Virus record (IMG/VR): IMGVR_UViG_3300014050_000064
Coordinates: 1-38,721 of that record
Reading direction: 5' to 3' (one strand)
Source of the DNA: a virus
Length of the DNA: 38,721 bases
The position numbers and the translations under genes are program-made. This document shows positions 1-38,721 of this stretch, piece after piece; position 1 is the first letter of the stretch, and each line of letters starts with the position of its first letter. The notes under the pieces are model-generated. The model saw only the letters and a program-made list of their open reading frames with translations. It searched no databases and had not been told where the DNA came from.

Positions 1-127
1 CCTTTTCATAACCAGCTAAAATTTGCCCGAAGTTTTTTTGTAAGGTTGATTCTTCTTGATTACGCTTTTTTTTTGGCGCAAAAATTTCTTTGTATTCTTC
101 AGCCGAAATTGAGTTTAAATTTGTCAT
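1..127 (-). CDS. VRR-NUC nuclease, N-terminal part (continues at 38623)
   Basis: This is the first 42 codons of a protein that continues across the circular seam at 38623-38255, giving about 164 residues in all. It starts at an ATG (127-125) that overlaps the stop of the preceding gene in a TGATG junction, so the two are translationally coupled. The N-terminus is lysine-rich (APKKKRNQEE) and then has a helix resembling the start of VRR-NUC domains. The catalytic part is in the other piece; see the entry at 38255. A reader treating this sequence as linear would see two truncated genes. Confidence 0.8.
   Translation of the reverse strand, partial: MTNLNSISAEEYKEIFAPKKKRNQEESTLQKNFGQILAGYEK
2..99. 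repeat. Terminal direct repeat (left copy)
   Basis: These 98 bases are identical to 38624-38721 at the other end. The match breaks at the next base outward (C at 1, A at 38623). A gene reads through the seam in frame, so this is the overlap of a circular or circularly permuted molecule cut open by assembly. It should not be read as a physical phage end. Confidence 0.95.
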
Positions 128-405
128 CAAAGTACCTCAATTTCAGTCAAAACATAATTCTTAAACACTTTGCCTTTATGATCGCCGTAGCCCTGGTTCA
201 AAGTCATTGTACCAGAAACTTTAAACTCTGCTTCAGCTGATCTATTGGCATCTATTGTGTCCATAACTAACTGAGAATTAGTTTGAAATCCTTGCTCAAA
301 AGGTTCTGTTCCGTCAGTCCATACAAGTTTGCCCCAGCCTTTGCCTTGTTTGCTTCCGTAAGCGAAAATTTTACAATTTTTTATTTGAAAAGTGAAATTT
401 GGCAT
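127..405 (-). CDS. Hypothetical small protein in the recombination operon
   Basis: A 92-residue protein starting MPNFTFQIKN. The ATG at 405 is preferred over an upstream in-frame start at 459 because a clear GGAGG lies a few bases upstream and the ATG overlaps the previous stop (TAATG). It is rich in beta-forming segments and glycines, with many aromatic residues (FAYGSKQGKGWGKLVW), and ends YVLTEIEVL. I do not recognise the family. Position between a YopX-family gene and a nuclease, downstream of recT/recE-type genes, makes a nucleic-acid role such as a small OB-fold possible, but that is only inference. Confidence 0.75.
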   Translation of the reverse strand: MPNFTFQIKNCKIFAYGSKQGKGWGKLVWTDGTEPFEQGFQTNSQLVMDTIDANRSAEAEFKVSGTMTLNQGYGDHKGKVFKNYVLTEIEVL

Positions 406-842
406 TATTTGGCCTCCAAAAGTTCGGGGTTTTCGTAGATATTGCCAATCACTTCGCAACTCATTTTTCCATTTTCAACTTCTTCAGAATAAAATCTTTC
501 AAAAAATTCTTCTTTTGAAAATGGGTTTGAAATATAGCCAAATCCATAATTACGCCAGCCGATCAAAGTATAATTATCTTTTGTCCACTCTGAGTTGCCA
601 TTTTCATCAATTATTTCTTCTGAAATAAGATCCCCCTCATAAATCTCTTTGCCGTTTTTGTCTTTTAAGCCTGTGTATTGCATTACAACAGAACCTACAG
701 AATCATTTAAATAGTTATCAAACCCGACTATATCATATCCTCCATCAACATTAGAATATTCTTTGGTTTTGGTTATATCATATTGCATTTTTTTGTCTAA
801 ACAATCCCAAGCCCTAAATTTTATCTCCCTTTGTTCTGTCAT
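405..842 (-). CDS. YopX family phage protein
   Basis: A 145-residue protein. The N-terminus REIKFRAWD followed by KMQYD, and the central VVMQYTGLKDKNGKEIYEGD, are the hallmarks of the YopX family (Pfam PF09643), found in many phages and prophages with no firmly established function. The C-terminal CEVIGNIYENPELL is also typical. The ATG at 842 is chosen over an earlier start at 866 because AAGGAG stands about seven bases upstream. It overlaps the next gene by one base and follows the repeat-protein gene in the leftward operon. Confidence 0.9.
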   Translation of the reverse strand: MTEQREIKFRAWDCLDKKMQYDITKTKEYSNVDGGYDIVGFDNYLNDSVGSVVMQYTGLKDKNGKEIYEGDLISEEIIDENGNSEWTKDNYTLIGWRNYGFGYISNPFSKEEFFERFYSEEVENGKMSCEVIGNIYENPELLEAK

Positions 843-846
843 GTCT

Positions 847-1599
847 TTACTCCTTTCTAGGTTCAATTAATTCACCAAACGCAATTATCCCTTTGCGTAA
901 TTCCGCCTTAATTTGCATTTCTTCTTTTGTTGGTAATCTCCACAAACATATTCCAGCAAATATTCTTAGTTTGGAACTAAGAGTTTTTGCAGAAATTCCC
1001 AAGCCTGCCTCAATTCCCAAACCTGCTTTAATTCCATCGCCTGCTTCAATTCCACTTCCTGCTTTAATTCCATCGCCTGCTTTGATTCCCCAACCTGCTT
1101 TAATTCCATCGCCTGCCTCAATTCCATTTCCTGCTTTGATTTCCCAACCTGCTTCAATTCCATTTCCTGCTTCAATTCCCCAACCTGCTTTGATTCCCCA
1201 ACCTGCTTTAATTCCATCGCCTGCCTCAATTCCCAAACCTGCTTTAATTCCATCGCCTGCTTCAATTCCATTTCCTGCTTTGATTTCCCAACCTGCTTCA
1301 ATTCCATTTCCTGCTTCAATTCCATCGCCTGCTTCAATTCCACTTCCTGCTTTAATTCCATCGCCTGCTTCAATTCCACTTCCTGCTTCAATTCCCCAAG
1401 CTGCTTTGATTTCCTTACTTGTTTTGATTCCCGAACCTGCTTTGAAGTAAATGCCGCCTTGAATATTTAAACATTTAAATTTAACGTACCCTAAATTTTC
1501 TTCCGCTTCCAAATGCCCATTAAAATTTTCTAAATTAACTGAGCCAATATAATTATTGTTTGCGTCCAGTTGATCTTTTGTAATTATGTGCTTCTCCAT
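847..1599 (-). CDS. Hexapeptide-repeat protein (GI[EK]AGx), predicted beta-solenoid
   Basis: A 250-residue protein whose centre, roughly residues 55-205, is about 25 or more tandem copies of a six-residue unit of the form G-I-[E/K]-A-G-x, where x is D, N, S, W or L. A non-repetitive head of about 50 residues and a tail of about 45 residues (ending ELIEPRKE) flank it. One hydrophobic residue plus small Ala/Gly per six residues is the spacing expected of a left-handed beta-helix. This is inference; no acyltransferase catalytic histidine is seen. The ATG at 1599 has an AAAGGAG ribosome site. No function is recognised. It neighbours a second repeat protein with an eight-residue unit. Confidence 0.8.
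   Translation of the reverse strand: MEKHIITKDQLDANNNYIGSVNLENFNGHLEAEENLGYVKFKCLNIQGGIYFKAGSGIKTSKEIKAAWGIEAGSGIEAGDGIKAGSGIEAGDGIEAGNGIEAGWEIKAGNGIEAGDGIKAGLGIEAGDGIKAGWGIKAGWGIEAGNGIEAGWEIKAGNGIEAGDGIKAGWGIKAGDGIKAGSGIEAGDGIKAGLGIEAGLGISAKTLSSKLRIFAGICLWRLPTKEEMQIKAELRKGIIAFGELIEPRKE
990..1446. repeat. 18-bp tandem repeat array
   Basis: Degenerate 18-bp units (plus-strand forms such as CCTGCTTCAATTCCATTT and CCATCGCCTGCTTTAATT) repeat about 25 times and encode the GI[EK]AGx hexapeptides. A longer block near 1107-1180 recurs almost unchanged near 1253-1330, showing that multi-unit segments were duplicated. The period is a multiple of three and the units lack stops, so long spurious reading frames appear on both strands here. 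Confidence 0.95.
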
Positions 1600-1600
1600 T

Positions 1601-2581
1601 TTACTCCTTTGTTTTGTTAAAAATTTTATCACAATTTACCTCATTATAAGCTGTTTCTAATTCTTCTAAAACTTCCTCATCGCTCGCATGAAAATCTGGC
1701 AATTTTTCATCAGGACGACTGACTGCATAAATCATTTTTGCAGCTAATTCTGAACCATATTTCTTTTCTAATTCAAACCCTTCTTTTCCTGCTAAACAAA
1801 TTGCATAACCAGCGCGACAATGAGTTGTTCCGCACCAATTTTCTTCATTTACTTTATCTTTTCCATGCCAAGAATTCATGTCTAATTCACCTTTTCCTGT
1901 TTTGATTGATTCAAATATAGCGGAATCAATATTGGGAATTTTAAATGAAGCATTTTTATCAATGCCGTTAAACTCACAATATTCAAAACCGGTTTTTGGA
2001 TCCGGTGCAACCTCTAATTGCCTTCCTCCTTCAATTGGTAATGTATTATTATGTCTCATTACAATTACATAAGCAGATACTTTAATTTTAAGAGCAGAAA
2101 ATAGGCGAATAAACACATTTCCCCGCGCCACAACGCTTGAATTTCCCCGCGCCACAACGTTTGAATTTCCCCACGCCTCAACGCTTGAATTTTCCCACGC
2201 CTCAACGCTTGAATTTTCCCGCGCCAGAACGCTTGAATTTTCCCGCGCCACAACGCTTGAATTTTCCCGCGCCACAACGTTTGAATTTCCCCACGCCACA
2301 ACGTTTGAATTTCCCCACGCCACAACGTTTGAATTTCCCCACGCCTCAACGCTTGAATTTTCCCGCGCCACAACGTTTGAATTTCCCCACGCCACAACGT
2401 TTGAATTTCCCCGCGCCACAACGCTTGAATTTTCCCGCGCCACAACGCTTGAATTTTCCCACGCCTCAACGCTTGAATTTCCCCACGCCACAATGTGGCA
2501 TCCTATTACAACAGCAATATTTCCGAGTTTTACACAAGCGTCAAATTCTGCTTGGCTTCTTACTTCTACTCTTTCTTTCAT
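1601..2581 (-). CDS. Octapeptide-repeat protein with C-terminal cysteine-containing domain
   Basis: A 326-residue protein. After an N-terminal segment (MKERVEVRSQAEFDACV) come about 16 copies of an eight-residue unit of the form V-[VE]-A-[RW]-[EG]-N-S-[SN], roughly residues 30-155. A different C-terminal domain of about 150 residues follows, containing SWHGKD, then CGTTHCRAGYAICLAG, then LAAKMIYAVSRP and LPDFHASDEEVLEEL. From general knowledge, similar Cys/His-containing tails occur behind such repeats in phage and bacterial hypothetical proteins; the function is unknown to me. The repeat looks like a beta-solenoid. An AAGAGT ribosome site precedes the ATG. Confidence 0.8.
   Translation of the reverse strand: MKERVEVRSQAEFDACVKLGNIAVVIGCHIVAWGNSSVEAWENSSVVARENSSVVARGNSNVVAWGNSNVVARENSSVEAWGNSNVVAWGNSNVVAWGNSNVVARENSSVVARENSSVLARENSSVEAWENSSVEAWGNSNVVARGNSSVVARGNVFIRLFSALKIKVSAYVIVMRHNNTLPIEGGRQLEVAPDPKTGFEYCEFNGIDKNASFKIPNIDSAIFESIKTGKGELDMNSWHGKDKVNEENWCGTTHCRAGYAICLAGKEGFELEKKYGSELAAKMIYAVSRPDEKLPDFHASDEEVLEELETAYNEVNCDKIFNKTKE
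2115..2497. repeat. 24-bp tandem repeat array
   Basis: About 16 units of 24 bp, each carrying CGCGCCACAACG or CACGCCTCAACG followed by a TTGAATTTYCC segment, encode the VVARENSS-type octapeptide. Units differ mainly at a few fixed positions (GCGCC/ACGCC, CACAACG/CTCAACG), as expected from unequal exchange followed by drift. Like the neighbouring 18-bp array it keeps several frames open, so overlapping reading frames here are not evidence of genes. Confidence 0.95.
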
Positions 2582-2605
2582 TTTTACTCTTTTTTGTTGT
2601 TAATT

Positions 2606-3559
2606 TTATAAATATTTGTACTGAATCCAAGACGGTAAGTCTTCCCAGCCCAAAACTTCAATATCATTTTCGCCCTCTTTTTTATAATCATCTTGCCAAG
2701 GATTTGTGCCGTATTTTTCAAAATTGTTTTTGGCTATTTGGAGGCCTTTTTGGAATAGATCACGACTGCTTTCGACTACATCTTGGCGAAAAGTTTTAAG
2801 CCTTACCATCAAGTCGTCTTTTTCCTGAAACGCAAAAATGAAATAATTGTGTTCTTTTCCAACAATTTTTTGTTGTTCTGGTGTTAAAATTCCTGAGGAT
2901 CTGATTTGATTTAATCCTTCCAAATAAAAGGCTTGTTGCAAATAATAATCGTAGTCACCAATTGAATTTTTAATTTTATCAATGCTGGCAATGCTCTTGT
3001 AGTCAGCTATGTAATTGGGCGTCAAATAATCAGGGCGGCATTTGCACATCAAACCAGTTGCTTGGTCACGCCAAAAAATGCTCACTTCCATTATACCATC
3101 TTTGAATAATGCCCCAGCGGCAGGAAGTGACTCGAAATATTCGACCATTTCCTTAATGTCTTCAAATTCCTTTTCTGAAAGTTTGGTTTTATTTCCTCGA
3201 TACTTGAATGTTTTCGCACCTTTTGAGGCGAAAAGTTCAAAGTTTTGTAGAAAATCTTCTTTTTGTGATTCCAATCTATAAAAGTCAGAATCAATTTCTA
3301 ATTCTGGCAAAACCACATACTCTTGCCAAAACTTTTCGCGTTCCATTAAGTAGCAATGAAGAGCGGTGCCAATAGTTTTAGATTTAGTATCTTTCCATTT
3401 TCGTTTTGGATTCATTGCTGAGTTTCGCCAGTATTTCATTGGAGAAACTAACAAATCTTTAATGTTGCTGTTTGAAATTGCAGGGTCGTTGTGATAATTC
3501 TCGTTTGAGAGATTAAAATAGATACCAGCTGAAAGGCCTTGGGGCTGCTTATTTTGCAT
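2606..3559 (-). CDS. RecE-like PD-(D/E)XK exonuclease (DUF3799-type)
   Basis: A 317-residue protein matching the exonuclease partner of phage single-strand annealing systems. The early YHNDPAISNSNIKDLL and GTALHCYLMER segments, then the nuclease core GLMCKCRPDYL...IADYKS with Asp and Lys, and DYYLQQAFYLEG, are the conserved motifs of the RecE C-terminal/DUF3799 (PF12684) nucleases. It would resect double-stranded ends 5' to 3' to give 3' single strands for the annealing protein encoded just upstream. Its ATG lies inside the end of that gene (11-base overlap) with a GGAGG ribosome site, so the two are coupled. Confidence 0.88.
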   Translation of the reverse strand: MQNKQPQGLSAGIYFNLSNENYHNDPAISNSNIKDLLVSPMKYWRNSAMNPKRKWKDTKSKTIGTALHCYLMEREKFWQEYVVLPELEIDSDFYRLESQKEDFLQNFELFASKGAKTFKYRGNKTKLSEKEFEDIKEMVEYFESLPAAGALFKDGIMEVSIFWRDQATGLMCKCRPDYLTPNYIADYKSIASIDKIKNSIGDYDYYLQQAFYLEGLNQIRSSGILTPEQQKIVGKEHNYFIFAFQEKDDLMVRLKTFRQDVVESSRDLFQKGLQIAKNNFEKYGTNPWQDDYKKEGENDIEVLGWEDLPSWIQYKYL

Positions 3560-4472
3560 TCAAAACCTCCAAGCACTTAGCTTTAATATTCACAAGCTCC
3601 GCGTAGTAATTTGCTTTATTAGCTTTTAAATATTCCAGATCTTCAGCGGCCGCACCTTTCCAATAATTCTCAACACCTTTTGCAGCTACGAGACTTGGAA
3701 GCATTCCGCTAACTCTTTTAAAAGCTTGCTCTGCAACTTCATCGTTATTTGTAACAATTTCACCTTCAAACATTTCAATTTGAGCTTCTGGCTCTTGGTT
3801 CTGAATCATTTCGAGCGTTTCCTCGATATGATCTGACACTACGCTGGCTTTGAGATCAGAGACATTAAAAGATTTTTCGATTGCTGCTGGCGGAATGTGG
3901 GCATTGGCAGTTTTTGATTTTGGAGTAACATCAACAATTGCCTCTTTGATTCTCTCGCCTTCATCAGGATCATAAATTCCGCCCAAGCCAAAAGCATATC
4001 TAGCAGCTTGAATAAGAGCTTTATGACGCAACATTCTACGCGGCCATTTTTTCCAAGCTGGGCTTGATTCAACATTACATTCTTCAAGATATTCAGTTGC
4101 ACAAATTGGCCTTGATCTATCCTTTCTGTAAATTCTGCACTCAATTGAGATTAATTTTCCATTTTCAACAACATCATTAAATTCGACTCCGTCCATTTCT
4201 GGGCGTCTATTAATAATTGTTGACCAACCATCGACTGGAACTATTGGAATAACTCTGCCGCCTTTAGCAAAAGCGTAAATCTCTTTTGTAAGCGGGTTTA
4301 AATCATATTCTTTGGCAACCGAAAGAAACGCTACAAATTCCTCATTTTTTACATTTCCAGCCATTACAGTTTCTTTAATAACAGCTTCAAAAGCTGCTCT
4401 TTCCATGCCGTATTTACCAGCCATAAAATCTATGACTGATTTTTTAGTTTCCGTTGCTAATTCTTTACTCAT
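3549..4472 (-). CDS. bet: Single-strand annealing protein, Red-beta (Bet) type
   Basis: A 307-residue phage recombinase of the RecT/Red-beta superfamily. Key segments are EFVAFLSVAKEYDLNPLTKEIYAF, the RVIPIVPVDGWSTIINRRPEMDG-type block, the ARYAFGLGGIYDPDEGERI block, and an acidic linker. The first ~200 residues are the annealing core. The last ~60 residues (FKRVSGMLPSLVAAKGVENYW onward) form a separate helical tail that may contact a host SSB or exonuclease; this is inference. GGAG precedes the ATG. It pairs with the RecE-like exonuclease downstream and serves phage recombination and circularisation of terminally redundant DNA. Confidence 0.92.
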   Translation of the reverse strand: MSKELATETKKSVIDFMAGKYGMERAAFEAVIKETVMAGNVKNEEFVAFLSVAKEYDLNPLTKEIYAFAKGGRVIPIVPVDGWSTIINRRPEMDGVEFNDVVENGKLISIECRIYRKDRSRPICATEYLEECNVESSPAWKKWPRRMLRHKALIQAARYAFGLGGIYDPDEGERIKEAIVDVTPKSKTANAHIPPAAIEKSFNVSDLKASVVSDHIEETLEMIQNQEPEAQIEMFEGEIVTNNDEVAEQAFKRVSGMLPSLVAAKGVENYWKGAAAEDLEYLKANKANYYAELVNIKAKCLEVLNAK

Positions 4473-4480
4473 TTTTTCTC

Positions 4481-4711
4481 CTACTTTTTATTAAAGTTTA
4501 CAAATTTTTGAATAACTCCGTAAAGTTCCCAAAATTCCTTATCTACAATTTGCCCATTCTCGAACTTATAAACGATTGAGAAAAACTTGTTGTGAAGTTT
4601 ATCTCTAACTTTTTCAGCTACTTCATTATAGCCGAATTGTCTTGAATATTTCTCTTTGAAGTAGATCCAAAGATTTTCAAAGAAGGTGTGATTTAGTTTT
4701 GTTTCTTGCAT
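4481..4711 (-). CDS. Hypothetical small protein upstream of bet
   Basis: A 76-residue, lysine- and aromatic-rich soluble protein (FFENLWIYFKEKYSRQFGYNE) with predicted helices and no membrane segment or signal. It starts at an ATG and ends nine bases before the bet start, so it is probably co-transcribed. No family is recognised. Confidence 0.65.
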   Translation of the reverse strand: MQETKLNHTFFENLWIYFKEKYSRQFGYNEVAEKVRDKLHNKFFSIVYKFENGQIVDKEFWELYGVIQKFVNFNKK

Positions 4712-4728
4712 AATTGTTTGATGTTAAA

Positions 4729-4977
4729 TTAATAACCAAGTTGTTTCAAAACTTCTTTAATTGCGCTCTTAGCTTCTTCTTTAGCTAGTTGCTCATCTGC
4801 TTGTTTATACACTTTACAATAAAAAGAACAATCATCGTAACCATCTAATCTTTCCTCAACTAAATAACATTTATTGTTAAGATAGTTTTCTATTAAATCT
4901 TCAAGAACTAAACTGATTGTATTAGAAAGAGAATCTTTTGTTGATTCGATCTTTTCTTCTGAAAATTCTATGGTCAT
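4729..4977 (-). CDS. Hypothetical small acidic protein, first gene of the recombination operon
   Basis: An 82-residue protein (MTIEFSEEKIESTKDSL...), acidic at the N-terminus, with two cysteines in a YDDCSFYCKVYKQ segment and a helical C-terminal half ending AIKEVLKQLGY. No family is recognised. It lies just downstream of a 114-bp AT-rich intergenic stretch that probably contains its promoter. Confidence 0.65.
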   Translation of the reverse strand: MTIEFSEEKIESTKDSLSNTISLVLEDLIENYLNNKCYLVEERLDGYDDCSFYCKVYKQADEQLAKEEAKSAIKEVLKQLGY

Positions 4978-5091
4978 AATTTGTTTGATTTGTTGAATTT
5001 ATTAACTTTAAAACTAATATTTTCTTACTTATTTAATTAAGTAAATAAGAACTTAAGAACTTAAGATTAATTAATCAAGCATTAATTTCAA
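4978..5091. promoter_or_regulatory. AT-rich repeat-containing intergenic region
   Basis: This gap separates the par operon from the recombination operon. It holds an imperfect inverted repeat at 5021-5050 (arms TTCTTACTTATTTAA and TTAAGTAAATAAGAA, 13 of 15 pairs plus one G-U) followed directly by two tandem GAACTTAA units and an ATTAATTAAT tract. It could be the operon promoter/operator or a partition site (parS), because it abuts the last gene of the par cluster. Low complexity means part of the symmetry could be chance. Confidence 0.4.
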
Positions 5092-5442
5092 TTATTTTTT
5101 ATGTTCAAAAATTCCAATTTTTTCAATATCCTTTTCGATACCTTTCAAAATATATTCTGCGGCTAATTTTTGCTTATCCTTTCCAAATTTTTTAGCAATA
5201 ACTGTTAAATTAAAATCATCATCTAGTTCTAAGTCAGCTTTAATCCCAATAGTAGCTGGTTTTAGATTATATTTACTCATTGCTTCCATTTTTTCTTTAA
5301 CAGTTACAGAAGCCTCAGCCTTTTTTGATTTTGCTAACTCTCGAACAGGTTCTTCATTTATAATAGTAGAAGAAGTTTCCTCTTGCTTTGCTTCTTCGAT
5401 TTTTGCCGAAAGATCTCTTAATTTAATATTTGGTCTAGTCAT
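5092..5442 (-). CDS. Small protein downstream of ParA, candidate ParB-type partner
   Basis: A 116-residue charged protein. The N-terminal MTRPNIKLRDLSAKIEEAK resembles the short basic/helical tails with which centromere-binding proteins touch ParA; the middle is glutamate/lysine-rich; the C-terminal ~65 residues are a compact domain with DLELDDDFNLTVIAKKFGKDKQKLAAEYIL. It overlaps the end of parA by eight bases. In type Ib partition loci the gene after parA normally encodes the DNA-binding adaptor, so this is the best ParB candidate, but no ParB/RHH motif is unmistakable. Confidence 0.6.
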   Translation of the reverse strand: MTRPNIKLRDLSAKIEEAKQEETSSTIINEEPVRELAKSKKAEASVTVKEKMEAMSKYNLKPATIGIKADLELDDDFNLTVIAKKFGKDKQKLAAEYILKGIEKDIEKIGIFEHKK

Positions 5443-6103
5443 TGAAAATTTCCTCGAAAAGTTGTTGAAATTCTTGTTGAGCTTTTAATGGCTCTTTTCC
5501 TTTAAGTTCAAAAATTGATTTACCATCAAATCCAAGCGAATCTTGATAGCACATTCTGTCACCAAGAAAAGTTTTTGAAATTTTAAAGTAAGTCAAAAAA
5601 TCTTTTATTCCGTAGATTACATTAAGTTGATTTTCTTTCTTTACTCGATTTGGCACAATATAAGCTGGCACTCTTGCAGAAGAGAGCGGAAGTTTTGCCT
5701 CAACTTTTGGCACGGTTTTAACATCTGGCGCAGTTGGTTGAAGTGGCATTATGATTTTATCCGCAACTTTGATTGCTAACTCTAGAGCAAGATTACGATA
5801 TTTTTCTTTTACATCATCATTAGCTTTACCAAACTCAATGATGATAACTTGATATTTTTTACTTAAAGTTTTTAGCTCTTTTTCTAATTCCTCAGTAGGA
5901 ATGTTAACCACTGGCATTTCTGGGAATATTCCAGCTTCCTTTCTATCAGCAGCAAAATCGGCAGAAGAATATTGATCATTATCGCAATCAATTAAAACAG
6001 CAGAGTAGCCATTTTTAATCAATAAATAAAGCATATTGTAAGCGACTGTAGTTTTGCCAATTCCGCCTTTATTGCCAACAACAGCTAAAACAAAATTAGT
6101 CAT
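5435..6103 (-). CDS. parA: ParA/MinD-type partition ATPase
   Basis: A 222-residue ParA-family ATPase without an N-terminal DNA-binding domain, the size of type Ib plasmid partition ATPases. The deviant Walker A motif GNKGGIGKTT is at residues 10-19 with its signature lysine, the A' motif is VLIDCDNDQYSSADF at about 36-50, and the Walker B-like YQVIIIEFG follows at about 85. In the family the catalytic aspartate of A' is in D-x-D, present here as DCDND. It would position plasmid copies on the nucleoid. It overlaps the gene before and after by eight bases each. Its presence in a genome without an integrase suggests a phage-plasmid. Confidence 0.92.
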   Translation of the reverse strand: MTNFVLAVVGNKGGIGKTTVAYNMLYLLIKNGYSAVLIDCDNDQYSSADFAADRKEAGIFPEMPVVNIPTEELEKELKTLSKKYQVIIIEFGKANDDVKEKYRNLALELAIKVADKIIMPLQPTAPDVKTVPKVEAKLPLSSARVPAYIVPNRVKKENQLNVIYGIKDFLTYFKISKTFLGDRMCYQDSLGFDGKSIFELKGKEPLKAQQEFQQLFEEIFND

Positions 6104-6302
6104 TTTTTTGGTTTTTTAATTTTTCTTGCATTTCTTTCTCGCCGACATCCATTCCTAATTCTAAAACAAGAGCTCCAATTGCAGAGCGGGAAGCCTTAGA
6201 TTTATAAATTTTTTTATAGTCGTGTTCAAAACTATTGAAACGATCAATTGTTTCAATTGGGGTCGCATAAAAATTAAGTTGATCTGTTTTTTTCTCTGTC
6301 AT
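6096..6302 (-). CDS. Small protein before parA, possible DNA-binding regulator
   Basis: A 68-residue protein MTEKKTDQLNFYATPIETIDRFNSF... The ATG at 6302 directly follows the previous stop; a TTG 15 bases upstream is less likely. A beta-like start (QLNFYATPIETIDRF) followed by two helices (SKASRSAIGALVLELGMD) is compatible with a ribbon-helix-helix-like fold as in ParG/Omega-type partition regulators. That is a structural guess. It overlaps parA by eight bases. The palindromic operator at 6675-6694 would suit such a dimeric regulator. Confidence 0.55.
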   Translation of the reverse strand: MTEKKTDQLNFYATPIETIDRFNSFEHDYKKIYKSKASRSAIGALVLELGMDVGEKEMQEKLKNQKND

Positions 6303-6303
6303 A

Positions 6304-6660
6304 TTAATTAAGTTCAAATTTTCTAAAAAATTTATCAGTATTGTGATCAGCTGACCAAGCAGAATGCTTTAGTTGTTCCCATATTTCAACATAATCAGGA
6401 AAGCCCATACGAATACGATAATAGTTTTCAGGGGATTCTTTAGCTGCCTTAGATATTAAGAAAAAAATCATCGAATCAAATTCATCAAATCCTATATTTT
6501 TCAATGCAAGAGCTGTCTCAAATTTAGATTTTTTTTCAATTATCTCTTCTAGCTTTTTTATTTTGTTTTCTGGACTGGTTTTTCTAAAAGATTCACTTTG
6601 TGTTTTTAGCTCTTTTAAATAGTCCAAATGTTTTCCAAGTAGTTCATAATCTCCTGTCAT
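6304..6660 (-). CDS. Hypothetical protein, first gene of the par operon
   Basis: A 118-residue helical, charged soluble protein (MTGDYELLGKHLDYLKELK...), with a coiled-coil-prone segment ENKIKKLEEIIEKKSKFE. No recognised domain. Its ATG is 29 bases from the inferred transcription start of the par promoter. Co-transcription with parA is inferred from the tight spacing of the four genes 6660-5092. Confidence 0.65.
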   Translation of the reverse strand: MTGDYELLGKHLDYLKELKTQSESFRKTSPENKIKKLEEIIEKKSKFETALALKNIGFDEFDSMIFFLISKAAKESPENYYRIRMGFPDYVEIWEQLKHSAWSADHNTDKFFRKFELN

Positions 6661-6674
6661 AATTTCTTAATTTA

Positions 6675-6694
6675 TTAAGTTAATAATAACTTAA
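6675..6694. promoter_or_regulatory. Palindromic operator of the par operon
   Basis: TTAAGTTA-ATAA-TAACTTAA is a perfect 8-bp inverted repeat with a 4-bp centre, lying at the expected transcription start just downstream of the -10 element of the par promoter. Its half-site contains AAGTTA, also seen repeatedly in the switch region at 13337-13482. Its location fits autorepression by a partition protein. Confidence 0.6.
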
Positions 6695-6695
6695 C

Positions 6696-6724
6696 TTATT
6701 AAGCTCAAGAATTTTTTAAGTCAA
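6696..6724 (-). promoter_or_regulatory. Leftward promoter of the par operon
   Basis: On the minus strand TTGACT (6724-6719) is followed after exactly 17 bp by TAATAA (6701-6696). The -35 box matches the sigma-70 consensus at five of six positions; the -10 box is weaker. The operator palindrome 6675-6694 covers the start site. Confidence 0.5.
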
Positions 6725-6834
6725 CAATTTATTTTCTCATCAACCATCTTTTTAAAGTTATAGCAAGTTTAGCCGAGTATAGCAGAAATCATGTATACTT
6801 TTTTTGAAATTCTATAAATGAGGCGAGGATCATG

Positions 6835-6858
6835 TATAGAAAAGGGCGGTTTTCTATA
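6835..6858. repeat. 9-bp perfect inverted repeat with GGGCGG loop
   Basis: TATAGAAAA-GGGCGG-TTTTCTATA is a perfect hairpin in otherwise unstructured AT-rich DNA. On the minus strand it lies 19 bases downstream of the tRNA-like element, with CCGCCC in the loop. It shares the string CGCCCTTT with the anticodon-arm region of that element. There is no terminator-like T tract after it on either strand. Confidence 0.6.
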
Positions 6859-6876
6859 TATGACAGAAGATAGGAT

Positions 6877-6944
6877 TGTCAGGTGCACGATTCGACCGTA
6901 CCATTTCCCTTGAAAGGGCGAGATTACCTCTTCTCTAACCTGAC
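6877..6944 (-). ncRNA. tRNA-like element lacking an anticodon loop
   Basis: The minus strand folds as a cloverleaf of 68 nt. Acceptor stem GTCAGGT/ACCTGAC (7 bp, discriminator A), linker TA, D stem GAGA/TCTC with loop AGAGGTAA (keeps A14 and the GG pair), one G, then a 12-nt arm CCCTTTCAAGGG, variable loop AAATG, T stem GTACG/CGTGC (5 pairs, one G-U) with loop GTCGAAT (canonical TTCGAAT except position 54). A normal anticodon arm is 17 nt; here the stem halves CCCTT/AAGGG are complete and only two bases separate them. No CCA is encoded. A TTGACT box lies about 30 bases upstream. It cannot decode a codon. It could be a decayed tRNA, a decoy or a regulatory/replication RNA. Confidence 0.65.
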
Positions 6945-6984
6945 ATTTAAAAATCAAATTACTCAAAAACAAAAAGTCAAATTT

Positions 6985-7025
6985 AAAATGTTTCAAAATG
7001 TTTGTAATTTGTTCGTAAAATGTTT
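6985..7025. repeat. Iteron-like AAAATGTTT direct repeats
   Basis: AAAATGTTT occurs three times at 6985-6993, 6995-7003 and 7017-7025. The starts are 10 and 22 bp apart, about one and two helical turns, which would place bound protein on one face of the DNA. It lies in the non-coding region between the par operon and the rightward small genes, not far from the replication protein gene. Confidence 0.5.
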
Positions 7026-7078
7026 ATAAAACGCTGAACCAATCAATAAAATCAAGGTTTGATTTTTTATTTGCATTA

Positions 7079-7110
7079 ATATGTTCAGTGTATGCATGTG
7101 TTGAACATAT
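7079..7110. promoter_or_regulatory. Bipartite inverted repeat upstream of the rightward small genes
   Basis: ATATGTTCA (7079-7087) and TGAACATAT (7102-7110) are perfect inverted 9-mers 14 bp apart, with a centred ATGCAT palindrome between them. The layout is that of an operator for a dimeric or tetrameric DNA-binding protein and sits 53 bp before the first rightward start codon. Confidence 0.5.
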
Positions 7111-7162
7111 ATTAAATATATTTTTGGGCCCAATTTTTTAACAATAACTAAAAGTCAACCTC

Positions 7163-7300
7163 ATGAAAACAAAAAATTCAAAGAAAAAAAGAAAGTTGAT
7201 AGATTTTGAAAAGAAGTATTGGAAAGCTATCGATAGCTTAAGGAAAGTTCTTACTATAGCCAGAAAATATAGAGAAAGCTCTCGTAATGGTAATCAGTAA
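7163..7300 (+). CDS. Small basic hypothetical protein
   Basis: A 45-residue, strongly basic protein, MKTKNSKKKRKLIDFEKKY..., with a lysine/arginine-rich start and a single helix (YWKAIDSLRKVLTIARKYRE). It might bind nucleic acid. It overlaps the next gene by 14 bases. No family is recognised; short length keeps confidence moderate. Confidence 0.45.
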   Translation: MKTKNSKKKRKLIDFEKKYWKAIDSLRKVLTIARKYRESSRNGNQ

Positions 7301-7514
7301 AATTATGGAAAACTTAGTAAAAAATCAAAAAACATTAACATTGGCGCAAGAATTAGATAAAATTGCTAATGTTCCAGCATACAATGATGTAAAAGAAATT
7401 TTTATCAAATATGGAATTGATCGTTTTGATCCGTTCAAGATTCAGCAACTAGTAAATATTATCGGCATTACATTAGCTGGAAGAGTTATTGAAGAAGCCA
7501 ACCTCAAACAATAA
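7287..7514 (+). CDS. Hypothetical small protein, rightward unit by the origin region
   Basis: A 75-residue protein with helices and a C-terminal hydrophobic stretch (VNIIGITLAGRVI). Either the ATG at 7287 or the in-frame ATG at 7305 could be used; neither has a clear ribosome site. No family is recognised. It is followed by a 31-codon frame and a strong rightward terminator, so 7163-7616 behaves as a short independent transcription unit opposed to the par and rep operons. Confidence 0.55.
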   Translation: MVISKIMENLVKNQKTLTLAQELDKIANVPAYNDVKEIFIKYGIDRFDPFKIQQLVNIIGITLAGRVIEEANLKQ

Positions 7515-7520
7515 TTAACT

Positions 7521-7616
7521 ATGAACTTTTTCTTTTTTCTAAATTACAATATTTCTGACAAAATGCTTTTTGATTCAATATCTGAAACATTTAGCAAATA
7601 CGACATCAAACAATAA
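7521..7616 (+). CDS. Possible 31-residue peptide
   Basis: An ATG-started frame (MNFFFFLNYNISDKMLF...) that ends just before the terminator region, six bases after the preceding stop. The C-terminus (SKYDIKQ) loosely echoes the style of the gene before it. The tight spacing is the main support; it may not be a gene. Confidence 0.3.
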   Translation: MNFFFFLNYNISDKMLFDSISETFSKYDIKQ

Positions 7617-7659
7617 CCCTTGACTTACACAAAACACTTCGTTTACCTTCCAGTTGTTC

Positions 7660-7747
7660 AGGTTAGATTGGGACTTAAATGTTCCTATCAATCTCGGGTA
7701 CGGAATCAGTTAGACGCTGATTCCGTATCTCTTTTGAGATTCTTTTT
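7660..7747 (+). terminator. Tandem-hairpin region ending in a rightward terminator
   Basis: An 11-bp perfect stem TACGGAATCAG/CTGATTCCGTA (7699-7727, loop TTAGACG) is followed at once by ATCTC-TTTT-GAGAT and then TCTTTTTT. A weaker stem GATTGGGAC/GTTCC...CAATC lies just upstream. Three hairpins and a T tract make a strong intrinsic terminator for the rightward unit. A TTGACT at 7620-7625 without a good -10 leaves open that 7650-7747 is also a small RNA. Confidence 0.75.
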
Positions 7748-7773
7748 TCTCGGAATTTCTTCCCAAGATGTTC

Positions 7774-7956
7774 TTATTTGTTCAAGTCAAACAAATTTTC
7801 AAAAGGATTTCCTTTACTCGATAAAACTCGTCTCAAATCCACATTGTCTTTGCGTTCTTTTTGATACATTTTTTCAAGTTTGCGATATTCTTCTTTAGCT
7901 TGTTTTAGAAGTTGAATTGCTTGGCTAATGCTGGTGATTTGGATTTTTTTGGTCAT
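7774..7956 (-). CDS. Small coiled-coil protein downstream of rep
   Basis: A 60-residue, highly charged protein with heptad-like spacing (AIQLLKQAKEEYRKLEKMYQKERK), likely a coiled coil. Its start overlaps the stop of the replication gene (ATGA), so it is translated with it. Possible accessory or regulator of replication; inference from position only. Confidence 0.6.
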   Translation of the reverse strand: MTKKIQITSISQAIQLLKQAKEEYRKLEKMYQKERKDNVDLRRVLSSKGNPFENLFDLNK

Positions 7957-8924
7957 TTTATTTCTATCATTACATTAATTTGTTCCATCAATTCTTTATA
8001 CTGAATAGCTATATCATAATCTTGTAAAGGAATTTGAATTTTCCAAGAATTAGCAGTTTTAATTAATGGTGATAAAGCGAAAAGTTGCGCCCCTGGAAGC
8101 GTTCCAATGAGAAACTTTATTTTAGTCCTAATTGATGATTCTTCTTCAAAAGAATTATATCTACCAACTTTTGATTCAGGGTTAGATTTAATAAATTTAG
8201 GCCACTCTTTTTTAGTAAATTTTTGCGCCCATGCTGGGAAAGCAGCATTAAAATCTTTTGGTGCTTCGTTTTTATTTATCCAATCTACATATTTGCCAAT
8301 CAACCATTCGTAATCATATCCCATATCTTTTATAATTTGGACGGATCCAGGTACTAAATGAAAAATTACTTCTTCAACCGACCAATCGTTTACTTTTTCA
8401 GAAAAAGACCCCGTACCCGTATCTGGTTTTTTATTTGGTTGCTCTATTTGGGTAGGTATCTGTTTATATTTGTCATTTCCCACATCTCCATTTGTATCTT
8501 TTGACAAATCCATTTTATCTTTTTCACAAATCGAATTGTTATTTTCGCCAGATGCATTTGTGGAATTTGCCAAATCATCAGGATCTAGGGGTAAAGGCTC
8601 ATCTTTTGGCTTTTCTCTCAAAAATTTATTTTCATCGGTAAAAGCATACCAACAAGTTCGATCGTGAGGATTAGAATTATAATTTCCTTTAATTAAAACT
8701 TTTTGATCAACCAAACTATCAATCAATCTTCTAATTTGATTTGGAGTCCAGAAACGAAATAATTTTGGAAATGCATCTAATTTATTGTAAGTCCATGTCC
8801 GACCATCGTGAAAATGTTTTCCGTTGGCTTTATTTTTTCTGATCCAAAATCTAAAATTATAAATCAGAATAGCCTCTCGATCTCCAAATTCTAAAGCTTC
8901 GTCTTCTTCAAAGTGATATGCCAT
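7953..8924 (-). CDS. Replication initiation / replisome-organiser protein
   Basis: A 323-residue protein. Residues ~1-110 form a winged-helix DNA-binding domain of the type found in phage replication organisers: REAILIYNFRFWIRKNKANG, HDGRTWTYNKLDAFPKLF, FWTPNQIRRLIDSLVDQKVL, and TCWYAFTDE. A low-complexity linker (about 115-175, rich in N, D, K) leads to a C-terminal helical region that may contact the host helicase loader or DnaB. No polymerase, helicase or primase gene is seen elsewhere, so replication would rely on the host recruited by this protein. The linker is also where such phages often place their origin. It is coupled with the winged-helix-like gene upstream. Confidence 0.82.
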   Translation of the reverse strand: MAYHFEEDEALEFGDREAILIYNFRFWIRKNKANGKHFHDGRTWTYNKLDAFPKLFRFWTPNQIRRLIDSLVDQKVLIKGNYNSNPHDRTCWYAFTDENKFLREKPKDEPLPLDPDDLANSTNASGENNNSICEKDKMDLSKDTNGDVGNDKYKQIPTQIEQPNKKPDTGTGSFSEKVNDWSVEEVIFHLVPGSVQIIKDMGYDYEWLIGKYVDWINKNEAPKDFNAAFPAWAQKFTKKEWPKFIKSNPESKVGRYNSFEEESSIRTKIKFLIGTLPGAQLFALSPLIKTANSWKIQIPLQDYDIAIQYKELMEQINVMIEIK

Positions 8925-8925
8925 T

Positions 8926-9189
8926 TTACAAAATAGTAATCACTCTTTGAAGACCACTTTTGCCAGCCTCGTAATCATATTCTAATTTGAGAAGTTTTTT
9001 AGCTTCTAAAGCTTTAAGAATAGTGCCAATATAATCAACATCAGAAGGCTTTTTGCCTTTAATGCGACTATGAATTTCTTGGTTACTAATTTTAAAGATT
9101 TTTGCTTTGAATAAACCTTCTATTTCATCTCTTTTTTCGTTCAATATTCGCCAAACTTCTTTCTGTAATTTGCTTAGATTTTCGCCCAT
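8926..9189 (-). CDS. Small protein upstream of rep, possible winged-helix
   Basis: An 87-residue protein. The order helix (LQKEVWRILNEKRDEIEGLF), helix (SNQEIHSRIKG), helix (DVDYIGTILKALEAKKLL) and a two-strand wing (KLEYDYEAGKSGLQRVITIL) is suggestive of a winged helix. It ends one base before the rep start codon. It could help control or assist replication. No named family is recognised. Confidence 0.6.
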   Translation of the reverse strand: MGENLSKLQKEVWRILNEKRDEIEGLFKAKIFKISNQEIHSRIKGKKPSDVDYIGTILKALEAKKLLKLEYDYEAGKSGLQRVITIL

Positions 9190-9258
9190 AGGATAGAGAT
9201 ATTAGTTATATTACCTTGATTGCCGTTATAGGCATGATTACTAGAAAACTAAATTTTT

Positions 9259-9390
9259 TATTCTTCAAGCTTTTTTCCTGCTTTAATACTATCACTTAAA
9301 TATTGTGCATATTTCTCATAAAATTTCTTTTCGTCAGGAAAATAATTTTTAATAATTCCAAGTTTTACATTTCTAAAATTTCTTTTCCAT
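9259..9390 (-). pseudogene. Orphan C-terminal reading-frame remnant
   Basis: An open frame of about 40 codons with no ATG, GTG or TTG start encodes [23 protein letters not shown]-type sequence and ends AGKKLEE-stop. The protein looks natural (amphipathic, charged) and overlaps the last codons of the TrpRS-like fragment in another frame. Adding one A in the GGAAAAGAAA run near 9385 would join them. It may be the tail of a broken gene or a chimeric join; I cannot assign the family. Confidence 0.4.
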
Positions 9391-9649
9391 GATTACTTTG
9401 AAAAAAAATATTATCGTATTGTATCCCTAAATGTAGCAAAGAGTTAAAGAAAATAGAAAGGTCAGATTTTTTTTGGTCAATAAACTTGCACCCTTCCTCA
9501 GTGGTCATTGCGTGCAAATCCATAATCCCAAACTTACATTCATAGTCGGAATTTTCCTGTAATTTTTTCCATTGTTTAATTGCACCAAGATAATTTCCCA
9601 AGTGTAAATTTCCTGTCGGTTGAATTCCCGAAACCACAATCTTTTTCAT
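9365..9649 (-). CDS. Tryptophanyl-tRNA synthetase N-terminal fragment
   Basis: A 94-residue protein that is clearly the start of a class I tryptophanyl-tRNA synthetase: [23 protein letters not shown] contains the HIGH-like motif (HLGNYLG), and [12 protein letters not shown] matches the next conserved strand. Full enzymes are about 330 residues; this stops near residue 94 before the KMSKS loop and anticodon-binding region, so it cannot charge tRNA alone. It has a good AAGGA ribosome site and an intact frame, so the short protein may be made. It lies between the rep genes and a glycosyltransferase-like gene. It could be a truncated captured host gene or a functional mini-domain. Confidence 0.8.
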
Positions 9650-9735
9650 TTTCCTTAAAATTTAAGTTTTAAACCACATTTTACTTTTAAAGCACCCAAG
9701 CCATCAAACCAATTAAACATATCAGAATTTGGCGA

Positions 9736-10557
9736 TTAAAACCCTTTTAATTTGATTAAATCTTCGGCACTTTGAAAATATGGTAATCCAGTAACTTTGT
9801 TTCTGAAAACAACAGAATCTTGTCTAAAATAATTGTTAAAAAATTTGTGGCACAATTCTGCAAAATCTTTTTCTTCTAAAATAGCAGAACAATTTTTTAA
9901 AAATTTTTTTAAACCATCTAAGATTTTTCTATTATCTTGCCAAGCGCCGTCTTTTTTTTGAGAATCGTTAAAAACACAAATTGGATCGTTAACAAATCTG
10001 AAATTATTGTTTATTACGCTATAAAGAAAAGGAAGGGCATATAAATGTAAAGTGTGGTCAAAATCTTTAAAATTTATGCTGTTGATAAATTCCATTTTAT
10101 ACATCAATCCGCAATATCGCGGCATTTCTAAAAAAAAATTTTTTCTAAAAATTAGTTTGTTATTGTAACAATTTTTTAAGCTAGACTGATTTAAATGATT
10201 AAACAAATAACAATTTTTTTTTCGTCTAAAAAAACTAAAAACATTATCAATAGCAAAAAAAGGATTAACTGCAAATAAATCATCATCGCCCATCAAATAC
10301 ACATAATCGCATTTGCCTTTTAAAAAAGCAAAACCGTTCAGTAGATTCATATCAAAACCGTTTTTGTTATTTGTAATAATTTGAAACGGAATATCTATTT
10401 TTGGAAGATTTAAAGCATGTTTTGCATCTGAATTGCATATCAAGACCTTAAAATTATTTTTGCCCTTATAAAACTCATAAAATCCATTAATCTGACGCAA
10501 TAATTTTCGAAGAGATTTGTTTCTTCTAAAAGTTGTGATCAAAATTACAATTTTCAT
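9736..10557 (-). CDS. Glycosyltransferase-like protein (GT-A, family 2 type)
   Basis: A 273-residue protein. The start MKIVILITTFRRNKSLRKLL is the nucleotide-sugar-binding strand-helix of GT-A enzymes, and YVYLMGDDDLFAVNPF supplies the metal-binding D-x-D motif. The second half (YCGLMYKMEF, ALPFLYSVI, NDPICVFNDS) fits an acceptor domain. No membrane anchor is seen. The ATG at 10557 is chosen to begin at the first strand; an in-frame GTG at 10584 is possible. In phages such genes alter host O-antigen or glycosylate phage DNA or proteins. The C-terminus has NNYFRQDSVVFRN, which recurs in the protein at 13850-14236. Confidence 0.7.
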   Translation of the reverse strand: MKIVILITTFRRNKSLRKLLRQINGFYEFYKGKNNFKVLICNSDAKHALNLPKIDIPFQIITNNKNGFDMNLLNGFAFLKGKCDYVYLMGDDDLFAVNPFFAIDNVFSFFRRKKNCYLFNHLNQSSLKNCYNNKLIFRKNFFLEMPRYCGLMYKMEFINSINFKDFDHTLHLYALPFLYSVINNNFRFVNDPICVFNDSQKKDGAWQDNRKILDGLKKFLKNCSAILEEKDFAELCHKFFNNYFRQDSVVFRNKVTGLPYFQSAEDLIKLKGF

Positions 10558-10634
10558 TTCCAAATTTTTAAAGTTTTCCTGCACCTTTCAAAACACGTTA
10601 TTAACAGTTTCAGCATTTCTATAACATTTTTACC

Positions 10635-10742
10635 TGTTGATAAGTCAGCGTTTTGAAATTTCGAAGTTTTTGTTTTTTGTTTTTTTGAACCTTGTATTTT
10701 GCTTTTTGTATTTTGTTTCTTGTATGTACTCTACCGAGTACA
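10635..10742. promoter_or_regulatory. Intergenic region with palindrome, short direct repeats and a DnaA-box-like site
   Basis: TGTACTC-TACC-GAGTACA (10725-10742) is a perfect 7-bp inverted repeat. Next to it TTGTAT occurs at 10692, 10707 and 10720 (spacing 15 and 13). On the minus strand TTATCAACA (10643-10635) differs from the DnaA box consensus at one position. The region precedes the glycosyltransferase-like gene and may hold its promoter and operator. Confidence 0.35.
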
Positions 10743-10750
10743 GTAAAAAA

Positions 10751-11365
10751 CTAAATTTTTTTATCATTTTTAAATATTAATGATTTCAAGCGCAGAAAGG
10801 ACGGAAGTGCTAAAAGCTCTTCTGGTTTTTTAGATCTTTCAGCATTGGCTTGAGCTTGAGTTAAATATTGCTTAATCTCTTGAAAATTTTCATGCAAATA
10901 GTCTTTACAAAATTGATGATCTGGGAAACTTTCCATAGTTTTCACAATTTCATTGCAAATGATCAAAGGCTTAGCATTTCCAAATGGCACATATTGATGA
11001 AAATTTTTTACATACATCAAATGATTGACATAATCATAACAAAGCTTTCCTTTTGTTTGTAAAATATCGAATATGTTTTTGAGTCGAATCGTTGCCATAT
11101 TCTCTTTTCTTGACATAATTTCCCGCTGCCGTTTTTGATAATTATTTTCTAATTCAAAATCAGCATGAATCGTCAAAATCTCCTCCTCAGTAAGTACTTT
11201 TGCAAATCCAATATTGGAGGCCAAAGCAACCGCATGAAGCTTGTAAATCCCTGTTTTTGATACCCAATCGTTAGATGCAATTTTATTTAAGAAATAGGCC
11301 TCTCTTTCATTTAAATCTTTGTTGATTTCGTCAAAAGCAGTCGAGAATAGCTGTTTCTTTGCCAT
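10751..11365 (-). CDS. Hypothetical protein
   Basis: A 204-residue soluble, mostly helical protein (MAKKQLFSTAFDEINKDLNER...). The middle contains KLCYDYVNHLMYVKNFHQYVPFGNAK and the C-terminus is basic. No motif is recognised and no membrane segment or signal peptide is present. It is 20 bases downstream of the 99-residue gene and is probably expressed with it from the structured leader further upstream. Confidence 0.65.
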   Translation of the reverse strand: MAKKQLFSTAFDEINKDLNEREAYFLNKIASNDWVSKTGIYKLHAVALASNIGFAKVLTEEEILTIHADFELENNYQKRQREIMSRKENMATIRLKNIFDILQTKGKLCYDYVNHLMYVKNFHQYVPFGNAKPLIICNEIVKTMESFPDHQFCKDYLHENFQEIKQYLTQAQANAERSKKPEELLALPSFLRLKSLIFKNDKKI

Positions 11366-11385
11366 TTTGTAAACTTGTAGCTGGG

Positions 11386-11685
11386 TTAAATTAATTGGTT
11401 TTTTTTGTACTCTTGTCTTAATCTAAATTCTGCAATCGCTTGATAAGCGTTATAAAGCTCGCTTGGCAACAACAGAATCTTGTCTAAAATTTCATCTATT
11501 TCTTTCAAAATTAATTCTTGTAAAAGCTGAGCATCTTTTTCATTTTTGATTGCTGCAATCGCATCTTTTAAAGAACTTTCTATCTTCCAAAGTTTCGGAA
11601 TTTCCGAATTTCTATTAAACTCTTCAATTTCTGCCAAAATTTTTTTGATCAAAAATGGCGCATCGATAGCATTGTTATTTGACAT
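11386..11685 (-). CDS. Hypothetical helical protein behind a structured leader
   Basis: A 99-residue protein, mostly charged helix (DAPFLIKKILAEIEEFNRNSEIPKLW...). No family is recognised. It has a good GGAG ribosome site about nine bases before the ATG. The RNA region immediately upstream (11713-11820) is unusually GC-rich and hairpin-dense, so this gene is the first candidate target of any control exerted there. Confidence 0.65.
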   Translation of the reverse strand: MSNNNAIDAPFLIKKILAEIEEFNRNSEIPKLWKIESSLKDAIAAIKNEKDAQLLQELILKEIDEILDKILLLPSELYNAYQAIAEFRLRQEYKKNQLI

Positions 11686-11712
11686 AAAACTCTCCGTTTT
11701 TAATAATTGAGA

Positions 11713-11820
11713 GTAGCCGCATAAAAAACGGCTACCAGTGAATGCTGGGTCAGTGTGGGTGGCCGTTGGCTACTAAACTAATCAACCACCCCACTGACGC
11801 CATACAGCTACTTGCTGCAT
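11713..11820 (-). ncRNA. Structured RNA / possible cis-regulatory leader
   Basis: The minus strand has four consecutive hairpins: ATGCAGC/GCTGTAT (11820-11802, one G-U), GTCAGTG+GGGTGG / CCACCC+CACTGAC (11798-11749, 13 bp with a one-base bulge), CCAG/CTGG (11748-11735) and GTAGCCG/CGGCTAC (11735-11713). The large loop of the second hairpin contains AGTAGCC, which can pair with GGCTACT of the fourth, so two exclusive folds are possible. The G-U pair is an A-C mismatch on the other strand, favouring minus-strand RNA. It ends about 16 bases before the GGAG of the 99-residue gene. It matches no riboswitch I recognise. Confidence 0.55.
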
Positions 11821-11829
11821 GACGTTCTT

Positions 11830-11946
11830 TTATCTGCCGTTTTTGATAAAGTTTTTTAATTTATAAATCCGCCAAAACTGACGAAGATATTTCAAAATTA
11901 AAACCAAAATCACGGCAGAAATTCCTAAATAAATCAGTAGCATCAT
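11830..11946 (-). CDS. Small single-span membrane protein
   Basis: A 38-residue peptide starting MMLLIYLGISAVILVLILKY and then basic (LRQFWRIYKLKNFIKNGR). One membrane span with a positive cytoplasmic tail. It starts four bases after the stop of the next small membrane protein gene and so is probably co-transcribed with it. Function unknown. Confidence 0.5.
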   Translation of the reverse strand: MMLLIYLGISAVILVLILKYLRQFWRIYKLKNFIKNGR

Positions 11947-11950
11947 TTTA

Positions 11951-12088
11951 CTACACTATCAATCCACCATTGGCCCACGCCATCAGCACAATAAACGGAA
12001 ATAGTGCGCTCATAGCTGAAAAGCTCAAAGCAAAAAAGATGTCAATAAATGTAATTTTTTTCTTGAATATTTTTTCTAAGTAAATCAT
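11951..12088 (-). CDS. Small single-span membrane protein
   Basis: A 45-residue peptide with a basic N-terminus (MIYLEKIFKKKIT) and one hydrophobic span of about 25 residues (IDIFFALSFSAMSALFPFIV). It precedes the 38-residue membrane peptide. Pairs of tiny membrane proteins in phage early regions can be inner-membrane exclusion or host-takeover factors, but nothing here identifies a function. Confidence 0.5.
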   Translation of the reverse strand: MIYLEKIFKKKITFIDIFFALSFSAMSALFPFIVLMAWANGGLIV

Positions 12089-12109
12089 AAAAAAAATGCA
12101 TGATTAAGT

Positions 12110-12118
12110 TGGTATGAT
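12110..12118 (+). promoter_or_regulatory. Extended -10 promoter of a small RNA
   Basis: TGGTATGAT combines the TGn extension with a -10 box matching TATAAT at five of six positions. No good -35 is seen, as is usual for extended -10 promoters. The start would be near 12124, just before the first hairpin of the small RNA. Confidence 0.5.
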
Positions 12119-12123
12119 CTCAC

Positions 12124-12201
12124 AGTTATCGTGAAGCAATAACTGCGAGTGAAGCTTGATCAGACAAAGAGGGAGGCCAGCCGTAAAAGCTGGCCTTTTT
12201 T
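12124..12201 (+). ncRNA. Small RNA with intrinsic terminator
   Basis: About 78 nt. A first hairpin CAGTTAT/ATAACTG (12123-12145) is followed by an unpaired middle containing GTGAAGC twice (12131 and 12150) and AAAGAGGGAGG. It ends in a strong terminator GGCCAGC/GCTGGCC (12175-12195) with six T residues. The extended -10 box lies just upstream. It is antisense to the surrounding leftward genes. The AGGGAGG stretch resembles a ribosome-binding site exposed between two stems. It could act by base-pairing or by sequestering a protein. Confidence 0.55.
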
Positions 12202-12325
12202 ATTGGACCACTGATAACTCTCCATAAGCAATTGCTAAAGCGTTTGCTATCTTTTGAGCTATTTCGTAATTGCCACAGGTAACCGGCAAAATTTCGTTTG
12301 TTGTTAAATTGATTATTTTAAACAT
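12200..12325 (-). CDS. Small hypothetical protein
   Basis: A 41-residue protein MFKIINLTTNEILPVTCGNYE... Small proteins of this form (a strand pair followed by one helix, then a final strand LSVV) are common phage early products of unknown role. Its end abuts the T tract of the small-RNA terminator, so the two are convergent. Confidence 0.45.
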   Translation of the reverse strand: MFKIINLTTNEILPVTCGNYEIAQKIANALAIAYGELSVVQ

Positions 12326-12396
12326 GGTTTTGTAAAATTTATTATTTTTGGCGCCGCAGGCAGCTTTTAGAGCTGGGTAATTCCTGCGGCATATTG

Positions 12397-12687
12397 TTAT
12401 TTTCTATAAAAAGTATTTTTGTTTTCACCTTTGCTGCGCGCTGCGATTGAATCGGGAAAGAATGTAAGTGTTGTTTTTTTTGTACGACCTTTTGTTCCTG
12501 CTTTCCAAATCATCACGTTGTGCCAAGCGTCTATTGTTTGTAACGTCCAGATTGTATTGTGAGCGGCTTCTCTGAAATTGAAAACCATATTTTCGCCATG
12601 CTGTTCTCGCATTTGCAAAATAAACTTTCTCAATTCTTCGCGATTTTCTGCATTGTCTAAATCTTCGAATTCAACGATAAATTTCAT
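12397..12687 (-). CDS. Hypothetical protein
   Basis: A 96-residue protein (MKFIVEFEDLDNAENREELRKF...). It has an acidic first third, then aromatic-rich strands (TIWTLQTIDAWHNVMIW) and a basic tail (GTKGRTKKTT...SKGENKNTFYRK) compatible with nucleic-acid contact. No family recognised. Confidence 0.6.
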   Translation of the reverse strand: MKFIVEFEDLDNAENREELRKFILQMREQHGENMVFNFREAAHNTIWTLQTIDAWHNVMIWKAGTKGRTKKTTLTFFPDSIAARSKGENKNTFYRK

Positions 12688-12702
12688 ATTTTACCTATGT
12701 TG

Positions 12703-12834
12703 TTAAAATCTAATGAGCCTACCTTTTTGAATAAAAAAGAAGAAATATCTAGTTGGGTTATTTTTAATCAAAGCATCGTCTTCGTCAGATAATTCAAATT
12801 TTTTTTTAGTTATGTAACTTTTAATGATTTTCAT
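12703..12834 (-). CDS. Small hypothetical protein
   Basis: A 43-residue protein starting MKIIKSYITKKKFELSDEDD, with aromatic C-terminal part (RYFFFFIQKGRLIRF). It fits the spacing between its neighbours in the leftward cluster and starts at an ATG, but shortness limits confidence. Confidence 0.4.
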   Translation of the reverse strand: MKIIKSYITKKKFELSDEDDALIKNNPTRYFFFFIQKGRLIRF

Positions 12835-12865
12835 ATTCTTGCCCGTTTTTAATTTTTGTCGAAAT

Positions 12866-13270
12866 TTAATAATCTAAGTTGAAAAGTTGCTTTTCTTCAA
12901 TTTTCACCAGCTCAAGTGCTGCGTCCGTTGAATATTTTTTAAAATCTTTTAGTTCATCAAAATAATTCAAAAAGTCTCTTTGTGCGTCAGTAGCCCTTTC
13001 GTAATAGAATTTTTGTTTCGCGTCTCGTAAATTTTCTATTTGAAATAAATCGCACATTTTTTGCTCTAAAAGACCAAATTTTCGCAATTCATTGTTTGTT
13101 GATTTAGCGAATTTTTGCAGTGCTTTCGCTTGTTTTTCAGTTGAAACGACCCAACACGAACTCGGAAGGAATAATTGTAGTTTTTGTTTTTTTACTTCTT
13201 CCTCGATTAAATCAGAATTATCAAAAATTTTTTTAAATTTTGCTTTCGAGATTATTAATTTTAATAGCAT
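12866..13270 (-). CDS. Hypothetical protein, first leftward gene from the switch region
   Basis: A 134-residue basic, helical protein (MLLKLIISKAKFKKIFDNSDLIEEEVKK...). No HTH or other motif is recognised. Its ATG faces the HTH gene across the divergent regulatory region, the place where temperate phages put the first gene of a repressor-controlled operon. Confidence 0.65.
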   Translation of the reverse strand: MLLKLIISKAKFKKIFDNSDLIEEEVKKQKLQLFLPSSCWVVSTEKQAKALQKFAKSTNNELRKFGLLEQKMCDLFQIENLRDAKQKFYYERATDAQRDFLNYFDELKDFKKYSTDAALELVKIEEKQLFNLDY

Positions 13271-13587
13271 ATTTTTACCGTTTTTAATTTTTATTTATTT
13301 GCCAATCAGTTCGAAGAAACTCGAATTGATAAAATGAAGTTAATGTGATGTAAAAATAAGATGCAACAAAAAATCTTTCAAAGTTAAATATTTTTATCAA
13401 AAAGAAACAATTTTAGTTTTAAAGTTAAAAAATTAACTTTCTCAACCCAAGAAAATCAATGTTGTCAATAAATATTTAACTTCAAAATATTTGTGTTTCA
13501 AAATGAAAAACACCTTGTTTTTTATCTTTTAAATTTTAAAAAATGTTTTGGCGCAAATATTTTTACTCTCTTTTTAACATCGAAATA
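13271..13587. promoter_or_regulatory. Divergent switch region with five AAGTTAA/TTAACTT boxes
   Basis: No protein gene is seen here. AAGTTAA occurs at 13337, 13381 and 13422, and its reverse TTAACTT at 13433 and 13476. The pair at 13422-13439 forms AAGTTAAAAAATTAACTT, a near-perfect palindrome. The boxes at 13381 and 13476 extend into a longer inverted repeat (AAGTTAAATATTT and AAATATTTAACTT). Repeated symmetric sites between divergent genes are typical of a phage operator region. The base composition is very AT-rich, so individual promoters cannot be placed with confidence. Confidence 0.6.
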
Positions 13588-13836
13588 ATGGCAAGAAAAA
13601 AAGCAAAACACAATTTTTTAACTGAAGAAGAAGTTGCAAATTTTATTGCTTTTGTACAAGAAAATAAAATTAGTCAGACAAAAATGGCAGAAATTCAGGG
13701 AGTTAGCGCTGGAACAATTTCAAATTGGTTTGCTAAAAATGAAATATTAAAAGCGTTGCGAGATAATGTTGAGAGATATGTTGAAAATCCACAGCTGAAA
13801 GCGAAGCTTAAAAAAGCACGAGAAGGGCTAGAGTAA
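13588..13836 (+). CDS. HTH transcriptional regulator (Cro/CI-like)
   Basis: An 82-residue protein. The segment KISQTKMAEIQGVSAGTISNWF is a classic helix-turn-helix, with the recognition helix in GTISNWF, followed by a basic C-terminal helix. The ATG at 13588 (MARKKAKHN) is preferred over an upstream in-frame ATG at 13543 because the added residues (FWRKYFYSLF) are unlike the fold. It is small like Cro and lacks a cleavable CI-type peptidase domain. It should bind the AAGTTAA boxes just upstream; this is inferred from position. Confidence 0.75.
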   Translation: MARKKAKHNFLTEEEVANFIAFVQENKISQTKMAEIQGVSAGTISNWFAKNEILKALRDNVERYVENPQLKAKLKKAREGLE

Positions 13837-13849
13837 ATAAAATTAACAA

Positions 13850-14236
13850 TTAGCCAACTTTTTTAAAAGCTTTGTGTTGATATTTCATTCCCAATTTTTT
13901 AAGCACTCTTGTGTTAGTTATTGATTCTACAGCTTCACGAGTCAAATTTAAACCGAATTCAATATTTACATACACAAAAGCGTTTTTTTTCTTTTTAAAA
14001 AGAACTCCATAATTCTTACATACGAAAATTCTGATTTTTTTAACTAAATAATCGCTTAAGCCTTTATTGATTTGCGGTCTAAAAACCACAGAGTTTTGAT
14101 CAAGATAATTTTTAAGCAAATTTTGATGTTCTTTGTCATTACAAGATTGGCAATTAGCCCAGTCATTTGGGTAAGGTTCGTAATATTGTTTACAAGTTGC
14201 GCAAGGTACATCATTAGAACTTCTCGAAAATCTCAT
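13850..14236 (-). CDS. Hypothetical protein with a four-cysteine zinc-ribbon-like start
   Basis: A 128-residue basic protein. CATCKQYYEPYPNDWANCQSC has two C-x2-C pairs (VPCATCK and NCQSC), the layout of a zinc ribbon. The middle has KNYLDQNSVVFRPQ, shared with the glycosyltransferase-like protein, and the C-terminus is basic with predicted helices. It is convergent with the HTH gene and divergent from the late operon. It could be a DNA-binding regulator, but no named family is recognised. Confidence 0.65.
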   Translation of the reverse strand: MRFSRSSNDVPCATCKQYYEPYPNDWANCQSCNDKEHQNLLKNYLDQNSVVFRPQINKGLSDYLVKKIRIFVCKNYGVLFKKKKNAFVYVNIEFGLNLTREAVESITNTRVLKKLGMKYQHKAFKKVG

Positions 14237-14239
14237 ATC

Positions 14240-14270
14240 TTGACTTTTGATTTTTGATAAAAACTATTAG
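14240..14270 (+). promoter_or_regulatory. Possible promoter of the late operon
   Basis: TTGACT (14240-14245) and TATTAG (14265-14270) are 19 bp apart, slightly longer than ideal, upstream of the small terminase gene. TATATT at 14274 is an alternative -10. No other sequence-specific late control element is seen. Confidence 0.3.
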
Positions 14271-14314
14271 TAGTATATTTTGGGAATATTGTTATCAAAA
14301 AACTACTAAATATT

Positions 14315-14818
14315 GTGTCAATAGGAAAATCAAAAAATAAATTAGCTACACAAAAAAAAATGGGGAGGCCCACAGATTTTAATGTTACTTTAGCTGATGA
14401 AATTTGTGAGCGCATTTCACAAGGTGAAAGTTTAAGAGATATTGGAAGAGATGAAAGAATGCCGGCAGCTGGAACAATTTGTAGATGGCTCAACGAGAAA
14501 CCTAACTTTGATGAACAATACACACGCGCGAAACTAATTTGCGGCGAGAATGAGTTTGATGATATTAAAGAGATAACTGATGCAAAGCCGCATTATTATT
14601 ATGATGAAGCTGGAAATAAACGTATTGATCCTGCTTGGGTTAATCTACAACGTCTTAGAGCTGACAAAAGGCAATGGCGCGCAAGTAAATTAGATCGTAA
14701 AAAATATGGCGATTCTCTAGCTGTTAAAGCAGAAGTAAAAGATACAAGCTCAACAACGAAATGGCTTGATGAAACTTTAGAGCAAATAGATCAAAACAGA
14801 AAATGCACAGCCAATTAG
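14315..14818 (+). CDS. terS: Terminase small subunit (Sf6 gp1-like)
   Basis: A 167-residue protein with the pattern of Sf6-type small terminases: GRPTDFNVTLADEICERISQG, GESLRDIGRDE, AAGTICRWLNEKPNFDEQYTRA (helix-turn-helix), and the C-terminal VNLQRLRADKRQWRASKLDRKKYGD. It recognises the packaging site and regulates the large subunit. The start is uncertain: GTG at 14315 adds 15 residues before the ATG at 14360 (MGRPTDF), and neither has a clear ribosome site. It overlaps terL by 16 bases. This class usually goes with headful packaging. Confidence 0.88.
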   Translation: MSIGKSKNKLATQKKMGRPTDFNVTLADEICERISQGESLRDIGRDERMPAAGTICRWLNEKPNFDEQYTRAKLICGENEFDDIKEITDAKPHYYYDEAGNKRIDPAWVNLQRLRADKRQWRASKLDRKKYGDSLAVKAEVKDTSSTTKWLDETLEQIDQNRKCTAN

Positions 14819-16320
14819 CTTTTGATGAACTACGCGAAAATCTCGCATCAAAAGAATGGCGCCTAAATAATCTTTATTGGTTTAAAGACGAAGCTGGCTT
14901 TGCTCACAAATTTAAGCTCAACTGGTGTCAAGAAAAGCTATTAGCGGATTCTCACGGTTTTGACATTGTGCTTAAAGCACGACAATTAGGCGTTACAACT
15001 TACTATTGTTTAAACTTTTTAGATGATTGTTTGTTCAACTCAAACATTACCGCCGTTTTAATTGCAGATGATTTAAAAGACGCTAAAAAGATTCTTGCTG
15101 ATAAAGTGCGCTTTGCTTATGATCGCTTGCCGCTTGAAATCAGAGAGCGCAGGCAGCTTCTTACTGATTCAACAGAGATGCTCAAATTCAGCAATGGATC
15201 ATCTTATTCAATTACAACTTCTGCACGTTCTGGCACAGTTCAACGTTTGCACATAACAGAATTTGGCAAAATATGTCGCAAAGAGCCCGCAAAAGCTGAT
15301 GAAATAATTGCAGGATCATTGAACACAGTGCACAGCGGGCAACAGATTGTTATTGAATCAACAGCGGAAGGGCAGGACGGTCATTTCTATAATCTTTGTC
15401 AAAAAGCTCAACGCATTCAAAGACTAGGCCTTGATCTGACGCCGCTTGACTTCAAGTTTCATTTTTTTTCGTGGGTTAAAGAGAAAAAATATCAACTTAA
15501 AGGTAAATTAGAGCTTACGCCAGAACTTGTAACATATTTTAAGGAGTTGCAAGAAGAGCAAGGGATTATTCTAACTGACGCGCAAAAGCTTTGGTATTCA
15601 AAAAAAGCAGAAACATTGCAGGAATTAACAAAGCAAGAATTTCCCGCAACTCCTGAAGAAGCATTTGAAAAAGCAATCATTGGCGCGTACTTTGCAAAAC
15701 AAATTGCTCAAGTTGAAAAAGAACGGCGCATTTTACCGATTCAATATGATGAATCTCTGCCAGTTTATACTTTTTGGGATATTGGCATGAATGACACGAC
15801 TGCTATTTGGTTTGTGCAGAAGCGTGGATTTGATTTTTTGGTTATTGATTACTACGAAAATTCCGATTTACCGTTGCCACACTATTTAAACACTTTAACA
15901 GAAAAAAAATATAAATACGGCAAACATTTTTTACCGCACGACATAGTTAAGCGCAGCTTTTACGATGGCAAAGATGGTTTAGAAGTCGCAAAGGATCACG
16001 GCTTTAAATTTGAGCAAGTGGAGCGTCCACAAAGTAAAATTGCCTGCATTGATAAAGCTCGAAACATATTTAAACGCTGCTTTTTTAACAATAAAGCCTG
16101 TGAATCTGGCTTAACTCGCTTAAGAAATTATCGCAAAGGCTGGAATGAACGATTGGGCTGCTTTACCGATCAACCTCTTCACGACATAAATTCAAACGGC
16201 GCCGATGCTTTTCAAACTTTTGCCTTGTCGTCCGATAAATTAGCCGGTATTGGTTCTTATGATGTAGCTACTCTTCAAGCTCGCATAAAAAAGAATCAAC
16301 AGACTAATCATATTCTTTAA
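14803..16320 (+). CDS. terL: Terminase large subunit
   Basis: A 505-residue packaging motor and nuclease. KARQLGVTTY (about residues 58-67) is the Walker A variant, RLHITEFGK (about 149-157) the Walker B with catalytic acid, and VIESTAEGQDGHFY the coupling motif. The C-terminal RNase H-like nuclease starts at YTFWDIGMNDTTAIWF (catalytic Asp), and ends near GADAFQTFALS. Length is normal for the family. It starts inside terS and overlaps the portal by one base (TAATG). Confidence 0.92.
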   Translation: MHSQLAFDELRENLASKEWRLNNLYWFKDEAGFAHKFKLNWCQEKLLADSHGFDIVLKARQLGVTTYYCLNFLDDCLFNSNITAVLIADDLKDAKKILADKVRFAYDRLPLEIRERRQLLTDSTEMLKFSNGSSYSITTSARSGTVQRLHITEFGKICRKEPAKADEIIAGSLNTVHSGQQIVIESTAEGQDGHFYNLCQKAQRIQRLGLDLTPLDFKFHFFSWVKEKKYQLKGKLELTPELVTYFKELQEEQGIILTDAQKLWYSKKAETLQELTKQEFPATPEEAFEKAIIGAYFAKQIAQVEKERRILPIQYDESLPVYTFWDIGMNDTTAIWFVQKRGFDFLVIDYYENSDLPLPHYLNTLTEKKYKYGKHFLPHDIVKRSFYDGKDGLEVAKDHGFKFEQVERPQSKIACIDKARNIFKRCFFNNKACESGLTRLRNYRKGWNERLGCFTDQPLHDINSNGADAFQTFALSSDKLAGIGSYDVATLQARIKKNQQTNHIL

Positions 16321-18524
16321 TGTCAAAGAAAACGGACGAAGCTTTACAAAATCAAGTTAAAGGAATTGTACAGTCGTTTCGTGCAATGTCCGAAAATTAC
16401 CTAGATCAAAGTATTGCTACAGAGCGCGTAAAGACCCTTAAGTATTATCGCGGCGACAAAACAATTGTACCTTACAAAGAGAATCGTACTAAAATTACTT
16501 CTCGTGATGTTGCTGATGTTATTGAAGCTGCAATGCCTGATTTTATGGAAGTTTTGTTTGGTAATGCACAAATTGGCAAATTCAATCCTATAGTTAATCG
16601 AGAAGATTTAAGTTTAACGTCACAAGAACGCGCTGCGTTAGTTGCTAATGTAAAAGATCCAGCTCAATTAGCTGAAATTGAAAAACAATATAAAATTGTT
16701 CAAATTCAAAGACTTGAAAAAGTTGCTGATCAAGCAACCAAGTTTTGCGATTATGTGATTAAAAAACAAAATGACGGATTCCGCATTTTTTACGACACAA
16801 TCAAAGATGCGTTAATGGTTAAAAATGGTTTTGTGCGTCTTTATTGGTGTGAAGAAAATGAATATAATGACGAAAGTTACGAAGGACTTGATGAATTAGA
16901 ATATCAAGCATTGCTTGCCGACAACAATGTTGAAAAGGTCGAAGAATCAGAAGTTGATGGCAAAAAAAGATATAAAGCAAAACGCAAAAATAAGAAAAAA
17001 TACATTAAAATTGAAACTGCGTTACCGGAATATATTTACACCGACCCTTTTGCTGCAACAGTTCAAGATTGTCGATATTTTGAGCATGTGATGTTTAAAA
17101 GTCGCAGTGAATTAATAGAAGAAGGATTTGATGAACAACAAATTAATGATTTAGCTGCTTCAACTTTAAATGCCTCTAAAAACACTGTAGGAATTGAACG
17201 ATATAAATATCAAAACCAACAAGCTTCTGGCACAAACAATTCTGATTCAAGCGGGGACATTCTAGAAATAAGAATGTGTTACATTAAAGCCGATCTTAAT
17301 GATGATGGCATTGCAGAACTTACTGAAGTCGTTCTTGCTGGCAATTCTAGCAGTCAAATTCTCAAAAAAAATGGTAAATTAGCTGTTCAAGAAGTTGATT
17401 GTATTCCTTATGAAACTTGCGTCGCAATATTTGAACCGCACCAACTTATTGGCAATGCTCTTGCTGATTATGTCAAAGATTTGCAAGAAATTAAAACCGC
17501 TTTGCAGCGTCAGATGCTTGACAACCAGTACATGGTTAACAATCAAATGCTGTATGCTGATATTAATGCAGAGGTTGATATTGATTATTTATTATCTGCT
17601 GGTCCGGGTTCAGTAATTCTTGGCAAAGGGCAGGGTGGCGTTACTCAAATTCCAGTTCAGCCTCTGGGTCAAAACTCTATTGCCATGATTCAGTATTTTG
17701 ATACTGTACGCGACGAGAGAAGCGGGATAAGTAAATACAGTCAGGGTCTTGATTCTGAAAGCATGGCTAACACTGCTGCGTCTAAAACCGCGGGCGGCAT
17801 GCAAATGATGCTATCAAGAGCAGATAAACGGCAAAAGTTAATTATGCGTTGTATTGCAGAAACTTTTGTCAAAGGCCTTTATCACCAAATTTTGCGCTTA
17901 GCTTGCAAACATATGACTGAAAGCCAGATCCTTCAATTTGGTAATGACTGGGTAGAAATTAATCCGCTTGATTGGACTGATAAAATGAATTTCAACATTG
18001 AAGTTGGCTCTGGCAACATGAATAGACAAGATGAAATTCAAAATCTTACAATTTTAAAACAAATTCAAAACGAAGGTATTCAATATGGTATTGTAAACGC
18101 TGAAAATGTTTACAATCTTGACAAAAAAATTGTTCAAGTTCTTGGTTACAATACTACAGATGCTTATTTTACAAAACCACAGCCAAATCAACCTATTCAA
18201 GCACCACCTCCAGCAGTTGATCCAATGGCTGAATTACAAGCTAAAAATGATGAATTAGCAGCTAAAAACGAAAATATCCGACTAAACACGCAATTAGGTC
18301 AGCTTCAATTTAATTATGATAAATTAAAAGCCGATCTCGGCGTCAAGGCTGCTGAAATGGAACAACAACGAAAATTTAAAGAAGCTGATTTAGGATTAGA
18401 CATCCGCAAAACACAACTTAGTAATCACATTCAAATGCAGGGATTAAACCAAGACCTGCTTAATATTGTAGCAAATGTTCAACAAAAACAGCAGCAAATC
18501 AGAGGTTCTACGCAAAGCGAATAA
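16320..18524 (+). CDS. Portal protein (P22-like)
   Basis: A 734-residue protein, close to the 725 residues of P22 gp1. The start (QNQVKGIVQSFRAMSENYLDQ...TLKYYRGD) and the core (YIYTDPFAATVQDCRYFEHVM, IPYETCVAIFEPHQLIGNAL, RQMLDNQYMVNNQ) fit portal proteins of podoviruses. The last ~120 residues, from about 620, are Q/K-rich coiled coil, corresponding to the portal barrel. It forms the dodecameric channel for DNA entry and exit. Confidence 0.9.
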   Translation: MSKKTDEALQNQVKGIVQSFRAMSENYLDQSIATERVKTLKYYRGDKTIVPYKENRTKITSRDVADVIEAAMPDFMEVLFGNAQIGKFNPIVNREDLSLTSQERAALVANVKDPAQLAEIEKQYKIVQIQRLEKVADQATKFCDYVIKKQNDGFRIFYDTIKDALMVKNGFVRLYWCEENEYNDESYEGLDELEYQALLADNNVEKVEESEVDGKKRYKAKRKNKKKYIKIETALPEYIYTDPFAATVQDCRYFEHVMFKSRSELIEEGFDEQQINDLAASTLNASKNTVGIERYKYQNQQASGTNNSDSSGDILEIRMCYIKADLNDDGIAELTEVVLAGNSSSQILKKNGKLAVQEVDCIPYETCVAIFEPHQLIGNALADYVKDLQEIKTALQRQMLDNQYMVNNQMLYADINAEVDIDYLLSAGPGSVILGKGQGGVTQIPVQPLGQNSIAMIQYFDTVRDERSGISKYSQGLDSESMANTAASKTAGGMQMMLSRADKRQKLIMRCIAETFVKGLYHQILRLACKHMTESQILQFGNDWVEINPLDWTDKMNFNIEVGSGNMNRQDEIQNLTILKQIQNEGIQYGIVNAENVYNLDKKIVQVLGYNTTDAYFTKPQPNQPIQAPPPAVDPMAELQAKNDELAAKNENIRLNTQLGQLQFNYDKLKADLGVKAAEMEQQRKFKEADLGLDIRKTQLSNHIQMQGLNQDLLNIVANVQQKQQQIRGSTQSE

Positions 18525-18765
18525 TTGTTTTGAGCTTCTTAAAAGTGAAATTTTTCGCAATACTATCAAAGAATTGCGTGACGATTACACAAAAGAAATG
18601 CTTGCAACTAATTGTTTGCAGAAGCGTACAAGAGAGTCACTTTTTAGACAAATCAAGTGTTTAGATGATTTGACTAAGAAGCTTTATCAATATTCGACAA
18701 TTCATCAAAACGAAGAATTGCGAAAACAAACGGAGAAAGAAAATGGCAAAAAGTTCAATGTTTAA
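18475..18765 (+). CDS. Hypothetical protein between portal and scaffold
   Basis: A 96-residue helical, charged protein (CFELLKSEIFRNTIKELRDDYTKEML...), with a coiled-coil-like end. Its ATG lies 50 bases inside the portal gene; no better start is visible. Genes of this size and position are common in podovirus head operons and have no settled function. Confidence 0.6.
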   Translation: MFNKNSSKSEVLRKANNCFELLKSEIFRNTIKELRDDYTKEMLATNCLQKRTRESLFRQIKCLDDLTKKLYQYSTIHQNEELRKQTEKENGKKFNV

Positions 18766-18841
18766 AAATAAATCATCAGCAAAAAAACCTGAAACTAAAA
18801 AACCAATGCCGAAAAAACTTTCTGGAAAAAAAGGCTGCTAA
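18743..18841 (+). CDS. Small lysine-rich protein
   Basis: A 32-residue peptide MAKSSMFKNKSSAKKPETKK..., almost a third lysine. It has a good GGAG ribosome site nine bases upstream and ends two bases before the next start. It may neutralise DNA or RNA or be a small virion component. Short but well placed. Confidence 0.5.
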   Translation: MAKSSMFKNKSSAKKPETKKPMPKKLSGKKGC

Positions 18842-18842
18842 T

Positions 18843-19049
18843 ATGGCTAGTGATTTTGAAATTTACGAACCACTTACGGCAATAAGTTTTAATAAAGTTT
18901 ATGATACAAATTTATCATGGGATCAAATAAAAGAAATGGCGCGGAGGTCAAAGCAAATCGTAATAGGAAGCTGTTATGCTAAAGAAAATTTATATTTAGC
19001 AACAAGCAACTATTTTTGGAAACAATTAAAACAAATGTCAAAAAAATAA
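18843..19049 (+). CDS. Hypothetical small protein
   Basis: A 68-residue protein (MASDFEIYEPLTAISFNKVY...), soluble, with a basic C-terminus (WKQLKQMSKK). No family is recognised. It sits tightly between neighbouring small genes in the head operon. Confidence 0.6.
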   Translation: MASDFEIYEPLTAISFNKVYDTNLSWDQIKEMARRSKQIVIGSCYAKENLYLATSNYFWKQLKQMSKK

Positions 19050-19053
19050 ATTA

Positions 19054-19236
19054 ATGAAAAAAGAACTACATTTAATTTTTTTGCGATGTTTGGGTCTTTT
19101 TTTTTCTGGGTCTTTTTTTTCAATTACTGTTAAAGAAGTAAAGAAATGTCTTAATCAAGCAATTAGAGAGGCAAGAGGAGACAAAGAAATTATTCCAACA
19201 TTTTTTATTAAAAATCTCAAAGAATTAAAGAAATAA
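19054..19236 (+). CDS. Hypothetical small protein with hydrophobic N-terminus
   Basis: A 60-residue protein. The first 25 residues (KKELHLIFLRCLGLFFSGSFF) are basic then hydrophobic and could be a signal or membrane anchor; the rest is charged and helical (VKEVKKCLNQAIREARGDKE). It ends three bases before the scaffold gene. Function unknown. Confidence 0.5.
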   Translation: MKKELHLIFLRCLGLFFSGSFFSITVKEVKKCLNQAIREARGDKEIIPTFFIKNLKELKK

Positions 19237-19239
19237 ATT

Positions 19240-20238
19240 ATGTCAGATAACCTACAACAAGGAACTGAAAACAAACCGATTGATTATGCTTCTTTAGGGA
19301 ATGCCATACTCAATTTTTCAACTGAAGAATCAAAAAATAAAAGCAATACTGAGCCTAGCCCTGCCGATGAGCAGATAAGCGAAGAAGAATCAGAAATTGC
19401 GGCTGAAGACTCTGAACAAGAGCAAGTGCCTGATGCTGAGAAACAAGTTGTTTCTGAGGCCACTTCCAAAGCTGAAATAAAGAAATACAAGGTGAAAGTC
19501 GACCAAGAAGAACTCGAAGTTGATGAGCAAGAATTACTTAACGGCTATTCTCGCCAATCTGATTATTCACGAAAGACTCAAGCACTTGCCGAAGAACGCA
19601 AAGCTTTAGAAAAAGAGCGCGAAGAAATTAAAGCAAAGTACGGTCAAAAGATTGAATTTGAAACTGATTTCTTTGAAGCACAACTTAAAGCTGAGTTTAA
19701 AGATATTAACTGGCAAGAGCTTGAGCAAACTGATCGTGAAGAATATCTTTATCAAAGGGAAAAATTGCGCGAAAGAACACAACAGCTTGAAGCTAAAAAA
19801 GCTGAACTGTTAAAAATTCGCAATGATGAAATGACAGAATTTCACAAAAAAAACAGAGAACGTCTTGCACAAGAAGCAGAACTTCTTGCCAAAGCTGATC
19901 CTGATTTTGCTGATCCTAAAAAAAAAGAACAGATTGGAAAAGAGTTGGTAGATTTTTTAAAGGCAAATAATCATTCGCCCGAAGAAATTGAAAGGATTAT
20001 TTATTCAACGCATAGAAACATCTTGTTAGTCAAGAAAGCTATGGAATTTGACAAAATCCAAAAAGCCAATCTCAAAACAAAAAAAGTAGTTACTACGCCT
20101 TCAATTACTAAGAGTTCTAATTTTAGACCTAAACCTAATCAATCAAATAATTTGAACGCTATAAGCGATAAAGCCAAAAAAGGTGATAAAGCTGCTATTA
20201 CGCAGCTAGTCAGCGCGTTCATTAACTCTAAAAATTAG
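19240..20238 (+). CDS. Scaffolding protein
   Basis: A 332-residue protein with the expected scaffold layout: an acidic, disordered N-terminal third rich in E, S and D; the conserved GYSRQSDYSRKTQALAEERK segment with following coiled coil; a long helical middle; and a basic C-terminal tail (about 290-332, FRPKPNQSN...KAKKGDKAAI) that would contact the capsid. It is directly upstream of the major capsid gene. It guides prohead assembly and is lost at maturation. Confidence 0.85.
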   Translation: MSDNLQQGTENKPIDYASLGNAILNFSTEESKNKSNTEPSPADEQISEEESEIAAEDSEQEQVPDAEKQVVSEATSKAEIKKYKVKVDQEELEVDEQELLNGYSRQSDYSRKTQALAEERKALEKEREEIKAKYGQKIEFETDFFEAQLKAEFKDINWQELEQTDREEYLYQREKLRERTQQLEAKKAELLKIRNDEMTEFHKKNRERLAQEAELLAKADPDFADPKKKEQIGKELVDFLKANNHSPEEIERIIYSTHRNILLVKKAMEFDKIQKANLKTKKVVTTPSITKSSNFRPKPNQSNNLNAISDKAKKGDKAAITQLVSAFINSKN

Positions 20239-20247
20239 GATTAAAAA

Positions 20248-21201
20248 ATGACTCAACAAACCAACTCTTTTGATAGTTTTGAGGCAATTGGTAACAGAGA
20301 ACAATTAGCTGATAAAATTTGGGATGTTTCAATTACTGAAACTCCGATGCTTAATGCTATTCCTTCTGGTGAAACTAAAGGGACTCATCCAGAATGGCAA
20401 ACCGATGCACTTGCTTCTGCTTCCGGTAGCAATGCTCAACTTGAAGGTAACATTTATTCACTTTCTACAACCAGCCCAACCACTCGCGTTGGTACTTACA
20501 CACAAATTTCAACTAAAACTTTTTCAATTACTGGAACTCAAGAAGTAGTTGAAAAAGCAGGTCGTGCTTCAGAGGTTGCTTATCAACAAATTAAAAAAAC
20601 CAAAGAGCTTAAACGCGATATAGAAACAAGAATTTGTGGTAACTATGCTTCAGTTGCTGGCGACGCTTCAACTGCCCGTCAAACTGCGGGTTTACAAGCT
20701 TGGTTAACAACTAACGTATCTCGCGGTACTTCTGGTGCAAATGGTGGATTTTCTTCTGGTATTGTATCAGCAGCAACTAATGGTACTCAAAGAACTTTTA
20801 CTGAAACTCTTTTAAAAACTGTATTGCAACTTGCTTGGGCTTCTACTGGTGAAGTTCCTGATATGGCTTTAATGTCTGGAACTCAAAAACAAACTGCCGC
20901 TGGTTTTGCTGGTAATGCAACTCGTTACAAAGATGCAGACGCTAGATCAATTATGGCTGGTGCTGACATTTATGAATCGGATTTTGGTCAAGTAATGTTG
21001 GTCCCTTCAATTTTTACAGACTCAAGATCATGTTTATTGGTAAACAAAGATTATGTCGAAATTGATTATTTGACTGGTCGTAAACTTGTTACCGATAAAA
21101 TGGCTAAAGTTGCAGATTCTGAAGATTATGCAATTAACACCGAATTTGCTTTGATTTGCAAAAATCAATTAGCACATGGAGTTGTTGCCGATTTATCATA
21201 A
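20248..21201 (+). CDS. Major capsid protein (SU10/DUF5309 family)
   Basis: A 317-residue capsid protein of the SU10 type (DUF5309, PF17236). Diagnostic parts are IGNREQLADKIWDVSITETPML, the HEWQTDALASAS segment, TRVGTYTQISTKTFSITGTQEVV, and the RASEVAYQQIKKTKELKRDIE helix, characteristic of the HK97-fold E-loop and spine helix region. AGGA precedes the ATG. The gene is followed by an intrinsic terminator, giving separate control or extra message for this abundant protein. Confidence 0.93.
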   Translation: MTQQTNSFDSFEAIGNREQLADKIWDVSITETPMLNAIPSGETKGTHPEWQTDALASASGSNAQLEGNIYSLSTTSPTTRVGTYTQISTKTFSITGTQEVVEKAGRASEVAYQQIKKTKELKRDIETRICGNYASVAGDASTARQTAGLQAWLTTNVSRGTSGANGGFSSGIVSAATNGTQRTFTETLLKTVLQLAWASTGEVPDMALMSGTQKQTAAGFAGNATRYKDADARSIMAGADIYESDFGQVMLVPSIFTDSRSCLLVNKDYVEIDYLTGRKLVTDKMAKVADSEDYAINTEFALICKNQLAHGVVADLS

Positions 21202-21208
21202 TAAATTG

Positions 21209-21239
21209 CGGAGGGGGTTAAAATCCTCTCCGTTTTTTT
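21209..21239 (+). terminator. Intrinsic terminator after the capsid gene
   Basis: CGGAGGGG-GTTAAAAT-CCTCTCCG is an 8-bp stem with one G-U pair, followed by seven T residues, eight bases after the capsid stop. It probably reduces transcription into the tail genes and raises capsid protein stoichiometry. Confidence 0.88.
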
Positions 21240-21257
21240 AATTTAAAAACAAATTAT

Positions 21258-21764
21258 ATGACAAGAAGTATGGAAGATGCTCGTAATGCCAGAGCTGAAC
21301 AACCAAAAACCAAAGAACAACTAATTGCTTTTGGAAATATTAGGCCAATTAAAAACGAAATATTTGAAGATTCATCTTTTGGTAAAAAAACCAAGAAATG
21401 GGAAATTTACCACGGTTGCAAATTTATTAATCATGATTTTAGCAATACTGAATTTGTTGAATGCGATTTTAGGTGGTCAACATTTATTAACTGCAAAGGC
21501 ATCAATTTAACAGTGGCCCCTCAAAGCAATATTGGACTTCATAAATTAATTTGTGAAAGCCCAAATTTTATTAATTGCGATTTTACTGAATGTCATCTTG
21601 AAAATTCTGAATCTTCAAATCAAACAATTGAAATTATTACTAAAGAGCAAAGAGCTGAATTATTTAAAAAAGGACGCGAACTTGGTTTAAATTTTGCAAA
21701 TAATATTTCTAACGAAGCTTTAAAAGTTTTAATTGATTCTGTGACTAATGAAGGAAATTTATAG
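21258..21764 (+). CDS. Hypothetical protein with pentapeptide-like stretches
   Basis: A 168-residue protein. The middle contains FINHDFSNTEFVECDFRWSTF and later NFINCDFTECHLENSE, in which a hydrophobic residue repeats about every five positions as in pentapeptide repeats, but there are too few units to call a full quadrilateral helix. The C-terminal third is helical. Its place just after the major capsid suggests a head decoration or completion role, which is inference. Confidence 0.6.
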   Translation: MTRSMEDARNARAEQPKTKEQLIAFGNIRPIKNEIFEDSSFGKKTKKWEIYHGCKFINHDFSNTEFVECDFRWSTFINCKGINLTVAPQSNIGLHKLICESPNFINCDFTECHLENSESSNQTIEIITKEQRAELFKKGRELGLNFANNISNEALKVLIDSVTNEGNL

Positions 21765-22095
21765 TGAAACAAACTACAGCGGAGACAAAGAAAGTTTTTT
21801 AGAAGATGACAAGGGCCAATTTTTTAGAAAAGTTGAATCCAAATCTTATAATAAAATTTTAGAAAATAATGCTGAAGTCCGTAAAAACTTTGATAAAAAT
21901 GATGCTCAGTTTAAAAAAAGTGAATTTAGAAGAACTGGTAGCATTCCGTTTTTGGCTTTAGAAATTAAGGCCAAAGAACTTAAAATGACTGGTCCGCAAT
22001 TTTTAGACTGGTTTAAATCAAGTGATGGTCAAAAATGGATTAAAAGTCCAGAATGTGAAATTTTTAGAACTGTAAGCAATTCTTATCAATTATGA
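21748..22095 (+). CDS. Hypothetical head-completion-region protein
   Basis: A 115-residue protein, acidic at the N-terminus (SGDKESFLEDDKGQFFRK) and ending in a compact C-terminal domain (LKMTGPQFLDWFKSSDGQKW). Its start overlaps the previous gene by 17 bases and its end overlaps the next start (ATGA). No family is recognised. Confidence 0.6.
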   Translation: MKEIYSETNYSGDKESFLEDDKGQFFRKVESKSYNKILENNAEVRKNFDKNDAQFKKSEFRRTGSIPFLALEIKAKELKMTGPQFLDWFKSSDGQKWIKSPECEIFRTVSNSYQL

Positions 22096-22718
22096 CGCTT
22101 GCAACTTTTTCGGATCTTAAATCAGCAATTGAAAATTGGCTTAATGAAACTGGCAATCAAGCAATTATTGATAATGCCGCTGATTTTATTACTCTTGCTG
22201 AATGTTGGATGAAAGAAAACATGGAATTTAGGCCTAGGTATCTTGAAACCAGAGAAACTTTAACAAGTTCCGAAGAAACAGTTGATTTGCCAGATGGATT
22301 TTTAGGAATTTCGCAATTACGAATAGATAGCGTAAGTCCAAGAAAAATTTTGCGCACAACTACGCAAAACGATATGGAAACTTATTCAGGCACTGGTCAA
22401 CCAGAAAAATTTGTTGTTGAAAGCACTTATTTAAGATTTTGTCCAATTCCTGATCAATCTTATGATTTTTCACTTCTTTATTATAAATTTCCTACTGCTT
22501 TAAGCGAAAGTAATACCACAAATTCAATTTTAACCAATCAACCAAATATTTATCTTTGGGCTTCATTGCTTCAAGCTGCACTTTATTTAAAAGATGATCC
22601 GCAAATTGAAAAATTTGGTAATCTTCTTGAATCTTCAGTTAGAAATCGTTACCAACGAGATTTGAAAGAAAAATATTCTGCACCAGTTCAAATGGTAAAT
22701 CCTTATCGAATATTTTAA
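22092..22718 (+). CDS. Head-tail adaptor protein (SU10-type)
   Basis: A 208-residue protein of the podovirus adaptor type. It opens with TFSDLKSAIENWLNETG, has ECWMKENMEFRPRYLETRET, then VDLPDGFLGISQLRID and YSGTGQPEKFVVESTYLRFCPIP, a series conserved in adaptor proteins that bind beneath the portal. Helical ends and a beta-rich centre are expected. Coupled to the next gene by TAATG. Confidence 0.85.
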   Translation: MTLATFSDLKSAIENWLNETGNQAIIDNAADFITLAECWMKENMEFRPRYLETRETLTSSEETVDLPDGFLGISQLRIDSVSPRKILRTTTQNDMETYSGTGQPEKFVVESTYLRFCPIPDQSYDFSLLYYKFPTALSESNTTNSILTNQPNIYLWASLLQAALYLKDDPQIEKFGNLLESSVRNRYQRDLKEKYSAPVQMVNPYRIF

Positions 22719-24190
22719 TGCAAATACCTTTTGGAGATTTTACACCAGATTTACCAGATTTAGTAGGTGGACTTAAAACTGCTAAAAATGTTTTTCCTTT
22801 TGGGAAATATTATGGTCCAGTCCCATCTTTTGCTACAATAAACGATGCACTTGAAGAACGTCCTCTTAATGCAGCTTCTTTTTCTGATCCAGATGGAAAC
22901 ACCACAATTTTTGTGGGAACTGCAACAAAACTTTATAAAATTAACGGCGATGGTTCTTATACAGATGTAACAAGAACTTCTGGTGATTATAATACTCTCG
23001 AAGAAGAAACTTGGAATTTTGAAATATATGGCACAAATGTTATTGCTACAAACTATAGCGATAGTATGCAAGTTTTTGATCTTTCTAGTAGCACAGAATT
23101 TTCAGATTTAGCAGGAAGTCCACCAAATTCTAGGATTCTTGGTGTAATAAATAATTTTTTGGTGGTTGGTGACACTAATGACACTGATGGTCAAAAAATT
23201 ACTCGTCTTAGATGGTGTGCAATTGATGATATTACTGATTGGACGCTTTCAATTTCAACGCAAGCAGATTATCAAAATGTTGAAAGCGGAAATGGTGGGC
23301 ATATTCAGGGAATTTATGGTTTTGGTGATTACGGAGTAATTCTTCAAGAACGATCCATTGTTTTAGCAACATACATAGGATCACCAGAAATATTTAGATT
23401 TGATTTAGTTGAAAAAAATCGTGGCGCCAAAATTTCTTCTTCAGTAATTGGAAATGGTAAATCGGTATTTTTTTTGGATACTAATGGTTTTTACGAATTT
23501 ACCAATAATCAAGCCGTACCAATCGGATTAGACAAAGTTGATAATTATTTTTGGTCTAATGTTAAAACTAATTATTTGAGTCGTATTAGTGTTTCTATTG
23601 ATCCTAGTAATAAATTAGTTCTTTGGTCATATCCTTCAATTAATAGTGGAGATGGAACACCAGATTCAATTTTGGTTTATAACTGGGAAAAAAAGCAATG
23701 GTCAACAATTTCTCAAAACCTTTCTTTTATTTTTAAAACTTTAACCCTTGGCTACACTTTAGAAGGTTTAGATGATGTTTCGTCAAGTTTAGATGATTTG
23801 CCATTTTCTCTTGATAGTCGAGTTTGGCAAGGTGGAACTGTTTTATTAGGCGGCTTTTCTTCTGATTACAAACTTGGTTATTTTAACTCTACAACTAAAA
23901 TGACTGCAATTCTTGAAACTCAAGAAATAATTGGTGTAGAACAACAAAAAACTACAATTGATCGAGTTGAGCCAATGGTTGAAGGTGGCACTGGTTCAAT
24001 TGCTATCGGTTATAGAAATTCTATTAGCGACAGCGTTGTATATTCTACAAGCTATGATGAAAATACATATGGATTTTGTAATATTAGGGTTCCAAATGCT
24101 TTTTATCAACGAATTAAATTAACTCTAGCAAATGGTTTTACCAAAGCTTTTGGAGTTAATGTAAGAACAAAACTGGCAGGACAGAGGTAA
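22718..24190 (+). CDS. Tail stopper / packaged-DNA stabilisation protein (P22 gp10-like)
   Basis: A 490-residue protein, close to P22 gp10 (472). It begins with the family's DLVGGLKTAKNVFPFGKYYGPVPSF, then beta-strand repeats such as TTIFVGTATKLYKINGDGSYTDVT and VIATNYSDSMQVFDLSS, typical of the beta-propeller that closes the portal-adaptor channel and holds the DNA. It lies between the adaptor gene and a small conserved structural gene. Confidence 0.82.
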   Translation: MQIPFGDFTPDLPDLVGGLKTAKNVFPFGKYYGPVPSFATINDALEERPLNAASFSDPDGNTTIFVGTATKLYKINGDGSYTDVTRTSGDYNTLEEETWNFEIYGTNVIATNYSDSMQVFDLSSSTEFSDLAGSPPNSRILGVINNFLVVGDTNDTDGQKITRLRWCAIDDITDWTLSISTQADYQNVESGNGGHIQGIYGFGDYGVILQERSIVLATYIGSPEIFRFDLVEKNRGAKISSSVIGNGKSVFFLDTNGFYEFTNNQAVPIGLDKVDNYFWSNVKTNYLSRISVSIDPSNKLVLWSYPSINSGDGTPDSILVYNWEKKQWSTISQNLSFIFKTLTLGYTLEGLDDVSSSLDDLPFSLDSRVWQGGTVLLGGFSSDYKLGYFNSTTKMTAILETQEIIGVEQQKTTIDRVEPMVEGGTGSIAIGYRNSISDSVVYSTSYDENTYGFCNIRVPNAFYQRIKLTLANGFTKAFGVNVRTKLAGQR

Positions 24191-24504
24191 TGCAAAATAA
24201 GCTTAACCAAAGCCAAACAGATTTAGAATTTAAAAATCGCACAATTAAACTTTTTGATGCAATTCTTGATGGTAAAATTAATGCAATTGGTAGCAAAACA
24301 TTAACAGCAAATTCTACTACAACTATAATTACAGATAGACGTATTGGCGTTGATAGTATTTTATTTTTGGCGCCAACAACAGCAAATGCAGCTGCGGCAT
24401 TGTCAGGAATTTATCAAGCAGTCACCGCTCAATATGAAATCACATTAACTCACGCTAGTAATTCGCAAACCGATAAAACTTTTAAATATGCTATTCTTGG
24501 CTAG
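24190..24504 (+). CDS. Small conserved virion protein
   Basis: A 104-residue protein. The C-terminal two-thirds, with KTLTANSTTTIITDRRIGVDS, LAPTTANAAAALSGIY and LTHASNSQTDKTFKYAILG, is a recurrent small beta-rich structural protein in podoviruses; its exact role is not firmly established. It runs 14 bases into the convergent lipoprotein gene. Confidence 0.75.
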   Translation: MQNKLNQSQTDLEFKNRTIKLFDAILDGKINAIGSKTLTANSTTTIITDRRIGVDSILFLAPTTANAAAALSGIYQAVTAQYEITLTHASNSQTDKTFKYAILG

Positions 24505-24994
24505 GTTTAGGTGTTCGATTTCTTTTTCTAAACAAGTAAGTTATGTATTCATCTTTGTTTCTATCCCAGACAACACAATTTATTTGCTTATCTAGTTTAT
24601 ATTCATTAAGGCAAAATTTATTATCTGCTTCCCAAATCACTAAATCAGCACCTTTTTCTTGAGCAAAACGAAACCAATAATTTTCATTCATATCATTTAA
24701 AGGTTTTTTTCCTTCAATTGGCCAATCGTAATTTTGTATTGTTTCTATTCTAGTTCCTACCAATTCATAATCAGAAGAAAATTTTAAAATTTTATAGTAC
24801 AGCGCTGCTCTTCCAGAAACTCTAATAATTTTTACTTCGTTTTTAGAAGATGGATAGCTTTCCAACTCTGAATAATAAGGTATCACAAAATATTTTTTCC
24901 ATCTCTCGTAATCCAATTCAGAATTTAATTCAGGATCAGAAAAATTTTTGCAGCTTGTTAGTAATGTCAAAAAAATTATTAAAATTTTTTTCAT
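24491..24994 (-). CDS. Lipoprotein on the opposite strand of the late operon
   Basis: A 167-residue lipoprotein. The signal peptide MKKILIIFLTLLTSC has a proper lipobox (LTSC, lipidated Cys 15), and Lys at +2 predicts sorting to the outer membrane. The mature part is aromatic and charged with four cysteines, including FCLNEYKLDKQINC. It is the only leftward gene inside 14315-35444, so it is probably expressed apart from the late genes, perhaps from the prophage. Outer-membrane lipoproteins of this kind in other phages block superinfection or change host surface properties; this role is inferred. No homologous family is recognised. Confidence 0.75.
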   Translation of the reverse strand: MKKILIIFLTLLTSCKNFSDPELNSELDYERWKKYFVIPYYSELESYPSSKNEVKIIRVSGRAALYYKILKFSSDYELVGTRIETIQNYDWPIEGKKPLNDMNENYWFRFAQEKGADLVIWEADNKFCLNEYKLDKQINCVVWDRNKDEYITYLFRKRNRTPKPSQE

Positions 24995-25057
24995 AAAAAA
25001 ATTAGAAATCCGTTTTAGCTATGTTAATTGAGTGATGAATAAATTTATTTTTTTCAT

Positions 25058-25615
25058 ATGCAATATTTTCATAAAATTTCAGAAAATGAACCAGTAGCAT
25101 CATTATTGGCCGCTGTAATGCGTCAACCTGAGCTTTGGAATCAAAATCTTTTAAGAACTACACACGAAGGCACTCCTCATAGCGAAGTTTCTGATATTTG
25201 GCTTAGATTTAATGACCTTTCAGAATATAAAAAAACTAACGAAAGATCAACAATATTAGACCAGCACGAAAGTATTGATTATCCAGCTTTTGCAATGCTT
25301 CCGCAAGCTCGCCAAATTATTTTTAACTTGATGCGCTTTGTTGAAGGAAAGCGTTTAGGTCGCGTTCTTATTACAAAACTTGAACCAAGTAAAAAAATTT
25401 ATCCTCATGTCGATAGTGGAGATCATGCGGCATATTATGATCGTTATCATGTTGTTTTAAAAAATTCAGAAGGATCAATTTTTAGAGCAGGTAATGAAGT
25501 TTTGTGCATGAAGGCCGGTGATATTTATTGGTTTGATAATTCAGCAGAACACGAAGTTATTAATAACAGTTATGACGACCGAATCGTTATGATTGTAGAT
25601 ATTAGATCAAAATAA
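25058..25615 (+). CDS. Aspartyl/asparaginyl beta-hydroxylase-like 2-oxoglutarate oxygenase
   Basis: A 185-residue protein. IYPHVDSGDHAAYYDRYHVVLKN gives the first iron ligand in a H-x-D-like motif and the RYHVVL strand; AGDIYWFDNSAEHEVINNSYDDRIVMIVDIR gives the distal His and the arginine that holds 2-oxoglutarate. This is the core of the aspartyl/asparaginyl beta-hydroxylase family (PF05118). Such genes occur in tailed phages; their targets are not known. It is followed by a GNAT gene in a TAATG junction. Modification of a virion or host protein is the best guess. Confidence 0.85.
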   Translation: MQYFHKISENEPVASLLAAVMRQPELWNQNLLRTTHEGTPHSEVSDIWLRFNDLSEYKKTNERSTILDQHESIDYPAFAMLPQARQIIFNLMRFVEGKRLGRVLITKLEPSKKIYPHVDSGDHAAYYDRYHVVLKNSEGSIFRAGNEVLCMKAGDIYWFDNSAEHEVINNSYDDRIVMIVDIRSK

Positions 25616-26076
25616 TGACTGATTTAGTTTTTGAAATTCAAGATTGGTTTTCTGTTAGAAAAAAAATGGAATGGCTATTTCCTTTACATTGGGAAGAAGT
25701 GGCCAACTACAAAGATAAAATCAAATTAAATCTTGATGATGAATCCTACAATAAGTTAGCTCAAGATGGCAATTTACATATTGTTGTGGCTCGAGATAAA
25801 GACAAAATAGTTGGTTACCACTGGCTTATTATAAAATCACATCTTCATTACAAACAAAGTTTAACTGCGTTTACAGATGTTTACTTTTTACATCGTGATT
25901 ACCGCAAAGGATGGAATGGAATTAAACTTTTTAAATTTGTTTTAAAAACTTTGAAAGAAAAAAAAATTGAAAGGGTGATTTTTACATCAAAAACCAAGCA
26001 TGATAAAAGCAAAATTTTTGAACGACTTGGTTTTGATAGAGCTGAAACAATTTACACAAAATACATAGGAGATTAA
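25615..26076 (+). CDS. GNAT-family N-acetyltransferase
   Basis: A 153-residue protein. HIVVARDKDKIVGYHWLIIKSH, then SLTAFTDVYFLHRDYRKGWNGIKLFKFVLKTL with the acetyl-CoA-binding R-x-G-like loop (RKGWNG), and the final KIFERLGFDRAETIYTKYI fit the GNAT fold (PF00583-type). It overlaps the hydroxylase stop by one base, and the two genes look like a paired modification unit. Substrate unknown. Confidence 0.8.
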   Translation: MTDLVFEIQDWFSVRKKMEWLFPLHWEEVANYKDKIKLNLDDESYNKLAQDGNLHIVVARDKDKIVGYHWLIIKSHLHYKQSLTAFTDVYFLHRDYRKGWNGIKLFKFVLKTLKEKKIERVIFTSKTKHDKSKIFERLGFDRAETIYTKYIGD

Positions 26077-26078
26077 TT

Positions 26079-26990
26079 ATGGCAATAGCGGCGGTAGCGG
26101 CAGCGGGAGTAGCAGGAGCGGGAGCAGCTTATTTAGGAAGCCAAAACCAACCTAAAAATTTAACATCTTCAAGTGCTTACACTCCTTTTCAAGCCGATTA
26201 TTTAAATTATGGTTTTGATCAGGCAAAACAAAATTATCAAATGCCTTTAAGTTATTATCCAGGTCAAACTTACGCTTCACCAAGCGATGCAACTATTTCA
26301 GGATTGCAAAAACAACAAGACAGAGCAACCAATGGCAATCCTTTATTGCCAGCAGCTCAAGCGCAAAATCTTGCTACGATCAACGGCGATTATTTAAATT
26401 CAAATCCTTATCTACAGCAAGCAATAGACAATGCTTCTGTTGGTGTTACGCGTAATTATTTAAATACAGTTGCACCAGGTATTCAAAGTCAATTTTCAGG
26501 TTCTGGTAGATATGGAAGTGGTGCTTTAAATGCAGTTCAAGATAATTCTCGCTATGATTTGGCAAGTAATCTTAGCCAACTTGCAGGCAATTTATCTTAC
26601 ACAAATTATAATCAAGAAAGGCAAAATCAACTTGCGGCAGTTAATAACGCACCAGCTTTAGCAAATGCCGATTACACTGATATTGCTAGTTTGCTTGATG
26701 TTGGCAAACAACGTGAGGCCATTACACAACAAGGAATTGATGATTCTATTAATCGTTACAATTTTGCACAAAACGAACCAAATCAACGCCTTGCAACCTA
26801 TATGGGACTTATTAATGGCAATTATGGCGGAACTACAACAACTACGGAAAGAAATCCTGCTTATAAAACGGCAGCTTCAGCATTAGCAGGTGGTGCACTT
26901 CAAGGAATTGGTTTAGGATCTTCTTTGGTAGGATCTTATGGAAATTATCAAAACCAACAAGCGCAAGCTAATTATTATAATCGTCAATAA
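26079..26990 (+). CDS. Ejection-type internal virion protein
   Basis: A 303-residue Ala/Gly/Gln-rich protein. An Ala-rich start (AAVAAAGVAGAGAAYLGS) resembling a membrane-active segment is followed by NPYLQQAIDNASVGVTRNYL, VAPGIQSQFSGSGRYGSGALN and NYNQERQNQLAAV, a series common to podovirus internal/ejection proteins. The C-terminus has a second small-residue hydrophobic stretch. By order and size it is the likely counterpart of P22 gp7. Confidence 0.7.
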   Translation: MAIAAVAAAGVAGAGAAYLGSQNQPKNLTSSSAYTPFQADYLNYGFDQAKQNYQMPLSYYPGQTYASPSDATISGLQKQQDRATNGNPLLPAAQAQNLATINGDYLNSNPYLQQAIDNASVGVTRNYLNTVAPGIQSQFSGSGRYGSGALNAVQDNSRYDLASNLSQLAGNLSYTNYNQERQNQLAAVNNAPALANADYTDIASLLDVGKQREAITQQGIDDSINRYNFAQNEPNQRLATYMGLINGNYGGTTTTTERNPAYKTAASALAGGALQGIGLGSSLVGSYGNYQNQQAQANYYNRQ

Positions 26991-26991
26991 A

Positions 26992-28158
26992 ATGCCATAT
27001 AATCCAATTAATTTCAATGTTGGTAATAACGATCTTAATTATTCCCAACCTTTAATTCCAAATTATCAAGATCAGGCAAATGCAATTCCACTGGTTGGTA
27101 ATCCTGCGCCAAGAATTCCTTACCAAGCAAATAATACAATTCCTCAATCTGAATTACCTTATCAACCAAAAGGAATTATTGGTTGGCTTTCTTCCCCAGA
27201 AGTGGCTCAAGGATTTATTGCCGCTGGTGATGCTATTATGAATAGCGGTTATGGTGGAAATATTGGGGCTGCGGCTGGTGGATTTATTCGTGGTCAACAA
27301 AATGCTCAAGAACAACAAAGGGAAAACAGAAAATTACAAATTCAAGATATTATAGCACGAGCGCAATATAACGCTTCTATGGCTAAAAATAATTTAAAAC
27401 CTGTTGAAACGGCGCAAGGTGTTTTTTTACTTAATGAAGCTACTGGAGAATTAACACCAGCGCAAAATCAGGGAAAACAATTAACCCCTTATTCAAAACC
27501 TCAAACTGTTGTAAACGTTAGTAATAGTGAAGAAGGAGCTTTTGATAAAGCCTATGGTAAAGATCGTGGCGAAAACGCAGCAAAATTTGTTAATGAATAT
27601 CAAACTCAAGCTGCAAAATCGGTAAATGCTCTTAACAGTTTAGATAATGCTAAAAATCAAGTTTTATCACTTCAGCAACAAGGAGTAACAACTGGTCCTT
27701 TAACACCTGGTTCTTTGGAAGTAGCAAAAACTTTTAATCAAATATTTCCAGGAAGCATAGATATTAAAAAAATTAAAACTCTTGAGCAGCTTAATCAATC
27801 TTCTAAAGATGCTGCTGGCGCTATTTTATCAAGTGGTCAATATGGTACTGGTAATGGTATTTCGTCAAATGATTTAAAAGCGGCTAATCAACGCGTTCAA
27901 TCTGTTAGCAATACAATTGAAGGAAATTTAGCTATTATTGATACGCTACAAAAGCTTGAACAAAGAAAATATGAGATTGGTAATCTTGTTGGCCAATTGG
28001 CAGATAAAGGGGTTAAAAGTCAAACTCAAATTAATGCAGCAATCAAGAGCTATAATGAGACTCACCCTTTATTTTTATTAGATAATCAATCAAAAGCGCA
28101 AGGCCAAGCAATTTTTAATGGTCAACCAATAAATTACACAATTCATCGCAAAAAATAA
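26992..28158 (+). CDS. Putative ejection/internal virion protein
   Basis: A 388-residue protein starting MPYNPINFNVGNNDL; the ATG at 26992 follows the previous stop, and an earlier in-frame ATG at 26938 would overlap that gene. After a Pro/Asn-rich head, the block GFIAAGDAIMNSGYGGNIGAAAGGFIRGQQ is typical of phage internal proteins, and the rest is Gln-rich helix. The three-gene set 303, 388 and 705 residues mirrors the P22 ejection proteins gp7, gp20 and gp16 in order. Confidence 0.65.
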   Translation: MPYNPINFNVGNNDLNYSQPLIPNYQDQANAIPLVGNPAPRIPYQANNTIPQSELPYQPKGIIGWLSSPEVAQGFIAAGDAIMNSGYGGNIGAAAGGFIRGQQNAQEQQRENRKLQIQDIIARAQYNASMAKNNLKPVETAQGVFLLNEATGELTPAQNQGKQLTPYSKPQTVVNVSNSEEGAFDKAYGKDRGENAAKFVNEYQTQAAKSVNALNSLDNAKNQVLSLQQQGVTTGPLTPGSLEVAKTFNQIFPGSIDIKKIKTLEQLNQSSKDAAGAILSSGQYGTGNGISSNDLKAANQRVQSVSNTIEGNLAIIDTLQKLEQRKYEIGNLVGQLADKGVKSQTQINAAIKSYNETHPLFLLDNQSKAQGQAIFNGQPINYTIHRKK

Positions 28159-30275
28159 TGGCCTCAGTTGAATTGCCTACAGGCGAAACTTTAGAATTTG
28201 ATGACAAAGCAACTGATGATCAGATCCATTTTGCTGTTCAAGATTATCTAAACAAACAATCTAATGCCGAACAATCAGAAATAGCAATTCAACCACAAAT
28301 ACCAACTCAAAATCAAAAACCTCAACAATATTCTGCTTTTACTGAAAATTTTGTTCGCCCAGTTGCTAGGGCTACAAAAAACGCAGCCGCTGGTACTATC
28401 GGTTTTGCTGGTGATTTAGCGCAACAAGCAATAAATTTGCCAGGATATTTGGGAAACAAAGCAACTCAATTTGTTACTGGCAATCAAAATGCTCGACCAT
28501 TCAAACCATTAAGCAACATAAACACAGCTAGTCCAGCAGTCAGGCAAGCTTTTGATAGCATTACAAACGATTTAACTGTTCCACGCAATCCAGCTGAGCA
28601 AAAAATTGATCAATATTCTGAAATGGCTGCTGGCGGTTTAGCTGGTGGGGCAAAAACAATCCCACAAGCTTTAAGTGTAGCTGGTGGAATAGCTGGCAAT
28701 GAATTAAGCAATAAAGCAGCGGATTTATTAAATATTCAACCAGATTCCGCGGTAAGAACTGGATTAAATGTTGCTGGCGGTTTAGCTGGCGGTATTTCAA
28801 CTGGATTAAGTGCAAATAAAATTCAAAATTTTGCTAAAGATTATAAAGTGCGCAGCACGCTTCCAAAGGCTTCAAAAGTAGTTTTAAATGATATTGAAAA
28901 AGCTGGATTAACTCCAGAACAAGTAATTAGCAGTCTTAAATCTGACGGCGGAATTGGTCTTGATCCAATTGATGTTATACCGGGTCAATCAGTTAATATT
29001 GATCAAATGGGACAAATTGCGGCTTCGCGTAAAGTGCTTGAAAGTGCGTTGGATAGAAGAGAGCAAAATTTAAGCAAAGCAATAAATAACATAACTAAAA
29101 ACGTTCAACCTGATGAATCTTCTTTTTCAAATTTAAGTCAGAAGTTTATTGATAATTTGATGTCAAAAAGATCAGCAACTTCAAAACCTTTATATAAAGC
29201 TGCTTACGAACAAACTCCGCCATTATCTCCTCAAACATCAATTACTTCTGATGATGGCAATACAAGAACTTTGGGAAATTTATTACAAAATCCAACCATT
29301 CAAAAAGCAATCCAAGATGGAAAAAATGCTGCTGCTAGATATAAAGGCACTTCAGGAATGAAGTTTTATAATGATTTGTTGCCAGATACTCCACCAAATG
29401 ATTTAAGAGCTTTACACAATGCTCAAACAATTCTTAAAGATGATATTGGAAAAATTGGTTTAACTGGAGCTAGTCAAGAACAAGCAGCAACAAAAGCTTT
29501 GCGAGATGATCTTTTAAAATTTATGGACGAAGCTTCGCCACTTTACAAGGAAGCGCGTAATAACTATTCAATTGATACTCAAGAAATTTTAAACACCAAA
29601 AAAGGCGTTGTTGGAATTTTAGCAAATTTAAACAGCGAGAAATATTCAAATGCTGGTAAAAAGATTTTTAGCTATTCACCAAATGAAATTGCTAAAGTTA
29701 AACAAGAATTAATGAAAATTGATGCCACTAAATATCAACAGGGTATTAAAACTTTTATTAATCAAAAAATCGATGATCTTGGTGATAAATCGTTAAATGA
29801 ATTATTTAGAAAACCAATAGAAAGAGAAAAAATTCTGGCAATGTTGCCAGATAGTGCAAAATCTGGTTTTGACAAATTTATAAAATATGCCGATCAAACC
29901 CGCCCAGTAAACGATGCTTTGCGAAATCTTTCGCCTATTGCTTCCGATTCACTCGAACAATCAATCCCTCAAAAAAATATTGCTAGCTCAATAGGTAAAA
30001 GCATTGGATACATTGCTAAACCAGTAGAAAATGTTGGCGTCGGAATTGCTGAAAAAACGCTTGGAAAAAATCTTGCAAAAAAAACTATTGATCCGCAACA
30101 AAGTAAATTATTAACGAATTATCTTTTTACTGATGAAGGAATGCAAAATTTGCAACAACTTTCAAAATTAAGTAAGAAGTCTGAAATCGACGCGGCTATT
30201 AGAGCGATCAAATCCCGCGCTATTATTCAAACTCCTTTAATTTTGAACGCAGAACAAAACAGCGATGGATCTTAA
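28158..30275 (+). CDS. Large putative ejection protein
   Basis: A 705-residue protein. It begins VELPTGETLEFDDKATDDQI, a small domain seen at the start of several phage internal proteins, then a hydrophobic Gly/Ala-rich zone (about 65-215; GTIGFAGDLAQQAINLPGYLG, GGLAGGISTGL) and long helices. No peptidoglycan-hydrolase motif is seen. It would leave the virion to build the DNA conduit; this is inferred from position and composition. Confidence 0.65.
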   Translation: MASVELPTGETLEFDDKATDDQIHFAVQDYLNKQSNAEQSEIAIQPQIPTQNQKPQQYSAFTENFVRPVARATKNAAAGTIGFAGDLAQQAINLPGYLGNKATQFVTGNQNARPFKPLSNINTASPAVRQAFDSITNDLTVPRNPAEQKIDQYSEMAAGGLAGGAKTIPQALSVAGGIAGNELSNKAADLLNIQPDSAVRTGLNVAGGLAGGISTGLSANKIQNFAKDYKVRSTLPKASKVVLNDIEKAGLTPEQVISSLKSDGGIGLDPIDVIPGQSVNIDQMGQIAASRKVLESALDRREQNLSKAINNITKNVQPDESSFSNLSQKFIDNLMSKRSATSKPLYKAAYEQTPPLSPQTSITSDDGNTRTLGNLLQNPTIQKAIQDGKNAAARYKGTSGMKFYNDLLPDTPPNDLRALHNAQTILKDDIGKIGLTGASQEQAATKALRDDLLKFMDEASPLYKEARNNYSIDTQEILNTKKGVVGILANLNSEKYSNAGKKIFSYSPNEIAKVKQELMKIDATKYQQGIKTFINQKIDDLGDKSLNELFRKPIEREKILAMLPDSAKSGFDKFIKYADQTRPVNDALRNLSPIASDSLEQSIPQKNIASSIGKSIGYIAKPVENVGVGIAEKTLGKNLAKKTIDPQQSKLLTNYLFTDEGMQNLQQLSKLSKKSEIDAAIRAIKSRAIIQTPLILNAEQNSDGS

Positions 30276-31893
30276 ATACTGGTCGACTACTCCCGCAAAT
30301 AATGCCACCTACGATCCAGATATTAACTGGCAAGAAGGGCAAGCTCCAAGTACAGTAAATGGCTCGGCTCGTCAAATGATGGCAGCTATTAGGTCAAAAT
30401 GGGAAGATGCGCAATGGTTTAATTATGGCTCAACAGTTTATCCAATTGTTTATGTGGCCGCAACTCAGTTTAGAATTACCGGTGCTGATGCAACTTCTAT
30501 TTTTGAAGTTGGCAGAAGAGTTAGGGCGGTTGGCACTTTAACTGGTACAATTTATGGCACAATTACAACAAGTGTATTTTCGACAAATACTACAGTTACA
30601 GTAATTTGGGATAGTGGTAGTTTAAATAGTGAAACGCTCAATATTTCAATTTCGATTATTTCAAACACCAATAATTCGATTCCATATCTTAACAAAAAAG
30701 GATCTGATGTCGCTTCAGCTTCCACAATTGATTTAAATGCTGTCAATGGCGAGCTTATTGATGTTACAGGAACTACAGCAATTACAGCAATTACGCTTAA
30801 TGCTGGTCAATCTCGTATTGTTAGATTTACAGGGATTTTAACTTTAACAAATGGCTCTTCTTTAATTTTACCTACTGGGGCTAATATTACTACTGCCGCA
30901 GGTGATTTTGCTATTTTTGCAGGTTATGCAAGTGGCGTGGTTAGATGCGTTGGATATTTAAAAGCAAATGGTCAAGCATTAGCAGCAAGCGGATCTTTTA
31001 CTGATCTTTCTGCAAGTGGTAAATTTTCAACTCCTTCGGTTGGAACTGTAACTATTGCAACCGATACTTTAACCATAACATCATCAACTTTTGTAGTAGA
31101 GGGCGAGGGTTCTGTTTCTGATAATCTTGCCACTATTAACGGCGGTGTTAATGGTATGACAATTGATTTTTCAATTCTCAACGCTTCGCATGTTATTACG
31201 ATTAAACATGGTACAGGAAATATTATTTGCGAAGGTCAAAAAGATTTAAGGGTAGCAAATACTGATTGGCAAATTCGAGGTAAATATCGTTCTTCAGATT
31301 CTAAATGGTTAATTTGGGTTGTTAATAATAAGACTTATGGTGATTTAGTTGATATTCAAACCGCTTCAAGTTCTACGAATCTTCAATTTTTAAATTTAAA
31401 TTCTGCTTATAGGGTTTACGAATTTGAGTTTATTAATATTTTACCTTCTGTTAATGCAGTAATGTTAACAGCTCAATACTCTACAGATAATGGTGCTACT
31501 TGGTTAAATTCTAGTTATAAACAAAGAAAAAATTGGGCTAATACTACTGATGCTGATGGTTCTTATACAGACAAAACTAGTGGCTTAACAATAGCTGGAC
31601 GCGATGGAGATGTTAACGCTGGTGTAGGAAATAACTCTGCTAGAGGCGGAGTTAGAGGAAAATTATTTTTATATGATCCATCTAACACATCTAATTATAA
31701 AGGAGCGCATTGGTACGCGCATTATTATATTAGCACTAGCTATAACTATTATGCGAGATCTGACGGCATAGGAACTTATGAAGGTTCTACTTCTGCAATT
31801 AACGCAATCCAATTTTTATTTAAAACAGTAAATAGCGATACCACAAATGGCAATATCGCTTCAGGAACAATACTTCTTTACGGTAAACGCTAA
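30265..31893 (+). CDS. Tail fibre / tailspike protein
   Basis: A 542-residue protein. The N-terminal YWSTTPANNATYDPDINWQEGQAPSTVNGSARQMMAAIRSKWED is the anchor domain used by many podovirus fibres, about residues 4-50. A beta-rich shaft with Thr/Ser/Ile repeats follows, and a C-terminal head domain (YNYYARSDGIGTYEGS, ILLYGKR at the end). It overlaps the preceding gene by 11 bases. Receptor specificity cannot be read. Confidence 0.78.
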   Translation: MDLKYWSTTPANNATYDPDINWQEGQAPSTVNGSARQMMAAIRSKWEDAQWFNYGSTVYPIVYVAATQFRITGADATSIFEVGRRVRAVGTLTGTIYGTITTSVFSTNTTVTVIWDSGSLNSETLNISISIISNTNNSIPYLNKKGSDVASASTIDLNAVNGELIDVTGTTAITAITLNAGQSRIVRFTGILTLTNGSSLILPTGANITTAAGDFAIFAGYASGVVRCVGYLKANGQALAASGSFTDLSASGKFSTPSVGTVTIATDTLTITSSTFVVEGEGSVSDNLATINGGVNGMTIDFSILNASHVITIKHGTGNIICEGQKDLRVANTDWQIRGKYRSSDSKWLIWVVNNKTYGDLVDIQTASSSTNLQFLNLNSAYRVYEFEFINILPSVNAVMLTAQYSTDNGATWLNSSYKQRKNWANTTDADGSYTDKTSGLTIAGRDGDVNAGVGNNSARGGVRGKLFLYDPSNTSNYKGAHWYAHYYISTSYNYYARSDGIGTYEGSTSAINAIQFLFKTVNSDTTNGNIASGTILLYGKR

Positions 31894-31908
31894 TCAATCA
31901 AAAAACTT

Positions 31909-32211
31909 ATGACAGCAACACGAATTTTAAACGCAACATCAGGCTCAAGTTCTGAATTTTCAAGTTCAGACGGCAAATTTATTTTCCGCCTTACAATTAC
32001 TGGCAGTCCATCAAGTTCAATTCAAGCTTTTCTTGATGGCAATGATAGTTCTTTTCCCGGACTTGCTTTAAAAATTAAGGGTTTAAGTGATTATGGTGGT
32101 GGAGTAAAACTTCAAGCTAAAACAAACAATACCAATGATGATTTTAGTGATACTGGGCGGACTTGGTCCGCTGATTATGCGGGTGTTTATATTCCACGTC
32201 AATCTAATTAG
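31909..32211 (+). CDS. Small tail-fibre-associated protein
   Basis: A 100-residue Ser/Thr/Gly-rich beta protein (ATSGSSSEFSSSDGKFIFRLT...VYIPRQSN). It follows the fibre gene by 15 bases. It could be an adhesin tip or fibre accessory; there is no recognised family. Confidence 0.55.
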   Translation: MTATRILNATSGSSSEFSSSDGKFIFRLTITGSPSSSIQAFLDGNDSSFPGLALKIKGLSDYGGGVKLQAKTNNTNDDFSDTGRTWSADYAGVYIPRQSN

Positions 32212-32219
32212 TTTTAGCT

Positions 32220-32885
32220 ATGTTTCCTAAAATTTTTGACCCTGTTTACGGTGAATTAACAAGTTCAAATTCTTGGTCGGGAGCTCAAAGAGGAACTTCA
32301 ACAAGTTTAACAGACGCTTCGACTGTAGCAATAGATTTATCTTTAAATAATGATTTTTCTCTTCTTACAACTTCTGCTGTGGGTTCAACAAGGCAATTAG
32401 GAATTCCAACAAATTATCCAATTGGTTCTATTAGACAAACTGGAACTATTGACGTTTTCCAAGATTCAGTTGGAAGCAGAGCTTTGACTTATTCGTGGCC
32501 TTGGTCTTTTGCTGCACAATCAGCGCCTACATTATCAACCAGCAAAGGAGCACATGATCAACTTTATTATCGTGTAAATTATTTTGAAGCAAGCGCAGCC
32601 GCCACTCTTACAATTGCAACTCCTTGTGTAGTTACAAAAAGTTCTCATGGTTATCGTTATGGTCAAAAAGTTGCATTTACTTCAACCAGTGGTTCGTTGC
32701 CAACGGGTTTATCTTTAAACACTGCTTATTACGTTAATCCAATTGACACTAACACATTTAACCTTGCCACGTCATTAACTAATCTTAGAGCTGGAACTTA
32801 TATTGCTACCAGTGGTTCTCAAAGTGGTGTGCATACTATGCAAAGCGCCTCTATTACTATTTCTAATAATTTGGATGTAGGTTAA
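32220..32885 (+). CDS. Tail fibre-like protein with FCCH-type domain
   Basis: A 221-residue beta-rich protein. The C-terminal part, GYRYGQKVAFTSTSGSLPTGLS, NTAYYVNPIDTNTFNLATSL and GSQSGVHT, resembles the small FCCH-like domain that recurs in phage tail fibres. The N-terminal part (LTSSNSWSGAQRGTSTSL) looks like a fibre anchor or shaft. Likely a separate component of the receptor-binding apparatus. Confidence 0.65.
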   Translation: MFPKIFDPVYGELTSSNSWSGAQRGTSTSLTDASTVAIDLSLNNDFSLLTTSAVGSTRQLGIPTNYPIGSIRQTGTIDVFQDSVGSRALTYSWPWSFAAQSAPTLSTSKGAHDQLYYRVNYFEASAAATLTIATPCVVTKSSHGYRYGQKVAFTSTSGSLPTGLSLNTAYYVNPIDTNTFNLATSLTNLRAGTYIATSGSQSGVHTMQSASITISNNLDVG

Positions 32886-32888
32886 TTT

Positions 32889-33776
32889 ATGGCAAATCTT
32901 TGCAATTCAATGTTGTTAAAAGGAAATCCTTTATTTTTAGATTTACCAATTTTGCAAGGCGTTACTTCGGTATTAGCTTTAGATACTTTTTTTAAATTAA
33001 AAAATTCTTATTCTGGTCCTTGTATAAACGTTCGTCGTTCTTCGGACAATGCTACACAAGACATTGGTTTCAATGGAAATGTTTTAGATATTCAGTCTCT
33101 TTTATCTTTTGTCGGATCAAACAACGGATTTATTACTGCATGGTATGATCAAAGTGGCAATAGCAATAATGCAACTCAAGTTGTTGCATTAAATCAACCA
33201 AAAATAGTTTCTAACGGTTCAATTTTGACATTATCTAATTTTGCAGTTGGTTCTTATAGTGCTGCTAGTAGTCAATATCTTACTATCGCAAATACTACCA
33301 ATCTTGCAATTACGGGTGCTGTTACTTTCTACACAATATTTAACCCAGGAACGGGTACTTCTGCTATACAAGGAGTTTTGTATAAAACTGGAAATGCAAA
33401 TGGGCCTTATGGCATAGTAACAACAAGCATAAATACATCAGTTCAAAGCGGTTTTTATAATACCAGTTCAGTTGTAGGTACAGCTATTGCGGGCTCTATT
33501 TCTTCTGGAACACCATATTTAGTAGAGGGTTACTATGATGGTTCTTCTACTATATCAGCAAAAAAAAATAATTCTTCTGCTATTACTAGTTCTTTTACTG
33601 GTTCCTTACTTAATGAAGGTTTGCCAATATATATTGGTCAACAAAAAAATGGTTTTAACCGCTATTTTGATGGCAAAATATCAACTGGTTTGGTGTTTAA
33701 TTCATATTTAACAAATACTCAAAGATCAGCAATACGTTCTTACCTTGGTAATCAAAGATCAATTTCCGTAACTTAA
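32889..33776 (+). CDS. Receptor-binding protein with arabinofuranosidase-like and lectin-like domains
   Basis: A 295-residue protein. SGPCINVRRSSDNATQDIGFNG...WYDQSGNSNNATQ is the signature of the alpha-L-arabinofuranosidase B catalytic-domain family (PF09206-like), used in phage fibres as a sugar-binding module; a catalytic residue is not claimed. The second half (about 115-280) has strands of a concanavalin/LamG-like lectin fold, including FYTIFNPGTGT and YIGQQKNGFNRYFDGKISTGLVF. It probably recognises host surface glycan. Confidence 0.75.
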   Translation: MANLCNSMLLKGNPLFLDLPILQGVTSVLALDTFFKLKNSYSGPCINVRRSSDNATQDIGFNGNVLDIQSLLSFVGSNNGFITAWYDQSGNSNNATQVVALNQPKIVSNGSILTLSNFAVGSYSAASSQYLTIANTTNLAITGAVTFYTIFNPGTGTSAIQGVLYKTGNANGPYGIVTTSINTSVQSGFYNTSSVVGTAIAGSISSGTPYLVEGYYDGSSTISAKKNNSSAITSSFTGSLLNEGLPIYIGQQKNGFNRYFDGKISTGLVFNSYLTNTQRSAIRSYLGNQRSISVT

Positions 33777-34048
33777 TGAAATTAGCTAAATTTTCTACCC
33801 TCGAGGCAGCAAACACGGTATTAGACAGATTTAATCTATTAGCTAAATATCCTGAAAGCAACGATCCTTTTTATCTAACTACAATCAACCAATCTTCGGA
33901 TGGATCTTTTTATTGGTTTAACTTTGATGGTTGCGTAAACAATGGCGGTTTAGGCAAATCCGAAATTGAAGCAGCCGAATCGGAATTAAACATTTTTGAG
34001 TTTGATGCAATACCAAGCGATTGGATTAGTAATACTGAAACTGAATAA
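33776..34048 (+). CDS. Small hypothetical protein after the receptor-binding gene
   Basis: A 90-residue soluble protein (MKLAKFSTLEAANTVLDRF...FDAIPSDWISNTETE). It overlaps the previous stop in a TAATG junction. Position suggests a fibre assembly chaperone, but no chaperone family is recognised. Confidence 0.5.
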   Translation: MKLAKFSTLEAANTVLDRFNLLAKYPESNDPFYLTTINQSSDGSFYWFNFDGCVNNGGLGKSEIEAAESELNIFEFDAIPSDWISNTETE

Positions 34049-34064
34049 ATTACAAATTTAAATA

Positions 34065-34355
34065 ATGAACAATCAACAAGAAAATTCAGTGCCTCAAATT
34101 CCAATGCCAACTTACGAAGAAATAAATCACGGTCTTTGGTTAATAATTTTAGGGATAGGTACTGGGTTTTTAGCGCTTTTAAAACGTTTGGTGATTGCAG
34201 AAAAAAAAGCTTTAATGCACGAATTTGAAAAAAGAATAGATATCAAGCTCGAACCAATAATCAAAGACATTAAAGAACTTAAAGATGACAAGGAAGCTTT
34301 GAAAAACATCAGCGGTACAATAACAAAAATTGGAGAAAAATTAAAAATTTTATGA
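34065..34355 (+). CDS. Membrane-anchored coiled-coil protein (lysis cassette)
   Basis: A 96-residue protein with one membrane span (about residues 22-42, WLIILGIGTGFLALLKRLV) followed by a long charged coiled coil (EKRIDIKLEPIIKDIKELKDDKEAL). This type sits in phage lysis regions as a holin, anti-holin or holin accessory. It overlaps the next gene by four bases (ATGA). Confidence 0.6.
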   Translation: MNNQQENSVPQIPMPTYEEINHGLWLIILGIGTGFLALLKRLVIAEKKALMHEFEKRIDIKLEPIIKDIKELKDDKEALKNISGTITKIGEKLKIL

Positions 34356-34558
34356 CAACAGAAACTAGTCCAGAATTAAGCAAATGGCGCTTAGCTTTTA
34401 AATATTTAAAAGAACATCCTTATTTTATACCAAGTTTGATAGCGGTAACTTTTGGCGTTATTAGCGTGGCGTTTTTTTATTTTTTTGGAAAACCGCTTGC
34501 CGACGCTTTAATTCCGTTAATTGAAAATTATTTAAAGGGCCATGTTTCTATCAATTAG
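34352..34558 (+). CDS. Holin candidate
   Basis: A 68-residue protein with a charged soluble N-terminus, one strong membrane span (about residues 25-48: YFIPSLIAVTFGVISVAFFYFF) and a short amphipathic C-terminus. The lysozyme downstream lacks a signal peptide and needs a holin; this and the 96-residue protein are the only candidates in the cassette. Which one forms the hole cannot be told from sequence. Confidence 0.55.
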   Translation: MTTETSPELSKWRLAFKYLKEHPYFIPSLIAVTFGVISVAFFYFFGKPLADALIPLIENYLKGHVSIN

Positions 34559-34775
34559 ATCAATAATCAGTAAACTCACAGCTATTTTTGCTGCGGCTTT
34601 AGCAATTTTTTATTATGCCAAACAACAAGGAGAAAAAGAGCAAAAAAACAATGATAATCAAAAAATCGCCAATGAAGTTAATAAACTTGGCAGCATTAAA
34701 AAAGACACTATGCGCCTTTCTGATGCTGAACTTGATGTTGAGTTGCAAAAATGGAAACGCGTTAAAAACAAATAG
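34542..34775 (+). CDS. Inner-membrane spanin (Rz-like)
   Basis: A 77-residue protein with an N-terminal membrane anchor (about 9-26, KLTAIFAAALAIFYYAKQQGEKEQ), then a periplasmic charged coiled coil ending LDVELQKWKRVKNK. This is the layout of a short i-spanin (Rz). It overlaps the holin candidate by 17 bases, and a lipoprotein (o-spanin) frame begins inside it. The pair fuses inner and outer membranes after lysozyme acts. Confidence 0.75.
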   Translation: MFLSIRSIISKLTAIFAAALAIFYYAKQQGEKEQKNNDNQKIANEVNKLGSIKKDTMRLSDAELDVELQKWKRVKNK

Positions 34776-34923
34776 TGAATTGTGCGAAGGAGCTCATCTA
34801 ATTTATATTGATGCCAGCAGAAAAGATAAAGAATTTACGATTTATAATAATCGTTACGCATGTTCTCAATGCAAAGCTTATTTGAGCAATCAAGAACGCC
34901 AAATTTGCGAGGAAGTTGATTAA
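34672..34923 (+). CDS. Outer-membrane spanin lipoprotein (Rz1-like), overlapping Rz
   Basis: An 83-residue protein read in another frame that starts within the Rz-like gene, with 104 bases of overlap. MKLINLAALKKTLCAFLMLNLMLSC is a signal peptide with a lipobox (LMLSC, Cys 25). The mature part has five further cysteines (LCEGAH, ACSQC, QICEEVD), unusual for Rz1, which is normally proline-rich. The overlap, order and lipobox support the o-spanin role. An earlier start at 34615 would extend it without a signal. Confidence 0.75.
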   Translation: MKLINLAALKKTLCAFLMLNLMLSCKNGNALKTNSELCEGAHLIYIDASRKDKEFTIYNNRYACSQCKAYLSNQERQICEEVD

Positions 34924-34925
34924 AA

Positions 34926-35444
34926 ATGATTTTAGAAAACCTAAAAAAACAACTTATCATTGACGAAAACTGCAAACTTGAAATATATTTAGACGATAAA
35001 GGTTTGCCAACTGTTGGTATTGGTCATCTACTTACCAAAAAAGACCCTGAATTTATGCAGTGGCAAGTTGGAATTAAAGCAAATCCAAAGTTTGTTTTAA
35101 AAATAACGCAAAAACGCTGCGACGAATTATTTGCAAAAGATATTGAAAGCGTGATCCATGATTGCAAATTTATTTGGCCAGATTTTGATAGTTTTTTAGA
35201 AGAGGTGCAAGAGATCATCGCTAACATGGTTTTTAATCTTGGCCAACCAAAATTATCAAAACTATTTCCGAGCTTTATTCAAGCAATCAAAGACAGAAAT
35301 TACAAAAGAGCTGCGCTTGAAATGAAATACAACAATGGATTGAAACCAGAGCAGGGATTATGTGACTGGTATGTTCAAACAAAAGACCGCGCTAAACGAC
35401 TTGTAAACAGAATGGAAACCTTAGCAAACAAACAAAATGCTTAA
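34926..35444 (+). CDS. Endolysin, T4-type lysozyme (GH24)
   Basis: A 172-residue muramidase. IDENCKLEIYLDDKGLPTVGIGHLLTK matches the T4 lysozyme active-site region: Glu 13 (T4 E11), Asp (T4 D20) and Thr (T4 T26) are all present. The C-terminal LCDWYVQTKDRAKRLVNRM matches the T4 SRWYNQTPNRAKRVI block. Slightly longer than T4 (164). No signal peptide, so export is holin-dependent. Confidence 0.92.
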   Translation: MILENLKKQLIIDENCKLEIYLDDKGLPTVGIGHLLTKKDPEFMQWQVGIKANPKFVLKITQKRCDELFAKDIESVIHDCKFIWPDFDSFLEEVQEIIANMVFNLGQPKLSKLFPSFIQAIKDRNYKRAALEMKYNNGLKPEQGLCDWYVQTKDRAKRLVNRMETLANKQNA

Positions 35445-35595
35445 GATCGAGGGAACTAAAAAAAATCAAATTTTCTTTTTTAACTACAAACCAAAAATTC
35501 AATCTTTTGATCTTAAAATTTCAAAAACTGGTAAGAAAAAACAGGTTTACATTTTTGACAATAAAACCATCAAAAAAACATGGCCACAATTCTAA
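35437..35595 (+). CDS. Small basic hypothetical protein
   Basis: A 52-residue lysine-rich protein (MLKIEGTKKNQIFFFNYK...KKTWPQF). It overlaps the end of the lysozyme gene by eight bases, which is how real genes are packed here. No family is recognised. Confidence 0.45.
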   Translation: MLKIEGTKKNQIFFFNYKPKIQSFDLKISKTGKKKQVYIFDNKTIKKTWPQF

Positions 35596-35669
35596 ATGCA
35601 ATTAAACGTTGGCGTATTCACAAAATTGTAAGAAAACCACTTGATAGTTCTTACTTTTGCAAATCATGA
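35580..35669 (+). CDS. Possible 29-residue basic peptide
   Basis: MATILNAIKRWRIHKIVRKP... begins inside the end of the preceding frame and is an amphipathic basic helix. Could be the last rightward gene or chance. Nothing beyond the overlapping start supports it. The next ~60 bases before the convergent genes hold no clear terminator. Confidence 0.3.
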   Translation: MATILNAIKRWRIHKIVRKPLDSSYFCKS

Positions 35670-35730
35670 TAAATCTTACAGCCGCAAGGGTTCAGGTTTT
35701 TAATTTTACATAACGAACATTATGAGAAAA

Positions 35731-36030
35731 TTAAAATCCCTCAAATTCTTTTAATACTTCGACTCTCCATTCGAAAGGAATTCCTTTATTCATTAACAAA
35801 TATTTTTTACAAGCCATATTTGTTTCCATAAATAATAAATCAAAAATTTTTCTATTTATATTAGGATTTTGTGCTGCAGCTTGAAATTCGTAAAAGCTAG
35901 CTGACAAAGTTCCGACCATAGTTTTTGCAGTTAAAATATGAAATATCCAATTGCAATCAGATGTCGTTTTAAGTTTTTCTAAAATTTCTTTAATTTGCTC
36001 TAATAACAAATTATTGTTTTGTGTTTTCAA
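35731..36030 (-). CDS. Hypothetical protein, end of the leftward operon
   Basis: A 99-residue soluble helical protein (LLLEQIKEILEKLKTTSDCNWIFHIL...VEVLKEFEGF). The start is a TTG at 36030 because no in-frame ATG exists after the upstream stop; translation may be weak. It is the last gene of the long leftward operon before the convergent lysis cassette. No family is recognised. Confidence 0.5.
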   Translation of the reverse strand: MKTQNNNLLLEQIKEILEKLKTTSDCNWIFHILTAKTMVGTLSASFYEFQAAAQNPNINRKIFDLLFMETNMACKKYLLMNKGIPFEWRVEVLKEFEGF

Positions 36031-36081
36031 TTGATTATTAATTAAAATTCTGGTTCGCCATTATTTTTGGCAATTTGAAAT

Positions 36082-36534
36082 TTATAGTTTTGTAATTAAA
36101 TCAAAGAGCGATTTTTCCCTCATTTCAGTACGCCAAACATATTTCCAAACTTTAACTTTTTTCTCACCTACTTCATGTAAATCCTCAACGATTCTTTTAA
36201 TCAAAAATCCTGATTTAGAGGTAAAAGAAATCTCTTCTGGTTTTGAATGAAGCTTTGGAATAACTGGCTGAAATACAGCATTAGTAGAGATAATCAATTC
36301 TTTAATATAATCTTCACTATCGCTACACCACTCATAAGCATCAAAGTAATATTGAAAACCGCTTGCGCTATTAATTAGATTTTTACAAATTCCAACTTCA
36401 AAAACCAAAATATCATTACCACGATGAATATACTGTTGAGTGATAATTAGCTTCAGGCCGCGCTCTAAATTTTCCTGATAAAAAATTTTTCCAGTGGTTT
36501 GTTTGGTTCCAAAAAAATTGTTTATTGATGGCAT
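36082..36534 (-). CDS. Hypothetical protein
   Basis: A 150-residue protein, mixed alpha/beta (MPSINNFFGTKQTTGKIFYQ..., DAYEWCSDSEDYIKEL, EKKVKVWKYVWRTEMREKSL). No motif, signal or membrane span recognised. It starts at an ATG and is spaced within the leftward cluster. Confidence 0.6.
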   Translation of the reverse strand: MPSINNFFGTKQTTGKIFYQENLERGLKLIITQQYIHRGNDILVFEVGICKNLINSASGFQYYFDAYEWCSDSEDYIKELIISTNAVFQPVIPKLHSKPEEISFTSKSGFLIKRIVEDLHEVGEKKVKVWKYVWRTEMREKSLFDLITKL

Positions 36535-36557
36535 ATTTTTTGTTTTATTAAGTCGCT

Positions 36558-36917
36558 TTATTGATTACCATATTTCCTCTTAATCTCCTCAATATCTTTC
36601 TGCATTTGCTCGAAGGAGTTGATGAAGTCGGTTAGAGTGCAATATTTTTCCACATTACAACTTGCATAGCCAGAAAAAATACCATTTTCTAAAGCTTCAA
36701 AAACAATGTTACCATTGCGATTCCAGCCATTAGCTAAATAATAACTATTGTTATCCATAGCTAGGTTTGATTTTATAATAAAAACACTTTTAAAATTTTC
36801 TGGTAACTCACTAACATCTTTCCAAATACTTATTGACTCGACACACTTTTCTTTCATGTCGATTTTAGGTTTTGGTTTTGACATAACAGTTTTTTCATTT
36901 ACTTTTACTAGATTCAT
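36558..36917 (-). CDS. Hypothetical protein
   Basis: A 119-residue protein. The ATG at 36917 (MNLVKVNEKTV) is preferred over an upstream TTG at 36965, which would overlap the preceding gene. SISIWKDVSELPENFKSVFIIKS and YYLANGWNRNGNIVFEAL resemble the small DUF551-like 'clean-up' proteins of phage early regions, though this is only a resemblance. The C-terminus is a charged helix. Confidence 0.55.
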   Translation of the reverse strand: MNLVKVNEKTVMSKPKPKIDMKEKCVESISIWKDVSELPENFKSVFIIKSNLAMDNNSYYLANGWNRNGNIVFEALENGIFSGYASCNVEKYCTLTDFINSFEQMQKDIEEIKRKYGNQ

Positions 36918-36918
36918 T

Positions 36919-37080
36919 TTAAAATTTCCACTTAAGATCAAGTCCCACTTTGTCTTCAAGTTCAAGCGCTAATTCCAAATCTTTTTTTATTTTTAGACTT
37001 GGCAAATTATCATCTTTTATATCAAATTCGGATAGTTTGATTTCGATTTTAGATTCTAAATTTTCTAAATTATTTTTCAT
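36919..37080 (-). CDS. Small acidic hypothetical protein
   Basis: A 53-residue protein, MKNNLENLESKIEIKLSEFD..., ending LDLKWKF. It begins inside the end of the upstream open frame (11-base overlap) and ends just before the next start, matching the packing of the operon. No family is recognised. Confidence 0.45.
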   Translation of the reverse strand: MKNNLENLESKIEIKLSEFDIKDDNLPSLKIKKDLELALELEDKVGLDLKWKF

Positions 37081-37404
37081 TTTTTTTTAAATGTTGAATT
37101 ATTTTTTCAACCGCACTCCACAACGTAAGAAGAGCGTTGCCAATTTCTTCGTGTTTATTTTCAAAAACAACTTTTTCAATTAATTTTCTAGTTTCTGCGC
37201 TATGAAATGAGGCTAAATCTAATTTTGTTGGTTTAGTTTTTTTTTATTTTCTTTGCTCAACAGTTCCTTAATTATATTTAAAGCCTCATTCATATTATCA
37301 ATCGTAATAGAATAATCAAAGTCTTCTCCTTGATCGTTCAATTCGTTAATTTCTTCAATGCTTTTTTGCAAAGTTGATATTCTTTCTTTTAGTGATTTGG
37401 TCAT
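37070..37404 (-). CDS. Two joined open frames: 61-residue protein with possible -1 frameshift to 111 residues
   Basis: The zero frame from the ATG at 37404 encodes 61 residues and stops at 37219. Shortly before that stop the minus strand reads AAT AAA AAA AAA CTA (nine A, 37239-37231), an A-AAA-AAA slippery site. Slipping back one base continues in a frame open to 37070 (ACT AAA CCA ... ending QHLKKNEK), giving about 111 residues. That second frame has no start codon of its own. Either this is programmed frameshifting or an A-run length error joins one gene. The product is helical and charged; no family recognised. Confidence 0.5.
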
Positions 37405-37410
37405 AAGCTT

Positions 37411-37569
37411 TTAGTTTTTTGAGATTCCTGCGCAATAATTGCTTGGGTCTTTAATTTTAATATTTTTGCAAATTTTAATAAATAATAAGCACGGAAAGCT
37501 TGCTGTGAAAAGCAGCAAAAAAGCCAACAGCACCCTAAGAAATAAATATTGCTTTAGTGTTTTAACCAT
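37411..37569 (-). CDS. Small membrane protein (MVKTLKQ type)
   Basis: A 52-residue protein MVKTLKQYLFLRVLLAFLLL... with one hydrophobic span to about residue 31, then a basic and cysteine-containing tail (KICKNIKIKDPSNYC). Its first seven residues are almost the same as those of the neighbouring 35-residue membrane peptide, so they may be an old duplication. Overlaps that gene by eight bases. Confidence 0.5.
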   Translation of the reverse strand: MVKTLKQYLFLRVLLAFLLLFTASFPCLLFIKICKNIKIKDPSNYCAGISKN

Positions 37570-37669
37570 AAATCCCCCAAAGAATCCAACCTATAGCCAA
37601 CAAAATTGCGATTAGCATTGGATGGTTGATAATAAAATTATCTAGTTTTTGTTTTAGCGTTTTAATCAT
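37562..37669 (-). CDS. Small membrane peptide (MIKTLKQ type)
   Basis: A 35-residue peptide, MIKTLKQKLDNFIINHPMLI then AILLAIGWILWGIYG: a basic amphipathic start and one membrane span. Its ATG overlaps the stop of the ASCH gene (ATGA). Possibly an early membrane-acting factor; function unknown. Confidence 0.5.
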   Translation of the reverse strand: MIKTLKQKLDNFIINHPMLIAILLAIGWILWGIYG

Positions 37670-38253
37670 TTAATTACCTCAAAACTTACGCACCAAACCC
37701 AAGGATTAGCTTTCCACTTTTCTTCTGGTTTTTTGTGGGTTGCGTTCCAATTAACAATAAATCCTGTTCTGTAATCACCGCAAGGCGATCTGTGAAATGT
37801 GCCATAATCTGCGTCATAACCAATTTTTTCAGCTCCTTCCGCAATCGCATCTTTTTCACTAATCTCATGCAAGCGCTCCACTCTAATCTCTTTTATTTGC
37901 AAGGTTAAGCGCGAATGTTTTTGCTTCATGTGTTGGGCTGGTCGCTTTTTCCAGTAATCCGAAATAAAAGCATTAGGATTAACAAATCTTTCTTGCGCTC
38001 CGTTCGCTACATATTCAACTTCTGAACTTGTAAAAAATGTTTCATGTTCGCCACTTGGCAATTGAGTTGATCCCAGTTTTTGTAAAAAACTTTCTTTGCA
38101 AAAAATCTTTTGCCTTACTTGGTAGGGAAATTTTCCATAGGGCTCGCTAGGTTCAATAAAAGATTGTTTGGTATTAATCACCTCTCTAAACATTGTTTTA
38201 TTTCCCGCAAGTATCGCTTGCACTTCTTGTGCGTTAAATATTTTACCTTTCAT
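37666..38253 (-). CDS. ASCH-domain protein
   Basis: A 195-residue protein of the phage ASCH-like type. KIFNAQEVQAILAGNKTMFREVI at the start, YQVRQKIFCKESF, the HMKQKHSRLTLQIKEIRVERLHEISEKDAIAEG segment and the terminal NPWVWCVSFEVIK are its hallmarks. ASCH folds bind RNA or modified nucleosides and are linked to RNA metabolism; the role in phages is not established. It starts two bases after the VRR-NUC stop. Confidence 0.85.
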   Translation of the reverse strand: MKGKIFNAQEVQAILAGNKTMFREVINTKQSFIEPSEPYGKFPYQVRQKIFCKESFLQKLGSTQLPSGEHETFFTSSEVEYVANGAQERFVNPNAFISDYWKKRPAQHMKQKHSRLTLQIKEIRVERLHEISEKDAIAEGAEKIGYDADYGTFHRSPCGDYRTGFIVNWNATHKKPEEKWKANPWVWCVSFEVIK

Positions 38254-38254
38254 A

Positions 38255-38721
38255 TCACCTATTGTTTGAGGTTAATATTAAAATTCCTTCTTGTTTAAGA
38301 ATTTTTAACCCTTCTTCTACACTTCTAAACTCGAAAATTTTAATGTTAAAAATCCCCTCTGCCCTCGCCTTAAATTCTTTTTGTTCTTTAGTCAAAAAGC
38401 CAGTTGAAGATTTGGCTTCAAGCCAAATATCAAAAGCAATTCGCGTTTTAATAAACTCTCTCTCGATGCAAAAAAAATAATCAAAAACTCCTTTTTTAAC
38501 GCCTTTTTTCTTCAAATCGGCGCCAGTTTTTGACCATCTTTTGCCGTTTATAATTGTTGCTGGTCTTTGTTCGCCGTTTGCAATATAAGAATATTTGACC
38601 AAATCGGCGCTGAGTTTTCCCCACTTTTCATAACCAGCTAAAATTTGCCCGAAGTTTTTTTGTAAGGTTGATTCTTCTTGATTACGCTTTTTTTTTGGCG
38701 CAAAAATTTCTTTGTATTCTT
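38255..38721 (-). CDS. VRR-NUC nuclease, main part (N-terminus at 127-1)
   Basis: The frame is open to the right edge and, on the circle, starts at the ATG at 127, giving about 164 residues. GVKKGVFDYFF (catalytic Asp), then IWLEAKSSTGFLTKEQKEF (Glu-x-Lys) form the PD-(D/E)XK core of the VRR-NUC family (PF08774), small nucleases common in phages, probably acting on branched DNA. Its coding partners are the YopX and ASCH proteins and, in the same operon, the annealing protein and exonuclease. A TTG at 38602 is not the true start. Confidence 0.85.
   Translation of the reverse strand, partial: EYKEIFAPKKKRNQEESTLQKNFGQILAGYEKWGKLSADLVKYSYIANGEQRPATIINGKRWSKTGADLKKKGVKKGVFDYFFCIEREFIKTRIAFDIWLEAKSSTGFLTKEQKEFKARAEGIFNIKIFEFRSVEEGLKILKQEGILILTSNNR
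38624..38721. repeat. Terminal direct repeat (right copy)
   Basis: Same 98 bases as 2-99. Removing one copy gives a circle of 38,623 bp in which all boundary genes are complete. Confidence 0.95.

Follow-up and report, generated by a model that had tools for sequence, protein, structure and literature searches.

The usual explanations for phage-borne tRNAs are codon supply and the replacement of cleaved tRNAs. Some of them are known to counter tRNA-cutting defences, i.e. tRNA-Tyr acts against retron-Eco7 and tRNA-Lys against PrrC, and the rescue from retron-Eco7 is lost when the anticodon of the phage tRNA is changed (PMC11555353). The element described here shares with canonical phage tRNAs the acceptor, D and T arms, a similar length and the fact of being encoded by a phage, but it has no anticodon loop and cannot stand in for a cleaved tRNA in translation. 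It was found in a viral stretch of 38.7 kb that was analysed as a whole and is hereafter called the window.

The nearest architectural analogues are mascRNA and menRNA of the vertebrate MALAT1 and NEAT1 transcripts, in which a compact loop takes the place of the anticodon loop and which are recognized by RNase P and RNase Z and are not aminoacylated (PMC11693755). The likeness lies in a cloverleaf whose anticodon-equivalent arm is a stem with a compact loop, with no conserved anticodon loop. These RNAs are, however, eukaryotic, are cut from a long non-coding RNA, lack eight linker residues and have a small D arm, whereas T8, A9, G26, the GG of the D loop and a variable loop of 5 nt are all retained in the phage element. 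tmRNA, with its degenerate D arm and a long insert holding a coding frame, also combines acceptor and T arms without an anticodon; the D arm of the window element is complete and its insert is a 12-nt hairpin.

Virus-encoded tRNA mimicry is likewise seen in the 3′ tRNA-like structures of plant viruses, which differ in belonging to RNA viruses, in lying at the 3′ end of the genomic RNA, in being aminoacylated and in other connections of the fold (PMC4810235). RNA anti-CRISPRs (Racrs) are solitary phage mimics of a host RNA as well, allowing at most an analogy of mechanism, as what they mimic is CRISPR repeats and not tRNA (PMC10651486). Cleavage outside the anticodon is reported for the defence Septu, which is stated to cut the variable loop of tRNA-Tyr (PMC13096335).

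A cloverleaf without an anticodon loop

Read base by base, the minus strand from 6944 to 6877 gives GTCAGGT-TA-GAGA-AGAGGTAA-TCTC-G-CCCTTTCAAGGG-AAATG-GTACG-GTCGAAT-CGTGC-ACCTGAC-A (Table 1). With the anticodon stem taken as 5 bp around a 2-nt loop TC, all 21 stem pairs are formed, one of them a U-G in the T stem, just as an earlier note on this DNA had described the stems. The central claim of that note, i.e. a cloverleaf whose anticodon loop is missing and whose anticodon arm has 12 instead of 17 nt, holds both by direct reading and by a covariance model. T8 and A9 join the acceptor stem to the D stem, G26 follows the D stem, the D loop reads A14-G15-A-G18-G19-T-A-A21, and U-1 is able to pair with A73, which would extend the acceptor stem to 8 bp. 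Compared with the consensus GCTC/GAGC, the D stem differs at three pairs, each of them a paired change. The minimum free energy of the fold is −24.5 kcal/mol (z = −3.5), and in it the RNA hairpin of the anticodon arm closes as 4 bp with a UUCA loop.

The statement that every tRNA landmark is present was nearly right, the exceptions being T54 and Y48: G stands at position 54, normally T, and the 5-nt variable loop AAATG ends in G48, normally a pyrimidine. The R11-Y24 pair and the lack of an encoded CCA are further deviations. In tRNAs T54 is near-invariant, and an R11-Y24 pair in the D stem is rare among elongators. Similarly, of the claim that exactly five loop bases are absent, the 12-nt arm stands, while the absence as such is not a fact, as the arm can alternatively be aligned so that a 2-bp stem carries CTTTCAA, which resembles the UUC anticodon loop of a tRNA-Glu. 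An origin from tRNA-Glu was rejected as less parsimonious, since both sides of the stem would have to be shortened by deletion and only 2 bp would be left. Loss of five anticodon-loop bases is thus one parsimonious history.

The earlier note had proposed both a tRNA finder and a relaxed model. ARAGORN does not call the element and reported no tRNA and no tmRNA in the 38.7-kb window, and the Rfam tRNA model (RF00005) gave no match on the local stretch even at E = 10. A covariance model built from 20 different tRNAs with the five central loop bases removed, none of them from the window and all drawn from the fetched loci, mostly of alphaproteobacterial genomes, did find it, matching 6944-6877 over its full length with 37.1 bits (E = 2.4e-9); the runner-up in the window scored 9.0 bits. 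A strict scanner, which demanded perfect acceptor, D and T stems together with T8, A14, GG, A21 and the T-loop core and ignored the length of the anticodon arm, returned 6877-6944 as the sole site in the window and no site in 12 Mb of composition-matched first-order Markov sequence. Based on the covariance-model score and this strict scan, chance is excluded and the tRNA origin of the cloverleaf is secure.

As in functional tRNAs, the element has a 7-bp acceptor stem, a 4-bp D stem, a 5-bp T stem, U8, A14, G18G19 and A21; it lacks the 17-nt arm with a 7-nt loop, the series T54-T55-C56-R57-A58 with Y48, and calls by tRNA finders. Stems broken by substitutions, as in a pseudogene, are not seen (21 of 21 pairs formed), nor is a tag-peptide frame between the halves, as in tmRNA, there being 12 nt between base 26 and the variable loop. 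The element cannot decode; with the anticodon gone, it can neither supply codons nor replace a cut tRNA.

Table 1. Positions of the cloverleaf, its arms and neighbouring features in the window, and of related elements in other viral contigs (L numbers)
Feature	Position	Strand	Remarks
Whole tRNA-like cloverleaf without decoding loop, G1 to A73, 68 nt	6877..6944	-	Direct reading; covariance model; MFE fold
Acceptor stem, 5′ strand GTCAGGT	6938..6944	-	7/7 paired with 6878-6884
D arm GAGA-AGAGGTAA-TCTC, 4-bp stem	6920..6935	-	A14, G18G19 and A21, but R11-Y24 pair
Shortened anticodon arm CCCTTTCAAGGG (CCCTT TC AAGGG)	6907..6918	-	12 nt versus the usual 17; folds CCCU[UUCA]AGGG
T arm GTACG-GTCGAAT-CGTGC, 5-bp stem	6885..6901	-	G replaces T54
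Acceptor stem, 3′ strand ACCTGAC	6878..6884	-	Discriminator A73 = 6877; CCA not encoded; direct reading and covariance model
Par operon: ORF of 118 aa, small ORF of 73 aa, ParA of 222 aa	5435..6660	-	Cloverleaf strand
Inverted repeats between cloverleaf and par operon	6661..6713		Probable par operator
Inverted repeat TCATGTATAGAAAA..TTTTCTATATATGA shortly 3′ of the cloverleaf	6830..6863		Third arm 6810-6821; TTCTATA-type; operator-like or 3′ hairpin
Sigma-70-type promoter candidate TTGACT, 16 nt, TTTGAT	6953..6980	-	8 nt upstream of G1; by eye
Direct repeats AAAATGTTT, iteron-like	6984..7030		On the other side of the cloverleaf
F1, example	L093:1365-1583	-	
F1, example	L107:3070-3287	+	
F2	L102:3311-5388	+	
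F2	L078:3375-3764	+	
F3	L274:1445-1674	-	Large-phage contigs, up to 411 kb
F3	L275:4612-4841	-	As above
F3	L279:10725-10953	-	As above
F3	L284		As above

Genomic surroundings and search for relatives

The window encodes a terminase, a portal protein, a major head protein, a RecT/Bet-like annealing protein, an exonuclease, a replication initiator and ParA, a protein set that suggests a temperate phage equipped with a plasmid-like partition module. The cloverleaf is solitary, outside any tRNA array, and the first start codon of the par operon lies 216 nt downstream on the same strand, in agreement with its reported location beside the par operon and away from other tRNAs. The promoter candidate listed in Table 1 would start transcription near G1; a site of this kind is weak evidence in AT-rich DNA, and it fails the stricter −10 rule of the promoter scan.

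Several further features of the window were observed. Between the iteron-like repeats and a plus-strand ORF there is a near-perfect palindrome, ATATGTTCAGTGTATGCATGTGTTGAACATAT (7079-7112), possibly an origin or a regulator site. The minus strand at 9365-9649, 2.4 kb from the cloverleaf, encodes the N-terminal 94 aa of a truncated tryptophanyl-tRNA synthetase (trpS); the best matches of this fragment among 385 alphaproteobacterial genomes fall largely into one small order with genomes of about 1 Mb, a possible hint at the host. Two adjoining minus-strand ORFs at 847-2581 encode strongly repetitive proteins (GIEAGDGIKAG-type and NSSVVARE-type) and are open in several frames.

Neither exact patterns derived from the element, which gave no match in the viral contigs, nor BLAST searches of phages and plasmids with the locus, in which nothing spanned the whole cloverleaf, revealed a relative. 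A weak match to MW202828 was rejected, as it covers the downstream repeats only, lies there inside a coding gene and comes without a tRNA-like structure. ParA has relatives on two contigs (61 % and 51 % identity), both without a cloverleaf counterpart at the corresponding place, and one of these par relatives, L002, carries an ordinary, intact tRNA-Gln elsewhere. In the 385 alphaproteobacterial genomes ParA found one distant match (29 % identity), and the portal and terminase searches yielded no close relative. A search for the parent tRNA gave short chance matches only by BLAST in 289 alphaproteobacterial genomes and nothing of similar sequence among 52 fetched tRNAs. Taken together, patterns, BLAST and neighbour genes found no homologue in the collections searched, the 289 genomes and the phage and plasmid collections giving partial coverage.

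Short-armed tRNA-like elements in other phages

Viral contigs were searched for consensus D and T arms that are spaced 3 to 7 bases too closely. The pattern TAGCTCAGNNGGTAGAGC-N19-23-GGTTCGANTCC matched 66 stretches and a variant with GGTTAGAGC matched 17, together 68 distinct elements; as both patterns fix the D and T arms, covariation of the D stem is invisible in this set and elements with unusual D arms, such as that of the window, would be missed. The 68 elements are a mixture, and many of them, often in tRNA arrays and with broken acceptor stems, look like pseudogenes. ARAGORN labels many as 'tRNA-???'.

Others form perfect cloverleaves in which a short loop closes an anticodon stem of 5 bp, i.e. 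CTTGA[UUCG]TCAAG in L101 and L131, CTAAG[GAAA]CTTAG in L095, TTGGC[ACAC]GCCAA in L078 and relatives, GTCTG[TAAA]CAGAT in L102 and L112, TTGCA[GCAA]TGCAA in L274 and L275, and AGGGA[CTAC]TCCCT in L106. Stems of 5 bp or more occur together with loops of no more than 4 nt in 14 elements, and six of these are closed by a GNRA or UUCG loop (GAAA and GCAA twice each, GGAA and UUCG once), or 4 of 12 when the F3 family described below is counted once, against an arithmetic expectation of less than 5 % for random tetraloops. Had these loops arisen by deletion within anticodon loops, mostly Y-U-..-A-A remnants would be expected. The raw count of short-armed elements was rejected as proof of function: deletions of 3-4 nt were simulated in 77 distinct viral control tRNAs, all of normal length and selected for a good acceptor stem, and about 25 % of the products still had a perfect stem of 5 bp or more.

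Two contigs are worth describing separately. The UUCG-capped tRNA-like element of L101 (8980-9137) has TATAAT just upstream and six T straight after the acceptor stem, like a self-contained small RNA gene, and a second, partial copy with a GAAA cap lies 1 kb away (8024-8100). The 127-kb contig L133 carries several tRNA-like elements in a row on the minus strand (3705-5226), three of which have 120-125 nt and share ACAGCAA in a large insert that replaces the anticodon arm.

Three sequence families were distinguished. F1, with eight members (L088, L092, L093, L107, L115, L119, L125 and L143), is an RNA of about 210 nt consisting of an outer stem, a hairpin with a GUUCCUAGG loop, an anticodon-less tRNA-like domain and a 3′ hairpin. 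The GUUCCUAGG loop is near-invariant and contains the palindrome CCUAGG, and its hairpin occurs in all members but L088. The anticodon arm of the tRNA-like domain has 14-15 nt. Over 22 pairs, 95.5 % of the cells are paired and 14 pairs have changed on both sides, compared with a mean of 6.4 after shuffling, none of 500 shuffles reaching 14; the covariation score is 0.606 versus 0.18 for shuffled and at most 0.140 for slid alignments. Within the anticodon stem three of the four pairs show double changes, and the loop is always short. Beyond the tRNA hit, no Rfam 15 family matched F1 at the gathering threshold.

An F1-like outer frame with a different inner domain was found in Enterobacteria phage IME10, Klebsiella phage KO-TP1 and Erwinia phage vB_EhrS_59, and a related frame also in Pseudomonas phage Marin, three of these four lying near genes of the early-left operon. 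Both IME10 and KO-TP1 have the frame just past the repressor gene. That of KO-TP1 precedes kil, gam and recT, and that of vB_EhrS_59 stands a short way ahead of the N antiterminator. As related frames lie beside repressor and early-left genes, F1 is most plausibly a domain of a leader RNA in lambdoid-type phages.

F2 comprises up to four tRNA-like elements per phage, placed between small genes, whose paralogues carry different hairpins (10-28 nt) as anticodon arm. F3 could be compared in three sequences, a small sample next to the eight of F1: between L274 and L275 the flanks differ at 5 of 164 positions (about 97 % identical) and the acceptor strands at 9 of 14, the acceptor stem showing three compensatory double changes with pair 85/150 unpaired in L275, while the GCAA-capped anticodon arm has no difference in 20 positions. 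Stems that covary around a loop that stays short, the pattern that the earlier note had asked about, are therefore present in comparable phage elements, namely F1 and F3. Loop identity, the covariation of F1 and the compensatory changes of F3 argue for selection on those elements, which suggests that some of the short-armed shapes recurring in unrelated phages are functional RNAs rather than broken genes.

With an acceptor/D/T cloverleaf, a paired anticodon stem and a loop of at most 6 nt, the window element fits the short-armed class. Its flanks have neither the GUUCCUAGG hairpin of F1 nor the outer stems of F3, and it does not have the AACGRTR acceptor of F2, which places it outside the three families.

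Retained structure or decay

With slightly better than even confidence, we favour the window element being a structured, non-decoding tRNA-like RNA over its being a recent pseudogene. After neutral decay in which 2 of about 14 near-invariant unpaired bases have changed, about 4 to 6 of the 21 pairs should be broken and none is; a simple calculation puts the probability of no broken pair at about 0.005-0.08, the value varying with the way in which the changed bases are counted. The argument that retained stems speak against simple decay is thus upheld, and the intact pairing favours a retained structure; it is not decisive, since the base changes could predate the loss of the loop. The covariance-model match and the D stem, whose three departures from the consensus are all paired, support the same reading, and so does, for the class, what was seen in the loops, in F1 and F3 and in the F2 paralogues with their differing hairpins. 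Several findings weigh against a structured RNA. The tRNA elbow would be weakened by G54 and G48, CCA and a terminator are lacking, and the promoter-like site is weak. In addition, the D arm does not resemble that of the class members, which were themselves selected by a consensus D arm, the trpS fragment is a broken translation gene in the same phage, and no homologue was found in the collections searched.

The main rival is a recent pseudogene, i.e. a phage tRNA that has lost five anticodon-loop bases and whose further decay is still to come, which we regard as a real possibility of clearly less than even weight. G54, G48 and the missing CCA fit decay, a truncated trpS lies close by, degraded copies are numerous in phage tRNA arrays, the acceptor stem is broken in many of the short-armed hits, the par relative L002 has an ordinary tRNA-Gln, and the simulated 3-4 nt deletions mean that a perfect stem alone is no proof of function. 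The full set of pairs despite changed invariant bases speaks against it, and after simulated 5-nt deletions the stem still has at least 5 bp in only 4 % and at least 4 bp in 32 % of cases. Furthermore, no similar parent tRNA was seen in the 289 alphaproteobacterial genomes or the 52 fetched tRNAs, and the element stands alone, with no tRNA array around it.

A cis-acting structural or processing element, in which the tRNA shape marks a cut by RNase P or RNase Z in a par or replication leader transcript, comparable to mitochondrial tRNA punctuation and MALAT1/mascRNA, seems unlikely. The cloverleaf does precede the par operon on their common strand, and short-armed elements of other phages are found 16-26 nt before start codons of small genes (several F2 elements of L078 and L102) or in an early-left leader (F1); the 216-nt gap to par, however, holds operator-like repeats, so that par probably has its own promoter, and no leader structure is common to the window and F1 or F3. 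Very improbable is a fossil attachment site, or a cloverleaf working as DNA in replication. Its location between iteron-like repeats and the par operon would suit either, and integrases often use tRNA genes; but the window proteins tested include no integrase, the whole tRNA body is present whereas an attP carries a tRNA fragment, and the hallmarks T8, A14, GG and TCGA would be needless in a DNA cruciform. Among the other roles put forward in the earlier note, no support was found for a copy-control RNA, and a decoy for anticodon-cutting enzymes is unlikely, as these would find no anticodon loop to cleave. A decoy role towards factors recognizing the elbow or the acceptor is possible.

If the element is indeed a structured RNA, the locus would encode a small, stable RNA of about 70 nt without decoding function, presumably transcribed from the adjoining promoter-like site. 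Its acceptor, D and T arms would provide the tRNA shape and thereby recognition by RNase P, RNase Z and other binders of elbow or acceptor, and the RNA may be processed like a tRNA. It could then act as a decoy or competitor for host proteins that recognize the tRNA body, or as an RNA-processing signal. With the anticodon absent, candidate partners would be readers of elbow and acceptor, such as RNase P, RNase Z, tRNA-modifying enzymes, EF-Tu and defence nucleases that cut outside the anticodon loop.

More broadly, it is tempting to speculate, at a little under even confidence, that phages of many kinds encode a code-blind class of cloverleaves, the window element included, with a short hairpin for an anticodon arm and stems under selection, which would act on host machinery that recognizes the tRNA body. 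Its members would occur either alone, in leader RNAs (F1, lambdoid-type phages) or in larger structures (F3, large phages). No description of such a class was found in the open-access literature searched. Codon supply and the replacement of cleaved tRNAs both fail as explanations for an anticodon-less cloverleaf; if such RNAs are made, they point to factors, of the host or of a defence system, whose recognition is confined to the acceptor and the elbow. Since standard tRNA annotation misses these elements or leaves them untyped, the class may be widespread and unreported.
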